In this document: in pieces, positions 1 through 64,000 of the stretch
Position numbering within the stretch: the first letter of the stretch is position 1
How the letters are laid out: the number at the start of each line of letters is the position of its first letter
Assembly (NCBI GenBank): GCA_003141895.1
Contig: PLNT01000003.1
Coordinates: forward strand, 122,040-186,039
Length of the DNA stretch: 64,000 nucleotides
DNA from: Bacteroidales bacterium
GTDB lineage: Bacteria; Bacteroidota; Bacteroidia; Bacteroidales; VadinHA17
Reading direction: 5' to 3'
Notes under the pieces: generated by a model
Told to the model about the DNA's origin: nothing
What the model saw: the letters and a program-made list of their open reading frames with translations, nothing else
Database searches by the model: none
Made by a program: the position numbers and the translations under genes

Positions 1-775
1 GCAGGGCAGTATATAATGCACCTTCAATTGATCCATATGATCTTGAATAGGAATCCATTGAGTAATTGCGGTCAAGATTTTCAAAAAGTCGTGTCTTAAA
101 TTCCTCGGGTGAACTCGTGCAAAGCATAGTGTATGTAAAAGTTGCAAGTCCTTCGAATGTCTCGAACCGGTTTTCCTCATTGGCATATTTATGGTATTGT
201 TCCCTGTTGGATCCTCTGAAGATAAGTGCATCTCTGATTGCAAGCTGACGTTCCTCACCTTCAGAATTAATTGCCTTACGCAAAGCTTTCCATTCAAGTT
301 TGATCCAGAGGCGCGCTTCTTTTTCATCCATATTATTTACATTGAAAATAGAAGCTGACACTCCTTCATTTTTCTGGAACCTATGGAAAAGACTATGAAT
401 TGCCCTTGTCTCTATCCTGTATTTATCCGAATCGGGAGGAATAGCTGTCATTGCAAATTGCTTTCCTCCGAATATGACCGGAGCATTACTCAAAATAAGC
501 TCTTTTGGATAAAGGCCGGTAAATATACCATCTTTCGATTTAAGAAGACCCTCATTATCAGATTGATTGGCGATGATTCTGCGTGTGCCCCTTTCAACAA
601 ACATTAGAGGACCATAGAGATTTTGTCCCCAAAGTTTACCACTGTCGCGATTACATATTTGCTCAATATCTTTGAAGTATACCGATGCTTTTTCAGGAGA
701 GAAGAAAGTTTCACTTTTTTCCCCTTTACAACTAAAGAGTGTAAGAATAATAGCTATAAATATCCATTTCTTCAT
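1..775 (-). CDS. Lipoprotein-like secreted protein, C-terminus truncated by window edge (MKKWIFIAIILTLFSCKGEKSETFFSPEK...)
   Basis: Open minus-strand frame from ATG at 775 to window edge, absent from the ORF track; lipobox-like LTLFSC after a hydrophobic signal. Confidence 0.8.
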   Translation of the reverse strand, partial: MKKWIFIAIILTLFSCKGEKSETFFSPEKASVYFKDIEQICNRDSGKLWGQNLYGPLMFVERGTRRIIANQSDNEGLLKSKDGIFTGLYPKELILSNAPVIFGGKQFAMTAIPPDSDKYRIETRAIHSLFHRFQKNEGVSASIFNVNNMDEKEARLWIKLEWKALRKAINSEGEERQLAIRDALIFRGSNREQYHKYANEENRFETFEGLATFTYTMLCTSSPEEFKTRLFENLDRNYSMDSYSRSYGSIEGALYTAL

Positions 776-1018
776 TACAGGTGATTTGAGGCTTCGAAAG
801 TACTGTAAATATTATAGAAAGTCAAACAGGTATTTCGCGATCTGTCTTAAATATATTAATAACTTTGAAAGAATTAGTTATATAGTTATTTACGATTATA
901 TCTGATCTTCTTAATGAAGAACGCTCTTAATTATTAATAATTATAATTTTAGAGGCGAAAATGAACGCTTTTTTATAATTTGATGTTTAGTCCTTAGAAT
1001 AAATTCCAATATTTGGAT

Positions 1019-2557
1019 ATGATGGATCATTCAGAAAATTTATCTCTTCTTTTTCAGGTAAGTGAAGTTGTAGCAAAAAGTTCTGATCTTGAGGAGGCAA
1101 TTCTCCAGGTTATGGATGAGATGGCTAATAAATTCGGGATACTTCAGGCTTTTCTTACCGTTCTTAACCGTAATTCATCTAAAATTTACATCGAAGTTGC
1201 ATATGGTCTTACCCAGGAACAAAAAGAAAGAGGTGAGTACAAAATAGGTGAAGGAATAGTCGGGGAAGTTGTCAGAACAGGTGAGCCTGTGATAATACCG
1301 CATATATCGGATGAACCGCGCTATCTGAATAAAACAAGATCGACAAGCAAAAACGATGATGAAGATTCATTTATCTGTGTGCCGATAAAAGCAAAAAATC
1401 AGATAATAGGAACTCTGAGTGTAAAGCTAAAGTATTATTCAAACCGTTCATTTCAGAACGAGCTGCAATTTCTTACTATTATGGCATCAATGTTCGCCAG
1501 GCTTGTAAGGTCGAGGCAGGATAAGATTGAAGAACTTGAAAAACTTCATTACCGCAAACTGAAGGAACAGGGTTTATATAGCTATAACGACCGCATCTCT
1601 TCACTGGTAGGGGAAACAGGTAAGATGCAGGAGGTATATGACATGATTTCGAAGGTTGCAATGACAAATGCAACAATACTTATAAGAGGAGAAAGCGGCG
1701 TTGGTAAAGAGCTGGTTGCCAGGGCAATTCACGATCAAAGTCCGCGCAGTAAACAGCAAATGATAAGCATCAACTGTGCTGCAATTCCTGAAATGCTTAT
1801 AGAAAGCGAACTCTTCGGATATGAAAAAGGAGCTTTTACGGGAGCTGACAAATTACATAAAGGCCGGTTTGAAATGGCTGAGAAAAGCACAATTTTCCTT
1901 GATGAAATTGGGGATCTTTCGCCAAATATGCAGGTAAAATTATTAAGAGTGTTGCAGGAAAAAGAATTTCAAAGATTGGGAGGACATGAAACAATTAAGG
2001 CAGATGTAAGAATCATTACTGCAACAAACAGGGATCTTGAAGAGCTAATGCTGAAGAACGAGTTTCGTGAGGATTTATATTACCGGCTGAATGTCTTTCC
2101 GGTATTCATTCCACCTCTGAGGGAACGAAGGGCTGATATCCCCCTTCTTGTAAATCATTTTATCGAAAAGTATAACAAAATTCATGGCCTGGAAATAAAG
2201 CGCATAAGCTCAACCGCCATTGACCTGCTTATGACTTATCATTGGCCTGGGAATATAAGGGAACTTGAGAATTGCATTGAACGAGCCGCTATTCTAAGCA
2301 CCGATAAGGTTATAAGGTCTCATAACCTGCCTCCAACACTTCAGAGTGCCGCTTCAACACATTCCCGTGTTGACGGAGGCCTCGAAGCAATACTCGAAAA
2401 TGTGGAAAAACAAATGCTTATTGATGCCCTGAATATGTCTAAAGGAAATATATCAAAAGCGGCTGACCAACTAAAACTCACCGAACGGATGATGGGACTG
2501 AGAATAAAAAAATATGAGATAGATCCTGCAATATTTAAGAAATTCAAATTAGCTTAA
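1019..2557 (+). CDS. NifA-like sigma-54-dependent transcriptional activator (GAF + AAA+ + Fis HTH)
   Basis: GAF-like N-terminus; Walker A GESGVGKE; GAFTGA loop; C-terminal Fis-type HTH. ORF track starts at a TTG at 1013; ATG at 1019 or 1022 is more likely. Confidence 0.93.
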   Translation: MMDHSENLSLLFQVSEVVAKSSDLEEAILQVMDEMANKFGILQAFLTVLNRNSSKIYIEVAYGLTQEQKERGEYKIGEGIVGEVVRTGEPVIIPHISDEPRYLNKTRSTSKNDDEDSFICVPIKAKNQIIGTLSVKLKYYSNRSFQNELQFLTIMASMFARLVRSRQDKIEELEKLHYRKLKEQGLYSYNDRISSLVGETGKMQEVYDMISKVAMTNATILIRGESGVGKELVARAIHDQSPRSKQQMISINCAAIPEMLIESELFGYEKGAFTGADKLHKGRFEMAEKSTIFLDEIGDLSPNMQVKLLRVLQEKEFQRLGGHETIKADVRIITATNRDLEELMLKNEFREDLYYRLNVFPVFIPPLRERRADIPLLVNHFIEKYNKIHGLEIKRISSTAIDLLMTYHWPGNIRELENCIERAAILSTDKVIRSHNLPPTLQSAASTHSRVDGGLEAILENVEKQMLIDALNMSKGNISKAADQLKLTERMMGLRIKKYEIDPAIFKKFKLA

Positions 2558-2615
2558 GTTTTAATCAACGCATTATAAATCAATTTCTTTCTGACAATTA
2601 TTCTTTGTTTAAGAT

Positions 2616-2644
2616 AAATCCTACAATTATGTAGGATTTTTTGT
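2616..2644 (+). terminator. Rho-independent terminator after the NifA-like gene
   Basis: Perfect 10-bp arms AAATCCTACA/TGTAGGATTT with ATTA loop, followed by a T-run. Confidence 0.75.
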
Positions 2645-2777
2645 TAATTCTTACGGGAATGTAGCCTTTCCCTACCACATCATAAAAGTCAAATTATATT
2701 TTTCATTATATGTAGATATTGTAAACCAATAGCTTACATATTTGAAATTCCTGACTTATTAATATCCTTTTAAAATA

Positions 2778-2792
2778 TGGCATACTATTGGC
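2778..2792 (+). promoter_or_regulatory. Candidate sigma-54 (-24/-12) promoter upstream of the PII gene
   Basis: TGGCATACTATTGGC keeps GG-N10-GC spacing; compare consensus TGGCACG-N4-TTGC. Confidence 0.5.
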
Positions 2793-2879
2793 CTTATAGG
2801 ATGACTGATATAAAATTATACAACAATGTAGTTTTTCCAATTAGTCAGGAACATAATTAATAACTAACAATCAGAATGT

Positions 2880-3254
2880 ATGAAAAAAATTGAAGCAATT
2901 ATCAGAACATCAAAATTTGAAGATGTAAAAGAACAGCTTAAGGCGATAGGAATTGACTTTTTTTCCTATTGGGATGCATCGGGTGTTGGAAATGAACATA
3001 TGCGCGGACATCACAGCTACCGTGGGACTGAATATGACACCCAGTACATCCCCAGGATATTTATTTCAATCGTGCTTCGCGATATAAATGTAGCAAAAAC
3101 ATTAAACTGTATCGAGAAGTCAGCATTTACAGGAGAGATCGGTGATGGGATGATCTTTTCTTATGACATCGAAGAGTCTGTAAGAATAAGTAACGGCGCC
3201 AGGGGAGAGGCCTCTACTTCTGGACCCGGGGATAAAATATTAACTGAATCATAA
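2880..3254 (+). CDS. P-II family nitrogen regulatory protein (GlnK/GlnB-like)
   Basis: MKKIEAIIRTSKFEDVKEQL start, YRGTEY T-loop, TGEIGDGMIF B-loop; directly upstream of amt. Confidence 0.93.
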   Translation: MKKIEAIIRTSKFEDVKEQLKAIGIDFFSYWDASGVGNEHMRGHHSYRGTEYDTQYIPRIFISIVLRDINVAKTLNCIEKSAFTGEIGDGMIFSYDIEESVRISNGARGEASTSGPGDKILTES

Positions 3255-3273
3255 CACTTAATAACTTATAACA

Positions 3274-4869
3274 ATGACTAAAAAACTTTTAATATTCGTT
3301 GCTCTTGTAACAATGACAATCGGATCTCTTTGTTATGCTGATGGGCCAAAAAAACCCGATCCAACAGGCACAGATACTGGAAAAGCTTCGGAAATCTCAG
3401 CAGCCACTCCCGGGTCACCGACAATTTTGGAAGTTGCTGATCAGGTTGGCCATAATAAAGTTGCATTAAATATAATGTGGACTCTGATAACTGGCTTTCT
3501 TGTAATGTTCATGCAAGCGGGGTTTGCTATGGTAGAGACAGGCTTAACACGCGCAAAAAACGTTGCACATACAATGGCAATGAATCTTATGATTTACCCG
3601 CTTGGCATGCTTGGTTTCTGGCTTTGCGGTTTTGCATTAATGTTTGGAGGAGTGGGGGCAATTACCACTATGGGAGGCTTTGATGGTCTAAATCATGAAT
3701 TGACAATTAAGCTTTTCGGTCATTCCTTTGGTCTCATAGGTTCAAAGGGATTTTTTCTGAGTGGGACCTACGATGTTGCAGTATTTGCTTTGTTCCTTTT
3801 CCAGATGGTCTTCATGGATACAACAGCTACAATTCCGACAGGAGCTATGGCTGAAAGATGGAAATTTTCTGCATTTGTTTTATATGGAATTGCGGTTGGT
3901 ACAATAATCTATCCGGTTTATGGAAATTGGGTATGGGGAGGAGGTTGGTTAACACAACTCGGATCAAATTTCCATCTTGGACATGGACATGTTGATTTTG
4001 CAGGGTCATCAGTTGTACATTTAACGGGAGGAGTTATTGCTTTGGTAGGTGCATGGGTTCTTGGCCCACGTATAGGTAAATACAATAAAAACGGGTCACC
4101 CAATGCTATTCCTGCCCATAGTATTCCAATGGCTGTAATAGGAACCTTTATTCTTGCTTTTGGATGGTTTGGGTTCAACCCGGGTTCGACACTAGCTGGC
4201 GGTGATCTCAGAATTGCAGTTGTGGCTGTAAATACTATGATTGCTTCAGCCACCGGTGCCTTCGCTTCAATGCTATATATGTGGTGGTTTAAAACTAAAA
4301 AACCTGACGTAAGTATGATCTGTAATGGGTTACTGGCGGGTCTGGTCGCGATTACCGCCCCTTGTGCTTTTGTAAATGTCGGAAGCGCAGCTCTTATCGG
4401 CTTAATCGCAGGAGTCCTTGTAGTTGAATCAACATTCTTTTTCGAGAAGAAAGCCAAAATCGACGACCCTGTAGGCGCAATTTCTGTACACGGAGTGAAC
4501 GGTGCCTGGGGTGTTATAGCGCTTGGATTATTCGCCGATGGTACATATGGTGAAGGATGGAATGGCGTTGCAGGTACAGTCAAAGGATTGTTTTATGGTG
4601 ATGCCGGACAGCTGTTATCTGAATGTATTGGAGTATTGGCTAATCTAATTTATGTTGGATTAATTTCTCTGCTTGTATTTAAGGTGATAGATATGATAGT
4701 AGGTAACAGGGTGTCAGTAAGATCTGAACTTGAAGGACTTGATTTTCCTGAAATGGGTGCAGATGGTTATTCCGGAATAAAAATGGATAAAAACAGCGAA
4801 ACACCGCTGTCGAAGCACAATGGAGTCACGCATCCTGTAATAGATGTTCCTGAGAAAATATTCAAATAA
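3274..4869 (+). CDS. amt: Ammonium transporter (Amt/MEP family) with N-terminal signal-like extension
   Basis: Multi-TM protein; MDTTATIPTGAMAERWKF, FAGSSVVHLTGG, DDPVGAISVHGVNGAWG motifs. Confidence 0.97.
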   Translation: MTKKLLIFVALVTMTIGSLCYADGPKKPDPTGTDTGKASEISAATPGSPTILEVADQVGHNKVALNIMWTLITGFLVMFMQAGFAMVETGLTRAKNVAHTMAMNLMIYPLGMLGFWLCGFALMFGGVGAITTMGGFDGLNHELTIKLFGHSFGLIGSKGFFLSGTYDVAVFALFLFQMVFMDTTATIPTGAMAERWKFSAFVLYGIAVGTIIYPVYGNWVWGGGWLTQLGSNFHLGHGHVDFAGSSVVHLTGGVIALVGAWVLGPRIGKYNKNGSPNAIPAHSIPMAVIGTFILAFGWFGFNPGSTLAGGDLRIAVVAVNTMIASATGAFASMLYMWWFKTKKPDVSMICNGLLAGLVAITAPCAFVNVGSAALIGLIAGVLVVESTFFFEKKAKIDDPVGAISVHGVNGAWGVIALGLFADGTYGEGWNGVAGTVKGLFYGDAGQLLSECIGVLANLIYVGLISLLVFKVIDMIVGNRVSVRSELEGLDFPEMGADGYSGIKMDKNSETPLSKHNGVTHPVIDVPEKIFK

Positions 4870-4905
4870 TCAAGATAAAGTATTAATTCCTTAAAAGATT
4901 AGAAC

Positions 4906-5661
4906 GTGAAAAAACTAATAGTAATAGCATTAATCGCGGGTGTTTTTAGCAGTGAGTTTGCATTCTCAACTCCTTCAACACAAATCTGGATTCCTTCCAC
5001 CGATTTTCAGAAATGGAAAACAATGCACCTGGGCCTCGATAATTATACAAGGACTTCTAAGATCAACGGAGTCCGTGGGGCTGGTATGTTTGATCTCGGA
5101 CTTACAACAGGATTGCTTCCATTCGAGAAGTTTCAGGGAGAGATCGGTATAGATTATTTGTCGATGGGAGACAGTAATTACGACGACTATCCGATCTATT
5201 TCAATGCTAAATTGGGGTTTCCTGAAAGCGCATTGTTTAAAAATGCTCCGGCTATTGCTATCGGCACCTATAACTTCGGATTAAAAAAGAATCTTACAAA
5301 TTACAATATCATCTATGGCGAAATTGCTAAAACTATTCCGGTAATAGGCAGAATTTCAGTTGGATACTATACAGGTAATGGGAAAGTACTCGTAGATGAG
5401 AATCTGAAGAAAGCAAATGATGGCATCTTATTATCATGGGACAGAACAATGACCGAAATATCTGATAAACTCTGGCTGGCAGTTGATTACCAGGGAGGTA
5501 AAAACTACCTGGGAGCATTAAATTTTGGCGCTTCATGGTCCTTTTCTAAAAATGTCTCCGTGATTTTTGGATATGACATTTATAATAATAAAAACGCTTA
5601 TTACAACACAAACAATCAGAATGCCAATACTTTTACGGCACAGGTTGATATAAATTTCTAA
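4906..5661 (+). CDS. Putative outer-membrane beta-barrel protein linked to PII/amt
   Basis: GTG start, signal peptide, alternating aromatic/beta-rich sequence ending ...TFTAQVDINF; 36 bp after amt. Confidence 0.7.
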   Translation: MKKLIVIALIAGVFSSEFAFSTPSTQIWIPSTDFQKWKTMHLGLDNYTRTSKINGVRGAGMFDLGLTTGLLPFEKFQGEIGIDYLSMGDSNYDDYPIYFNAKLGFPESALFKNAPAIAIGTYNFGLKKNLTNYNIIYGEIAKTIPVIGRISVGYYTGNGKVLVDENLKKANDGILLSWDRTMTEISDKLWLAVDYQGGKNYLGALNFGASWSFSKNVSVIFGYDIYNNKNAYYNTNNQNANTFTAQVDINF

Positions 5662-5726
5662 CATGAAATCCTAAACTTAAATCCATGATCTGGTTTTGTT
5701 AGTTAATTAGTTAGTTTGTTAAAAGG

Positions 5727-5753
5727 GCTGTCTCAGTTGAGGCAGCTTTTTTT
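5727..5753 (+). terminator. Rho-independent terminator of the PII-amt-OMP operon
   Basis: GCTGTCTCA-GT-TGAGGCAGC stem (one G:T) followed by TTTTTTT. Confidence 0.75.
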
Positions 5754-5777
5754 GCCGGAAACCCCTCCGCTGCGCGA

Positions 5778-5888
5778 CCTGAAATTCAGCATTGTTAAGC
5801 CCTTTGCTTCTATGAACTTTATTATGTCATCGTGCGTAAAATCCTTTGCCGGTTTCTTAAGGAACCGGACCAATTCATTCTGGTTCAG
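5778..5888 (-). pseudogene. Glutamine synthetase-like N-terminal fragment (LNQNELVRFLKKPAKDFTHDDIIKFIEAKGLTMLNFR)
   Basis: Minus-strand frame resembles the N-terminus of Bacteroidota type I glutamine synthetase; similarity breaks after NFR and the frame soon stops. Confidence 0.6.
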
Positions 5889-6022
5889 GAAGTTCCTTCA
5901 TTGCGGTTAATAGCTTGATGTCCTTCCGGATTTTCAGCTCCTGCTTCAATAATGCTGACATTGAGTTCAAACCCGATTAGTATAGCTATTGAATTCAGAT
6001 ATAACCACAGAAGGATTGAGGT
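5885..6022 (-). pseudogene. YihY/BrkB family C-terminal fragment (TSILLWLYLNSIAILIGFELNVSI...)
   Basis: Transmembrane motif WLYLNSxAILIGFELN characteristic of YihY/BrkB C-terminal helix; continues in frame right after the nadC stop codon, no start. Confidence 0.65.
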
Positions 6023-6883
6023 TCATTGCTGGACAGCTTTAAGACTCATATCGAGACTTTTAACATGATGCGTCAAAGCACCTGCCGAGATGAAATCAAC
6101 TCCGCATTCAGCATATGCTCTGATGTTTGTCAGATCAATTCCGCCGGAAGATTCAGTTTCGAATCTTCCTGAAATTTCTTTAACGGCAAATTTTGTTTCT
6201 TCGATACTGAAATTGTCAAGCATTATACGATCAATTCCGCCTGTAGAAATTATAGTCCTTACATCCTGAAGTGATCGGGCTTCAATTTCCACTTTAAGTT
6301 TAAGTTTATTTATCCTGAGGTACTCCCCGGTTTTGCGGATTGAGTTCTCAATTCCTCCGGCATAGTCGATATGATTGTCTTTTATGAGGATCATGTCGAA
6401 CAAACCCATTCTGTGATTTATCCCGCCGCCAATTCTCACTGCTTCTTTTTCGAGAAACCTGAATCCGGGGGTTGTTTTTCGCGTATCGAGAATCCTGGTT
6501 CTTAATCCATTAAGCTGAGTAACATATTCGTTTGTGCTGGTAGCAATACCGCTCATTCTTTGCATGATATTCAGAACAAGGCGTTCCGATTTAAGAATAG
6601 ATTGCTGTTTTCCGGAAAGATAAAAAGCGACTTCTCCGGGGATAACCGGAGTCCCATCCTCAAGTACCAGGTCTAACTGTAAAGTTTTGTCAATAGTTGA
6701 AAAAAGTTCAGCTGCTACCCTTATACCAGCAAGGACACCTTTCTCTTTTATAAGAAGTTTTGCTTTTCCTCTTGCATCAGGTGGTATACATGCAAGAGAT
6801 GTGTGATCACCGTCACCTAAATCCTCGGCAAGGCTTTTTAATATGAATTCACGCAGAATTCTATCTTCCATTGTCAGATTCAA
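6023..6883 (-). CDS. nadC: Nicotinate-nucleotide pyrophosphorylase (carboxylating)
   Basis: RILDTRKTTPGFR, GGGINHRMGLFDMILIKDNH, DRIMLDNF motifs. Confidence 0.97.
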   Translation of the reverse strand: MNLTMEDRILREFILKSLAEDLGDGDHTSLACIPPDARGKAKLLIKEKGVLAGIRVAAELFSTIDKTLQLDLVLEDGTPVIPGEVAFYLSGKQQSILKSERLVLNIMQRMSGIATSTNEYVTQLNGLRTRILDTRKTTPGFRFLEKEAVRIGGGINHRMGLFDMILIKDNHIDYAGGIENSIRKTGEYLRINKLKLKVEIEARSLQDVRTIISTGGIDRIMLDNFSIEETKFAVKEISGRFETESSGGIDLTNIRAYAECGVDFISAGALTHHVKSLDMSLKAVQQ

Positions 6884-7265
6884 TCCTTATCTGATGTATT
6901 AATAACTCCTGGTCAACTTTCTTTAACAGAAAATAAACACGAAAATCTCCTTTTTCTGTCTTTAGGTTTCCGATGGCATATTGAGCATCATTTTTTGCTC
7001 CCTGATGGCGAATTGTAAAATCTTTAGTCTGGTATTCAGCAAAAAAATCCTTAAGTATAGTTTCAGCCACATTTTTCTTATAAAAATCCTCCTTATCAAG
7101 AAGAAGAAGTTCAATTGTAGAATTCATATACTTTGATAATTCGGCTGCATTTCCGGCCTTTATTGCAATTGATATACCTTCGGGTATTTTTGCCTGATCC
7201 TGAGCGTGAGCAGGTAGAATACTAACAGCAATTAATACTAACAGAATAATATTTGCGGATTTCAT
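6861..7265 (-). CDS. DUF4783-like secreted protein
   Basis: Signal peptide, ~134 aa; lies between nadC and rlmH as is common in Bacteroidota. Confidence 0.8.
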   Translation of the reverse strand: MKSANIILLVLIAVSILPAHAQDQAKIPEGISIAIKAGNAAELSKYMNSTIELLLLDKEDFYKKNVAETILKDFFAEYQTKDFTIRHQGAKNDAQYAIGNLKTEKGDFRVYFLLKKVDQELLIHQIRIESDNGR

Positions 7266-7488
7266 ATCAATTCGGTTTAATTATTGCGGACAAAAAATCA
7301 ATGCATTACAAATTTAACAATAATTTGATTACTAAAGCTCTCAGGACAGATCATTAAAGTTATCAACCCGAGCAACCGAATGAAAGAGGTGAGGGTGCGA
7401 CCGCTATGGTTAATGGATTTAGACTATTAAATACTATTTTTGTATTAAGAGTACAATACAAATACAGAATGACACTGAATTACTTTCA

Positions 7489-7962
7489 ATGAAGATCGCA
7501 TTATTACAGACGGGTAGGACCACAGATAGAAATATGTCAGAGCTGGTTGATCTTTATTCAAAACGGATAAAAAAATATATTTCTTTTGAAATTATTACTC
7601 TTCCGGAACTAAAGAATACCAAAAATATGCCCGTTCAGGAGCAACAGGTGAAAGAGGCAACCAAAATTATTCAGTCGGTTTCTGATGATGATTATATTGT
7701 TTTACTTGATGAGAGGGGAAAAGAATACAGAACAATCGAATTTTCATCTTTTTTAGAGAAAGCATTTCTTCTTCCGAAAAAACGTATCATTTTCGTAATT
7801 GGAGGACCATGGGGATTCTCTGACTCAGTTTACGCAAAGGCAGATCAAAAAATTTCCCTCTCAAAAATGACCTTTTCGCATCAGATGGTACGATTATTGT
7901 TTCTTGAACAGCTTTACAGGGTATTTACAATTATTAAGGGAGAGCCCTATCATCATGAATAA
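7489..7962 (+). CDS. rlmH: 23S rRNA (pseudouridine1915-N3)-methyltransferase
   Basis: FVIGGPWGFSDSVYAKADQKISLSKMTFSHQMVRLLFLEQLYRVFTIIKGEPYHHE. Confidence 0.97.
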   Translation: MKIALLQTGRTTDRNMSELVDLYSKRIKKYISFEIITLPELKNTKNMPVQEQQVKEATKIIQSVSDDDYIVLLDERGKEYRTIEFSSFLEKAFLLPKKRIIFVIGGPWGFSDSVYAKADQKISLSKMTFSHQMVRLLFLEQLYRVFTIIKGEPYHHE

Positions 7963-7973
7963 GCTTTGATCAC

Positions 7974-10900
7974 TTGTGTATGAAAACACACCGCTATCCT
8001 ATACTTCTCTCAATTCTGACATTAGTGCTTATACTGCTGGCACTTGCAGCAGAATCAGTTTATTTCAGCGATTTTGAATACCGGTTCAGAACAAAGATGT
8101 TAAATAAGACTCTTGCATTGAAAGAAACAGTTATGGAAGAATGTCTTAATGAAATTAAACCTGTTCTGGCTAATGTAAATCACACCGGATCAATCTCTGA
8201 GACAGACCTTTTTTCAAAAGCGGAAAAGAATAAAATAAGTTTGCTGGAATATGTAGACAAAAAACTAATCTATTGGTCGGATAATGAATTTGATGTTCCT
8301 TCAGATTATATTGATTCACTTTTTAATAAGCCCCTGGAATTTTTACAGAATGGATGGTTTCTTACTAAGTCTATTCAGGCCAGAAATGAAAAAATAATTG
8401 CGCTGCTCAGATTACGTACTGATTACAGCTTTGAAAATAGTTTTATTAAGAGCGGCTTTGAAACGGAGTTTGCTATACCTGATAATGTAGGTCTGAGTAC
8501 AGATAAAAAAGCTTCTGAATATCACATTTACAATAAAGAAGGCACTTTCCTGTTTTCACTAACCTTTCCGGAAGTAAAAGGCAGTACATGTTTTATTCTG
8601 GTACCATTGTGTCTTTGGACAGGAACCTTTTTTCTCGTCATTGTTCTTATATTCAGGATAGTTAAGTTGCTGGATAACAGAAAAAAATGTCTGCTTGGTA
8701 TCGGCATTTCCTTTATTACATTCAGTTCAATTTATCTGATTATACTTCTGACCGGGAAACCTCTCGCTTTTTTTCGGACTGAACTTTTTTCCCCTTACAG
8801 ATTTAACCTGAACGGGCTAATTCCATCCCTCGGGCATCTCTTAGTCCTAAGTATCCTTGGTGCAGCTTTCTTTACTATCCTTTATCGCTATTTTCCGGTT
8901 AAAGAGATCAAAGATAAGTCTTCAGGTATTAGCTACCTGATACTTTCGTTATTGCTTATTGTTGGCTCTCTTATATTATTCTCATACCAGTGGATTTTCG
9001 GACAACTTGTGTCATCTTCCAATATTAATTTCGAGACATATAAAGTATTGGAAATGAATATGTTCACTTTTATGGGGATGGCATCCGTTTTTCTACTTCT
9101 GTTAATACCTGTGTTTTATTTTTTTAAAATATTTAAGACAGCCAGACAATTAGAAACCAAAAAAGTCTTTCTCTCAATAATATCATCTTCATTTGTATTG
9201 GTACTTCTTCTCTATAAGTCGCCTGGAACTCTCATTCCTATAGTTATTTTTTATTTGTTATTGACCACAGGATTGTGGATATTATCGAAGAGAATCGTCG
9301 GATATTTTAATCTTTCTGTAATATTTTCCCTTGTTTCGGGAGTCTATTTTCTGTATATCATCACAATTCTTTCTGAAAAGAGAATTACTGAAAACCTTAA
9401 GATTCAGGCAGTATCATTATCAACTGAACATGACCCGGAAGCTGAACATCTTCTTCTTGATCTGTGGCCCGTTATTGAGAAAGATACATTACTTGATGTG
9501 ATGATGAAAGTAGATTATTTTGATAAGGACAATTTCGAAAAAATTTCTAATTATTTGCAGGAAACATATTTTACCGGATTCTGGAAGGATTATCATTTTA
9601 GTCTTGTTTTGTGCCAAAATGATCAGCCATTAATAATAGAAACCGAAAGATATCAGAACTGTTTCAGTTTTTTTGATGAACGGATAAAACGCGACGGGCG
9701 AAAACTGACAGGAACTAATTTTTATTATATTGATAATCAGGGAGGGAGGTCTGATTATATAGGCAGGATATTCTATAAATCTGATAAAAATCTGACAAAT
9801 GGTTTGTTTATTGAATTATATAATGATGTTAATATATTCCAGCCTGGTTATTCAGAATTGCTGGTTGATAAAAGGTATCATGGTTACGCAGGATTAAAGA
9901 ATTATTCCTTTGCCAAGTATATAAATGGAGAAATGGTTCTGAGTACCGGTGATTTTCCTTTCGACAAGACAGATGTTGAATATATAGGCAAATTTTCAGA
10001 TTACAGGATTTTCAGAACGGATGGATTTAGGCATGTTCTTTTAAAAAACGGGAATACAACGGTAATAATTACCCGGCCGAATCTTACTCCCGGAGACATT
10101 GTTATCTCTTTTGCGTATATTTTTGCTTTCATTCTTTTATTTTCCAATATGGTCATTTTATTAATAAGAAGACCGGTTGTGAGAAGCATGAATCTTTTCA
10201 ATTTTCGACAAAAACTGCAATTCTCCTACATTGGAATTTTGTTGTTTTCCTTTATTCTTATTGGCTTTGTAGTAGCATATATTACTATCTGGCAATACAG
10301 GGCAAAACATTATGAGAATATTAAAGAAAAACTTAATTCGGTTTACATGGAACTCGACAGTAAGCTCTCAATGGAAAAGTATCTTTCTAACGACTGGAAA
10401 GGCGCAGGATATACTTCACTAAATGATTTGCTGATAAAACTCTCGAATGTTTTTAATACAGACATCAATCTTTATAATATTAACGGATTTCTAATTGCAA
10501 CGTCGCGACAGGAAATTTTTGACCGTGATCTTACGGCTCCCAGGATAAACAATACAGCTTTCACTAATATGAAATTGGCAAGAAATGAATATTATCAGAA
10601 AGAAAAAATCGGCACACTTGAGTATTTGTCGGCATATTCCCCATTTTACAATACTGATAATAAAGTAATTGCATATCTTGATCTGCCGTATTTCCGTATG
10701 CAAAGTGTTTTGGCAAAGGAGATTTCAAATCTGGTAGTTGCCGTTAGTAATTTTACTCTTCTTTTGATTCTTATAACGATGAGCCTGGCGGTCTTTATCA
10801 GCGGACGGCTTACTTCCCCTCTGGCAATGCTTGGCAAAGGTCTTGCCACTGTGGGAGTGGGAAAGAAAAGTGAACACTTAACATATAAAGGGAATGACGA

Positions 10901-11669
10901 GATCGGGCAGCTTGTGAAGCAATATAACAGGATGGTGGATGAAATAGAGGAAAGCACTCATAAATTAGCTGACTCCGAGAGAGAATATGCATGGAGAGAA
11001 ATGGCTAAACAAATTGCGCATGAGATAAAGAATCCGCTTACTCCTATGAAACTAAATGTGCAGCAACTGCTTAAATCGTGGAATGATAAGGTTCCGGGGT
11101 TTGAAAAAACCATTGAACGCTTCACAAAGAACCAGATCGAGTATATTGACAATCTGTCCTCAATAGCTTCAGCTTTCTCATCATTTGCAAAGATGCCGGT
11201 CACAAATCCTGTTGATTTAGATATTCTCGACCAGATAAAGATAACTCTTGAACTGTTTAAAAATACTGATAATGTAACCTTCCTGGTTCATTGGCCCCAT
11301 GAATCTAAAATTGTTATTTATGCTGATAAAGAGCAGCTTAATGGTGTATTTTCAAATCTTATCAAAAACGGAATTCAGGCTATTCCTCCGGGACGCAAAG
11401 GAGTCATTTCCTTAAGCCTCGAAGTAAAGAGTGATAAGGTGTTAATTTCAATATCGGATAACGGTTCCGGAATACCGGCCACATTGAGGAAGAATCTGTT
11501 TACTCCTAATTTTACAACTAAGACATCTGGAACGGGATTGGGATTGTCAATAGCCAGAAAATATATAGAGAATGCCAATGGAAGGATATGGTTTGAATCG
11601 GAGGTTGATAAGGGTTCAGTATTTTATTTTGAACTGCCTGTGAAATATACTGTTGAAAAGCCCGTATGA
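7974..11669 (+). CDS. Large multi-TM NtrY-like sensor histidine kinase
   Basis: HAMP-like region, EMAKQIAHEIKNPLTPMKLNVQQLL phospho-acceptor, HATPase N/G boxes; many TM helices. Confidence 0.92.
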   Translation: MCMKTHRYPILLSILTLVLILLALAAESVYFSDFEYRFRTKMLNKTLALKETVMEECLNEIKPVLANVNHTGSISETDLFSKAEKNKISLLEYVDKKLIYWSDNEFDVPSDYIDSLFNKPLEFLQNGWFLTKSIQARNEKIIALLRLRTDYSFENSFIKSGFETEFAIPDNVGLSTDKKASEYHIYNKEGTFLFSLTFPEVKGSTCFILVPLCLWTGTFFLVIVLIFRIVKLLDNRKKCLLGIGISFITFSSIYLIILLTGKPLAFFRTELFSPYRFNLNGLIPSLGHLLVLSILGAAFFTILYRYFPVKEIKDKSSGISYLILSLLLIVGSLILFSYQWIFGQLVSSSNINFETYKVLEMNMFTFMGMASVFLLLLIPVFYFFKIFKTARQLETKKVFLSIISSSFVLVLLLYKSPGTLIPIVIFYLLLTTGLWILSKRIVGYFNLSVIFSLVSGVYFLYIITILSEKRITENLKIQAVSLSTEHDPEAEHLLLDLWPVIEKDTLLDVMMKVDYFDKDNFEKISNYLQETYFTGFWKDYHFSLVLCQNDQPLIIETERYQNCFSFFDERIKRDGRKLTGTNFYYIDNQGGRSDYIGRIFYKSDKNLTNGLFIELYNDVNIFQPGYSELLVDKRYHGYAGLKNYSFAKYINGEMVLSTGDFPFDKTDVEYIGKFSDYRIFRTDGFRHVLLKNGNTTVIITRPNLTPGDIVISFAYIFAFILLFSNMVILLIRRPVVRSMNLFNFRQKLQFSYIGILLFSFILIGFVVAYITIWQYRAKHYENIKEKLNSVYMELDSKLSMEKYLSNDWKGAGYTSLNDLLIKLSNVFNTDINLYNINGFLIATSRQEIFDRDLTAPRINNTAFTNMKLARNEYYQKEKIGTLEYLSAYSPFYNTDNKVIAYLDLPYFRMQSVLAKEISNLVVAVSNFTLLLILITMSLAVFISGRLTSPLAMLGKGLATVGVGKKSEHLTYKGNDEIGQLVKQYNRMVDEIEESTHKLADSEREYAWREMAKQIAHEIKNPLTPMKLNVQQLLKSWNDKVPGFEKTIERFTKNQIEYIDNLSSIASAFSSFAKMPVTNPVDLDILDQIKITLELFKNTDNVTFLVHWPHESKIVIYADKEQLNGVFSNLIKNGIQAIPPGRKGVISLSLEVKSDKVLISISDNGSGIPATLRKNLFTPNFTTKTSGTGLGLSIARKYIENANGRIWFESEVDKGSVFYFELPVKYTVEKPV

Positions 11670-11699
11670 TTTAGATTATTTCAGCTTATGAACCTTTAT

Positions 11700-11727
11700 T
11701 AATCAGATTGCTTTAGTAATCTGATTA
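11700..11727. terminator. Hairpin after histidine kinase gene (possible terminator)
   Basis: Perfect 10-bp inverted repeat TAATCAGATT-N8-AATCTGATTA; no clear T-run. Confidence 0.4.
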
Positions 11728-11826
11728 TCATTGACTTTCAGCTGATTCCATCAGTTTAATTCATTTTAACCATATCTCTGCAAAAATATACAAGATTATA
11801 GTTATATTAGCAGACCTGATATTCGA

Positions 11827-14800
11827 ATGATGACTGGCAATTTTTTGCACCATTGCAAGAGACTTATTATCATTTTGCTGTTACTTGTTTTTAGCAGTGG
11901 CTTGTCATTTTCCCAAAAAATGCTACATGACCTTCTTGAGAAACAGCCAAGTAGACACGTTGTCTCCATTGCAAGCGGTTCAGTTACCGTAGAAGGCAAT
12001 GTTTTAGGATTTAACGTGGGGGATACTGTACTTTTGATTCAAATGCAGGGGGTGAAGGTTTACACTTCCCCGTTTGGTGGTTATGTGGATAAATTCGGAG
12101 AACCGGGTTTATATGAATTTCTAACAGTCTCAGGTGTGGATCCAGCTTTAAAAAAGATAACATTCTTGAATAGTATTATTAAATCTTATGATGAAAAAGG
12201 TAATGTACAGGTAGTTCGAGTTCCCTATTATAATAGTGCTGAAGTGAATGGAGTTTTAACCTGTAATGCTTGGGATGAGGATCCCTTATTTCCAAAAACC
12301 GGTGGTGTTCTTGCATTGACAATTGGTCGGACAATTACTCTTACAGCCGATATTGATGTAACAGGGAAAGGTTTTAAAGGGGGAAGTGTTTTTTCAGGCG
12401 CTTCGGGAATTTGTCAGGTAACCGATCTGTCTTATCAAGGGGACGTTTATCCCGAGGGGGATTTTAATTCAGGATATAAAGGAGAAGGCGTAGCAAATTA
12501 CGTTCAATCAGGTGTTCCGATTTCTCCCGGCTATGTTAAAGGTCAGGGAGCAAACTTTAACGGAGGAGGGGGAGGAAACGGGAAATTTTCCGGAGGCGGA
12601 GGTGGAGCACATAGAGGTGAGGGCGGTATAGGGGGTAACGAGGATTCCGATCCCTGTCCCTCTTTGCCAATACACCCTTATCCCGGAGGCGCAGGTGGCG
12701 TCAAAGCAGAACAGCCTTCCAGCTTGTTAGATAGGATTTTTCTTGGAGGTGGAGGAGGTGCCTCAACCACATCAACTGGTACTATAAACCCCGGAGGCAA
12801 TGGAGGCGGAATCATAATAATTGTAACTGATAACATAATCGGGAAGGGGGGTAATATTATTTCAAGTGGGAACGATGGTGGCCTTCCAATCGGAGTTGCA
12901 GGTGCAGGAGGCGGAGGTGCCGGCGGTTCGATAGTTCTTTCTCTTAACAGCTATGGTCAGGATCCTTTGAGCCTTTCTGTCACAGGAGGTAATGGCGGCA
13001 ATAGTAATGGTACAGGTGGTGAAGGTGGTGGTGGTGGTGGCGGTCTGATCTGGCTTAGCACAAACACAACTCCAAATGTTGAGACTGTTCTGAATCCGGG
13101 TTTAAGAGGTTATAGTCTTGCCACTGCGGGTGAGATAAAGACAGGTTTTAAAGCCGTCCTCAATGGATTCTTATATAATTCGATCCGGTCTTCAGGTTCA
13201 GGGGATACTATCGACTTCGTCTGTTCAAATATGCTTCAACCAAGGCTCACCGGGACGTTACCATTAGGAGGAAATCCGCCTTACACTTATAAGTGGGAAA
13301 AGAGTTATGATAATTTGTCATGGGAACCTCCTCTTTATATAGGAAATGACTCTGTAAATTATTTTCCAAATACAGTTGAAACCAGTACAGTTTATTATAA
13401 AAGAACAGTCATATCCTCTGCGCCTTCTCCCCTTACGGACTACAGTAAAGTTGTTAAAATTGTTGTACAGCCTTTCATTAAGAATAATATTGTCGGTAAT
13501 TCCGATATTATCTGTTTTGCACAAAATCCACCTGCATTCACTTCAAAAGCCACTTTGCTGGACGGTAATGGAGTGTATAGTTATGTATGGAAAGTAAGTC
13601 ATGACAACTTACATTTTAGTCTTCCTTCAAATGCTTATGATGCAGAAGGGTATACTCCTCCTCCTTCCCTAACCATGACATCATGGTACAGACGTACTGT
13701 AATATCAGGTAGTTGCATTGATTCTACGGCAATTGTTAAAATTACAGTTCTTGATACAATAAAAAGTAATAAAATACTCAATTCGCCCCCGGTCATCTGC
13801 TACGGAACAGCTTTTGCTAATCTGACAGCCACGACAACCGCTTCTGCACCGGCTTTGTCAGGAGGAGATAATACATACCGTTTCAAATGGGAGAGCAATA
13901 TAAACGGACTGGGGTGGGCATTGGCACCCGGGGTGAGCAACGGGCCTGGTTATGATCCGGTTGAATTGCCACAACGGATTCCATCAAATCAATATGTTTA
14001 CAGACGTATAGTTTATTCAGGAACTGCAGATGTATGTGCATCTATAAGTAATTCAGTACTTCTGAAAGATTTCCCTGTCATTACAAACAATACCATTGCA
14101 CCTGTACCCGCTATCTGTTCCGGTTCTAAACCTGTAGACATAGTCGGATCGGTATCATCCAATCTTTCAGGTGGGAATTTAATTTATACATATAGCTGGG
14201 AAGACAGTACAAAGTTACACTCATGGACTCTTATTACTGGTGCCTCTTTATCAGATTTTCCGACTTCAATTTTGTATGATACAACAAGTTACAGGCGAAT
14301 TGTCACAGCAGTTTGTACAGATTTCAGTAAATCGATACAGGTAGTTGTACATAAACCAATTCTGAATAACAAGATAACCCTCCTTACGGGCGGGGTAACG
14401 CAAACTATATGCAACAACCAGGCACCGGTCTCTTTCCAGGGAACACAACCAGCCGGCGGGACAAATATACCTGGAGATTATGCTTATATGTGGAAATATT
14501 CAACTGACAATTCAGTGTTTACTTCTGTCCCAACCGGAGGTACCGGGATCAATTATTCGCCTCCTTCACTTGCATCAACAACATACTATAAACGGGAAGT
14601 TACCTCAGGTAAGTGCGCAGTTATCAGTGATCCTTTAACTGTCACAGTCCTTCCGGATATAACAAACAATTCGATATCAGGTACTCCAAAAGTTTGCTAT
14701 AGTCTTATACCTGGGAACATAACCGGGGGCATTTTATCAGGAGGATCAGGGGCATATAAGTATTTATGGGAGCAGAGTACTGACGGAGGGATTAACTGGT

Positions 14801-15510
14801 CACCGGCAGCATTAACAAACAGTTCATCTGATTATCAGCCTCCGGCACTCACAATTACCACTAAATACCGGAGAACTGTTTCATCAGGTGTGAACGACTG
14901 TTGTGAGAGTGTCTCGAATAACTTTGATATTGATATCGACCCTTTACCTGTAAGCGCAATTAATGCCGGACCCGATACTATTATCTACTCGGTGGAAAAA
15001 TTGTATCACATGAAAGCTATTGATCCTGCCCTGGCTGGCAATGGAGAAACAGGAACCTGGGCCCTGCTTAACGGAGGGACCAGTACAATTGACGACACGA
15101 CAAAATTTAACACTGTGGTCAGGAATCTTTCGGAAGGGAAGAATTCATTTTTGTGGACTTTGCACAGAGGTCCATGCAAACTGAAGGATTCTGTTGACAT
15201 TGAACTGCTGAAAGATTTCATACCCCAGGGTTTTTCTCCCAATGGCGATGCCTGGAATAATACATTTGTTATCGAGGGCTTGAGTCCCGATGATCAGCAT
15301 ATTGATATTAGAATTGTCAATGGAGCAGGCACTGAAGTATATTCTTTCAGCGGCGAAGGTGAAACACTCAGAGAATGGAAAGGTTGGGACGGAAAGAATT
15401 CTGCCGGTAATGATCTGCCTGAGGGAACATATTATTATATGCTTAAAATAACTGGCAAATCAGGACAGGTTTTAAAGAGAAGTGGATTTGTTGTTCTTAA
15501 AAGATATTGA
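11827..15510 (+). CDS. Large secreted glycine-rich repeat protein with gliding-motility-associated (CHU_C/type B) C-terminal domain, probable T9SS cargo
   Basis: Signal peptide, Gly-rich tracts, tandem ~90-100 aa modules, C-terminal FIPQGFSPNGDAWNNTFVIEGL...YYYMLKITGKSGQVLKRSGFVVLKRY. Confidence 0.9.
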   Translation: MMTGNFLHHCKRLIIILLLLVFSSGLSFSQKMLHDLLEKQPSRHVVSIASGSVTVEGNVLGFNVGDTVLLIQMQGVKVYTSPFGGYVDKFGEPGLYEFLTVSGVDPALKKITFLNSIIKSYDEKGNVQVVRVPYYNSAEVNGVLTCNAWDEDPLFPKTGGVLALTIGRTITLTADIDVTGKGFKGGSVFSGASGICQVTDLSYQGDVYPEGDFNSGYKGEGVANYVQSGVPISPGYVKGQGANFNGGGGGNGKFSGGGGGAHRGEGGIGGNEDSDPCPSLPIHPYPGGAGGVKAEQPSSLLDRIFLGGGGGASTTSTGTINPGGNGGGIIIIVTDNIIGKGGNIISSGNDGGLPIGVAGAGGGGAGGSIVLSLNSYGQDPLSLSVTGGNGGNSNGTGGEGGGGGGGLIWLSTNTTPNVETVLNPGLRGYSLATAGEIKTGFKAVLNGFLYNSIRSSGSGDTIDFVCSNMLQPRLTGTLPLGGNPPYTYKWEKSYDNLSWEPPLYIGNDSVNYFPNTVETSTVYYKRTVISSAPSPLTDYSKVVKIVVQPFIKNNIVGNSDIICFAQNPPAFTSKATLLDGNGVYSYVWKVSHDNLHFSLPSNAYDAEGYTPPPSLTMTSWYRRTVISGSCIDSTAIVKITVLDTIKSNKILNSPPVICYGTAFANLTATTTASAPALSGGDNTYRFKWESNINGLGWALAPGVSNGPGYDPVELPQRIPSNQYVYRRIVYSGTADVCASISNSVLLKDFPVITNNTIAPVPAICSGSKPVDIVGSVSSNLSGGNLIYTYSWEDSTKLHSWTLITGASLSDFPTSILYDTTSYRRIVTAVCTDFSKSIQVVVHKPILNNKITLLTGGVTQTICNNQAPVSFQGTQPAGGTNIPGDYAYMWKYSTDNSVFTSVPTGGTGINYSPPSLASTTYYKREVTSGKCAVISDPLTVTVLPDITNNSISGTPKVCYSLIPGNITGGILSGGSGAYKYLWEQSTDGGINWSPAALTNSSSDYQPPALTITTKYRRTVSSGVNDCCESVSNNFDIDIDPLPVSAINAGPDTIIYSVEKLYHMKAIDPALAGNGETGTWALLNGGTSTIDDTTKFNTVVRNLSEGKNSFLWTLHRGPCKLKDSVDIELLKDFIPQGFSPNGDAWNNTFVIEGLSPDDQHIDIRIVNGAGTEVYSFSGEGETLREWKGWDGKNSAGNDLPEGTYYYMLKITGKSGQVLKRSGFVVLKRY

Positions 15511-16514
15511 TGTCACGGTTATTACATTTTTATAGTGATCTTCAACGCATGAATAAAAGTAAAATAGTATTCTTTTTTTGTTTTTTATGGGTATTCACCA
15601 GTGTGCCGGGACAGGCAGTTCCTGATTCGACAGGTATAAGCCTGGGCTACCCCGTTTACAGTCAATATCTTCAGAATGGTCTTTTAATAAATCCTGCCTA
15701 TGCAGGTTCGCGTGGTGCTTTGAGTACTTTTTTATCATACAGGATTCAATGGATGGGGATACCCGATGCTCCTGTATTTCAGACTATTTCACTTAATGCC
15801 CCAATGAAAAACGACAAGGTAGGATTAGGATTAATGGCACAGTTTATGAAATTCGGATTCACTAAATCGCAAAGTATTTATGCTAGTTATGCCTATCATA
15901 TAAGATTGGGGAGAGGAAGGATTTCATTCGGCTTAAAAGGTGGATTTGACAGATCCAATACTGATTATTCGGGCATACTTACCACTGATAAAAATGATCC
16001 GGTATTTATTTCGTCTGACAAACCTTATTTTCTCCCAAATGTCGGAGCAGGTATATATTACTTCAGTGAAAAACTATTCGCAGGAGTATCTGTACCTTCT
16101 TTTCTCAGCTATAGAAAAAATACCTCAACAGGTTCTGTTGAAGCCTATCACAGTTTTGGTAATTATGACCTGATTTTTTCGGGCGGAGGTCTCATTACTT
16201 TATCAGAAGGTTTCAAATTTAAACCTTCTGTGCTAATTGATTACTCACTTGAAAAGACAAAGAAGCTGACACAATTTGACATAAATGGGAATTTTATAAT
16301 TGAAGATCTAATTTGGGTCGGTGGGTCATGGAGGACATCTGAGCAAGTAGCGGTCGGAATTCTTCAGGTTCAGCTCAACCCCCAGCTAATGTTCGGGTTT
16401 TCTTACGACTATCCTGTGGGAAAGATGAATTCCTATTCAAAAGGATCGAGTGAATTTATTTTGCGTTACGAGTTCGGATATAAGGTAAGTGCTGCTAATC
16501 CGAGATACTTCTGA
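15507..16514 (+). CDS. PorP/SprF family type IX secretion system membrane protein
   Basis: QYLQNGLLINPAYAGSRGALSTFLSYRIQWMGIPDAPVFQTISLNAPMKNDKVGLGL; 4-bp ATGA overlap with upstream gene. Confidence 0.93.
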   Translation: MMSRLLHFYSDLQRMNKSKIVFFFCFLWVFTSVPGQAVPDSTGISLGYPVYSQYLQNGLLINPAYAGSRGALSTFLSYRIQWMGIPDAPVFQTISLNAPMKNDKVGLGLMAQFMKFGFTKSQSIYASYAYHIRLGRGRISFGLKGGFDRSNTDYSGILTTDKNDPVFISSDKPYFLPNVGAGIYYFSEKLFAGVSVPSFLSYRKNTSTGSVEAYHSFGNYDLIFSGGGLITLSEGFKFKPSVLIDYSLEKTKKLTQFDINGNFIIEDLIWVGGSWRTSEQVAVGILQVQLNPQLMFGFSYDYPVGKMNSYSKGSSEFILRYEFGYKVSAANPRYF

Positions 16515-16516
16515 CA

Positions 16517-17941
16517 ATGCTAAAACGGATTTTATATATTATCATCTTACTGCTTGCATGTTTCGTTGCCATGCAGGTAAATGCACAGCAGCCTTCCGTT
16601 TATAAAGTCAAAAAAATGCCATTCAATACCTTTGGTTTCAGTAATATATCACCCGTTATTGTAAAAGACGGTATCTTATTTTGCTCCGACAAACGGTTCA
16701 GCGGATTTAAAGACCGTACAGCATTCGATGGAAGGCGATTATACAATATTTATTTTGCCGGAATAAAAGATACTTCATTTGAGAAACCCCTGGCAATAAA
16801 GAGTGAGCGAAGTAATAAATTTAATAATGGCCCTCTTTGCATTGCACCCGATGGCAAAACAATCTATTTTACGAGCGAGACCGAAACAGGAAAAATAACC
16901 TCCAACAGAAAGTTCAAAAATCATAGTGGTATTTTTATTGGTGAACTCTCGGGTTCAGAGGTGGCGTCATTGCATCCTTTTAAATACAATGATCCTGATT
17001 ATGATGTTGGTCAGCCATCAATAAGCAAAGACGGCAAGTATCTGTTTTTTGCCTCGGATAAACCTGGTGGAAACGGCGGATCAGATTTATATTATTGTGA
17101 GTTCATAAACGGGGAATGGTCCCAACCCGTTAATCTTGGACCGAAGGTTAACTCTTCAGGATCTGAGAATTATCCATTTATGCATCAGTCGGGGAAATTA
17201 TATTTTACGTCTGACCGACCCGGAGGATTTGGCAAAATGGATCTTTATTTCACCTCTTTGAATAATGGGTCGTGGGGTGTTCCGGTTCATTTGCCTGAAC
17301 CAATCAATTCCCAATCGGATGATTTTGCATTTGTTGCGTCGGGTGATCTTCAGACTGGTTACTTTTCTTCAAACCGGGGCAATGAGGATGATATATACAA
17401 ATTCACCTCAACAATAATCAGAAAAGTAGTTTGTGATACACTTGAAGAAAATAATTACTGCTACCGTTTCTTTGAAGAGAATGCTGTTAAATATGATACA
17501 ATGCCCTTCCGTTATGAATGGAAATTCGGCGACGGAGATATGGCTGCCGGTGCGGTTGTCGAACATTGTTTTAAGGACCCGGGAACATATACGGTATCGC
17601 TCGACGTTGTGAACCTTATTACAAAGGAGGTCACATATAATGAAAAGACAGAAACTGTAGTTGTGACAGAAATTGAACAACCATATATTTCCGTTCCTGA
17701 CAGGGTTGAAGCTAATAAAAATATATCATTGAGTGCTGACAGTACGAATCTTCCAGGCTGGAAGATATCACGTTACTATTGGAACTTTGGAGATGAAACA
17801 ATTGCTGTCGGGAAAGATGTAACCAAGAGTTACGAAAAACCTGGGACATATAATATTCAACTCATTGTGACTGCTGAACCGGAACCGGGATTAAGTGTAA
17901 GGGAGGCATGTATTTCAAAAAATATAATTGTTTTACATTAA
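16517..17941 (+). CDS. PD40 (WD40-like) repeat protein with two PKD domains, T9SS-associated
   Basis: SKDGKYLFFASDKPGGNGGSDLYYCE, KLYFTSDRPGGFGKMDLYF; YEWKFGDGD and YYWNFGDE PKD motifs; no OmpA-like C-terminal domain visible. Confidence 0.85.
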   Translation: MLKRILYIIILLLACFVAMQVNAQQPSVYKVKKMPFNTFGFSNISPVIVKDGILFCSDKRFSGFKDRTAFDGRRLYNIYFAGIKDTSFEKPLAIKSERSNKFNNGPLCIAPDGKTIYFTSETETGKITSNRKFKNHSGIFIGELSGSEVASLHPFKYNDPDYDVGQPSISKDGKYLFFASDKPGGNGGSDLYYCEFINGEWSQPVNLGPKVNSSGSENYPFMHQSGKLYFTSDRPGGFGKMDLYFTSLNNGSWGVPVHLPEPINSQSDDFAFVASGDLQTGYFSSNRGNEDDIYKFTSTIIRKVVCDTLEENNYCYRFFEENAVKYDTMPFRYEWKFGDGDMAAGAVVEHCFKDPGTYTVSLDVVNLITKEVTYNEKTETVVVTEIEQPYISVPDRVEANKNISLSADSTNLPGWKISRYYWNFGDETIAVGKDVTKSYEKPGTYNIQLIVTAEPEPGLSVREACISKNIIVLH

Positions 17942-17974
17942 CCTTGATTCCGAAAATAACTAATTTTAGCATTA

Positions 17975-18979
17975 ATGAAATTGAGAAAATCAAAATATAA
18001 AATACTTCTCCTCATAGCTTTCCTGGTTTTTTCTTTTTTTACGAGATTATCCGGACAACCTGTGCCCGGGAAAGATGAAAATATTCCATTCCTTGTAACT
18101 TTCGGGAAAGACGGTTTGACTTCATGGGGGGATGCTGATTTTTTTCAGATATTTTTCTTTAGCATACCAAAAGATTACACCAAACCTTTTTATATAAGAG
18201 TGTTTGACCCCGATTGCGGTGGAGAAAATGACGAGATACAAGGTGAATTTAATACCAAAACCAAATTTTCAGTTTATGGTGGCAGAGGAGTCGATCCGGA
18301 AAAAAATGAAGAATCAAGAGGCCTTCTTAAAGGAGAAAATTATAAAACAGGCAACCTGTTGGCATCTAAAATATTTGGAAATGAAGCGAAGTATGATAAT
18401 AAGTACTATTCATTCGGACCCTTCAATCCTGCAGAAGGAGATTTTAATGTAAAATGGAATAGTAATATGTTCAAAATCCTTTGTGAGGGAATAAGTGGTG
18501 ATGATGGAAATCTTTACAGATATTTTCTGAGCAGTGATCCGGACAATAACATACCTATTGAGGGCGCAAACGCTTTTACATATGCTTACCATTTCAGAAT
18601 GTGGAACGATTTCAAAAGTGTATCTCACATTTATCCATATGTCGACACTGGTGTTGTGTATATTAAACAAAGGAACTTTGACTGGGATAATGATGGTAGT
18701 ATTTTGGTTGTCTCAAGATATAAACAGGGAATTTCAGTGCCAGTTTCAAATGAGGATAACTGGAGTGAATCGAATATTCCCATTGAACCCCCTGAAGTGG
18801 GATCTTCACTTGACTTTCAATTTCATAAGAGACAAGGCGTACTGGTTAAAAATAATAACGTTGTTATGACACTTCAAAACCAGAGAGGTGATGCAGTGAA
18901 ATTCTTCAGTTCTCCAATTGGTGGTGTACCTATGTATCAGCCTAAAATGGTAGTAGAGAAAGTGAAGCCCAAGAAATAA
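17975..18979 (+). CDS. Secreted protein of unknown function in T9SS-associated operon
   Basis: Signal peptide; 334 aa with no motif I recognise; 33 bp after upstream gene, 12 bp before the next. Confidence 0.75.
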   Translation: MKLRKSKYKILLLIAFLVFSFFTRLSGQPVPGKDENIPFLVTFGKDGLTSWGDADFFQIFFFSIPKDYTKPFYIRVFDPDCGGENDEIQGEFNTKTKFSVYGGRGVDPEKNEESRGLLKGENYKTGNLLASKIFGNEAKYDNKYYSFGPFNPAEGDFNVKWNSNMFKILCEGISGDDGNLYRYFLSSDPDNNIPIEGANAFTYAYHFRMWNDFKSVSHIYPYVDTGVVYIKQRNFDWDNDGSILVVSRYKQGISVPVSNEDNWSESNIPIEPPEVGSSLDFQFHKRQGVLVKNNNVVMTLQNQRGDAVKFFSSPIGGVPMYQPKMVVEKVKPKK

Positions 18980-18991
18980 CTGAAACCTGAC

Positions 18992-21900
18992 ATGAGATTT
19001 TATATCAATTGTAAAATACTAATCTGTACCATCGGGTTCATATTTGTATATAGTCCGTTATCAATGGGTCAGACATTCAGTTTCGTAAATTATGGGTCTG
19101 AAAAGAATAACATTAGTGGTTTCGTCTATACCATTGTTCAATCAAATGATGGATTTTTGTGGGTCGGGACCGCTAATGGATTAAGCCGGTTTGACGGATA
19201 TAGTTTTTTCCCGGTACAATATCCCGATTCAGCATCCGGAAGATATCCTACAAAAAGTCTTAAAGATAAAAACGGAGTTCTGTGGTTTGGTTGCAGCGAT
19301 GGTTCAGTATGGTATGAAAAAGGAAATAAACTAATTGCGGTAGCACTGTCAAATTCAAAAAGTATAAGTGAGCTTTTAGAAGGACCTGAAGGTCTGATCT
19401 ACGTAATTCCTCAAGCCAGAGCTATCTATTCAATTAATCCGCAGAAACCGGAAGATATTCATAAATATCCAATCTCATCTGAACCAGCCTTGTATTCTGG
19501 TTCTTTCACAAGTTCAGGTAAATTGCTTATAGGCACTCAGGAGAATCTTCTTGTTTGCAAGATTGAGAAAGATTCAGTAGCAATAATTAAAGTGATAAAT
19601 GGATCTGACTCGTACGGGATTACCTCAATACACTCCACAGCAGATAAATCACGATTCATCGTGGGAACTGACGGGAATGGATTTTTTCAATTGAAAATAT
19701 CAGATAAAGGCGGGGAATTGATTCGTCTCCCGGATTCAGAGAAATTTAATTCACTTAATATTCAATCAATCACTGAGGACTCTGAAAAATCTTTCTGGGT
19801 TTCAACAACCGGATCGGGAGTTGTACAGTTTGAGCTGACAGAGAATTTTGAAAGAATGAAATCAGCAAAATTGTACGATGTAAACTCCGGATTGAATGGC
19901 AATAATGTAAAGACGGTTTATCAGGATTTTGAGGGCAATTATTGGTTCGGTTTATACGGTGAGGGCATATCAATGCTGACCTCGTACGCGATCACCTATT
20001 ATTCGCCGGGTAAAAGTTCACAGGAGAATAATATACTGTTTGTTAAGAATTTCGAGAACAATTATCTTCTTGGAACACCAACAGGTTTCCATTTATTTAA
20101 TTCTCTTACCGGAAAGTCACTCTCATTCACCGATCTCAGCAATCAGGTAGGACATGCAGAAATTAAATCTTATTTCCTCGATCATGATAATAATCTATGG
20201 ATCGGGACAAACGGAAATGGTCTTTTTGTCAGGAATAGTAAAGGATCAGTTCGAAAATTTTATAGGTCGGGGGATACTGGAGCAGATGACATTAAAGACA
20301 TACAGATAGATAATAAAAATATCTGGCTCGCTACGACAAATGGTGTGATCATTCTGGATAAAGCGGGAAATACCAGGAAAAAATTTGATATTGATAATGG
20401 ATTGCCCCACAACAGCATTAATAAAATTTTGCTGACAGATGAGGGAGGCGCCTATATTGGCACCGAGACCGATAAGTTATATAAAATTGATTCCGATTTT
20501 CATATTTCGACCGGCAATTCGGTCATGACAGGAAGCACGCGGAACAGGATACTTTCATTCTCCAAATCAGGTGATGGAGCAATATGGGTAGCAACTGAAG
20601 GCAATGGCATATTTAAATTTCTTGGTGATTCAGTTTCTGTAATATCCCGCTCAAATGATTTGATGTCAAATTATTGCTACAGTATTCTGTCAGATGCTGA
20701 CAACGATATATGGGTAGGTCACAATAAGGGATTTTCCAAGTTTAATTCCACTACAGGTACTGTAAGGATTTTAGGTAGTGATTTTGCTAAAATCGGTGTC
20801 TGTAACGCCAGTGGTATGTTTGAGTCTGATGACAAAAAAATCTTTATTGGGACAACCGAAGGTTTAATAATTTATGACAGAATAAAAGAACGGAAGAACG
20901 AAATAGCTCCATTCAATAATATTAATACGATAGAGATAAACGATGTGCCATATCCATACCAGCCATCATTTGTACTTCCATATATGAAGTATAAAATAAA
21001 GATCTATTATTCTGGAATAAATTTCAGTTCACCGGATAAGGTTTATTACAGTTCTTTTCTCGATAATTTTGATCTTGACTGGAGCAAAATGACTACCTCG
21101 CGGGAGGTATTATACAGTCTTAGCGATGGTAAGTACAATTTTAGTCTGATCTCTATAAATCAGGATGGTTTATCACAGGGAGTTCCAGTCTCATTCTCCA
21201 TTTTAATTAAAAAACCTTTTTACAGAACGTGGTGGTTCATTCTTTGCTGTATGGCAGCTTTAACTGGTATTATTCTACTGATAATCAGGGAAAGGGATAA
21301 ATCGCAGAAGAAAATTCAGGAATATCTTGAAAATGAACTTGATGCAAGGACGAGCGTTGTGATGAAGCAAAAAGGAGAAATCGAACTTCAGAACATTGAA
21401 ATCACTGACAGTATAAACTATGCCAAGAGGATTCAATCATCCATCCTGCCTGATATTAGCAAGCTGAAGGATACATTTAAGGATGCATTCATCCTTTTTC
21501 ATCCGCGTGATATTGTCAGCGGTGATTTTTACTGGTTTGATAAACTTGAAGAAGATAAGTTCATACTGGTGTGCGCTGATTCAACCGGACATGGAGTTCC
21601 CGGAGCCTTTATGTCGATGATTGGCTCCACCCTTTTACAGGATATCGTTACAAGGAAACATATTTCAAAGCCATCAGAAATCCTTAGCCTGCTCGATAAA
21701 CAAATTTTTTCCACACTTAACCAGAATGTTGAATTAGGTGTTTCAAATGATGGTATGGATATGGTTGTATGTGAATTCAGTATCTCAACACGCCATATCA
21801 GATTCGCATCCGCAATGCGGCCAGTTATTCTTGTTCTCGATGGTGAACCGTTCTATATAAAAGGTAACAGGTCATCTGTTGGTGGTGAATCAGTAGTGGA

Positions 21901-22153
21901 AAAGTACTTCGATGATCAGGAATATTATCTTAAAGAAGGAGATACAATTTACCTGTTCTCTGACGGCTTGCCTGACCAGTTTGGTGGGACGGATGGTAAA
22001 AAACTGAAGATTGCCAGACTGAAACGATTGATAGAGCAGATATCAAAACTTCCAATGGAAGAACAGAAGGAAGCAATGACGAAATTCTACTTCGACTGGA
22101 AAGGCGAATATGACCAGGTAGACGATGTTCTGCTTATGGGAGTAAGGGTCTGA
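18992..22153 (+). CDS. Two-component regulator-type beta-propeller / Y_Y_Y / TM / SpoIIE (PP2C) phosphatase
   Basis: Propeller repeats (FLWVGTANGLSRFDG, NLWIGTNGNGLF, AIWVATEGNGIF), TM, then SGDFYWFDK, CADSTGHGVPGAFMSMIG, YLFSDGLPDQFGG. Confidence 0.93.
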   Translation: MRFYINCKILICTIGFIFVYSPLSMGQTFSFVNYGSEKNNISGFVYTIVQSNDGFLWVGTANGLSRFDGYSFFPVQYPDSASGRYPTKSLKDKNGVLWFGCSDGSVWYEKGNKLIAVALSNSKSISELLEGPEGLIYVIPQARAIYSINPQKPEDIHKYPISSEPALYSGSFTSSGKLLIGTQENLLVCKIEKDSVAIIKVINGSDSYGITSIHSTADKSRFIVGTDGNGFFQLKISDKGGELIRLPDSEKFNSLNIQSITEDSEKSFWVSTTGSGVVQFELTENFERMKSAKLYDVNSGLNGNNVKTVYQDFEGNYWFGLYGEGISMLTSYAITYYSPGKSSQENNILFVKNFENNYLLGTPTGFHLFNSLTGKSLSFTDLSNQVGHAEIKSYFLDHDNNLWIGTNGNGLFVRNSKGSVRKFYRSGDTGADDIKDIQIDNKNIWLATTNGVIILDKAGNTRKKFDIDNGLPHNSINKILLTDEGGAYIGTETDKLYKIDSDFHISTGNSVMTGSTRNRILSFSKSGDGAIWVATEGNGIFKFLGDSVSVISRSNDLMSNYCYSILSDADNDIWVGHNKGFSKFNSTTGTVRILGSDFAKIGVCNASGMFESDDKKIFIGTTEGLIIYDRIKERKNEIAPFNNINTIEINDVPYPYQPSFVLPYMKYKIKIYYSGINFSSPDKVYYSSFLDNFDLDWSKMTTSREVLYSLSDGKYNFSLISINQDGLSQGVPVSFSILIKKPFYRTWWFILCCMAALTGIILLIIRERDKSQKKIQEYLENELDARTSVVMKQKGEIELQNIEITDSINYAKRIQSSILPDISKLKDTFKDAFILFHPRDIVSGDFYWFDKLEEDKFILVCADSTGHGVPGAFMSMIGSTLLQDIVTRKHISKPSEILSLLDKQIFSTLNQNVELGVSNDGMDMVVCEFSISTRHIRFASAMRPVILVLDGEPFYIKGNRSSVGGESVVEKYFDDQEYYLKEGDTIYLFSDGLPDQFGGTDGKKLKIARLKRLIEQISKLPMEEQKEAMTKFYFDWKGEYDQVDDVLLMGVRV

Positions 22154-22158
22154 GAAAT

Positions 22159-22683
22159 CTAATAATAAATCTTATTTTGAGATAGAATAATATCCGCAGT
22201 GGATGTAACATTACTTTGGTTAAGAGCTCTGTCAGTAATATAAAAATCATAAGCTATTGTATCCCCGGGCGAATAAAATAAGTAAAGGAAAGTCACTGAG
22301 ATTGTCCCTTTAAGTATTTTGTTTCTTCCTAATCTTTCCATATAAGGAATTCTGTATGACGATGGGTAGATTGGATCATTTGCAGGTGCCGGAACCAGAA
22401 CTCCTCCTTTTTTCCTGTAAAGTGTCAGAAACAGATTTGTAGAATCAGTTTGACCGGCAATGGGGGTATTCAACCCGACGTCGCCATCACCATCTTCAAA
22501 ATAGAACCGTAACCTTCCCCCCTTGGATTTGTTTCCAAGGATATCGGTAGTGTCAAAAATTGCAAAATTCGTAAATTCAATATGAGGAACATTTGATAAT
22601 TGCTCGATTTTCTTACAAGAATCAAAAACAGGGATTATAATAAATATTAGGAGGAGATATTTAATTTTTCTCATGATTTTCAA
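22159..22683 (-). CDS. Hypothetical lipoprotein
   Basis: Signal sequence with Cys (IIPVFDSCKK); no recognised domain. Confidence 0.7.
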   Translation of the reverse strand: MKIMRKIKYLLLIFIIIPVFDSCKKIEQLSNVPHIEFTNFAIFDTTDILGNKSKGGRLRFYFEDGDGDVGLNTPIAGQTDSTNLFLTLYRKKGGVLVPAPANDPIYPSSYRIPYMERLGRNKILKGTISVTFLYLFYSPGDTIAYDFYITDRALNQSNVTSTADIILSQNKIYY

Positions 22684-22723
22684 ATTAAATATACATTACA
22701 AACAAAATCTACTCCAAATTTGA

Positions 22724-24028
22724 TCATTTTTTTCGGAAAAATATCCTTATTGGCACACCCGTAAATTCAAATTTCTCTCTCATCCTGTTCTCAAGATACC
22801 TTTTATATGGATCTTTCACATATTGAGGAAGGTTACAAAAGAACGCAAATGCAGGAGTATATATTGGAAGCTGGGTCACGTATTTAATTTTAACATACTT
22901 TCCCTTTAATGCTGGTGGTGGATTGTTTTTTACGACCTGTAACATTACCTCGTTTAATTCGGAAGTACTTATCTTTCTGTTCCTGTTCTCATTTACCTTC
23001 TCAACCAGTTCAAGTACTTTGTGAATCCTTTGCTTATTTATAGCGGATATAAAAAGGATTGGATAATCTGTGAAGGGAGCAGTTTTTTCCCTGATATCAT
23101 TTTCGAAAATAATTGTTGTATTATTTTCTTTTTCGATAAGATCCCATTTATTGACGAGTACAATCATGCCCTTGTTATTTTTTTGAATGAGTGACATTAT
23201 ATTGAGATCCTGTGCTTCGATTCCCCTTGTAGCGTCAATTAACAAAAGACATATATCTGAATTTTCAATTGTCTTAACCGCCCGCATTACAGAATAAAAC
23301 TCGATATCTTCACTTACCTTTCCTTTCTTGCGTAATCCTGCAGTATCAACAAGCAAAAAGTCGTGCTGAAATTTATTGTATCGGGTATATATTGAATCAC
23401 GGGTCGTTCCGGCAACTGGTGTAACGATATTTCTTTCTTCGCCAAGCAATGAATTTACCAGAGATGATTTGCCTACATTAGGTCTTCCGACTATCGCAAT
23501 TCTTGGTAATTCCGGGGTAAGTGCGGGTTCTTCTTCCGGAAGATTTTTTACCACTTCATCAAGAAGTTCACCTGTACCACTGCCATTCATGGAACTTAAA
23601 GGAAAATAATCCCCCAGACCAAGATTATAGAATTCACTGGCATCTAAAAGCCTTTCGCCATTATCTACCTTATTTACAACCAGTATTACCTTCTTATTCA
23701 CCCTGCGCAGCAGCGAAGCAACTGAAGTATCCAGTTCATGAATACCGCATGTAACATCAACCATAAACAGAATAAGATCTGACTCTTCGATTGCAAGCAA
23801 TACCTGTTTATTTATTTCTTCCTCAAAAATGTCGTCTGAATTCTGAACGTATCCGCCCGTATCTATAACTGAAAAATCCATACCATTCCAGTTAGACACT
23901 CCATAGTTGCGATCGCGGGTAACTCCGCTTACTTCATCAACTATGGCTTCCCTCGAATCGGTAAGCCTGTTGAAAAGTGTCGATTTCCCAACATTTGGTC
24001 TTCCTACTATTGCAACTATTCTGCTCAT
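22724..24028 (-). CDS. der: Ribosome biogenesis GTPase Der (EngA)
   Basis: Two GTPase domains ([28 protein letters not shown]) and C-terminal KH-like domain; ORF-track start trimmed to [16 protein letters not shown]. Confidence 0.97.
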
Positions 24029-24047
24029 ATTATTAAATAATATTATT

Positions 24048-24926
24048 CTATTGATAGCCAAAACGTTTAAGAATCAATGGCTTATCTCTCCAGTCCTTTG
24101 TTACCTTCACATATAATTCAAGGAAAACTTTTTTTCTGAAAAAATCCTCCATATCATGTCTTGCTTCAGTGCCAACTCTTTTCAACATGGATCCTTTGTG
24201 ACCTATTATTATTCCTTTCTGACTGTCGCGGACTACATGTATCAAAGCTCTTATTTTTATTATAGCCTTTTCGTCTTTAAATTCTTCAATCTCAACTTCA
24301 ACAGAATAAGGGATTTCTTTTTTATAATTCACCAGAATTTTTTCACGAATGATCTCCGAGGCAAAAAACCGTTCATATTTATCAGTAAGCTGATCTTTTG
24401 GAAAATATGGAGGACATTCAGGAAGTTTTGCCAGAATTGCATTCAGAAGGGAATCGAGATTAAATTTTTTCAGACCAGACACTGGTATAATAGGTGAATC
24501 AGGAAATGCAACATGCCACGGTTCAACAATTTTATCCAGATCTTCCTGGGTTGTGAGATCAACTTTGTTCAGTGCAATAATAACAGGAATACCCGATTCT
24601 TTAATCCTGTCAATATATTCTCCTTCATTAGCTGATCGTTCACCTACATCAGTGACATACAGAATCATATCTGCATCGGATAGAGCTGAATTCACTGAAT
24701 TCATCATTGTCTCCTGTAGCTTGTACTGGGGTCTCAGTATCCCGGGCGTATCGGAATAAACTATCTGAAAATCTTCTCCGTTTACTATACCCATTATCCT
24801 GTGCCGGGTAGTCTGTGCTTTTGCTGTAATAATGGAAAGCTTTTCCCCCACCAGAGCATTCATAATAGTCGATTTCCCGACATTAGGATTTCCCAATATA
24901 TTAACAAAACCAGATCTGTGATTCAT
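24048..24926 (-). CDS. era: GTPase Era
   Basis: [36 protein letters not shown] and KH domain [11 protein letters not shown]. Confidence 0.97.
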
Positions 24927-24935
24927 TTTAAAAGA

Positions 24936-25784
24936 TTAAAAGATTCCGCGCTTGAGCATGCTTATTTCTTTGTCATTGAGGTAACGCCACTTTCCGCGTT
25001 GTACATTCTTCTTTGTAAGTCCTGCAAAATATACGCGATCGAGTTTCTTAACTTTATAACCTAATGTCTCAAACATACGTCTGACGACCCTGTTTTGTCC
25101 GGAATGAAGTTCTATACCTATCTGGCTCTTGTCATCCGTATCAGCATAGGAGACAGCGTCCGCGATAATTGTCATTCCATCAAGTTCTATGCCTTCAGTC
25201 AGTTTAAAAAGATCATTCTTTGTAACAGGGTTATCGAGAAAGACATGATATATTTTTCTTCTTTTATATTTCGGATGCGTAAGTTTTCCTGCCAGATCTC
25301 CATCATTAGTGAGCAGCAGTACTCCGGTGGTTGCTTTATCAAGACGTCCGACAGGGTAAACTCTTTCAGGACAACTGTCGCCTATAAGCTCAAGAACCGT
25401 ATGTTCGGCATGCGGATCCTCAACTGTGGTAACATAATCTTTGGGCTTATTCATTAATATGTATACCTTTTTTTCCGCTGAAAGCTTTTTATTTTTATAC
25501 CTGACATCATCATCATAAGTGACTTTGGTTCCCATATCAGTCACAACTTGTCCGTTGACTGATATCAGTCCGTTCTTTATATGTTCATCAGCATCTCTAC
25601 GGGAACAGACGCCGCTGTTGGCAATGAACCTGTTAAGACGGATCAGAGTGATACGGCTCTCGGCTGGTTTTGAAACAGAGTTTACTTTTCTTCCCGGCTT
25701 TCCAAAAGTCTTACGGCTCCTTGAATCATTTGCTTCAGTTTTCACATATTTTCCTGATCTTCCTGCAGCTTTCTGGTTCTCCAT
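24936..25784 (-). CDS. RluB/RsuA-family pseudouridine synthase
   Basis: S4 domain (RLNRFIANSGVCSRRDADEHI) and VYPVGRLDKATTGVLLLTNDGDL. Confidence 0.93.
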   Translation of the reverse strand: MENQKAAGRSGKYVKTEANDSRSRKTFGKPGRKVNSVSKPAESRITLIRLNRFIANSGVCSRRDADEHIKNGLISVNGQVVTDMGTKVTYDDDVRYKNKKLSAEKKVYILMNKPKDYVTTVEDPHAEHTVLELIGDSCPERVYPVGRLDKATTGVLLLTNDGDLAGKLTHPKYKRRKIYHVFLDNPVTKNDLFKLTEGIELDGMTIIADAVSYADTDDKSQIGIELHSGQNRVVRRMFETLGYKVKKLDRVYFAGLTKKNVQRGKWRYLNDKEISMLKRGIF

Positions 25785-25878
25785 ATCAATAATTTATCAG
25801 GGTGCAAAGGTACAACTAATTGCTGATATTAATCTGATGATTTATTTGCACCTTTGCATGGATAAAAACCTTATAAAA

Positions 25879-27261
25879 ATGGCCTTAATAAAATCAATAT
25901 CAGGTATTCGCGGAACTATAGGAGGAAAACCCGGAGAAAGCTTGTCACCCATAGATATAGTGAAATTTTCAGCCTCTTTTGGGACATGGTTGCAACTAAG
26001 ACATAAGAAGAGCGGTTTAAAAGTAATTGTAGGCCGGGATGCCCGCAAATCGGGAAGCATGGTAAATAGCCTGGTAATTACTACGTTACGAAGTCTGGGA
26101 ATAAATGTCATCGATCTGGGACTGGCTACTACTCCAACTGTTGAAATTGCTGTTACCGGGAACAAAGCTCACGGAGGAATCATTATAACTGCAAGTCATA
26201 ATCCGGCAGAATGGAACGCACTGAAACTTCTTAACGAGAAGGGTGAGTTTCTCTCTGGTCCTGATGGATTAAAAGTACTTGAAATAGCCGGCAAAGAGGA
26301 TTTTACATTTATGTCGAATGAGCTCACAGGTTCTGCTACTTTTGATGAATCATGGGGAGGAAAACATGTTGACCAGATTCTCGGACTGAAGCTTGTTGAT
26401 ATAAAAGCAATAAAAAAAGCAGACTTCACGGTTGCAATTGATTGCGTGAACTCGGTTGGAGGAATTATACTGCCCAAATTACTGAAGGCGCTGGGTGTGA
26501 ATAAAATACTTGAACTCAACACTACTGTCGATGGCAATTTTCCTCATAATCCTGAACCAATTCCTGAAAATCTTAAGGATATTTCAGCTTTTGTGGTAAA
26601 AACAAAAGCTGATATCGGTTTTGTAGTTGATCCCGATGTAGACCGGCTGGCAATTATTTGCGAAGACGGATCAATGTTTGGAGAAGAATATACTCTTGTT
26701 TCTGTCTCGGATTATGTTTTGAAAAACACACCCGGAAATACTGTATCCAATCTCTCTTCGACAAAAGCTCTTAAAGATATAACTTCAGAATATGGATGCC
26801 AGCATTTTTCAGCATCAGTCGGTGAAGTAAATGTTGTGGAGGAAATGAAAAAATGCAACGCTATAATAGGAGGCGAGGGTAATGGCGGAGTAATTTATCC
26901 CGAGCTGCACTATGGGAGGGACGCTCTGGTGGGTATAGCTCTTTTCCTTTCACATATTGCAAAATCCGGTTTGAAATGTTCTGCTTTACGTAAAACATAT
27001 CCTCAATATGTTATTGCCAAGAAGAAACTGACTCTTGATCCGGGAATAGAATTTAGTCAGATAACTCGTAAAGTGAAAGATCATTTTCATAATCATGTGA
27101 CTGATGAACGCGATGGATTATGGGTTGATAATAAAAACGGCTGGGTTCAAATTAGAAAATCCAACACCGAACCGATAATGCGTATATACGCTGAAGGAAG
27201 AACAAATCAGGAGGCAGAAGAACTGGCAAATACTGTTATTGAGATTGTCAAAAAAGCCTGA
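25879..27261 (+). CDS. Phosphoglucosamine mutase / phosphomannomutase family
   Basis: SGIRGTIGG, TASHNPAEWNALK, DPDVDRL, RKSNTEPIMRIYAEG; ORF-track start at 25519 lies antisense to the pseudouridine synthase, so start set to MALIKSISGIRG. Confidence 0.93.
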   Translation: MALIKSISGIRGTIGGKPGESLSPIDIVKFSASFGTWLQLRHKKSGLKVIVGRDARKSGSMVNSLVITTLRSLGINVIDLGLATTPTVEIAVTGNKAHGGIIITASHNPAEWNALKLLNEKGEFLSGPDGLKVLEIAGKEDFTFMSNELTGSATFDESWGGKHVDQILGLKLVDIKAIKKADFTVAIDCVNSVGGIILPKLLKALGVNKILELNTTVDGNFPHNPEPIPENLKDISAFVVKTKADIGFVVDPDVDRLAIICEDGSMFGEEYTLVSVSDYVLKNTPGNTVSNLSSTKALKDITSEYGCQHFSASVGEVNVVEEMKKCNAIIGGEGNGGVIYPELHYGRDALVGIALFLSHIAKSGLKCSALRKTYPQYVIAKKKLTLDPGIEFSQITRKVKDHFHNHVTDERDGLWVDNKNGWVQIRKSNTEPIMRIYAEGRTNQEAEELANTVIEIVKKA

Positions 27262-27441
27262 TCCCATTATACTAAACGGAATTTCCAGAATGAATATTCT
27301 TGCAGTGTAAGATAATTCTACTAAAAAGATGAGAATTTTCGCCCCCTGCCTACCGTCGGGCATTCTTTAGGGGAGATGTCGCGAAGCAATAGAGAGGTTT
27401 ATTACTCATAGTTCAAAGACTTTTAATTCATATCTTATTAA

Positions 27442-27474
27442 TTTGAATGTTTTTATAAAATTTTAATATCTTTG
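27442..27474 (+). promoter_or_regulatory. Bacteroidota-type promoter of secDF
   Basis: TTTG at 27442-27445 and TATCTTTG at 27467-27474, 21-nt spacing. Confidence 0.6.
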
Positions 27475-27525
27475 CGCCTCATTGTAGGAGAATAAAGAAA
27501 AACATAATCCCAAAAGACAAGACAG

Positions 27526-30500
27526 ATGCAGAATAAAGCAGCTATTATCGTTCTGGCAATTGCATTAGGTTTGGTATCGATATACCAGCTTTCATTTACC
27601 GGCGCTACTTATAAGGTTAAAAAGGAAGCCAGGATACATGCAAAAGGAAGCCTCGAAAAAGAAACAGTATATCTTGATTCAATGTCCGCTTTACCGAAAG
27701 ATAAATGGAGTTTCCTGGGTAATACATTCAGAGAGTCTCAGAGGAAAGAACTTAATCTTGGTCTCGACCTGAAAGGCGGGATGAACGTTATCCTCGAAGT
27801 ATCTGTTCAGGATATTTTGAAAGCGCTTTCTAACTACAGTCCTGATAAAACTTTCAATGCAGCCCTTGCGCGCGCAAAACAGCTTCAGACGTCAAGTCAG
27901 TCAGATTATCTTACATTATTTGGCAAGGCATTTCAGGAAATTGATCCAAATGCTAAACTTGCATCGGTATTTGGTACAGTTGAATTAAAGGAAAAGATCA
28001 ATTTCAATTCAACAAACGATCAGGTATTGAAAGTTCTTGACGGTGAAGTTACAGGAGCTATAACTAATGCATTTAATATTCTTCGTACCAGGATCGACCG
28101 ATTTGGCGTTGTTCAACCTAATATTACACAGCTTGCAACCAAAGGGCGCATACTTATTGAGTTACCCGGGCAGAATAATCCCAAAAGGGTCCGTGAATTG
28201 TTACAGGGAACCGCCAATCTTGAAATCTGGGAATGCTACGATAACACAGAAATTATGCAGTACCTGGTACAAGCTAACAACCTTCTGAAGGAGATTCAGG
28301 CAAATATCGAGAAGACCAGCACAAAGACTGATATACAGAACACAAAAGTAGCAGTATCAGATACGTCCAGGAAAGACCAGTCGCTGCTTGATTTGATAAA
28401 TAAAGATACAACCAAAGCTGCCACAGCAGCCGCTACCACCCGTGAAGGATTTACACTTCAAAACCCTTTGTTCGGTATTCTTGCTCCTCGTGTAAACGAA
28501 CAAGGGCAACCTTATCAGACAAGTTTGATAGGACTGGCTAGTTCGAAGGATACAGCAAAAGTCAATACTTATATGAAAATGCCAAGGATCAAAGCTCTGT
28601 TTCCAAGAGACTTGAAATTAGCCTGGAGTCAAAATCCATATAAGTATGACCCTACCAAAACAATGTACGAACTTCATGCAATAAAGATTACAACCCGCGA
28701 CGGACGTGCACCGCTTGGAGGAGATGCTATTACTTCAGCAAGGACATCAACAGGAGTTTCAGGAGATGTGAAGGTTGATATGTCTATGAATTCGGAAGGA
28801 TCAAAGACATGGGCAAGGATAACTCGGCAAAACATTGGACGTTCCGTCATTGTACTCCTCGATGGTTATGTTCGTTCATCCGCAACGGTACAGAATGAAA
28901 TTACTGGCGGTAATACTGAAATTACTGGTAATTTCACAATAGAAGAAGCTGATGATCTTGCTAATATTTTAAAATCTGGTAAACTACCCGCACCAACACA
29001 TATAATATCAGATACTATTGTCGGACCAACGCTTGGAAAAGAAGCAATTAATTCAGGGTTTATCTCATTTTTCGTTGCGTTCGCCCTGGTTTTAGCATTT
29101 ATGATATTTTATTATAGTAAGAGCGCAGGCACAATTGCAGATATTGCCTTATTTGCTAATCTCTTCCTTCTGTTCGGAGTGCTGGCGTCACTTAATGCCG
29201 TTCTGTCGCTTCCGGGGATAGCGGGTATAGTACTCACAATGGGGATGGACGTTGATGCGAACATACTTATATTTGAACGAACACGAGAGGAACTCAGAGG
29301 AGGCAAAGGGATAAAACTTGCTCTTGCTGACGGATATAAACGGGCATATCCCGCCATTATCGACTCAAAGGTTACAACATTACTTACAGGTATAGTACTC
29401 TACGTTTTCGGCTCAGGTCCTATCAGAAGTTTCGCAACCACTCTTATTATTGGTATTATGACTTCTGTTTTTGCCTCTATATTCATTACGAGAATAATTT
29501 ATGAAGCCCTTCTGAAAAGAAATGTTAATCTTCATTTTTCAATTCCTTTGACTGCAAATGTTTTCAAACATACCAAGATAGATTTTATAGGCATAAGAAA
29601 GTATTTCTATATTATGTCAGGGATTATTATTACCTCAGGAATAATTTCATTATTTGTCAGAGGATTGAATCCAGGAATCGATTTCGCAGGTGGCCGGACA
29701 TTTGTAATAAGATTTGATAAGCCGGTTGTTACTGAAGATATTGCAGCCAAGTTAAACGTGGTTTTCGGAGACTTGCCTCAGGTAGTTACTTATGGGAAAC
29801 AGGAGCAGGTAAAAATTACCACAAAGTATAAAATCAATGAAAACGGAGTGGAAGATGAGGTTGATACAAAACTATATGAAGGATTAAAGAGTTTTCTTCC
29901 TGCAAACGTAACAAAGGAAGTTTTCCTGTCTGACAAATACAGGGTTAGTTCTGAGACTGTTGGTCCGGTTGTTGCAGCAGATATTAAGATAAATGCATAC
30001 TATGCTGTGGGTATTGCACTGATTCTTATCTTCCTTTATATTTTTATGAGATACCGTTATTGGCAGTATGGTTTCGGGGCTGTCGCATCATTGGCTCACG
30101 ATGTTCTTCTTGTGCTAGGTGTTTACTCATTACTCTGGGGTCATATGCCATTCTCAATGGAGATCGACCAGTCATTTATAGCGGCGATACTTACCGTAAT
30201 CGGATTCTCTGTAAGTGATACGGTAATTGTCTTTGACAGAACAAGGGAATTCCTTCCATTATACCGTAAACGTCCATTTAAAGAAGTACTTAATATGGCT
30301 TTGAACTCAACCCTTAGCAGAACCATAAATACCACTTTTGCCGTAATTCTTACAATTTTAGCCATGTTCATCTTTGGTGGAGCTGTGATCCGTGGATTTA
30401 TGTTCGCACTGCTTATTGGTATCGGAACCGGTGTTTACTCCTCGGTGTTTGTTGCAACGGCTCTTATGTACGACACGTCTCCCAGGAAAAACGAAACTGT

Positions 30501-30540
30501 AATAGAAGAACCTAAAGCTAAAATTAGAGCTTCGATTTAA
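27526..30540 (+). CDS. secDF: Fused protein translocase subunit SecDF
   Basis: SecD motifs (LGLDLKGGMNVILEV, TNAFNILRTRIDRFGV, GMDVDANILIFERTREE) followed by SecF (GLNPGIDFAGGRTFVIRF, SVSDTVIVFDRTRE). Confidence 0.97.
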   Translation: MQNKAAIIVLAIALGLVSIYQLSFTGATYKVKKEARIHAKGSLEKETVYLDSMSALPKDKWSFLGNTFRESQRKELNLGLDLKGGMNVILEVSVQDILKALSNYSPDKTFNAALARAKQLQTSSQSDYLTLFGKAFQEIDPNAKLASVFGTVELKEKINFNSTNDQVLKVLDGEVTGAITNAFNILRTRIDRFGVVQPNITQLATKGRILIELPGQNNPKRVRELLQGTANLEIWECYDNTEIMQYLVQANNLLKEIQANIEKTSTKTDIQNTKVAVSDTSRKDQSLLDLINKDTTKAATAAATTREGFTLQNPLFGILAPRVNEQGQPYQTSLIGLASSKDTAKVNTYMKMPRIKALFPRDLKLAWSQNPYKYDPTKTMYELHAIKITTRDGRAPLGGDAITSARTSTGVSGDVKVDMSMNSEGSKTWARITRQNIGRSVIVLLDGYVRSSATVQNEITGGNTEITGNFTIEEADDLANILKSGKLPAPTHIISDTIVGPTLGKEAINSGFISFFVAFALVLAFMIFYYSKSAGTIADIALFANLFLLFGVLASLNAVLSLPGIAGIVLTMGMDVDANILIFERTREELRGGKGIKLALADGYKRAYPAIIDSKVTTLLTGIVLYVFGSGPIRSFATTLIIGIMTSVFASIFITRIIYEALLKRNVNLHFSIPLTANVFKHTKIDFIGIRKYFYIMSGIIITSGIISLFVRGLNPGIDFAGGRTFVIRFDKPVVTEDIAAKLNVVFGDLPQVVTYGKQEQVKITTKYKINENGVEDEVDTKLYEGLKSFLPANVTKEVFLSDKYRVSSETVGPVVAADIKINAYYAVGIALILIFLYIFMRYRYWQYGFGAVASLAHDVLLVLGVYSLLWGHMPFSMEIDQSFIAAILTVIGFSVSDTVIVFDRTREFLPLYRKRPFKEVLNMALNSTLSRTINTTFAVILTILAMFIFGGAVIRGFMFALLIGIGTGVYSSVFVATALMYDTSPRKNETVIEEPKAKIRASI

Positions 30541-30555
30541 AAATTTAAACATAAT

Positions 30556-30585
30556 AGGGGGTGTCAGAAATGACGCCCTTTTTTG
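30556..30585 (+). terminator. Terminator after secDF
   Basis: GGGTGTCA-GAAA-TGACGCCC (one G:T) followed by TTTTTT. Confidence 0.7.
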
Positions 30586-30707
30586 TTTATAGAGTTCCGC
30601 GTATTCATACCTTTTTGCACTCCAAGATTCGTAAGACGATTGGAGATTCCTCATTTCTCCACCTTTCGGCGGATCAATTCGGAATGACAGGTTGTTTAGG
30701 TTAGAGT

Positions 30708-30754
30708 AGAGGTAGAGTTGGCGATTTGCTCAGCAAATCGCCAACTCTACCTCT
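30708..30754. repeat. Perfect 47-nt palindrome (23-bp arms, 1-nt centre)
   Basis: AGAGGTAGAGTTGGCGATTTGCT-C-AGCAAATCGCCAACTCTACCTCT. Confidence 0.95.
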
Positions 30755-30887
30755 TTCTTGCCACATTACATGCCATGTCTTCCTGAGCGGAGCGAAGGAT
30801 CTCCCATGTTAAAACTGAATTGCATTTTCAGATTCCATTTTAACTATTATTGGGATTTTAATGTTTATGAATATCATTAAACTTTTC

Positions 30888-30895
30888 TAACTTTG
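30888..30895 (+). promoter_or_regulatory. Possible -7 box (TAACTTTG) upstream of tatA
   Basis: Matches TAnnTTTG; no clear -33 element. Confidence 0.4.
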
Positions 30896-30934
30896 CCAAT
30901 TCATTTGGGAGAAAACATTTTATTATAAATTGTT

Positions 30935-31402
30935 ATGAGCGGACCGGAAATATTTGTTATCATCATTGTTGCACTTCTTCTCTTTGGTGCCGAGAAATTG
31001 CCAGATATAGCAAAAACTATTGGCAAGGGTATGCGAGATTTCAAGAAGGCAACTGATGAGATAAGGCAGGAGATAGAAACAAGCACAAGTGATTTCCGAA
31101 AAGATCTTACTGATGTATCAGAAACTATTAAAAAAGATGTTACTACTTATTCAGAAAAACTTAAAAGTGATATGAATGACGTTTCCTCATCTATCAAAAA
31201 TGATATGAATGACGTCACGTCAGATGTTCGTCAGAGCATGAATGATATGAATACCCAAATTCATAATGATGCCACTGAAATAAAAGAGAATATTCAGAAT
31301 ATCGGAGAACAAACGAACACAACTAAAGTTGAACAAAAAGATACAGTTAAAGAAGTAACACCTGATGTGTCTAACGAATATTATAAAGAGGTAAAAGATT
31401 AA
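30935..31402 (+). CDS. tatA: TatA/TatE-family twin-arginine translocase subunit with extended coiled tail
   Basis: [44 protein letters not shown] plus repetitive charged tail. Confidence 0.9.
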
Positions 31403-31436
31403 TTACAAAAAAAGTTTTCTCTTCCTTCCTGTAACT

Positions 31437-32096
31437 ATGATCACAACCAGCGGAATCACCAAAGCTTATGGTAACCTTAAGGTTCTTAAAGGAATTGATA
31501 TCCGGATACCTGATAAGGAAGTAGTTTCTATAGTAGGTGCCAGTGGAGCAGGTAAGACAACTCTTTTACAGATTATCGGAACTCTTGATCGTCCTGATGG
31601 CGGTACTGTTTGCTATAATGATTCAGATATAAGCCGTCTTAAGGGCAAAACTCTTGCGGCCTTCAGAAATAGTAATATTGGATTTGTTTTTCAGTTCCAT
31701 CAGCTCCTGCCGGAGTTCACTGCTCTCGAAAATGTCTGTATTCCGGCCTATATAGCCGGGAAAAGTAAAAGCGAAGCAGAGAAACGGGCTACCGAATTAC
31801 TCGGATTTCTTAATCTCGAAGACAGGCTCGATCACAAACCTTCTGAATTGAGTGGTGGCGAACAGCAAAGAGTAGCAGTTGCCCGGGCACTAGTAAATAA
31901 TCCCTCAGTTATCCTGGCAGATGAACCATCAGGAAATCTTGATACTGAAAATAAGAATGAGCTTCATAAACTATTTTTTAAACTCAGAGATACATTCGGA
32001 CAAACAATAATAATTGTAACACACGATCGCCAGTTAGCTTCTATGTCAGACAGGATACTCCAAATTAAAGATGGACTTATTGTAAATGAGTCTTAA
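31437..32096 (+). CDS. ABC transporter ATP-binding protein, LolD-like
   Basis: Walker [37 protein letters not shown]. Confidence 0.93.
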
Positions 32097-32880
32097 CCAG
32101 TCATATAACGGCATTACTGCATCTGAAATTAAGGCATTCCTCGAAGAAAAATATCTTCAGTATAATAACCCCTCATTTATTGAATGCGACCCCATTTCCA
32201 TTCCTCATACCTTCAATGAAATACACGACATGGAAATATCGGGTTTCCTTACTGCCGCAATCGCCTGGGGTAGAAGGGATCTTATCCTGAGAAGCAGCCG
32301 GCTTATGCTCGAACTGATGGACAACTCTCCTTATGAGTTTATCATGTCGGCAAATGATAATGATCTGTTGCGATTTTCCAGGTTTGTTCACAGAACTTTT
32401 AATGAATCAGATATCACCTATTTCATAAAGGGACTCAGGATTATCTATACAAATTTTAATAGCATGGAAGATGTCATTCTGCAGGGCATGGGAAATTCGG
32501 GGTCTCTGAGAGACGGTATATCTCATTTACGTGTAGTCTTTTTCTCACTCCCTCATGCTATAAGAAATGAAAAACATTTTGCTAACATCACAGGAGGTGC
32601 TGCGGGTAAAAGACTCAATATGTTCCTCAGATGGATGGTACGCAAGGATAATTGTGGAGTAGATTTTGGTATCTGGAAAAGAATTGACCCTTCGAAACTA
32701 TATATTCCCCTTGATCTTCATTCGGGTAATACTGCGCGAAAACTTGGCCTGTTGACAAGAAAGATGAATGACTGGAAAGCCGTTGAAGAACTTACCGGCA
32801 TACTGCGTGATTTTGATCCGGCCGATCCGGTGAAATATGATTTCGCACTTTTTGGTCTCGGTGTGAATGAAAGATTCTGA
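32086..32880 (+). CDS. TIGR02757-family (DUF2400) protein
   Basis: [69 protein letters not shown]. Confidence 0.88.
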
Positions 32881-32882
32881 AA

Positions 32883-33590
32883 ATGGCCAATAATTATTTC
32901 AGTTTTAAACAATTTACAATTTACCAGGATAAATCAGCTTTTAAAGTTGGGACTGACGGGGTTTTGCTTGGAGCTTATGCTGATCTTACCGGAGTCACAA
33001 ACATTCTCGATATTGGTTCAGGAACCGGGCTTCTATCCATTATGCTCGCCCAGAGATGTGATGCAACAATAACAGCTATTGAACCCGACTATGATTCCTT
33101 CATTCAGAGTTGTGAAAATGTCAACCTTGTTGATTGGCGTAACAGGATAAAAATTGTAAATGCTGATCTTCAGAATTTCGATCCGGTCAATGAAAAATTC
33201 GATCTGATCGTAACAAATCCTCCTTATTTCTGTGATTCCCTTAAAAGTCCAGATCTCCGAAAAACGGCAGCACGTCATAATGATTCATTGACCTCCGTGG
33301 AAATACTAGAGGGAGTTAAAAGGTTATTAAAAGAAGATGGCCGTTTTCAGTTAATTATGCCGTATGTAGAGGGGAACATATTTATTGCTGATGCAAGTAA
33401 ATACGGGTTTTATTGTAATAACATACTGAAGATAAGGCCTTTGTCAGAAAGTGAAATAAGACGGTTAATACTTAACTTCAGCAAAACCCGTAAAACTCCG
33501 GTTGAAAAATTCCTCACTATCGAGCATGGAAGGCACCATTTTACGGATGATTATATCAATCTGACGAAGGATTTCTATCTGAAGTTTTGA
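32883..33590 (+). CDS. tRNA1(Val) (adenine37-N6)-methyltransferase-like SAM methyltransferase
   Basis: FKQFTIYQDKSAFKVGTDGVLLGAYAD, LDIGSGTGLLSIMLAQR, VTNPPYF. Confidence 0.92.
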   Translation: MANNYFSFKQFTIYQDKSAFKVGTDGVLLGAYADLTGVTNILDIGSGTGLLSIMLAQRCDATITAIEPDYDSFIQSCENVNLVDWRNRIKIVNADLQNFDPVNEKFDLIVTNPPYFCDSLKSPDLRKTAARHNDSLTSVEILEGVKRLLKEDGRFQLIMPYVEGNIFIADASKYGFYCNNILKIRPLSESEIRRLILNFSKTRKTPVEKFLTIEHGRHHFTDDYINLTKDFYLKF

Positions 33591-33596
33591 GAATTA

Positions 33597-33622
33597 TAGG
33601 GAACGGTCACGACCGTTCCCTA
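33597..33622. repeat. Perfect inverted repeat between convergent genes
   Basis: TAGGGAACGGTC-AC-GACCGTTCCCTA (12-bp arms). Confidence 0.95.
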
Positions 33623-34954
33623 CAGTATCATCTCACTCTCAGGTAGTCCATATTCTTCCTTCATCTCTATTCCCAGGGACTTTAATTCATCCAGCACCGG
33701 ATTGTAAATCTCAGGAATTACAGGTCTGCATACACCTTTTGCTTTTATTTTGTTATCCAGAATCATCCTGACAGCTATTGCTGCCGGAAGGGCAACTGTT
33801 CGTGAAATTGAAGTATTCGTTGAAGGAGACCCATAATCAAGCATCGATGATTTTATGACTTCCCTTTTTCCATCGGGGTAAGATGCGAGAACAATATGTT
33901 GTAAAATCACCATATCGCATTCATTATCAGCAAGAAACATCTTTTTTATCATTCTATCTGAGGTTATATCAAAGGGCGATGCATTGCGGTACTTAAGCTT
34001 TTCATCACTAAAAAAGCCAAGAAATTCAAGTGATTTGATTGCAGTTATACTTTCAGAAGTCCCCAGCAATTTTGCTAAATTATTTTTAAGATCAGTAGTT
34101 TCTAATCCGACCCTTTCTCCCATGAAATCTGCATAACTTTTGTTCTGGTAGTTTTTTACGGAGTCGTCCAGCATTCCAAAACTCTTCATTACATCCAGAG
34201 TTTCGCACCAGCCTTTGTACCTGAAAGTACCGCGGTACATAGTCTTAGTTTCAGAGATACCATAAATATCGATGAAACTCACTGAATCCCGGTTTGGATA
34301 AACCTCCAATTCACCAATTCCCGGGAAATTATAGATGAAAGTGTCTTTGAAAAGATCAGAGGTATCAATATGCACTTTCTTTCCTTTTTTAAGATAGACA
34401 GCATTGTTCCTGCTTGCAAGGATTACACCTTTGGGACTCCAGGTAAACTTATATTTTAAAGGATTATCAGCTGCCTCAGGAGCAGGAAGCGCTCCGCACA
34501 AAGAATAGAACTCCTCTACTTTTCCGCCTTTGCTGTGAATATGATCTATAATTCTCATTGCAGTCATATGATCTATGCCCGGATCCAGCCCAATTTCATT
34601 CAGAAACAGTAAACCTGCTTTTTTAACAGCTGTTCTCAGTTCCATCATTTCCGGCTGTATATATGAAGTTGTAACCATGGGTTTACCATGAAGGAGGCAT
34701 AACTTTGCAACTTCAGAATGATATTTATAAGGCAGCAGGCTAACTGTGATATCATAATCGGCAACTAGTTTTTCAAGCATTGCCGGGTCATCCATCGACC
34801 AGTCGATGGAAAGTCCGAGTGGATTACCTTTTATCATCTCATCTGCACGATCTTTCATCGGCGATGCTATCATCAGACTGATTTTGTTATTAAGCAGGTA
34901 TTCAACCATCGGTTTGACTACCAGTCCTGCTCCAAGAATTAATACTTTCTTCAT
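33620..34954 (-). CDS. Saccharopine dehydrogenase-family protein
   Basis: KKVLILGAGLVVKPMVEYLL; LNEIGLDPGIDHMTAMRIID; C-terminal saccharopine dehydrogenase-like region. Confidence 0.92.
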   Translation of the reverse strand: MKKVLILGAGLVVKPMVEYLLNNKISLMIASPMKDRADEMIKGNPLGLSIDWSMDDPAMLEKLVADYDITVSLLPYKYHSEVAKLCLLHGKPMVTTSYIQPEMMELRTAVKKAGLLFLNEIGLDPGIDHMTAMRIIDHIHSKGGKVEEFYSLCGALPAPEAADNPLKYKFTWSPKGVILASRNNAVYLKKGKKVHIDTSDLFKDTFIYNFPGIGELEVYPNRDSVSFIDIYGISETKTMYRGTFRYKGWCETLDVMKSFGMLDDSVKNYQNKSYADFMGERVGLETTDLKNNLAKLLGTSESITAIKSLEFLGFFSDEKLKYRNASPFDITSDRMIKKMFLADNECDMVILQHIVLASYPDGKREVIKSSMLDYGSPSTNTSISRTVALPAAIAVRMILDNKIKAKGVCRPVIPEIYNPVLDELKSLGIEMKEEYGLPESEMIL

Positions 34955-35127
34955 ACTTTCTGAATTTCTTCTTTTCCCTGCAAGTTATATAATCACTCCG
35001 GATGATTCTATGAGATTCGTTATATAATTGAATTCTCACATGACTTGAAGTTAATTTACTGCAATCCAGAGCAAGACAAATCCTCACCTGCTACGGGCAA
35101 GCGAATGGTTATTATTTGATTTGTGTC

Positions 35128-35160
35128 TTTGCATCTTTGAGTGAGAAAAAATTATCTTTG
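35128..35160 (+). promoter_or_regulatory. Bacteroidota-type promoter of mutS
   Basis: TTTG at 35128-35131, 21-nt spacer, TATCTTTG at 35153-35160. Confidence 0.55.
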
Positions 35161-35208
35161 TGAGTAATAAAAAGGTCCCTTAAAAAACCATCTTAATCGC
35201 TACCTGGA

Positions 35209-37818
35209 ATGCCTGATTTTCCGAAGTATGCAGAAACACCGCTGATGAAGCAATATGATAACATCAAGACTAAACATCCTGATGCAATCTTGCTTTTCAG
35301 GGTAGGTGATTTTTACGAGACCTTTGGTGAAGATGCAATCAGAACTTCTGAAATACTGGGTATCACTTTAACGCGTAGGGCTAACGGTTCAAAAACCTTT
35401 ATCGAACTTGCAGGATTTCCTTATCATGCTCTGGATACATATTTGCCCCGACTTGTAAGAGCAGGCCAACGAGTAGCAATCTGTGAACAACTTGAAGATC
35501 CGAAGCTTACAAAAAAAATAGTAAAAAGAGGAATTATTGAACTTGTGACACCAGGCGTTTCACTTAATGAAAACGTATTAAATCATAAAGAAAACAACTT
35601 TCTGGCATCAGTACATATCGATAAAAAAATAGCCGGAGTGGCATTTTTAGATATATCCACCGGAGAATTCCTTACTTCGGAAGGCACATTAGAATATGTG
35701 GATCAGATGCTTAATAATTTCCAGCCAAAAGAGGTCTTATTTGAAAAGGGGAAGAAGGAATTGTTCCTTGAATATTTTGGTCCCAAATTCTATACTTTTA
35801 AATTGGATGACTGGATTTTTACTCAGGAAGCAGCAAATGACCGGTTACTTAAGCAATTCGAAACCAGCTCTTTAAAGGGTTTCGGAGTACAGAATCTGAA
35901 TTTTGGCATTATAGCAGCAGGGGCAATTTTGTATTATCTCGATATAACTCAGCACGATCAGCTTGGGCATATTACCAATCTTACAAGAATTGAAGAGAAC
36001 AGGTATGTGTGGCTCGATAAGTTTACAATAAAAAATCTCGAGCTGTTTCATTCACCTTATGAAGGAGCCAGGACTCTTATTGATGTGATGGACCGAACAA
36101 TCTCTCCCATGGGAGGAAGATTGCTGAAGAGATGGATATCACTTCCGCTTAAAGATATACAGCCGGTAAATGAGAGGTTGGATGTGGTACAGTATTTTGT
36201 TGAAAATAGTGCAGTAAGAGATGAAATAGCCGGATTAATCAGACAGATCGGCGACCTGGAACGACTAATTTCCAAGGTTGCGGTAAACAGGATTAATCCA
36301 AGGGAAGTTGTTCAGCTCAAACGAGCATTGAAAGCAATTGATCCACTTAAGGAAATATGCAATCAAAGCGGTTGCATACCTCTGGTAAAAATTGCAGAGC
36401 AGCTGAACCCATGCAAATTGATTGCTGACAAGATTGAGAATGAGCTAAACAATGATCCTCCAGTTCAACTGAACAAAGGAAATGCGATTGCGTCAGGGAT
36501 ATCTGATGAACTCGATGAACTCCGAAAAATACTATATTATGGCAAAGATTATCTTTCTGACTTGCAGACACGCGAAAGTGAACGAACCGGTATAACATCA
36601 CTAAAGGTCAGCTTTAATAATGTGTTTGGATATTATATTGAAGTCAGGAATACCCATAAAGATAAAGTTCCCGCTGAGTGGATAAGAAAACAAACCCTGG
36701 TGAACGCAGAGCGTTACATAACGGAGGAACTTAAGGAATATGAAAGTAAGATCCTCGGGGCAGAAGAAAAGATCATTTCACTTGAGACCAAACTTTTTTC
36801 TGACCTGGTACTGGCAATACTTGAATATATACCTCCAGTACAGTTAAACTCGACACTCATTGCGAAACTTGATTGCCTTCAGTCATTCGCTGTCATCTCC
36901 ACTGAAAACAATTACGTCAGGCCCATTCTTAATGAATCAATGATACTCGACGTGACTGAAGGCAGACATCCGGTTATCGAAAAGCAATTACCAGCTGGTG
37001 AATCATATGTTCCCAACGATATTATTCTCGATGATGAGGATCAGCAGATTATTATACTTACCGGACCTAACATGTCAGGAAAATCTGCCCTCTTACGGCA
37101 GACTGCTCTCATTGTGCTAATGGCACAGACCGGTTGTTTTGTTCCGGCAAAGTCGGCAAAAATTGGTATGGTTGACAAGATATTTACAAGAGTCGGCGCA
37201 TCGGATAATATAAGTCTTGGCGAATCTACCTTCATGGTTGAAATGAATGAGACCGCAAGTATCCTGAATAATTTATCTGATCGTAGTCTTGTACTGCTCG
37301 ATGAAATCGGAAGGGGGACAAGCACCTATGATGGCATTTCAATTGCATGGGCTATGGTTGAATATCTGCATGAGAATAAGTTTAAAGCAAAAACACTGTT
37401 TGCAACGCATTATCATGAACTTAATGAAATGGAGAATTCATTTTCAAGAGTAAAAAACTATAATGTATCAATAAAAGAACTTAATAATAAAGTAATATTT
37501 CTCAGAAAGCTGAAACGAGGCGGGAGCGAGCATAGTTTTGGAATACATGTTGCACGGATGGCCGGTATGCCGAAAAGTGTTGTAACCCGGGCAGATGAAA
37601 TACTCAAAGAACTTGAACGAAGTCACGATAAAAAAGAGTTATCAAAACCAATTGCTGATCTGGCTGATCACAGAGAAGGAATGCAGTTAAGCATCTTCCA
37701 GCTCGATGATCCGGTTTTGAAACAAATTCGTGATGAAATTCTTGAAATTGACATTGATAATCTCACCCCGGTTGAAGCGCTGAACAAACTGTATAATATT
37801 AAGAAAGTGCTTAAATGA
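35209..37818 (+). CDS. mutS: DNA mismatch repair protein MutS
   Basis: [77 protein letters not shown]. Confidence 0.98.
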
Positions 37819-37871
37819 GTGACGGTTACGTATAATAAATTCACAATTATTATTAATAATAAAACATATCT

Positions 37872-39179
37872 ATGATTCTTAGATTGAATAGAAACTTATT
37901 CTTGATACTTAATTTATTTGTCATTTATTTTATTTCGGTTGGAATTGTTTCGGGCCAGGAAAATCATCCGGCAGGTTTAACCTTATTTCCCAAAATATTC
38001 TCCATTAAACAGGATACAGCGAAAGAAAAACAAGTTTTATCTGCAGCGCCTGATACTAATTTTACCTGGCAGAAATATGCTTCCTTCCTGAAGCAGATTT
38101 CAGATACAACCAAATATATTGTACTTCCTCTCAATGAATTCAGACAAACCCTCAATAGTAAAAAGATAGTGATCGGATTACGGCATGATGTTGATGTTGA
38201 CCTTAATGTAGCGTATGAATTTTCTAAAATTGAGTCGAATCTTGGTTTCCGGTCAACTTATTTCATTTTGCATACCGCTCCATATTATCTTGCAGATCAA
38301 AACAATATGGCCGTGCATTCCGAAAAGATTCTTCCCATTCTGAAAAAAATGCAGAATGAAAAGCACTTTGAAATCGGATGGCATAATGATCTGGTTACAT
38401 TACAGGTGATCTATAATATCGATCCTGTGGTTTTTCTGCATAAGGAACTTAGCTGGTTGCGTTCAAATGGTTTGCAGATATATGGTACAGCTGCTCACGG
38501 GTCGAGTTTCTGCAAGACGTACCATTATATGAATTTTTATTTTTTTCAGGAATGCAGTTATCCTATACTTGTGGGAAGAGAAAATAATTTAACGGTGCCA
38601 AAGGACGGGAAGATGATCACACTTACAAAAGGCCATCTTAATGATTTTAATCTTGAATATGAAGCATATTTTCTTAATAATAACAAGGCATATTCAGATG
38701 CCGTAATTAAAGAAGGAGTACGCTGGAATATTGGAATGCTGGACCTTAATCTTCTCAAACCTGGGGATAGGGTAATAATTCTTCTTCATCCTACACACTG
38801 GCACAAAGCATCTGAGAATGCAAAATTTGAAAAATTCAGTATTGTTGGTCAAAGAACCAGTTATATTGATAGCATAAACTATAGTATTGCGGTTGAGATG
38901 CCGGATGGAACCGATTTAAGTTCTCTGAAAACATCATTTCAACTCTCTTCTGGTGCATACGCTAAAGTTTCAGGAAAGCTTCAGATAAGTAACAAAACAG
39001 TAATTAACTTTAATAGTCCGGTAATATATACAGTTTTTGCTGAAAACAGGGATATTAAGAAAGAATGGACTGTTGAAGTCTTTAATGGGAAGCCTTATCC
39101 GAGCATTGTCTCTAGCGGATTACCAGGTCTTGTTGAATGGCCGAAGCCTCCGGACAAAATAACATTAAAGAATCAGTAG
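37872..39179 (+). CDS. Polysaccharide deacetylase-like (NodB-fold) secreted protein with C-terminal Ig-like domain
   Basis: IGLRHDVDVDLN, FEIGWHND, VIILLHPTHWH; C-terminal NFNSPVIYTVFAENRDIKKEWTVEV. Confidence 0.65.
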   Translation: MILRLNRNLFLILNLFVIYFISVGIVSGQENHPAGLTLFPKIFSIKQDTAKEKQVLSAAPDTNFTWQKYASFLKQISDTTKYIVLPLNEFRQTLNSKKIVIGLRHDVDVDLNVAYEFSKIESNLGFRSTYFILHTAPYYLADQNNMAVHSEKILPILKKMQNEKHFEIGWHNDLVTLQVIYNIDPVVFLHKELSWLRSNGLQIYGTAAHGSSFCKTYHYMNFYFFQECSYPILVGRENNLTVPKDGKMITLTKGHLNDFNLEYEAYFLNNNKAYSDAVIKEGVRWNIGMLDLNLLKPGDRVIILLHPTHWHKASENAKFEKFSIVGQRTSYIDSINYSIAVEMPDGTDLSSLKTSFQLSSGAYAKVSGKLQISNKTVINFNSPVIYTVFAENRDIKKEWTVEVFNGKPYPSIVSSGLPGLVEWPKPPDKITLKNQ

Positions 39180-39259
39180 CCATTCTTTAACGTTCATTTT
39201 ATATAGTTTTATTCAACATTATTATATTTTTTTTGTAATCTCATTTTAATCTTGCGCTC

Positions 39260-42043
39260 ATGAAAAGACATAATAATTCGCATTTCTCTTTTTTAATATG
39301 CTTACTGATATTCTCCCTGCCCGTAAATTCTCAGACTGGTATAGTAAAGCAGGAAAAGCTAACAAGATTTGAATTGCAATCCTCTGTATTAATTAATTCT
39401 TCAGGAGCTGAAATTTCAACCGCCGGGTATAAATCGAAGGTCTATTGGTTTCCTGTAAGCGTACCATCCACAGTTCTTACTGGTCTGGTCTCCAATAAGA
39501 TTTATCCTGATCCTTATGCCGGGTTAAATAATATGTTGATTCCCGATGCTTCAGATGAGTTCAATAAAAAATATACTCTTGAGCAATACAGCTATCTGCC
39601 GAATGATCCCAATCCATGGAAGAAGCCATATTGGTATCGGTCTACTTTTAGTGTTCCGGAAAACGATAAAGGAAGATGCTTTCAGCTAATATTTAAGGGT
39701 ATTAATTATCGTGCAGCAGTGTGGCTGAACGGAAAGCAGATAACCGATTCAACAGATATGGCAGGAATGTTCGCACAGTACAGTCTTGATGTCAGCAGTC
39801 AGATAAAACCAGGTGCAGAAAATGTTCTTGCTGTAAAAATTTATCCGCTTGATTTTCCGGGATTACCTGCAACAGAACAACTGAAAGCTCTTGGTGATTT
39901 TTTTGAAAACGGGGGACCTACTGGTGATATAGGAAAGAATGTCACAATGCTTTGCTCTGTCGGTTGGGATTGGATCCCACCAGTCAGAGACCGGAATATG
40001 GGTATCTGGCTCCCGGTTTATCTTCGTACTTCCGGAGGTGTAACTATTACTGATCCGAAAATTGTAACGACTCTTCCAAAACTTCCCGATACTACAATCG
40101 CCTCAATATCACTGAATCTTAAATTGCAGAACCATTTTAAAACAGCAGAAGCCGGGAAATTAACCGTATCAATTTCACCTGAAAACTTTAAGGGAAAATT
40201 TATTCAATTCTCGAAAAATGTATCAATTACCAAAGATGGACCTGCTGTTATTGACCTGAATGGTGACAATACAAAAGAATTGAATATCACTAATCCGATG
40301 CTATGGTGGCCAAATGGATATGGCAAGCCCAATCTTTACAGGATCAGATTTCAGTATACTAACGGCTCAGGAATTTCTGATGATACCACTTTTATTTTTG
40401 GTATCCGTACGGTAAGTACAAAGGCAACAGATGTTAAGGGTTCATACCGGCGTGATTTTTATGTCAATGAAAAACGTGTTCAGCTGACAGGAGGTGCCTG
40501 GGTTCCTGACATGATGCTTAATCGTGATTCTGTTAGATATGATTATGAATTACATCTCTGCAGGAATTCAAATATTAATCTTGTAAGAATCTGGGGAGGT
40601 GGCGTAACACCCTGTGATGAGTTTTTCGATGCCGCTGACAGATACGGATTACTGGTATGGTCAGATTTCTGGATTACCGGTGACACCCAGGGTGAATTTA
40701 AGGGTTCCTCTGACTGGCCTTTGGAGACTAATGTTTTTACTAAAAATGTAAAAAGTACAATCCTCAGGATCAGGAATCATCCCAGTCTCCTGGTATGGAC
40801 AGGCGGAAACGAAGGACATGCACGAAAGGAATTGTATGACGTTATGAGAGAAAGTATTATAACTCTGGACGGTACAAGACCATTTATTCCCAGCTCATCG
40901 GGTTTTGCAAAACTTCCTGCCGGATGGAATGGGGCATGGCCGGATAATATGCCATCTGGAGTCTATAGCGGTGGTCCTTATGGCTGGCAGGATCCAAAAG
41001 TTTACTTTTCAAAAGCAATCGCAGGCAGGGATTGGGTCTTTAAAGACGAAACAGGAATTCCTTCCCAGCCGCCTTATAATATCATGTCAAAAATAATCCC
41101 TGATCTGGTATGGGACAAAAAGTTACCTTTCCCTCTCAATGATACCTGGGGTTATCACGACGCCGCAACCGGGAATGGAGGATATGATCTTTATTACAAA
41201 GAGATGGTAAAAAGATATGGTGAACCAACTGACATGGAAGATTTCTGCAATAAGATGCAGTTAATGAATGCAATAGGATATCAGGGTATTTTTGAAGCAG
41301 CAGGGTCTAAGCTTAATGATATCGGCGGTGTAATGTTATGGAAGTTAAATTCGGCATTTCCGAGTGTAGTATGGCAGGTTTATGATTGGTTCCTGATGCC
41401 GAATGCGGGTTATTATACCATGCAAAATGCCTGTGAACCCGTTCATATACAATTTAACCCGATAGATTTAAAAGTTTCTGCCATTAACAGAACGTACAAG
41501 AAATCGATTGGATTGATAGCAACTGTTGATATTTTTGGTATAGATTCCAAATCTGTATTTCATGAAGAAAAAAATATAGATCTGGCTGAAACTGATATTA
41601 AAGAAATCAGTTCATTATCAACTGTTTTATCTGATGCCAGTGGTGTAAATTTTGTGGTTTTAAATCTTAAAAACAATACAGGTAAAATAATCTCACATAA
41701 TGTCTACTGGTTATCCAAAGGTGATTACAAATCCTTAAATGACTTGCCTGCAACCAGGGTGGATGCTAAAATACTTTCAACTGTCAGGAGCAAAAATGAG
41801 AGCAGCTGGACTATTCAAATCCAGAATAAAACTGATAAGCTGGCATTTTTTATCCGGCCACAACTTATGAAAGGTGATGATGAGGTATTACCAAGCTACT
41901 GGACAGCAAATTATATTTCACTTGCCCCTGAAGAATCTGCTGTAATTACTGTCAGCTGCCCTAATACCATGTTAAGTGGCAAAGAAACATGTATCAGGAT
42001 ATCAGGTTGGAACGTTACCCTCCAAAATCTGAAAATTAATTAG
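39260..42043 (+). CDS. Glycoside hydrolase family 2, exo-beta-D-glucosaminidase-like
   Basis: N-terminal sugar-binding domain, SLLVWTGGNEGH acid/base motif, VFKDETGIPSQP candidate nucleophile motif. Confidence 0.85.
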   Translation: MKRHNNSHFSFLICLLIFSLPVNSQTGIVKQEKLTRFELQSSVLINSSGAEISTAGYKSKVYWFPVSVPSTVLTGLVSNKIYPDPYAGLNNMLIPDASDEFNKKYTLEQYSYLPNDPNPWKKPYWYRSTFSVPENDKGRCFQLIFKGINYRAAVWLNGKQITDSTDMAGMFAQYSLDVSSQIKPGAENVLAVKIYPLDFPGLPATEQLKALGDFFENGGPTGDIGKNVTMLCSVGWDWIPPVRDRNMGIWLPVYLRTSGGVTITDPKIVTTLPKLPDTTIASISLNLKLQNHFKTAEAGKLTVSISPENFKGKFIQFSKNVSITKDGPAVIDLNGDNTKELNITNPMLWWPNGYGKPNLYRIRFQYTNGSGISDDTTFIFGIRTVSTKATDVKGSYRRDFYVNEKRVQLTGGAWVPDMMLNRDSVRYDYELHLCRNSNINLVRIWGGGVTPCDEFFDAADRYGLLVWSDFWITGDTQGEFKGSSDWPLETNVFTKNVKSTILRIRNHPSLLVWTGGNEGHARKELYDVMRESIITLDGTRPFIPSSSGFAKLPAGWNGAWPDNMPSGVYSGGPYGWQDPKVYFSKAIAGRDWVFKDETGIPSQPPYNIMSKIIPDLVWDKKLPFPLNDTWGYHDAATGNGGYDLYYKEMVKRYGEPTDMEDFCNKMQLMNAIGYQGIFEAAGSKLNDIGGVMLWKLNSAFPSVVWQVYDWFLMPNAGYYTMQNACEPVHIQFNPIDLKVSAINRTYKKSIGLIATVDIFGIDSKSVFHEEKNIDLAETDIKEISSLSTVLSDASGVNFVVLNLKNNTGKIISHNVYWLSKGDYKSLNDLPATRVDAKILSTVRSKNESSWTIQIQNKTDKLAFFIRPQLMKGDDEVLPSYWTANYISLAPEESAVITVSCPNTMLSGKETCIRISGWNVTLQNLKIN

Positions 42044-42097
42044 TTCGTTCGTTACTTTACCTAGTCTCCTTGTTTTTGCGACATCAACGGCTGTTAC

Positions 42098-42592
42098 TTA
42101 TTTTGCCTTCTCGTAAAAATATGTTCCGGTAGTTTCATTGCCTGACATCTTGTTAGTGAATTCAAGTGTCAGAAATTTACCTTCATTATCTAATTTCCAT
42201 GATTCCTTGGCAGTCATGTCCTCCATCCCATTATTACCATTGAATGTGGTGGTGGATGCTATCAATATTGAACCATCCGAATCAGAATGAGTTGCAGTAG
42301 ATGTTCTTGGCATGTCATAAATAACAACTTTATTCTCTTTACCATCCAACGATATTTTCTCATCAAAAGGATACTCCTGCCCATCACCACTCTCGTAAAC
42401 ACGTGTTGTAATTATACTATCAGATTTAAGTTGAATTGTTATTTTAGAAAGCAATAACTGATTATCTGCAATAACACTTTTCTCCCTGTTTATTTTCCAT
42501 TCGCCTGTCAGATCGGCTTTCTGAGCTGAAGTGTTAAAAACAGAAATACAAACCAGAAATAAAATGGTAGTAAAAATTGTTTGTTTTTTCAT
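42098..42592 (-). CDS. Hypothetical secreted protein (lipocalin-like)
   Basis: Signal peptide, LTGEWKINREKS start; start trimmed to MKKQTIFTT. Confidence 0.7.
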   Translation of the reverse strand: MKKQTIFTTILFLVCISVFNTSAQKADLTGEWKINREKSVIADNQLLLSKITIQLKSDSIITTRVYESGDGQEYPFDEKISLDGKENKVVIYDMPRTSTATHSDSDGSILIASTTTFNGNNGMEDMTAKESWKLDNEGKFLTLEFTNKMSGNETTGTYFYEKAK

Positions 42593-42651
42593 AATTATAT
42601 TTTTAAGTAAGTAATTCATGATTCGCAAAATTACCTCTTAATATATGATTA

Positions 42652-42768
42652 TCAAAAATACTTTCTGAATTTATCGCCAATTTTGAAATAGGTATATCTC
42701 CCGGCATCCTCTCCTTCAACATGCAATGAGTCACCATCAGTTTCAAAAGTGTTGTGTTCCCCTACAAT
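42652..42768 (-). pseudogene. Possible gene remnant (IVGEHNTFETDGDSLHVEGEDAGRYTYFKIGDKFRKYF*)
   Basis: Open protein-like minus-strand frame with stop but no start; family not recognised. Confidence 0.3.
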
Positions 42769-42904
42769 TCATGAAAAATAATTACAAGAAAATCCACTTT
42801 GGAGGACATTAAAATAAATTTCTAATTTCATCTTCTTAAAATACTTAATAAAAAACTCTGGTAATCTCCCTGCAAATTGTAACTTCAGGTGGTATAAAAA
42901 AGCT

Positions 42905-43645
42905 ATGAACCTTAGAATTACGCGGGAATGCAGGATTAATTTTAAGCTGATTATCCTTCTCATGATTTTCGGATTTTGCTTGCTCCCATCTTTTTCACAG
43001 GGTCCGAGGATAAATGTCGAAGATATTCCACAGAGAAAAATCCGTAATTACATTGTATCCAGATCGATTGATAAAATGGATGATTTTTCTTCAATTCATG
43101 CCAGCTGGAAAAAGGATATCCATGAATCTGATTTTAACATTATTGAAAAGACTTTTTTTCTGAATTATAACCTTTCCGATTCATGGGAATTCTACAGACA
43201 TGCCAATACTCTTAAAATGTGGAATGGGAAATCCGTACGGTTTGGTTTGCTTTTATCAAAGTGTACAAACTCTGCAATAAGTATTAATAATTCTTCATTT
43301 CATGAAATTGATACCGGAGATGTATATTTTCTGAATTTAAAACTGTTTAAAGGATTATTTAATGTTGAAGTTGCCTTTGAAATTACCAATATTGACTCAA
43401 AACAACGGATAATGGAGTTTAGTTATATTGATAATAATAAATCGCTTGGCAAACAGAGTATACAGTTCTTTGATAATGGATCAGGGAAGACAAAAATTGT
43501 TCATCGCAGTTATTTTAAAAGTGATTCCAATATCCGCGATAAATTATTTTACCCCTATTTCCATAAAAAGTTTATAAATGAATTCCACCGAAATATGTGT
43601 AAACTTATTAAAAACAGAAATCTTCCTTTTACGATTATAAATTAA
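42905..43645 (+). CDS. Hypothetical secreted protein
   Basis: Signal peptide; 246 aa; no recognised domain. Confidence 0.7.
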   Translation: MNLRITRECRINFKLIILLMIFGFCLLPSFSQGPRINVEDIPQRKIRNYIVSRSIDKMDDFSSIHASWKKDIHESDFNIIEKTFFLNYNLSDSWEFYRHANTLKMWNGKSVRFGLLLSKCTNSAISINNSSFHEIDTGDVYFLNLKLFKGLFNVEVAFEITNIDSKQRIMEFSYIDNNKSLGKQSIQFFDNGSGKTKIVHRSYFKSDSNIRDKLFYPYFHKKFINEFHRNMCKLIKNRNLPFTIIN

Positions 43646-43651
43646 TTCTTA

Positions 43652-45070
43652 ATGGGTAAACAAAGGAATCTGGTCAGGGCTCTCGGAATGGGGTATGTGG
43701 TTATTTTCGTGGTAGCTAATATCATCGGATCTGGAGTATATAAAAAAATTGCTCCGATGGCAGCAGAACTCCATTCCTCAATATGGATCCTTGTTGCATG
43801 GATTGTTGGGGGAATTATCACTCTTTTCGGAGCATTGAGTAATGCGGAAGTAGCAGGATTGCTAGCTGATACCGGTGGTGAATTTATTTATTTGAAAAAA
43901 ATTTATAACCGTTTCTTTGCATTTATGTACGGGTGGTCACTTTTCACAGTCATTCAAACTGCCACAATCTCCTCTCTGGCTTATGTGTTTGCCCAATCAC
44001 TGAATAGTATTATCCATATTCCTGGTATTTTTAGCTCTCTGCAACATTTTACAATAGGTGGTGTTTTCTTTCCTTTCCAGGATTTTGGTGTAAAACTGAC
44101 TGCAATCCTGTTGATTTTAATTTTAACAGGGCTAAATATCTCGGGGCTCAAAAGTGGTGCAGGAGTAAGTAGAGTAATTATGTTGCTTGTTTTCTCAGGT
44201 CTTCTTATGATTGTCATCTTTGGATTGGGTAGTATCAAAACCAGACCTGCAGGTTTTATAAATTTTAAAGAGTTAACAGCAGGAACTGTTACAATATCTG
44301 CCTTTTATACAGCAATGCTTGCTGCATTCTGGGCTTATCAGGGTTGGGTTTCAGTCGGATTTATAGGAGGGGAGGTTAAAGACCCGACGCTAAATATACC
44401 CAGAGGAATTGTAGCTGGCGTTTTCATAGTAATATTCATTTATCTGATCGTTAATGTGACCTACCTTACTCTCTTATCCATTCCACAACTTGTGCATATT
44501 CATGAATCGGGAAATCAGATTGCCGCTGTTGAAGCGGTCAGGACATTCTGGGGAAGAGGAGGGGTGCTGTTTATCTCTTTGTTAATACTTGTCACAACAC
44601 TTGGATGCACAAATGCCAGCATATTAACCGGTGCCCGGCCTTATTATGCTATGGCCCGTGAAAAACTTTTCTTCAGTGGAATTGCAAAGATCAACAATGC
44701 AAATGTTCCTTCAAACTCGCTGATGTGGCAGGGACTATGGGCTTCTATACTGGTTCTATCAGGAACATTCGATCAGCTTACTGACATGATAATTTTTGCG
44801 GTTTTCATTTTTTATGGAGCTACCACTCTTGGAGTATTTATTTTACGACGCAGGATGCCGGATGCCCACAGACCTTATAAAGTATGGGGATATCCTTATG
44901 TTCCAGCAATATTTATCCTGTTTTGTATTGGTCTGTTTTTCAATACTATAATAGCCAGACCGCGTGAAGCTGCAATAGGATTAATTTTGATTTTTTCTGG
45001 TATACCTGTTTATTTTTTGCTGAAGAGATTAAACAGCAGGATCATGTCGGAGGATGCAACCTCTTATTAA
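43652..45070 (+). CDS. APC-family amino acid permease (LAT-like)
   Basis: ANIIGSGVYKKIAPMAAEL, 12 TM-like segments, FWAYQGWVSVGFIGGEVKDPTLNIPRGI. Confidence 0.92.
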   Translation: MGKQRNLVRALGMGYVVIFVVANIIGSGVYKKIAPMAAELHSSIWILVAWIVGGIITLFGALSNAEVAGLLADTGGEFIYLKKIYNRFFAFMYGWSLFTVIQTATISSLAYVFAQSLNSIIHIPGIFSSLQHFTIGGVFFPFQDFGVKLTAILLILILTGLNISGLKSGAGVSRVIMLLVFSGLLMIVIFGLGSIKTRPAGFINFKELTAGTVTISAFYTAMLAAFWAYQGWVSVGFIGGEVKDPTLNIPRGIVAGVFIVIFIYLIVNVTYLTLLSIPQLVHIHESGNQIAAVEAVRTFWGRGGVLFISLLILVTTLGCTNASILTGARPYYAMAREKLFFSGIAKINNANVPSNSLMWQGLWASILVLSGTFDQLTDMIIFAVFIFYGATTLGVFILRRRMPDAHRPYKVWGYPYVPAIFILFCIGLFFNTIIARPREAAIGLILIFSGIPVYFLLKRLNSRIMSEDATSY

Positions 45071-46925
45071 ACCAGTTACGCACTGACCTCATCTTTTCAA
45101 GCTGTGAAGATGGAGCATGACGGCGGCATGAAGCCCTTTCATTACTGTTTTCCGGCGCTCCCCAGCGAATTTCGATCCCATCATTGGGATTATAAGCCAT
45201 CTCAAAGGCATCCCGTCTTTTAAGAATTTCGTTTACAGTCAGTTTTTGTAAAGAACCATCCGTACGTGTGTAGTTTACAGAAAGTTCTGAACCTTTCTGA
45301 TCGAGAATAGCATGAAGTTTTTTCTTAACCTGGTCCGGTGATGCAGGTCCTGATATACTAAAATCTTCAGGGGAGCGGGCTACCAGATCGGGGAAATCGA
45401 GCACTGCATCCATTGCAATTAAAAGCCTCAGATCGCGGTTCGGAGTTGAAAAGTCTTCCCACTGACCTCCTGCAAGAAAAATCCCGGCAGCGCTCGAAGG
45501 CATTGGAATCACTGAACCGGGATGTAATTTGAAATATGCTTCACCATTCGCTACTGAAGTTATTCTTACAAGCAGTTGTTCATGGAGAGCCTGCATCAGG
45601 TCGAGAAGTGCAGCTTCAGGATCAAGCGGTTTCGGATTGATTATTCGTTCCATAGTGTGATAGAAGACATCGGTTCCCATTTTTTTCTGTTGAATCGAAA
45701 AGGGAACAAATCCCGCTGCTTCGGTCAGATCTTTATTTTTCAACGCAGATATGACACCTTTTTTAAAAGAAATGGGACGGAAAGCCTTAAATCCGGGTTC
45801 CCCTATCACTCCGGATGTATTAAATAAGAAATTCCCTTTCCAAAAGCGTTTGATGCCTACGGTTCCGTCGGGTTGGGCATCCACTGCGAGTAATAATCCA
45901 GGGTTGTTGTTGGTTTGTGCCATGTGTCCAACAAGGATTAAAGTATGTCCGTAAGGGTCCGCGAAGACGATACCCGGACGCAAGGATCCCGGTTTAAGCG
46001 GAACGGGATAATAGTCGGAATTTTCATCCTCCAAAGCCGTACGTGCCGTCCCTGATTGAACACCATTCATAACCATTCTCAGGAATGAATTGAATGCCAG
46101 AACCGGATTCGTTTTTGAACTTGTTATTTCGTTTGTGATCCATTGACCGGTTCTTGGACTTCTTTCGAGGGTTCCCCTGTCGCATACATGATATCCAAAC
46201 GGGAGACCAAGTTTCCACGCAAAATATGCTCTCAGATAAAACGGATTATCGGCACAATCTGGCTGCATGATCAGCACGTTTTTCCCGTTTGCGTCATCTT
46301 CACCCAATGAGAGGTAATTGAAAAGGAAATTCTGATCTTTATTACGGGTAACCTCATGGAGTGCTGGCCATGAAGCTTGTTCACTGCAGCCACTGAACAA
46401 CGCGTTTATCCAGGCAGAATACACATCTTCCATGCTGCTGTCCCACCCACGGAAAGTCTTCCATACAACGCCGGGTTGGTTAATCTCTTCCGTTGTCGAA
46501 ATTGTAATCTCAAGATTACTGATTTCCTTTTTATCCTCAATTAAAGTCACTTTATATTTACCGGCAGCTAAACCGTTAAAATCATCTATCCGCCAAAAAG
46601 GAAATTCCTCCCCTGTTTTACTTTTCACGGATTCTGTTGTACCGGAAGCCCCGGTAATATTGATCTTTGATTTCAGTATCATCTTTTCTCCAGTTGCCAG
46701 AATGCGGAATGGTTTGCCAGTAGAGGGATTTTTGGGCAGAACCAGCAAAGTTGCAACTGACTGAGATTCATCATAATTCCCAATTTCTTTGGTTTTATCT
46801 TGAATGGCAGTTGAATCCATGGATGAGCGATCTCCCTGGCAGTCCAGGCAATTGAACATAAGAGCAATAATAAAGCCGGTCATCAATGAATGAATACTTC
46901 CGGCTCTGTTTTTTATTATTGACAT
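45042..46925 (-). CDS. Large secreted protein, possible papain-fold/transglutaminase-like enzyme
   Basis: Signal region; DCADNPFYLRAYFAWKLGLPFGYHVCDRG and DPYGHTLILVGH...VDAQPDG suggest Cys/His/Asp arrangement. Confidence 0.6.
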   Translation of the reverse strand: MSIIKNRAGSIHSLMTGFIIALMFNCLDCQGDRSSMDSTAIQDKTKEIGNYDESQSVATLLVLPKNPSTGKPFRILATGEKMILKSKINITGASGTTESVKSKTGEEFPFWRIDDFNGLAAGKYKVTLIEDKKEISNLEITISTTEEINQPGVVWKTFRGWDSSMEDVYSAWINALFSGCSEQASWPALHEVTRNKDQNFLFNYLSLGEDDANGKNVLIMQPDCADNPFYLRAYFAWKLGLPFGYHVCDRGTLERSPRTGQWITNEITSSKTNPVLAFNSFLRMVMNGVQSGTARTALEDENSDYYPVPLKPGSLRPGIVFADPYGHTLILVGHMAQTNNNPGLLLAVDAQPDGTVGIKRFWKGNFLFNTSGVIGEPGFKAFRPISFKKGVISALKNKDLTEAAGFVPFSIQQKKMGTDVFYHTMERIINPKPLDPEAALLDLMQALHEQLLVRITSVANGEAYFKLHPGSVIPMPSSAAGIFLAGGQWEDFSTPNRDLRLLIAMDAVLDFPDLVARSPEDFSISGPASPDQVKKKLHAILDQKGSELSVNYTRTDGSLQKLTVNEILKRRDAFEMAYNPNDGIEIRWGAPENSNERASCRRHAPSSQLEKMRSVRNWFNKRLHPPT

Positions 46926-46934
46926 TTTAAATGA

Positions 46935-47699
46935 CTAATGCAGGCTCAGAGCCTTCTGAATAGCTTCAGCAACCAGTGGTTCCATTATTTTATATCCAGC
47001 CAGGTTAGGATGAACTCCGTCAAGAGTATATGCTGCTTTCAAAGCGTGCTTCTCGTCAGACATGGGAGTGAAGTAATCGAGGTATATGCAATTGTGAGAC
47101 ATTGCATAGTTTTTAATCCAGCCATTCAGCTTAACTACTTTTTCTGCAGGTTCCAGTCCGGGATGCCATGGAAAATCGTAGGCCGGCAGAACGGATGACA
47201 GAACCACCGCTATGCCATTAGCCTTTGCAATCTCTGCCATCGAGGAGAGATTATCCTCAATCATCTCGAGGGTGCTGGGACCAGTATTTCCTGCAATATC
47301 GTTGATCCCGGCCAGGATGACAACTACCAATGGTTTAAGATTTATTACATCAGGTTTGAACCTGACTAGCATCTGGGGAGTCGTCTGACCACTTATGCCT
47401 CTGTTTATGTAAGGTTTTTCTGAAAAGAAATTCGGATCAATTCTTATCCATTCCTGAGTAATCGAGTTTCCCATGAAAACTACCCTCTTTTCTCCTTCTG
47501 CCGGCATAGTAACTAGTTTATTTTCCTCACGAAATCGTCCAAGGTTCGCCCAGTCGTTATGCAGCTGTTCTTCCTGTGCTTTTCTCCAGGCCTCTTTTTG
47601 TTCATTTGTAGGTTCTGTAGTATTTTTCTGAGCAGAGAGAACAGAACTTCCTGCAAATACCAGGAATAACAACATTGATAAAAAAATACCTCTTTTCAT
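46935..47699 (-). CDS. SGNH/GDSL hydrolase-family protein
   Basis: VVFMGNSITQEW, GRNGI-type block INRGISGQTTPQ, LAGINDIAGN, LDGVHPN. Confidence 0.9.
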   Translation of the reverse strand: MKRGIFLSMLLFLVFAGSSVLSAQKNTTEPTNEQKEAWRKAQEEQLHNDWANLGRFREENKLVTMPAEGEKRVVFMGNSITQEWIRIDPNFFSEKPYINRGISGQTTPQMLVRFKPDVINLKPLVVVILAGINDIAGNTGPSTLEMIEDNLSSMAEIAKANGIAVVLSSVLPAYDFPWHPGLEPAEKVVKLNGWIKNYAMSHNCIYLDYFTPMSDEKHALKAAYTLDGVHPNLAGYKIMEPLVAEAIQKALSLH

Positions 47700-47727
47700 A
47701 TATATAATTTTTTGTGAATATTAGTTT

Positions 47728-48786
47728 TTATTTTGCTCTCAGGTACTGTACAGGCCATTGTATATCGTCATTGGTCTCGCGTGCAGCAAGCAACGGGAAA
47801 TAAGGATTTCTCAATAACTCCCTTGCAAAAAACACAAGATCAGCCTTTCCTTCCAGAAGGATTTCTTCTGCTTGTCTTGCAGTTGTTATCAACCCGACAG
47901 CTCCTGTCAATATTCCTGTTTTTCTGACTGCTTCTGAGAGTGGAACCTGATATCCCTGGACAAGAGGAATTTTAACATTATAGGCATTGCCGCCTGATGA
48001 GCAATCTATAAGATCGACACCCTTGACTTTTAGTAAATCAGCGAGTTTTACACTATCTTCTATAGTCCAGCCTCCTTGAATCCACTCAGTTGCAGAGATG
48101 CGTACAAAAAGCGGATATTCATCGGGCCACTCGGATTTGACAGCATCTATGACCTCCGACAGGAGCCGGATTCGATTCTCAAAGGAACCACCATATTCAT
48201 CTTTTCGCTGATTGCTGAGTGGAGACAGAAATTCATGTAACAGATAGCCATGTGCACTGTGAATTTCAATTATATCAAAACCGGCAAGGCGGGCGCGCCC
48301 TGCTGCTGCTCTGAAATCGGAAACAACTTTACTGATACCTTCTTTATTTAAAGACCGGGGCGTTTTCTCACCAACAATAAAAGGGATATTACCGGGGCCT
48401 ACTGTTTCCCATCCTCCGTGTTTTTCATCGAGCTGTTTCCCGCCTTCATTTGGTACTGCACAGGATGCTTTTCTTCCAGCATGGGCAAGCTGTATTCCGG
48501 CAACCGCATGATGCATATGTATAAATTCTACAATCCTGCATAATCCATTGATGTGTTCATTCTTCCACAGTCCTAGATCACCTGGACTAATCCTTCCTTC
48601 AGGTGAAACAGCGGTTGCCTCGGTAAAAATAAGTCCCGTTCCACCAACAGCCCGGGTTCCGAGATGAACCAGATGCCAGTCATTGCTGAATCCGTCTTCT
48701 GACGAATACTGGCACATAGGCGACATTACTATCCTGTTTTTTAAGGTGATGTTCTTTATTATCAGATTTGAGAAAAGTTTTGACAT
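47728..48786 (-). CDS. NADH:flavin oxidoreductase (Old Yellow Enzyme, YqjM-like)
   Basis: SPMCQYSSEDGFSNDWHLVHLGTRAVGGTGLIFTEATAV, GIQLAHAGRKAS, HSAHGYLLHEFLSPLSNQR. Confidence 0.95.
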   Translation of the reverse strand: MSKLFSNLIIKNITLKNRIVMSPMCQYSSEDGFSNDWHLVHLGTRAVGGTGLIFTEATAVSPEGRISPGDLGLWKNEHINGLCRIVEFIHMHHAVAGIQLAHAGRKASCAVPNEGGKQLDEKHGGWETVGPGNIPFIVGEKTPRSLNKEGISKVVSDFRAAAGRARLAGFDIIEIHSAHGYLLHEFLSPLSNQRKDEYGGSFENRIRLLSEVIDAVKSEWPDEYPLFVRISATEWIQGGWTIEDSVKLADLLKVKGVDLIDCSSGGNAYNVKIPLVQGYQVPLSEAVRKTGILTGAVGLITTARQAEEILLEGKADLVFFARELLRNPYFPLLAARETNDDIQWPVQYLRAK

Positions 48787-48803
48787 GATTTTAATTTTTT
48801 ACA

Positions 48804-49907
48804 TCAACCCTCAAAATAATGAAGATATTCCTTCATTTCATATGTATTACATAATCCCCTGAATTCTTCCATTAGTTCTTTATTAAATGGTACACCTTTA
48901 TCTTTTCTATCTATCCAGGTATCATATTCTTTTTCGCCGGCGGTATAAATTCTGCTCTGACCCGGTATTTTCTTTGAGGCCCTGAGTTCACGTAAAATAT
49001 CACCGGTGGTCTTTTTAAAATCATCAGGTTCAGTAAAGGCACTGATATCAATTACAATGAAGAAGTGACCAACAGAATATGGTATTTTCTTCCCGTCTTT
49101 GAACCCATTCAGCATCTTCATGAAAGAGCCTTGCTGTAATGCAGCCGAAAGGATCTCCACAACTGTGGCATAACCGTAACCCTTATAGCCGCCTGATTCT
49201 TCTCCTAAGCCACCGAGTGGTGTAAGGGCAGCCTTCCCTGCAATAATATCTTCAAGCACTTCTGCCGAATTGGTTTTGCTTTCACCGTTCTCATCTATTA
49301 CCCATCCTTTATGCAGTTCTTTTCCCTCACGGGCATAGAGCTCTACTTTTCCTCTTTGAGTAATTGAAGTTGCGCAGTCAAGTAAAAAAGGAAATGCTTC
49401 ATCGCTGGGAATGCCGAACGTCATAGGATTAGTACCAAGAATGTTTTCCACTCCGAAAGTCGGAGCAACCGAAGGACGTGCATTGGTTCCGGTAATACCA
49501 ATCATATTCTCTTTTACAGCCATCAGAGGATAATATCCGGCAAAACCATAATGGCTTGAATTACGGACTGTTACCATGCCCATGCCATATTTTTTTGCTT
49601 TATCAATAGCCATCCTCATGGCATTGTAAGATATAACATGGCCCATTCCGTTCTGACCGTCTATCACAGCTGTTGTGGGCCCCTCTCTTACTATTTTAAA
49701 ATTTGTAACAGGATTTACAATACCTGATTTAATCCGGTCAAGGTAGATGCTCTTCAGTCGGTTTACTCCATGTGAGTCAAATCCAAGTTTGTCGGCCTGA
49801 ATCAATACATCACCCACTATCTTTGCATCTTTTTCGGGAATGCCTGCCTTTACCATAACATTCACCATAAATTTTTCTACGATTTCAAAAGGAATAAATT
49901 TTTTCAC
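48804..49907 (-). CDS. Ldh-family malate/L-lactate/ureidoglycolate dehydrogenase
   Basis: DSHGVNRLKSIYLDRI, VRNSSHYGFAGYYPLMA, GGYKGYGYATVVEILSAAL. Confidence 0.93.
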   Translation of the reverse strand: MKKFIPFEIVEKFMVNVMVKAGIPEKDAKIVGDVLIQADKLGFDSHGVNRLKSIYLDRIKSGIVNPVTNFKIVREGPTTAVIDGQNGMGHVISYNAMRMAIDKAKKYGMGMVTVRNSSHYGFAGYYPLMAVKENMIGITGTNARPSVAPTFGVENILGTNPMTFGIPSDEAFPFLLDCATSITQRGKVELYAREGKELHKGWVIDENGESKTNSAEVLEDIIAGKAALTPLGGLGEESGGYKGYGYATVVEILSAALQQGSFMKMLNGFKDGKKIPYSVGHFFIVIDISAFTEPDDFKKTTGDILRELRASKKIPGQSRIYTAGEKEYDTWIDRKDKGVPFNKELMEEFRGLCNTYEMKEYLHYFEG

Positions 49908-49977
49908 TTGTGGTTAAGATTTTCGTTTGTCAGTACCTGAATAATTCGAAAGCATAAAATTAGGAAAGATTGTTCAA

Positions 49978-50538
49978 CTATTTATTATCGGGAATGAATT
50001 CCAGGGCAATAGAATTCATACAGTATCTCTTTCCTGTTGGTGCAGGGCCATCATCAAATATATGTCCTAAATGTCCACCACATCTTCCGCAAAGGACTTC
50101 AGTCCTCTCCATGCCCAGTGAGGTATCTTGCCTGAATACAGTGCTTTTCGGATTGTCTTGCTTAAAAAAGCTTGGCCAGCCACATGTGCTGGCAAATTTA
50201 GCTTCTGAGCGGAATAGTTCATTGCCGCAGGCTGCACAGTAATAGGTCCCTTTTACAAAAGCATTCCAATACGTTCCGGTAAATGGCCGTTCAGTAGCGG
50301 CATGTCTGGACACTTCATAAACATCTTTTGACAGTACCTTTTTCCACTCAGCATCAGTAAGATTTATTTTGATCGTATCTATGTGTGAATAGTATGGATT
50401 TTCTGGTTTACTAATAGTTTTCATGTTTAAAGACGATTGATTTATGTTTCTACTTTGTCCGCACACACTCAAGATAAGTGATATTTCCAGGGATAATATT
50501 ATTATGATCCTGATAGAAATTGACTCAAGTATTTTCAT
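49978..50538 (-). CDS. msrB: Peptide-methionine (R)-S-oxide reductase MsrB
   Basis: GTYYCAACGNELF, CGWPSF, VLCGRCGGHLGHIFDDGPAPTGKRYCMNSIAL. Confidence 0.97.
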   Translation of the reverse strand: MKILESISIRIIIILSLEISLILSVCGQSRNINQSSLNMKTISKPENPYYSHIDTIKINLTDAEWKKVLSKDVYEVSRHAATERPFTGTYWNAFVKGTYYCAACGNELFRSEAKFASTCGWPSFFKQDNPKSTVFRQDTSLGMERTEVLCGRCGGHLGHIFDDGPAPTGKRYCMNSIALEFIPDNK

Positions 50539-50566
50539 AATAATTTTCTATTAAAATATATCAACA

Positions 50567-51274
50567 TTATTTCTTTAAACGGTCTTTAAATATTTTTTCA
50601 AATTTCTCTAATTTAGGTTGTATAACCAATTTGCAATAAGGAGCCTCTTTGTGCTGGTTATAATAATCCTGATGATAATCTTCTGCTTTGTAAAAATTAG
50701 TGAACGGAACCAATTGAGTAACAATTGGTTTTGTATACACATTATCATTATTTAAATCATCAATAATGCTTTTGGCAATTTCACGCTGATTATCATTTCT
50801 GTAAAAAATAACTGACCGGTATTGGGTACCGACATCATCCCCCTGTTTATTTAATGATGTTGGATCATGAACAGTAAAAAACACTTTCAGAATTTCATCG
50901 ACAGAGGTCTTAGAATTATCAAACGTAATCTGTGCAACCTCTGCATGTTCTGTTAACCCAGTGCAAACTTCCTTGTAAGATGGATTTTTTACTGTGCCGC
51001 CTGAATAGCCTGATTCTACCTTTACTACACCATCAAGCATTTCAAAAACTGCTTCCACGCACCAGAAGCATCCACCCCCAAGGGTAAGGGTATCATATGA
51101 TGACGGGTTTCCGACTTGACTCGTTTCAGCTACCGAGGTAAAATTGTCTTTATTTTCCATCTGTTTTTTTTTATTAGTTGTCGCACCACAAGCACTTGGC
51201 AGCAAGGTGAATACTGCAATTATTTGAAATAAAATTAAAAGGAAAGATGTTTTGCTTGTCTTAATAATATTCAT
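50567..51274 (-). CDS. msrA: Peptide-methionine (S)-S-oxide reductase MsrA
   Basis: LGGGCFWCVEAVFEMLDGV, YKEVCTGLTEHAEVAQITFD; start trimmed to MNIIKTSK. Confidence 0.97.
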   Translation of the reverse strand: MNIIKTSKTSFLLILFQIIAVFTLLPSACGATTNKKKQMENKDNFTSVAETSQVGNPSSYDTLTLGGGCFWCVEAVFEMLDGVVKVESGYSGGTVKNPSYKEVCTGLTEHAEVAQITFDNSKTSVDEILKVFFTVHDPTSLNKQGDDVGTQYRSVIFYRNDNQREIAKSIIDDLNNDNVYTKPIVTQLVPFTNFYKAEDYHQDYYNQHKEAPYCKLVIQPKLEKFEKIFKDRLKK

Positions 51275-51584
51275 TTCTTCATTATTTGATAGTCTATGTA
51301 AACAAGGAATGGCCACTTATGTTTAAAAATCGGCTTTTTACCTGAATATTATAAATTAAGCTTGAGAAGCGAGGCGTGTACTAGAAATGTAAATTTGATT
51401 CCTTATCCTACTGGTTCACTGTGTCAGGATTTTGGAATAATCTGTTATAATGTCAGTTATTCTTAAGAAATACGTGTAATTTTAGAATTCAATCTCATAA
51501 TATCATGTGCAAAAAATTATCTTGTACCAATGCCGTGAAGTATCAGATGTTGTTCATGAGAAACTATTTTGACAAAGCCAGACT

Positions 51585-52793
51585 TTGAAAAGAATGGAAA
51601 AGGGTCGCATCCGCATTGCTGTAGCAATGGTTTATTTTTGTATGGGACTATGTTTTGCCTCATGGGCCAGCAGAATTCCGGATATCAAAACATCACTTCA
51701 TTTAAACGATGCCATGCTCGGTAGTATTCTGTTTGCATTGCCGGTCGGACAGTTTCTGATGATGCCCTTTTCAGGAAAGCTGGTGACCCACTTCGGAAGC
51801 CGGCGGGTTATACTTTTTGCACTTCCTTTATACACGGTTTGCCTCAGCAATATTGGTCTGGTAAAAGAAGGATGGCAACTGGCAATTGCCCTGTTTTTGT
51901 TCGGACTTGCAGGAAACCTTTGCAATATTTCGATCAATACTCAGGGTGTTACAACCGAAAAGCTATACCAACGTCCTATCATGTCCTCATTTCACGGTGG
52001 GTGGAGCCTTGCGGGATTTGCCGGTGCACTCATCGGATTGCTTATGATCAACCTGAAAGTTGCACCTTACTGGCATTTTTTAACTATCATACTTATCGTA
52101 TGGGTAATAGTGTGGATAAATCATCCTTTCCTGGTTAAAGGCAAAGCTGGATTTAACAAAGATGAACCTAAACGTAAATTTTTCTCAAGGCCCGACAGCA
52201 TATTACTTCAGCTCGGAATCATTGGTTTTTGCAGTATGGCCAGTGAGGGTGCTATGTTTGACTGGAGTGGCGTTTATTTTAAAGATGTGGTTAAAGCACC
52301 ATCATCTCTTGTCATCTTAGGTTATACTTCTTTCATGATTATGATGGCTACAGGTCGTTTTGTAGCCGATTATGTGATCACTAAAATCGGACGGAAAAAG
52401 CTGCTTCAGATTTGTGGTGTAATGATCTCAACAGGTTTATTTACCTCAGTTCTGTTCCCTAATCTGGTAACCTGTACATTTGCTTTTATGCTGGTTGGGT
52501 TAGGCGTTTCCAGCATTGTACCCACAGTATACAGTGCTGCCGGAAGGCACAGCAAGATTCCTCCCGGAATTGCTCTGGCAACCGTTTCAAGCGTAAGTTT
52601 TCTTGGTTTTTTGATGGGGCCTCCTCTTATCGGGCATATTGCCCAGATTGCCGGTCTGCGTTATTCTTTTGCAGTGATTGGTATTTTTGGACTCGGTATT
52701 TCGCTTTTAGTATCGCGTATTAAGGCTTTGCAGGATATTCAGCCTGTGGCACTGGAAAAAGAGGCAGACTCAGAACTTCTGACACCGCTTTAG
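51585..52793 (+). CDS. Major facilitator superfamily transporter
   Basis: 12-TM protein; FGSRRVILFALPLY and GRFVADYVITKIGRKKLL loop motifs. Confidence 0.9.
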   Translation: MKRMEKGRIRIAVAMVYFCMGLCFASWASRIPDIKTSLHLNDAMLGSILFALPVGQFLMMPFSGKLVTHFGSRRVILFALPLYTVCLSNIGLVKEGWQLAIALFLFGLAGNLCNISINTQGVTTEKLYQRPIMSSFHGGWSLAGFAGALIGLLMINLKVAPYWHFLTIILIVWVIVWINHPFLVKGKAGFNKDEPKRKFFSRPDSILLQLGIIGFCSMASEGAMFDWSGVYFKDVVKAPSSLVILGYTSFMIMMATGRFVADYVITKIGRKKLLQICGVMISTGLFTSVLFPNLVTCTFAFMLVGLGVSSIVPTVYSAAGRHSKIPPGIALATVSSVSFLGFLMGPPLIGHIAQIAGLRYSFAVIGIFGLGISLLVSRIKALQDIQPVALEKEADSELLTPL

Positions 52794-52922
52794 ATATCTT
52801 ACCCTTAAAACCTCTGGAGATTTCGGAGTTCTTACGGAAAGCAGGTATGGTGCACTACATGGCAACTAGTTATTAGACATAGAGTTTTGATATATATTAC
52901 CGAATTAAAGCGAAGAGTCTGA

Positions 52923-53312
52923 CTATTGATTTTCTTTTGTCCCTTTGATATCAAACTGATCCATCATACTACCTGTAACGTTTTTCTCGTCTTTTATTTT
53001 CAGCATCAGTGAAATGTCCATACCCTGAGCATTAAACGTAGCTTTGAATGTGCTGTCAGCTACCTCGATACCCGACAGTTCCATAGGTGGGTCTGTCTTA
53101 ACCGGATCAGCAAGGTTTCCGGTTAATTTATCATCTTTCTTTTCAATATTAAGTACAATTTTCGTATCACCATCGGGTACTCCATATATCATAAGATTCC
53201 ATTTACCGATAAAAAATTGTTCATCCGTATTTTTAGCCTGGGCATTTACTGATCCGGTATTTATAAAAAACGCCAGAATAATCGTTGAGATAATAATTGA
53301 TGCCTTTTTCAT
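52923..53312 (-). CDS. Hypothetical secreted protein
   Basis: Signal peptide, 129 aa, FIGKWNLMIYGVPDGDTKIVLNIE. Confidence 0.7.
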   Translation of the reverse strand: MKKASIIISTIILAFFINTGSVNAQAKNTDEQFFIGKWNLMIYGVPDGDTKIVLNIEKKDDKLTGNLADPVKTDPPMELSGIEVADSTFKATFNAQGMDISLMLKIKDEKNVTGSMMDQFDIKGTKENQ

Positions 53313-53427
53313 ATTTTAATGTTTAGTTTAATTTCATTTTATAGTTTATTATAAGGAGTGATATTCAAAATTAGTTTTTTTTCCTTTATTCCGTAAAAAA
53401 TACGTAATATTATGGTTTATATATTTT

Positions 53428-54207
53428 ATGAAGGAATTGGATATTATACAGGACGTAATTTTAAATGAGCATAATCAATACCTCCATAATGTATCTATTG
53501 ACAATGTTATTCTGGTGTATCATAATAAAGAATTAAAAGTTTTATTGCAACGCCCCCATGGATTAGCTAAATGGACACTTTGCGGCGGTTACATAAAAAG
53601 GACTGAAACTATTGACGAAGCAGCTGCGCGTATTGCCAGGGAGAGAACAGGATTGGAGGATCTGTTTCTTAAACAGTTTAAAGCTTTTGGCAACCCGACA
53701 AGAACGAGAGACAGCGCGATCACTGTAAAATTTATTAATGAACATATTGATCATAGTACAGAAAAAAACAACTGGATGCTTGACTATTTTGTTTCACTTG
53801 GATTTTACACACTTACTGAATTTGAGCTGGTCAGACCAACCGGGGAATTATCTGCTGAAGAATGTCAGTGGTGGGACATATTAAAACTTCCAGCATTACT
53901 TTTTGATCATAAGCTGATAATTGAAGAGGCTTTGAAAGCATTACGGCTTCACTTATATAATTACCCAATCGGGTATAAATTATTACCGGAGAAATTTACA
54001 CTTCCTGAAATAACATCACTCTATGAGACCATCCTCGACAAGAAACTTGATGACAGGAACTTTTCAAAAAAACTTTTAGCTACGGGTATAATAACCAAAT
54101 TAGACGAGAGAAGAAATATAGGTCCTCACCGGTCTCCGTTTTTATATATATTTAACAAAATCAAGTATGATGAAGCACTGGAGAACGGAATTGTATTGTC
54201 AATCTGA
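53428..54207 (+). CDS. Nudix-domain transcriptional regulator (NrtR/AraR-like) with winged helix
   Basis: Degenerate Nudix box GGYIKRTETIDEAAARIARERTGL; C-terminal LPEITSLYETILDKKLDDRNFSKKLLATGIITKLDE. Confidence 0.88.
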   Translation: MKELDIIQDVILNEHNQYLHNVSIDNVILVYHNKELKVLLQRPHGLAKWTLCGGYIKRTETIDEAAARIARERTGLEDLFLKQFKAFGNPTRTRDSAITVKFINEHIDHSTEKNNWMLDYFVSLGFYTLTEFELVRPTGELSAEECQWWDILKLPALLFDHKLIIEEALKALRLHLYNYPIGYKLLPEKFTLPEITSLYETILDKKLDDRNFSKKLLATGIITKLDERRNIGPHRSPFLYIFNKIKYDEALENGIVLSI

Positions 54208-54261
54208 ACGAAAAGTAATCGATCCAAATATTTTTAAATGTTCATTAAACCAATAATTTTT

Positions 54262-55305
54262 ATGAAAAAGTTTTTAAGCTTATTTGTTGTGTCTGTTATG
54301 GCACTGTTTCTTACATCTTCAGCTTTATCAGGAGCAACAGCCCCGAAAAAGCACATGGGGGTACAAGTTTATTCCGTAAAGGGCTTTGAATCTGATGTTC
54401 CCGGCTCACTCAAAACTCTTGCTGATGAAGGTTATGTCGAGTTGGAACTTGCCAATTACGATGCTAACACAGGATTAGTCGCTGGGTACAAACCTGCCGA
54501 GTTTGCGGCTTTGGTAAAGAAGTACGGTATGGAGGTTCTCTCGAGCCACGCCCGTGCTAAATTTGACGTCAAAGACGAGGCCGGAACAATTGCAGCCTGG
54601 GGAAAATTATTTGACGACCATAAAATAATGGGATGCAAATATGTTGTTTTCCCAATGAATATGTGGGCAGGCACTGTTACAGGCCTGAAGGCTGAGTGTG
54701 ATCTGATGAACAAAATCGGTGATGAGGCTAATAAAAGGGGAATTAAATTCGGCTATCACAATCACAATATGGAGTTTGCTACTGTAGCTGATACTAAACA
54801 GCTCTATGAGGATTTTCTTATTGCCAACACCGATCCAGGTAAAGTATTCTTTGAAATGGATGTATATTGGATCACTATAGGTGGACAGGATCCGGTTGCT
54901 TATCTGAAGAAATATCCAACTCGCTTCCAGGCTCTGCATATTAAAGACGAATATGTTGTTGGTGAAAGCGGTAAACTCGATTATAAGGCAATTTTCGATC
55001 AATTCTACAAAAATGGACATGATGTATGGTTCGTCGAGATGGAAGGTAAAATGACTAAAGAGGAGAGAGAAAAATCAATGGCTAGGATGGAGGCAATGAA
55101 AAATGTTCAGGCTAAGGGTGGTACCATGCAGGATATGATGGCTGAGATGTCAAAAAATCAACCTAAGGATAAAGATGGCAAACCTCTTCCTCCTGCTGGT
55201 CGCGGTCCAAAAGATCCAAAAGTAGTTGCAGAAGAACTTAAAACATCTCTTGACGGTCTTAAGCAAAGTGCAGACTATCTTCTGAAATCAGATTTCGTGA
55301 AATAA
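54262..55305 (+). CDS. Sugar phosphate isomerase/epimerase (xylose isomerase-like TIM barrel)
   Basis: Signal peptide, GVQVYSVKGFESD, KFGYHNHNMEFA, FFEMDVYWITIGGQDPVAYLKKY; start trimmed to MKKFLSL. Confidence 0.92.
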   Translation: MKKFLSLFVVSVMALFLTSSALSGATAPKKHMGVQVYSVKGFESDVPGSLKTLADEGYVELELANYDANTGLVAGYKPAEFAALVKKYGMEVLSSHARAKFDVKDEAGTIAAWGKLFDDHKIMGCKYVVFPMNMWAGTVTGLKAECDLMNKIGDEANKRGIKFGYHNHNMEFATVADTKQLYEDFLIANTDPGKVFFEMDVYWITIGGQDPVAYLKKYPTRFQALHIKDEYVVGESGKLDYKAIFDQFYKNGHDVWFVEMEGKMTKEEREKSMARMEAMKNVQAKGGTMQDMMAEMSKNQPKDKDGKPLPPAGRGPKDPKVVAEELKTSLDGLKQSADYLLKSDFVK

Positions 55306-55353
55306 TCCTGAGAGAAAGTTCTATTCAGGAACGTTGTTCCCGGACCTGACGAA

Positions 55354-55396
55354 AGCCATTTGGTGAAATCATTTTTACTAAATGGCTTTTTCAATT
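55354..55396 (+). terminator. Terminator after sugar isomerase gene
   Basis: AAAGCCATTTGGT / ACTAAATGGCTTT near-perfect arms then T-run. Confidence 0.7.
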
Positions 55397-55414
55397 TATT
55401 GTATCAATACCTGT

Positions 55415-55533
55415 CAGTCCTGAATAAAATCTGATGGAAAATCTTTCAGACGTGCAATATCAAGAATCTTATCTTTAACCTTGAAGCCAGCTGAACATTT
55501 TATGTTGCATGATGAACAATTCCCGCATGGAAT
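55415..55533 (-). pseudogene. Cys-rich C-terminal remnant of a ferredoxin-type aldo/keto reductase-like protein
   Basis: IPCGNCSSCNIKCSAGFKVKDKILDIARLKDFPSDFIQD* preceded by in-frame stops. Confidence 0.5.
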
Positions 55534-55653
55534 TCACTAATTTACGAATGTTGCAGATATTGTCACAAATGTCAGGAATTAGATATATTTTTATTACAAC
55601 TGGAATTTTCTTTAATGGTTATTTAGAAATATATAAACTAACAAGAAACTTGC

Positions 55654-56304
55654 ATGAAAAAAATTGTACTGATTGGAGCCAGCGGTTTTATTGGATCGGC
55701 TATTCTTAATGAGGCGCTCGCCAGGGGTCACAAAGTTACAGCGGTTGTGCGCCATCCGGAAAAAATAACCACGGAGCACAAAAACCTGATTATTAAAAAA
55801 GGTGATGTTTCACTTACAGATACTGTAACCGGAGTTTGTATAGGTGCTGATGCTGTAATAAGTGCTTACAACCCGGGATGGAAGAATCCGGACATTGCAA
55901 AAGAAACTACACGGGTTTATAAGGCAATAATTGAAGGAGTAAAGAAGTCAGGAGTGAAACGGTTCCTGGTAGTTGGCGGAGCTGCATCTCTTTTTATTTC
56001 ACCAGGAAAAAGACTGATGGATGCTGGAGTAATTCCGGAATCATTCCAGCCTGCAGTAAGGGCCCTCGCTGATGTGTATATGGTTGATCTGGCAGCAGAA
56101 AAAAGTATCGATTGGGCGTTTTTCTCTCCAGCCGGGGTTATCGAACCAGGTATACGAACCGGAAAGTTTCGTCTTGGGAAGGATGATCTGATTGTTAATA
56201 AAACAGGAGAAAGTAAAATATCTGTGCAGGATTATGCGGTAGCCATGATCGATGAGTTCGAAAAACCAGCCCACCACCATGAAAGATTTACTATCGGGTA
56301 TTAG
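55654..56304 (+). CDS. NAD(P)-binding oxidoreductase (NmrA/SDR-like)
   Basis: MKKIVLIGASGFIGSAILNEALARGHKVTAVVR. Confidence 0.93.
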   Translation: MKKIVLIGASGFIGSAILNEALARGHKVTAVVRHPEKITTEHKNLIIKKGDVSLTDTVTGVCIGADAVISAYNPGWKNPDIAKETTRVYKAIIEGVKKSGVKRFLVVGGAASLFISPGKRLMDAGVIPESFQPAVRALADVYMVDLAAEKSIDWAFFSPAGVIEPGIRTGKFRLGKDDLIVNKTGESKISVQDYAVAMIDEFEKPAHHHERFTIGY

Positions 56305-56367
56305 ATGAGACTGGATGACTTCATGACTGCAAGACCACAAGACCACAAGATAATTAAATCAGTGATT

Positions 56368-59085
56368 TCAGTAGCTTCCAACAAGTTCTTTGTGGTTTTT
56401 AAGGTCATTATCAGCTACAATGACAGCAACCCACCTCTCATCGACAGATTCTGTTTTTGCATGCCATACCAGGGTCGCTTTTTTACCTGATTTCAAATCT
56501 ACCTGTTTTGATGGATCTTTGATTTTCAGGTTACTTGTTCTTATGAAGAATTTATGACTTCCACTGCCTTCTATTCTGGCTGTAATTGTAACTTCACCCT
56601 TAGACTTTGACTCTTTTGTAACTTCAAAGATAACTGACCTTTCAGCTTTTTCCTGTTCTAATGAAGGGTTGCTAACATCCCGCACAATCCCGATCCATTG
56701 ACTTACAGGATGTACCCAAACCTCTTTGTATGTCCAGGTGCTCTGTACCGGCCAGTATGGTATGTCACTTTCAGAACGAGTCTGGATACCAACTGGCAAA
56801 GCCCCGGTGATATCTCCTGATGAAAGTGTATATAATGGCGTGAAATCATATCCTTCCCCATACATTGTACTCTGTGAAAACGGATTACGACCAGCTACCC
56901 ATTCAAGCTGATGAACAGCAAGATTTGCCGATTCAGCATCACCACGCAGACGTGCAGCGTAGTTGAGCGATTGCGCCTGAGGGAGAATGGTTCCGAAATG
57001 TCCCCTGTAATCCATCCAGACCGGGAAAATACGAAGGTAATATCCTTTACCCATTGGGATCCCGGTCAGAACCTGCTGACGAAACGACTGCCTCCTGCTT
57101 TCAGGTACCTGGAGATAGTCTTTGTCAGTATAGATAGAAGCAGGCATTACCATATAAGGTTCGGTGAATTTAACAATAGTTTTCAGGTACTCAGAATGTA
57201 AAACTACCGCAGAATACCATTTCATCCAGTCGGGATGATTCGGAAAGGCTTCGCAAAGCAAAGTAAGTGCGGCGATTGGTTCCTGTTCTCTTCCATTATG
57301 GCAATAATGCATGATATGTTTTTTTGAAGGACTGGTGTAAAAGAAGCCGTTCAATGGAATGTCCGTTGGTAGGATTTTGCGTTGTTGTGATTCAAGGATG
57401 AATTTTGCAAGCTCTATTCCTTTGCGTGCATAACAGCTATCCCCGGTAGCATACCACAATTCCACTGAAGCAAGGATACCGGCAGATGCCACTTCGTGTA
57501 GAATATTTCCTGAATCGAAAGTTACACTCCAGGATGCAGTAGAATCCGTTTCTTCATCTAAGACAAGTTTCTCAACAGCAAACTGCCAGTCAGCTTCCGC
57601 CATTTTCAGGGAATATACTGCCAGGCGGGGATCTTTCTCTTTTAAGACTCTGTAAGCAATAGCTTCAGCGGATGAAGCTATAAAATTTGATTTGGGAGTA
57701 TTTTTTGCAATTGATGTAATATCGTCATAATCTCCTATAATTCCGTTTGTTCGTCGGCTGTTTACTGATCCTTCATTCCGGAACCCATCACCAAAACTTG
57801 TTTTTAAAATCCAGTTAAGACCCCAACTGGCCTCTTCAATCAATCGTTTATAAAGCAATGAGTCTCCTTCTTTTTTCTTCATTTGTTCTGCGAAGCTGAA
57901 CATTGCATATACTGCTTCCCCTGTATTACGTAATCCCTGTGTGAAGTCACCTGCGTCGTGCCACCCGCCGTTTATTATTATTCTTTTATCGCCGTGGACA
58001 CAGGTCCAGTCGCGATGGCATTCCCCATGAACGCCAGGAATTGCCATGCCGCATCGTTCATTATAAAAAAAGTTCAATGCGTTCCATAGGGTTTGTTCCC
58101 AGATATCATTATCGATGCGAAACGGTTTCGTAACAGTATAACCTGCTTCAATATGATATGAACCACTTTGTTGAATCTCAGAAAAATCGAGAACCTGGAA
58201 CTTGCCCAGGTGAGATGTAATTGTCTGAACCGGTTTTTTGAGCACCGTTTGACCTGATTTTTCTTCAACAATACTGAATTCACTGACCTTCAGATCATTT
58301 GCTATCGCACTTTTAGGAGAAGCTAACATATACCCGGAATGACTGAATGATATTCGTCCGGGCCAAACAGACCATCCTTCAATATAATCCGGTTCTACTT
58401 TTTCAAGTTCAAGATCATCAAAATAAAAAGATAAAGTGTCGGCAGATTCTGGTTCATTCCCCGACATAATTCCTGATATTTCGAGCTTTGATATTTTATC
58501 ACGAGCGACATTGCCAATTTCCCAGACTACATGATTCCACTCATGGTTTTTCATGTTCACAGTATTCTCGCCCTCCTGTCCGAAAGCTGCTGGCAATTTT
58601 TCCCGGCCTTCATTAAAAAGCCTGATTTCAAGCCAGTTCTGATATGCTCCCGGATTATCGGGATAGATCCATAACGATATCCTGTTGAATTTACTCCAGT
58701 CTTCATTATCGAAAATCCTTCTGATACCAGCATTTCCCCAACCCCGGCCGTTTTTGGGTCCGGGACTGTTCAATTTTGAAGGGAACTTTACAAGAATCGA
58801 TTTGCCGCTGCCATGAGATTCTTTATCTGTAAGCTTCAGTTCAGTAACAGTAGTTTCTGATTCAGCTGTTTTAATGGAAGTTCGTGAATCCACTAATGAA
58901 ATAGCTCCGGTTGAAAAGGGAACCCAATGTTCCAGATTTTCCATACTGTCGAGAACTCTTGTGTCAAGTACTTCTTTGGCAAGCCATCGGGATAATGCAG
59001 AATTCTGAAAATTCACTTTTATCGGCACCTGACCTTTCGTTATTAAACTGAGAGCCAGGATAGGAAAAATTATTATGTACCTCAT
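56368..59085 (-). CDS. Glycoside hydrolase family 9 enzyme with N-terminal Ig-like (CelD_N) domain
   Basis: NGGWHDAGDFTQGLRNTGEAVYAMF, WVAGRNPFSQSTMYGEGYDF, TYKEVWVHPVSQWIG; start trimmed to MRYIIIF. Confidence 0.88.
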   Translation of the reverse strand: MRYIIIFPILALSLITKGQVPIKVNFQNSALSRWLAKEVLDTRVLDSMENLEHWVPFSTGAISLVDSRTSIKTAESETTVTELKLTDKESHGSGKSILVKFPSKLNSPGPKNGRGWGNAGIRRIFDNEDWSKFNRISLWIYPDNPGAYQNWLEIRLFNEGREKLPAAFGQEGENTVNMKNHEWNHVVWEIGNVARDKISKLEISGIMSGNEPESADTLSFYFDDLELEKVEPDYIEGWSVWPGRISFSHSGYMLASPKSAIANDLKVSEFSIVEEKSGQTVLKKPVQTITSHLGKFQVLDFSEIQQSGSYHIEAGYTVTKPFRIDNDIWEQTLWNALNFFYNERCGMAIPGVHGECHRDWTCVHGDKRIIINGGWHDAGDFTQGLRNTGEAVYAMFSFAEQMKKKEGDSLLYKRLIEEASWGLNWILKTSFGDGFRNEGSVNSRRTNGIIGDYDDITSIAKNTPKSNFIASSAEAIAYRVLKEKDPRLAVYSLKMAEADWQFAVEKLVLDEETDSTASWSVTFDSGNILHEVASAGILASVELWYATGDSCYARKGIELAKFILESQQRKILPTDIPLNGFFYTSPSKKHIMHYCHNGREQEPIAALTLLCEAFPNHPDWMKWYSAVVLHSEYLKTIVKFTEPYMVMPASIYTDKDYLQVPESRRQSFRQQVLTGIPMGKGYYLRIFPVWMDYRGHFGTILPQAQSLNYAARLRGDAESANLAVHQLEWVAGRNPFSQSTMYGEGYDFTPLYTLSSGDITGALPVGIQTRSESDIPYWPVQSTWTYKEVWVHPVSQWIGIVRDVSNPSLEQEKAERSVIFEVTKESKSKGEVTITARIEGSGSHKFFIRTSNLKIKDPSKQVDLKSGKKATLVWHAKTESVDERWVAVIVADNDLKNHKELVGSY

Positions 59086-59247
59086 TTCGTTAGTAACATG
59101 TGAGTCAATACATATATTATTGGCACAGATCGTCTGACTAAACGACAACCTGACCATTAAAGATAGAATAAAATACTTCCAGAGAAATGATTATAAGGAA
59201 GAAACAAAAAATAAGGAGCAGGACAAAAACACAAAGGATGCTCTATT

Positions 59248-60135
59248 TTAATTCAAAAGATTAATCTTTCGAAGAAAATCATCTGCAGTCTTCAGTATTT
59301 CATCATCATAATAGCGTGAATATTTTGTGTTACCATCGCCCAGATAATGTTTCCTTCCCTCGAACATATGCTGTTCAAAATAATTGCCTTCTTTTTCCAT
59401 GGCAGTTTCAAAAAACTGAACTGTCCATTTAGGAACCTGTTCATCATCGGTTCCATGAAACTCAATCATTGGAGGTAATCCTTTTTTTATATTATGAGCA
59501 GGAGAGATGCTCCATATTTTATTTCTGCGATCTCCCAGCAAGCGATCACACCAGCCCTCAACTGCATTTACGCAAGCTGAAAACAATAGAACCGCATTCG
59601 GGGAACAGCTAATACTGAGATTATCCGATTTTTCATTGTAATCATCAATCATGGCTGTGCATAATGCAAGATGCCCCCCTGCAGATTGACCTGCTGCAAC
59701 TATTTTATTTCTGTCGATATGGAATTTTCCGGCATTTTCCCGAACCCAGCGCATTGCTGATTTAGCATCCATTATACATTCAATCGGGCTAATGGTCTTA
59801 CTCGGGGTTATCCCGTTTTCAATTGACAAACGATAATCTACTGAAAACGTAACAATACCCATTTTCGCATATCGTTCACAGGTTGTAAAAAACTCATTCG
59901 GTGTGCCATATGCCCATCCCCCTCCATGAAAGAAAACAATAGCCGTATTATTCTGTTTTTGAAACGTTTGGCCTGTATAAAAGATATCCACTTTAAGTTT
60001 AAATGTGTCGATTGTTTTGTAGACGTCCTGGATATGAATAACCTGATCACTTGTTTGCACAGGTCGCTTTCCATCTATGGCAGAATAGGATAAAGGAAAT
60101 AAATAAAAGAAAATGAAAATAAGTAGGTTTTTCAT
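59248..60135 (-). CDS. Alpha/beta hydrolase (carboxylesterase-like)
   Basis: AIVFFHGGGWAYGT, VAAGQSAGGHLALCTA, FHGTDDEQVP; start trimmed to MKNLLIF. Confidence 0.92.
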   Translation of the reverse strand: MKNLLIFIFFYLFPLSYSAIDGKRPVQTSDQVIHIQDVYKTIDTFKLKVDIFYTGQTFQKQNNTAIVFFHGGGWAYGTPNEFFTTCERYAKMGIVTFSVDYRLSIENGITPSKTISPIECIMDAKSAMRWVRENAGKFHIDRNKIVAAGQSAGGHLALCTAMIDDYNEKSDNLSISCSPNAVLLFSACVNAVEGWCDRLLGDRRNKIWSISPAHNIKKGLPPMIEFHGTDDEQVPKWTVQFFETAMEKEGNYFEQHMFEGRKHYLGDGNTKYSRYYDDEILKTADDFLRKINLLN

Positions 60136-60221
60136 TGGTCTACAGGACATTAATGATAATTCAATTTTAAGAATCTGGCTAAGTTACCTAGAAAGTCATC
60201 CGTTTTCAATTGAAACACCCA

Positions 60222-61538
60222 TCACTTGGCAACTTTGACACACATTAACCGGCTTTGATCTCTGATCAGGAGTTTGCCATCGGCAAGTGCCAGTGGTGCC
60301 CAGTTTTGATTTGAAGCTTTTTTATCGCCTGGTTCTGGTTTGAGCAAATCTGATGTTGCAACCGGCTTAAAGGCTGTAGGATCAGGCTCAATAAGATACA
60401 GCTTACTGCTTCCATCAGTGCTGAACAGCAAACCATCGGCGAGAATCATGCCACCTTTGTCAAATAATGGTGTCCTTCCGGTTTTCCATTTGATCTGTCC
60501 GTCCATACTCATACAAACAAGGCCATCTTTTCTTTCGTTGGTTGTATACTGACCATAGAAATAGCCGTTAACCAGAACTGGCTGCTGCGTATGTGCACCG
60601 AAATCAGCATTTTTATAAAGTTCTTTAACGCCGTAGCTGCCATCAGCTTTCTTCTCAACTTTTATCATCGCTGCACCGGCCTGGTATCCGCCTGTAATGA
60701 GAATTCTTCCTTCACCGGCATCAACCGGCCCCGGGACTGGAATTCCGCATTGCCAGTTTGTATATTCCCAAAGAATCTTCCCGGTAAGCGGATCAATTCC
60801 AACGATTTTCCCGCCACTGGCGTCTGCTCCGCGACCAGCTGAAGCGGTTATCATAACAACATGGCTGGCTCCGCCAATTTTTATGATTGCCGGACTAACA
60901 TATCCGACTTCTCCAAGAGAAGGTGTCGTCCATTTAACTTTACCGGTGAGTTTTTCATAAGCCACAACTCCTGCTTTAGGAGCCTGAGAAGCCACAATAA
61001 GCAAATCACCATAAACAACAGGACACTGAGTAATTGCCCATCTCGGTATTTCGCCGCCACCAAAATCGGTCCAGACGTTCTTATTCCAGACAGGTTTGTG
61101 GGTGTTGATGTCTATGCAATAAAGATTACCATAAGGACCGCATGAAAAGATCAGATTTCCGTCTATAGCAGGTACGCTTCGTGAGCCTGGAAACATAACA
61201 GATCCGGCAGCAGGATAAGCAAAATTCCATAGTTCTTTTCCACTGGAGAGGTCAAAACATCTCATGTTATCGCCAATCTTATCATCTCTATCCAGTAAAT
61301 AGACCTTTCCGTCTTTGATAACAGGTCCGCCATAACCTATGCCCACATTGGTAGTCCAGAGCACTTCTGGTCCCTGCTGAGGCCATGTACGTAAAATATT
61401 TTTCTGGATTGACACACCATTTCTGTTGGGTCCGAAATACTGAGGCCAGTCTTGTGCATAGATATTCGATATGCAAACTAATAAGACAATAGTCGGTATA
61501 AACATCTTGCATAGCTTCATTTTCCGTACTCCTTTCAT
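60222..61538 (-). CDS. PQQ-like beta-propeller repeat protein
   Basis: QDWPQYFGPNRNGVSIQKNILRTWPQQGPEVLWTTNVGIGYGGPVIKDGKVYLLDRDD, further blade repeats. Confidence 0.93.
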   Translation of the reverse strand: MKGVRKMKLCKMFIPTIVLLVCISNIYAQDWPQYFGPNRNGVSIQKNILRTWPQQGPEVLWTTNVGIGYGGPVIKDGKVYLLDRDDKIGDNMRCFDLSSGKELWNFAYPAAGSVMFPGSRSVPAIDGNLIFSCGPYGNLYCIDINTHKPVWNKNVWTDFGGGEIPRWAITQCPVVYGDLLIVASQAPKAGVVAYEKLTGKVKWTTPSLGEVGYVSPAIIKIGGASHVVMITASAGRGADASGGKIVGIDPLTGKILWEYTNWQCGIPVPGPVDAGEGRILITGGYQAGAAMIKVEKKADGSYGVKELYKNADFGAHTQQPVLVNGYFYGQYTTNERKDGLVCMSMDGQIKWKTGRTPLFDKGGMILADGLLFSTDGSSKLYLIEPDPTAFKPVATSDLLKPEPGDKKASNQNWAPLALADGKLLIRDQSRLMCVKVAK

Positions 61539-61722
61539 TTTAAATTTAATATTTAATGATTTAGAATCTCAAGTTTCTAAGATAGAAACTATTATACAAT
61601 AGTTTAACAGTTTTTAGACACACCGGGTAGAATTTTATTATTTTTTAACAAATTAATTTTCACGTGCGGTGTCCAATTACCCAGTTATCAGATAATATAA
61701 ACAACTTATGACATTTTGATAA

Positions 61723-62724
<1,002 letters not shown>

Positions 62725-62797
62725 TTATAATTAAAGTACAAAGATAAATCTGAAACAAATCATAAAATAACTAAAACAAAACAATAAATTACGAAAA

Positions 62798-63695
62798 TCA
62801 AACATTTCTGAACTTCAAGGGACTTATCTGAACATGCTTTTTAAAGAAGTTATTGAAATGGGTCACTTCTGTAAAACCCAAAGCATATGCAATTTCAGAG
62901 ACGCTCCAATGACTATGCTTTAACAGGATTTTTGATTCCTGCAAAATGCGTTCAGCTATAACCTGAGATGTTGTTTTTTGTGTTGTCTCTTTTATTGATC
63001 TGTTTAGATGGTTTACATGAATGTTTAACTGGTTTGCAAAATCAGATGCTGAACGCAGGTTGAATCTCTGGTGCAGGTCGTCAATGGGGAACTGACGCTC
63101 CAAAAGTTCTAAAAATAAAACCGAAATTCTTTTGGCAGCGTTTATTTGTTGCTTATCAAAATTTGTTGTTGGCTGAAGTTTCAATGCAAAATGAAGCAGT
63201 TCAAAAACCAGATTCCTTAATACATCGTATTTATGTTGATATTCAGAATTGATTTCTTCAAACATCCGTTCGTAAATGGCAGCAGATTTTTCTACCTGTT
63301 CATCCGATAATTCAAATATATGTGTACCGTTTGGCTGGAATACTGAATATTGATTCAGGTCTCCGTATTGATGGAAAAAATGTTGATTGAAAATACAAAA
63401 GAAACCGTTCCGGACGGTATCAAGATGTTCCCATTTATAAGGTATCTGGGGATTGGAAAAGGAGAGTGCCTGTTTTTTAACCTCCACAACTATATCGGCA
63501 TAATGGACCTGGCTGTTTCCCTTTACAAGCATTATTTTATAAAAATCACGCCGTTTATGGTACAGGCTGAGCCTTGTCCCCGACAAAAGGCTCTAAGTTG
63601 AAGACATTAAAATGCCCGATTTCATTTTTTAAATTATCCGGCATCCAGTCAAATTTTCTTTTATAAAATTCTTCTATTGTTTCAATCTTTTCCAT
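62798..63695 (-). pseudogene. AraC-family transcriptional regulator interrupted by a 1-nt frameshift
   Basis: N-terminus MEKIETIEEFYKRKFDWMPDNLKNEIGHFNVFNLEPFVGDKAQPVP in one frame continues as (Y)KRRDFYKIMLVKGNSQVHYADIVVEVKK... in the next; C-terminal AraC HTH present. Confidence 0.8.
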
Positions 63696-63788
63696 GCCTG
63701 CAAAATTACAAATTTCAAATAAAATATCATAAAGTACGGGCCATACCATGGCATGATTCTACATAATAACCTGATCCTGAGCCTAGTG

Positions 63789-63804
63789 CCTCGCCATGGC
63801 GAGG
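63789..63804. repeat. Perfect 16-bp palindrome
   Basis: CCTCGCCATGGCGAGG. Confidence 0.9.
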
Positions 63805-63980
63805 TCTGAACATATCATCTGTTTATTTATTAGAGGATTTCACAATACAAAGAACGATGGTTGCTGAGAATCTTTATAACAAATTTCAAAGCATTAATTA
63901 CGACTTTCAAACAATTTGAATATATTCACTTTTATCCAACTTTACTTTAAAACCATATTGACATAGTATGAAATGAAAGA

Positions 63981-64000
63981 GGGTGTCTCAAAAGGGCACC
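63981..64000. terminator. Hairpin truncated by window end (possible terminator or IS terminus)
   Basis: GGGTGTC-TCAAAAG-GGCACC. Confidence 0.4.

Follow-up and report, generated by a model that had tools for sequence, protein, structure and literature searches.

A five-gene operon in a 64,000-nucleotide stretch of a Bacteroidales bacterium genome (GCA_003141895.1, contig PLNT01000003.1; hereafter the window) on balance appears to encode a T9SS-coupled, trans-envelope signalling unit with a partner-switching output of the SiaC type. By computational analysis, the five genes are inherited together, their domain anatomy can be laid out, the last of them carries a SiaA-class output that retains its active-site residues, and the genome encodes both SiaB and SiaC. 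From these results we infer the physical contacts within the unit, the state that it senses, SiaC as its substrate, and a downstream target. The features of the locus are as follows:

11803..11810, + strand: putative promoter −7-like element TATATTAG, upstream of the cargo gene (motif enrichment across loci)
11827..15510, + strand: gene 1, T9SS type B cargo (1227 aa) with an AgmC-like N-terminal domain and a CHU_C C-terminal domain
15507..16514, + strand: gene 2, PorP/SprF family, outer-membrane anchor/shuttle (PF11751 and TIGR03519, both above cut-off)
16517..17941, + strand: gene 3, PD40 propeller with two PKD domains, PorE-like, without OmpA (profile scans)
17975..18979, + strand: gene 4 (P4), periplasmic two-domain all-beta protein of a new family (no family match, conserved invariant residues, AF2)
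18992..22153, + strand: gene 5, HTCS-type propeller sensor, transmembrane (TM) segment, coiled coil and SiaA-type PP2C (profiles, structure alignments, hydropathy)

An earlier note on this DNA had described five same-strand open reading frames between 11827 and 22153. All five were found at these coordinates on the + strand, and profile scans agree with the domains it had assigned (CHU_C; PorP_SprF; PD40 with PKD; none for gene 4; Reg_prop with SpoIIE). The intergenic spacings it listed (−4, +2, +33 and +12 nt) are reproduced when PorP is read from TTG 15507, but the first is probably +38 rather than −4: ATG 15549 opens a normal signal peptide and many PorP relatives are called from the matching position (~320 aa, gap ~40), making ATG 15549 the likely start. 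Upstream of the operon (window 7489-11669) are rlmH and a gene for a 1231-aa NtrY-like histidine kinase (7974-11669), both of them kept at the main locus. The kinase was considered as a sixth member of the unit and rejected, as it is missing from the relocated copies described below. A perfect inverted repeat, TAATCAGATT-gctttagt-AATCTGATTA, occupies positions 11700-11727 between the kinase stop codon and the cargo gene; the same repeat did not turn up in those relatives that were examined for it.

Judged by their domain content, genes 1–3 are a cargo-PorP-PorE-type triad from which the peptidoglycan anchor is missing in the window copy. Gene 1 has the C-terminal domain of a type B cargo (CHU_C, PF13585, residues 1132-1223, 60.2 bits against a cut-off of 27; TIGR04131 scored 31.1, slightly below its cut-off of 35) and, by hydropathy, the N-terminal hydrophobic stretch of a signal peptide. 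SprA is encoded in the same genome. Residues 58-423 of gene 1 are glycine-rich and match the N-terminal model of the myxobacterial gliding protein AgmC at 160 bits, below the cut-off of 275. Gene 2 belongs to the PorP/SprF family by two profiles (PF11751, 201.7 bits against a cut-off of 22.3; TIGR03519, 204.9 against 90.55). Gene 3 combines PD40 with two PKD domains, and its propeller part is recognised by the profiles for PorE and CHU_0125. The PorE match (NF052230) covers positions 132-427 of 648 at 158.9 bits, a PorE-type propeller scoring below the full-length cut-off of 600. Profile scans of gene 3 found no TPR, CRD or C-terminal OmpA peptidoglycan-binding domain, with the two PKD domains in their stead, and we therefore call it PorE-like rather than PorE. 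Three relatives of gene 3 (in loci L042, L045 and L075) retain the OmpA end.

A complex of type B cargo, PorP and PorE has been demonstrated biochemically for PG1035-PorP-PorE of P. gingivalis (PMC9143113), and in F. johnsoniae each of five operons encodes a type B substrate together with the cognate SprF-like shuttle and a homologue of PorE (PMC12618676). Together with the propeller match of gene 3 and the OmpA end of its relatives, this precedent places genes 1–3 in a known kind of triad. Like PG1035-PorP-PorE and Fjoh_3952-3951-3950, the window operon encodes a cargo with a type B C-terminal domain, PorP/SprF directly downstream and then a PorE-like propeller. It differs in the absence of TPR, CRD and OmpA from gene 3, and in the addition of two genes, P4 and the propeller-PP2C.

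In profile and structure comparisons, gene 5 is an HTCS-type sensor joined to a SiaA-class PP2C domain with its active-site residues intact. The profile scan identified Reg_prop and SpoIIE domains, and hydropathy analysis one signal peptide and one TM segment (residues 745-768). A search of solved structures gave rise to two kinds of relative, HTCS sensors and SiaA. The sensor half aligns to the propeller/Y_Y_Y ectodomain of HTCS 4A2L over residues 14-746, and also to 3OTT. The output half aligns to SiaA (6K4E) over residues 778-1052 with E=4e-30; SiaA was the sole PP2C among the PDB matches, which included no RsbU or SpoIIE structure. At least 84 of 87 homologues retain equivalents of the published SiaA active-site residues (D457, D474, G477, D600, G601 and D653; PMC7647112). 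The match to the SiaA equivalog NF038263 is confined to the C-terminal part (165.6 bits, below the cut-off of 700) and the sensor half is a propeller, so gene 5 has a SiaA-type output but is not SiaA. With HTCS proteins such as 4A2L it shares the periplasmic Reg_prop propeller ectodomain and the single TM segment. In place of the histidine kinase, receiver and AraC modules of those proteins, none of which was found in gene 5, the C-terminus is a SpoIIE/PP2C phosphatase. The window genome encodes 11 SpoIIE proteins, of which nine are SiaA-like and two have no SiaA match. Another propeller-SiaA-like phosphatase gene lies directly 3′ of a caspase-like (Peptidase_C14) gene on contig 9 of the same genome (L183:5075-10227).

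The alignments to 4A2L and 3OTT also fit a different reading, in which P4 forms with the propeller phosphatase an HTCS-like ligand sensor of the usual kind, for instance one for a glycan captured by the adhesin. The operon would then only co-express the surface protein with a sensor for the substrate that both share, and the sensor would not read the PorP complex. Given the likeness to HTCS glycan sensors, a small ligand could bind the ectodomain instead of the cargo complex. We consider this reading unlikely, on evidence from the inheritance of the unit given below.

P4 is a new, periplasmic family of two-domain beta proteins. It has no Pfam or NCBIfam match, no PDB sequence match and, by profile scan, no T9SS C-terminal domain; it does have a signal peptide and many invariant D/N/G/W residues. 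The best AF2 model is all-beta with two domains (pLDDT 85, pTM 0.82). Foldseek searches (two AF2 models, two runs) returned only generic tandem beta-sandwich ectodomains, among them SID1, PHM, DeCLIC, PNGase F and ColG, at query TM-scores of ~0.25 or less, and we therefore read no function from the fold. An enzymatic role was rejected, there being no catalytic family match and only these generic structural matches, as was an internal duplication, for which hhalign of the two halves found nothing. Distant relatives of P4 form the N-terminus of PKD-rich proteins of ~1600 aa, with 15 PKD stretches in L076. These genes belong to distant members of the phylum (L076, L077, L080, L081, L082, L086 and L087), where their neighbours encode a FecR protein and a HAMP-containing cyclase or histidine kinase; a response regulator-SpoIIE is nearby in L076, L080 and L082, and the FecR neighbour in L076 has LysM. 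P4 thus recurs in envelope-signalling settings. P4-like domains are also found beside dCache kinases and cyclases without PorP, as would be expected if P4 served an ordinary ligand sensor.

A dedicated five-gene unit, as the earlier note envisaged, is strongly supported: gene order is kept across families, the window genome holds a paralogous set, other copies have relocated, and the gene trees agree. A search of named genomes gave 205 stretches encoding a P4 relative, of which the best 80 were used; their hosts are nearly all uncultured Bacteroidales/Bacteroidota. P4 is present in 37 of 60 relatives and in 14 of 395 genomes of the phylum. Among the best 80 of 205 stretches, spoIIE lies directly 3′ of P4 in 70 of 72 loci, and the order cargo, PorP, PD40/PKD, P4, SpoIIE is kept in 51 of the 52 named-species loci with enough flank, all 51 in uncultured Bacteroidales/Bacteroidota. 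This order is too regular to be chance, and the co-conservation that the note had asked for is present. Within the window genome itself, all five genes recur on another contig (L039), diverged but in the same order. Departures from the arrangement include a locus without porP and cargo (L162), one without spoIIE (L158), one with two cargo-porP pairs (L045) and a rearranged locus (L042).

Most main-locus copies lie between the NtrY-like kinase (upstream) and der/era (downstream), and vertical inheritance at such a stable site could mimic functional linkage. The five genes would then be co-regulated neighbours without a shared mechanism, as the constant flanks and the restriction of all known hosts to related Bacteroidales might suggest. 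The diverged copy in the window genome argues against this, as do 14 five-gene loci away from the kinase/der-era site, to which the flanking genes were not carried along. Relocated and main-locus copies separate in the P4, spoIIE and porP trees; only in the PD40 tree, under midpoint rooting, is the split not clean. We regard mere neighbourhood as improbable, and a coupled five-gene unit with a SiaA-class output as well supported by the comparative data.

Patristic distances between module genes correlate at 0.84-0.93, the tightest pair being P4-spoIIE at 0.93, and P4 and spoIIE can stand alone as a pair (L169). Both observations are in keeping with the signalling unit and would also suit an ordinary ligand sensor travelling with the triad. 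Against the latter, 51 of 52 loci, and the relocated copies as well, keep P4-spoIIE together with cargo, PorP and gene 3, even as the architecture of the cargo varies among them.

Motif evidence is consistent with transcription from upstream of the cargo gene. In 38 of 50 loci, against 5.6 expected from shuffles, a TA..TT[TA]G motif lies upstream of the cargo, mostly by 21-30 nt; in the same motif scan of the loci it was absent or near chance before porP and PD40. Before spoIIE a promoter motif was found in 3 of 75 loci (3.5 expected), so that this gene gives no sign of a promoter of its own; independent transcription of the SpoIIE gene, which the earlier note held would count against its proposal, is not indicated by the motifs. 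A weaker excess than at the cargo was detected in close relatives upstream of P4 (18 of 79 loci, 6.3 expected); an internal promoter is possible there, from which P4-spoIIE could also be transcribed separately from genes 1–3. In the window, right before P4 (17941-17975), lies a TAATTTTAGC-like element that belongs to the same class as the putative promoter element of the cargo. Scans for sigma-70 promoters and for terminators did not rise above chance, and the strict TTTG-N-TANNTTTG motif had no match within the operon.

The likely substrate of the gene 5 PP2C domain, judged from its class and from genome content, is a SiaC-family phosphoprotein. In Pseudomonas aeruginosa, SiaA dephosphorylates SiaC at T68 in opposition to the kinase SiaB (PMC7647112), and SiaC controls a partner (PMC8457831). 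The window genome encodes ten SiaC, four SiaB and three STAS proteins. Neither siaB nor siaC lies in the five-gene operon, so the substrate was assigned by genome-level correlation. Among 24 further families of the same order, SiaB and SiaC both occur in all 10 genomes that have four or more SpoIIE proteins, and both are missing from the 14 that have two or fewer (Fisher p = 5e-7; Spearman 0.89; these statistics ignore phylogeny, and the families share ancestry). The three of these 24 outgroup families that have P4 are all SiaC-positive. Since SpoIIE often occurs without SiaC in other parts of the phylum, the link is with the SiaA-like class and not with SpoIIE domains generally. Related Bacteroidales have siaA-siaB-siaC operons: L204, where the phosphatase shares the propeller-PP2C architecture of gene 5, L205, and L209, the last in a genome that also carries the five-gene operon. 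All eight SiaC copies that were aligned have S or T at the phosphosite.

The unit shares with SiaABC of P. aeruginosa (PMC7647112, PMC8457831) a coiled coil and PP2C output with the catalytic residues kept, as well as the SiaB and SiaC families in the genome and siaA-siaB-siaC operons in relatives. It differs in its HTCS-type propeller sensor, in the location of siaB and siaC outside the operon, and in copy number (nine SiaA-like and ten SiaC copies). A protein of ~1020-1034 aa adjoins siaB/siaC in four loci (L190:5016-8087, L191:2631-5735, L203:903-3959 and L209:1337-4423); the two that were scanned have ABC ATPase and ABC-2 membrane domains, with TerB as well in L209. This ABC-transporter-like protein is a candidate SiaC target.

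The earlier note had looked to STAS proteins for the SpoIIE substrate. STAS proteins are the classical substrates of SpoIIE-family phosphatases, and the three in the window genome make such a substrate available. The five-gene unit might then act on a STAS/RsbV-type anti-sigma-factor antagonist and control a sigma factor; SiaC itself is structurally STAS-like (PMC7647112, PMC8457831). We think this very doubtful, and rejected STAS/RsbV as first-choice substrate: the PP2C domain matches SiaA and no RsbU/SpoIIE structure, the presence of SiaB/SiaC follows SpoIIE expansion exactly across the 24 families, and paralogues occur in operons with siaB-siaC. A SiaC-family protein is thus the favoured substrate.

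In the mechanism that we propose, the T9SS would export gene 1 and the cognate PorP (gene 2) would keep it on the cell surface, with the PorE-like propeller protein (gene 3) beneath PorP in the periplasm. P4 would serve as a periplasmic adaptor or ligand protein. The gene 5 ectodomain would read the state of the assembly (cargo present, absent, loaded or ligand-bound), and this reading would set the activity of the cytoplasmic PP2C domain. The phosphatase would dephosphorylate one of the cell's SiaC-family phosphoproteins, opposing the SiaB kinases, and SiaC would then bind or release its target by partner switching. We infer the surface-sensing role of the operon from this arrangement. More specifically, the operon could be an inside-reporting system, in which the occupancy or loading of the PorP-anchored cargo is read through the PorE-like protein and P4 by the SiaA-type phosphatase and passed to the SiaB/SiaC network; we offer this version tentatively.

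The operon had been put forward as an undescribed system. This does not hold for genes 1–3, which are of the known cargo-PorP-PorE kind; the new parts are the P4 family and the phosphatase linked to the triad. Within the literature searched, which left out most subscription journals, we found no account of SpoIIE with PorP or the T9SS, or of SpoIIE with partner switching in Bacteroidetes, and, with the same incomplete coverage, none of a T9SS cargo-anchor complex coupled to a PP2C/SiaC switch. The operon introduces the periplasmic P4 family and points to a SiaABC-type switch network that has expanded in many Bacteroidales families, for which the ABC-transporter-like protein adjoining siaB/siaC offers a candidate target. 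Work on the T9SS has explained export and anchoring and has said little about how the cell learns that a surface assembly is in place. The operon points to an undescribed route by which information on the condition of the surface would reach the cytoplasm, and a conserved operon of cargo, anchor and transmembrane phosphatase makes the cell's knowledge of its surface assembly testable.
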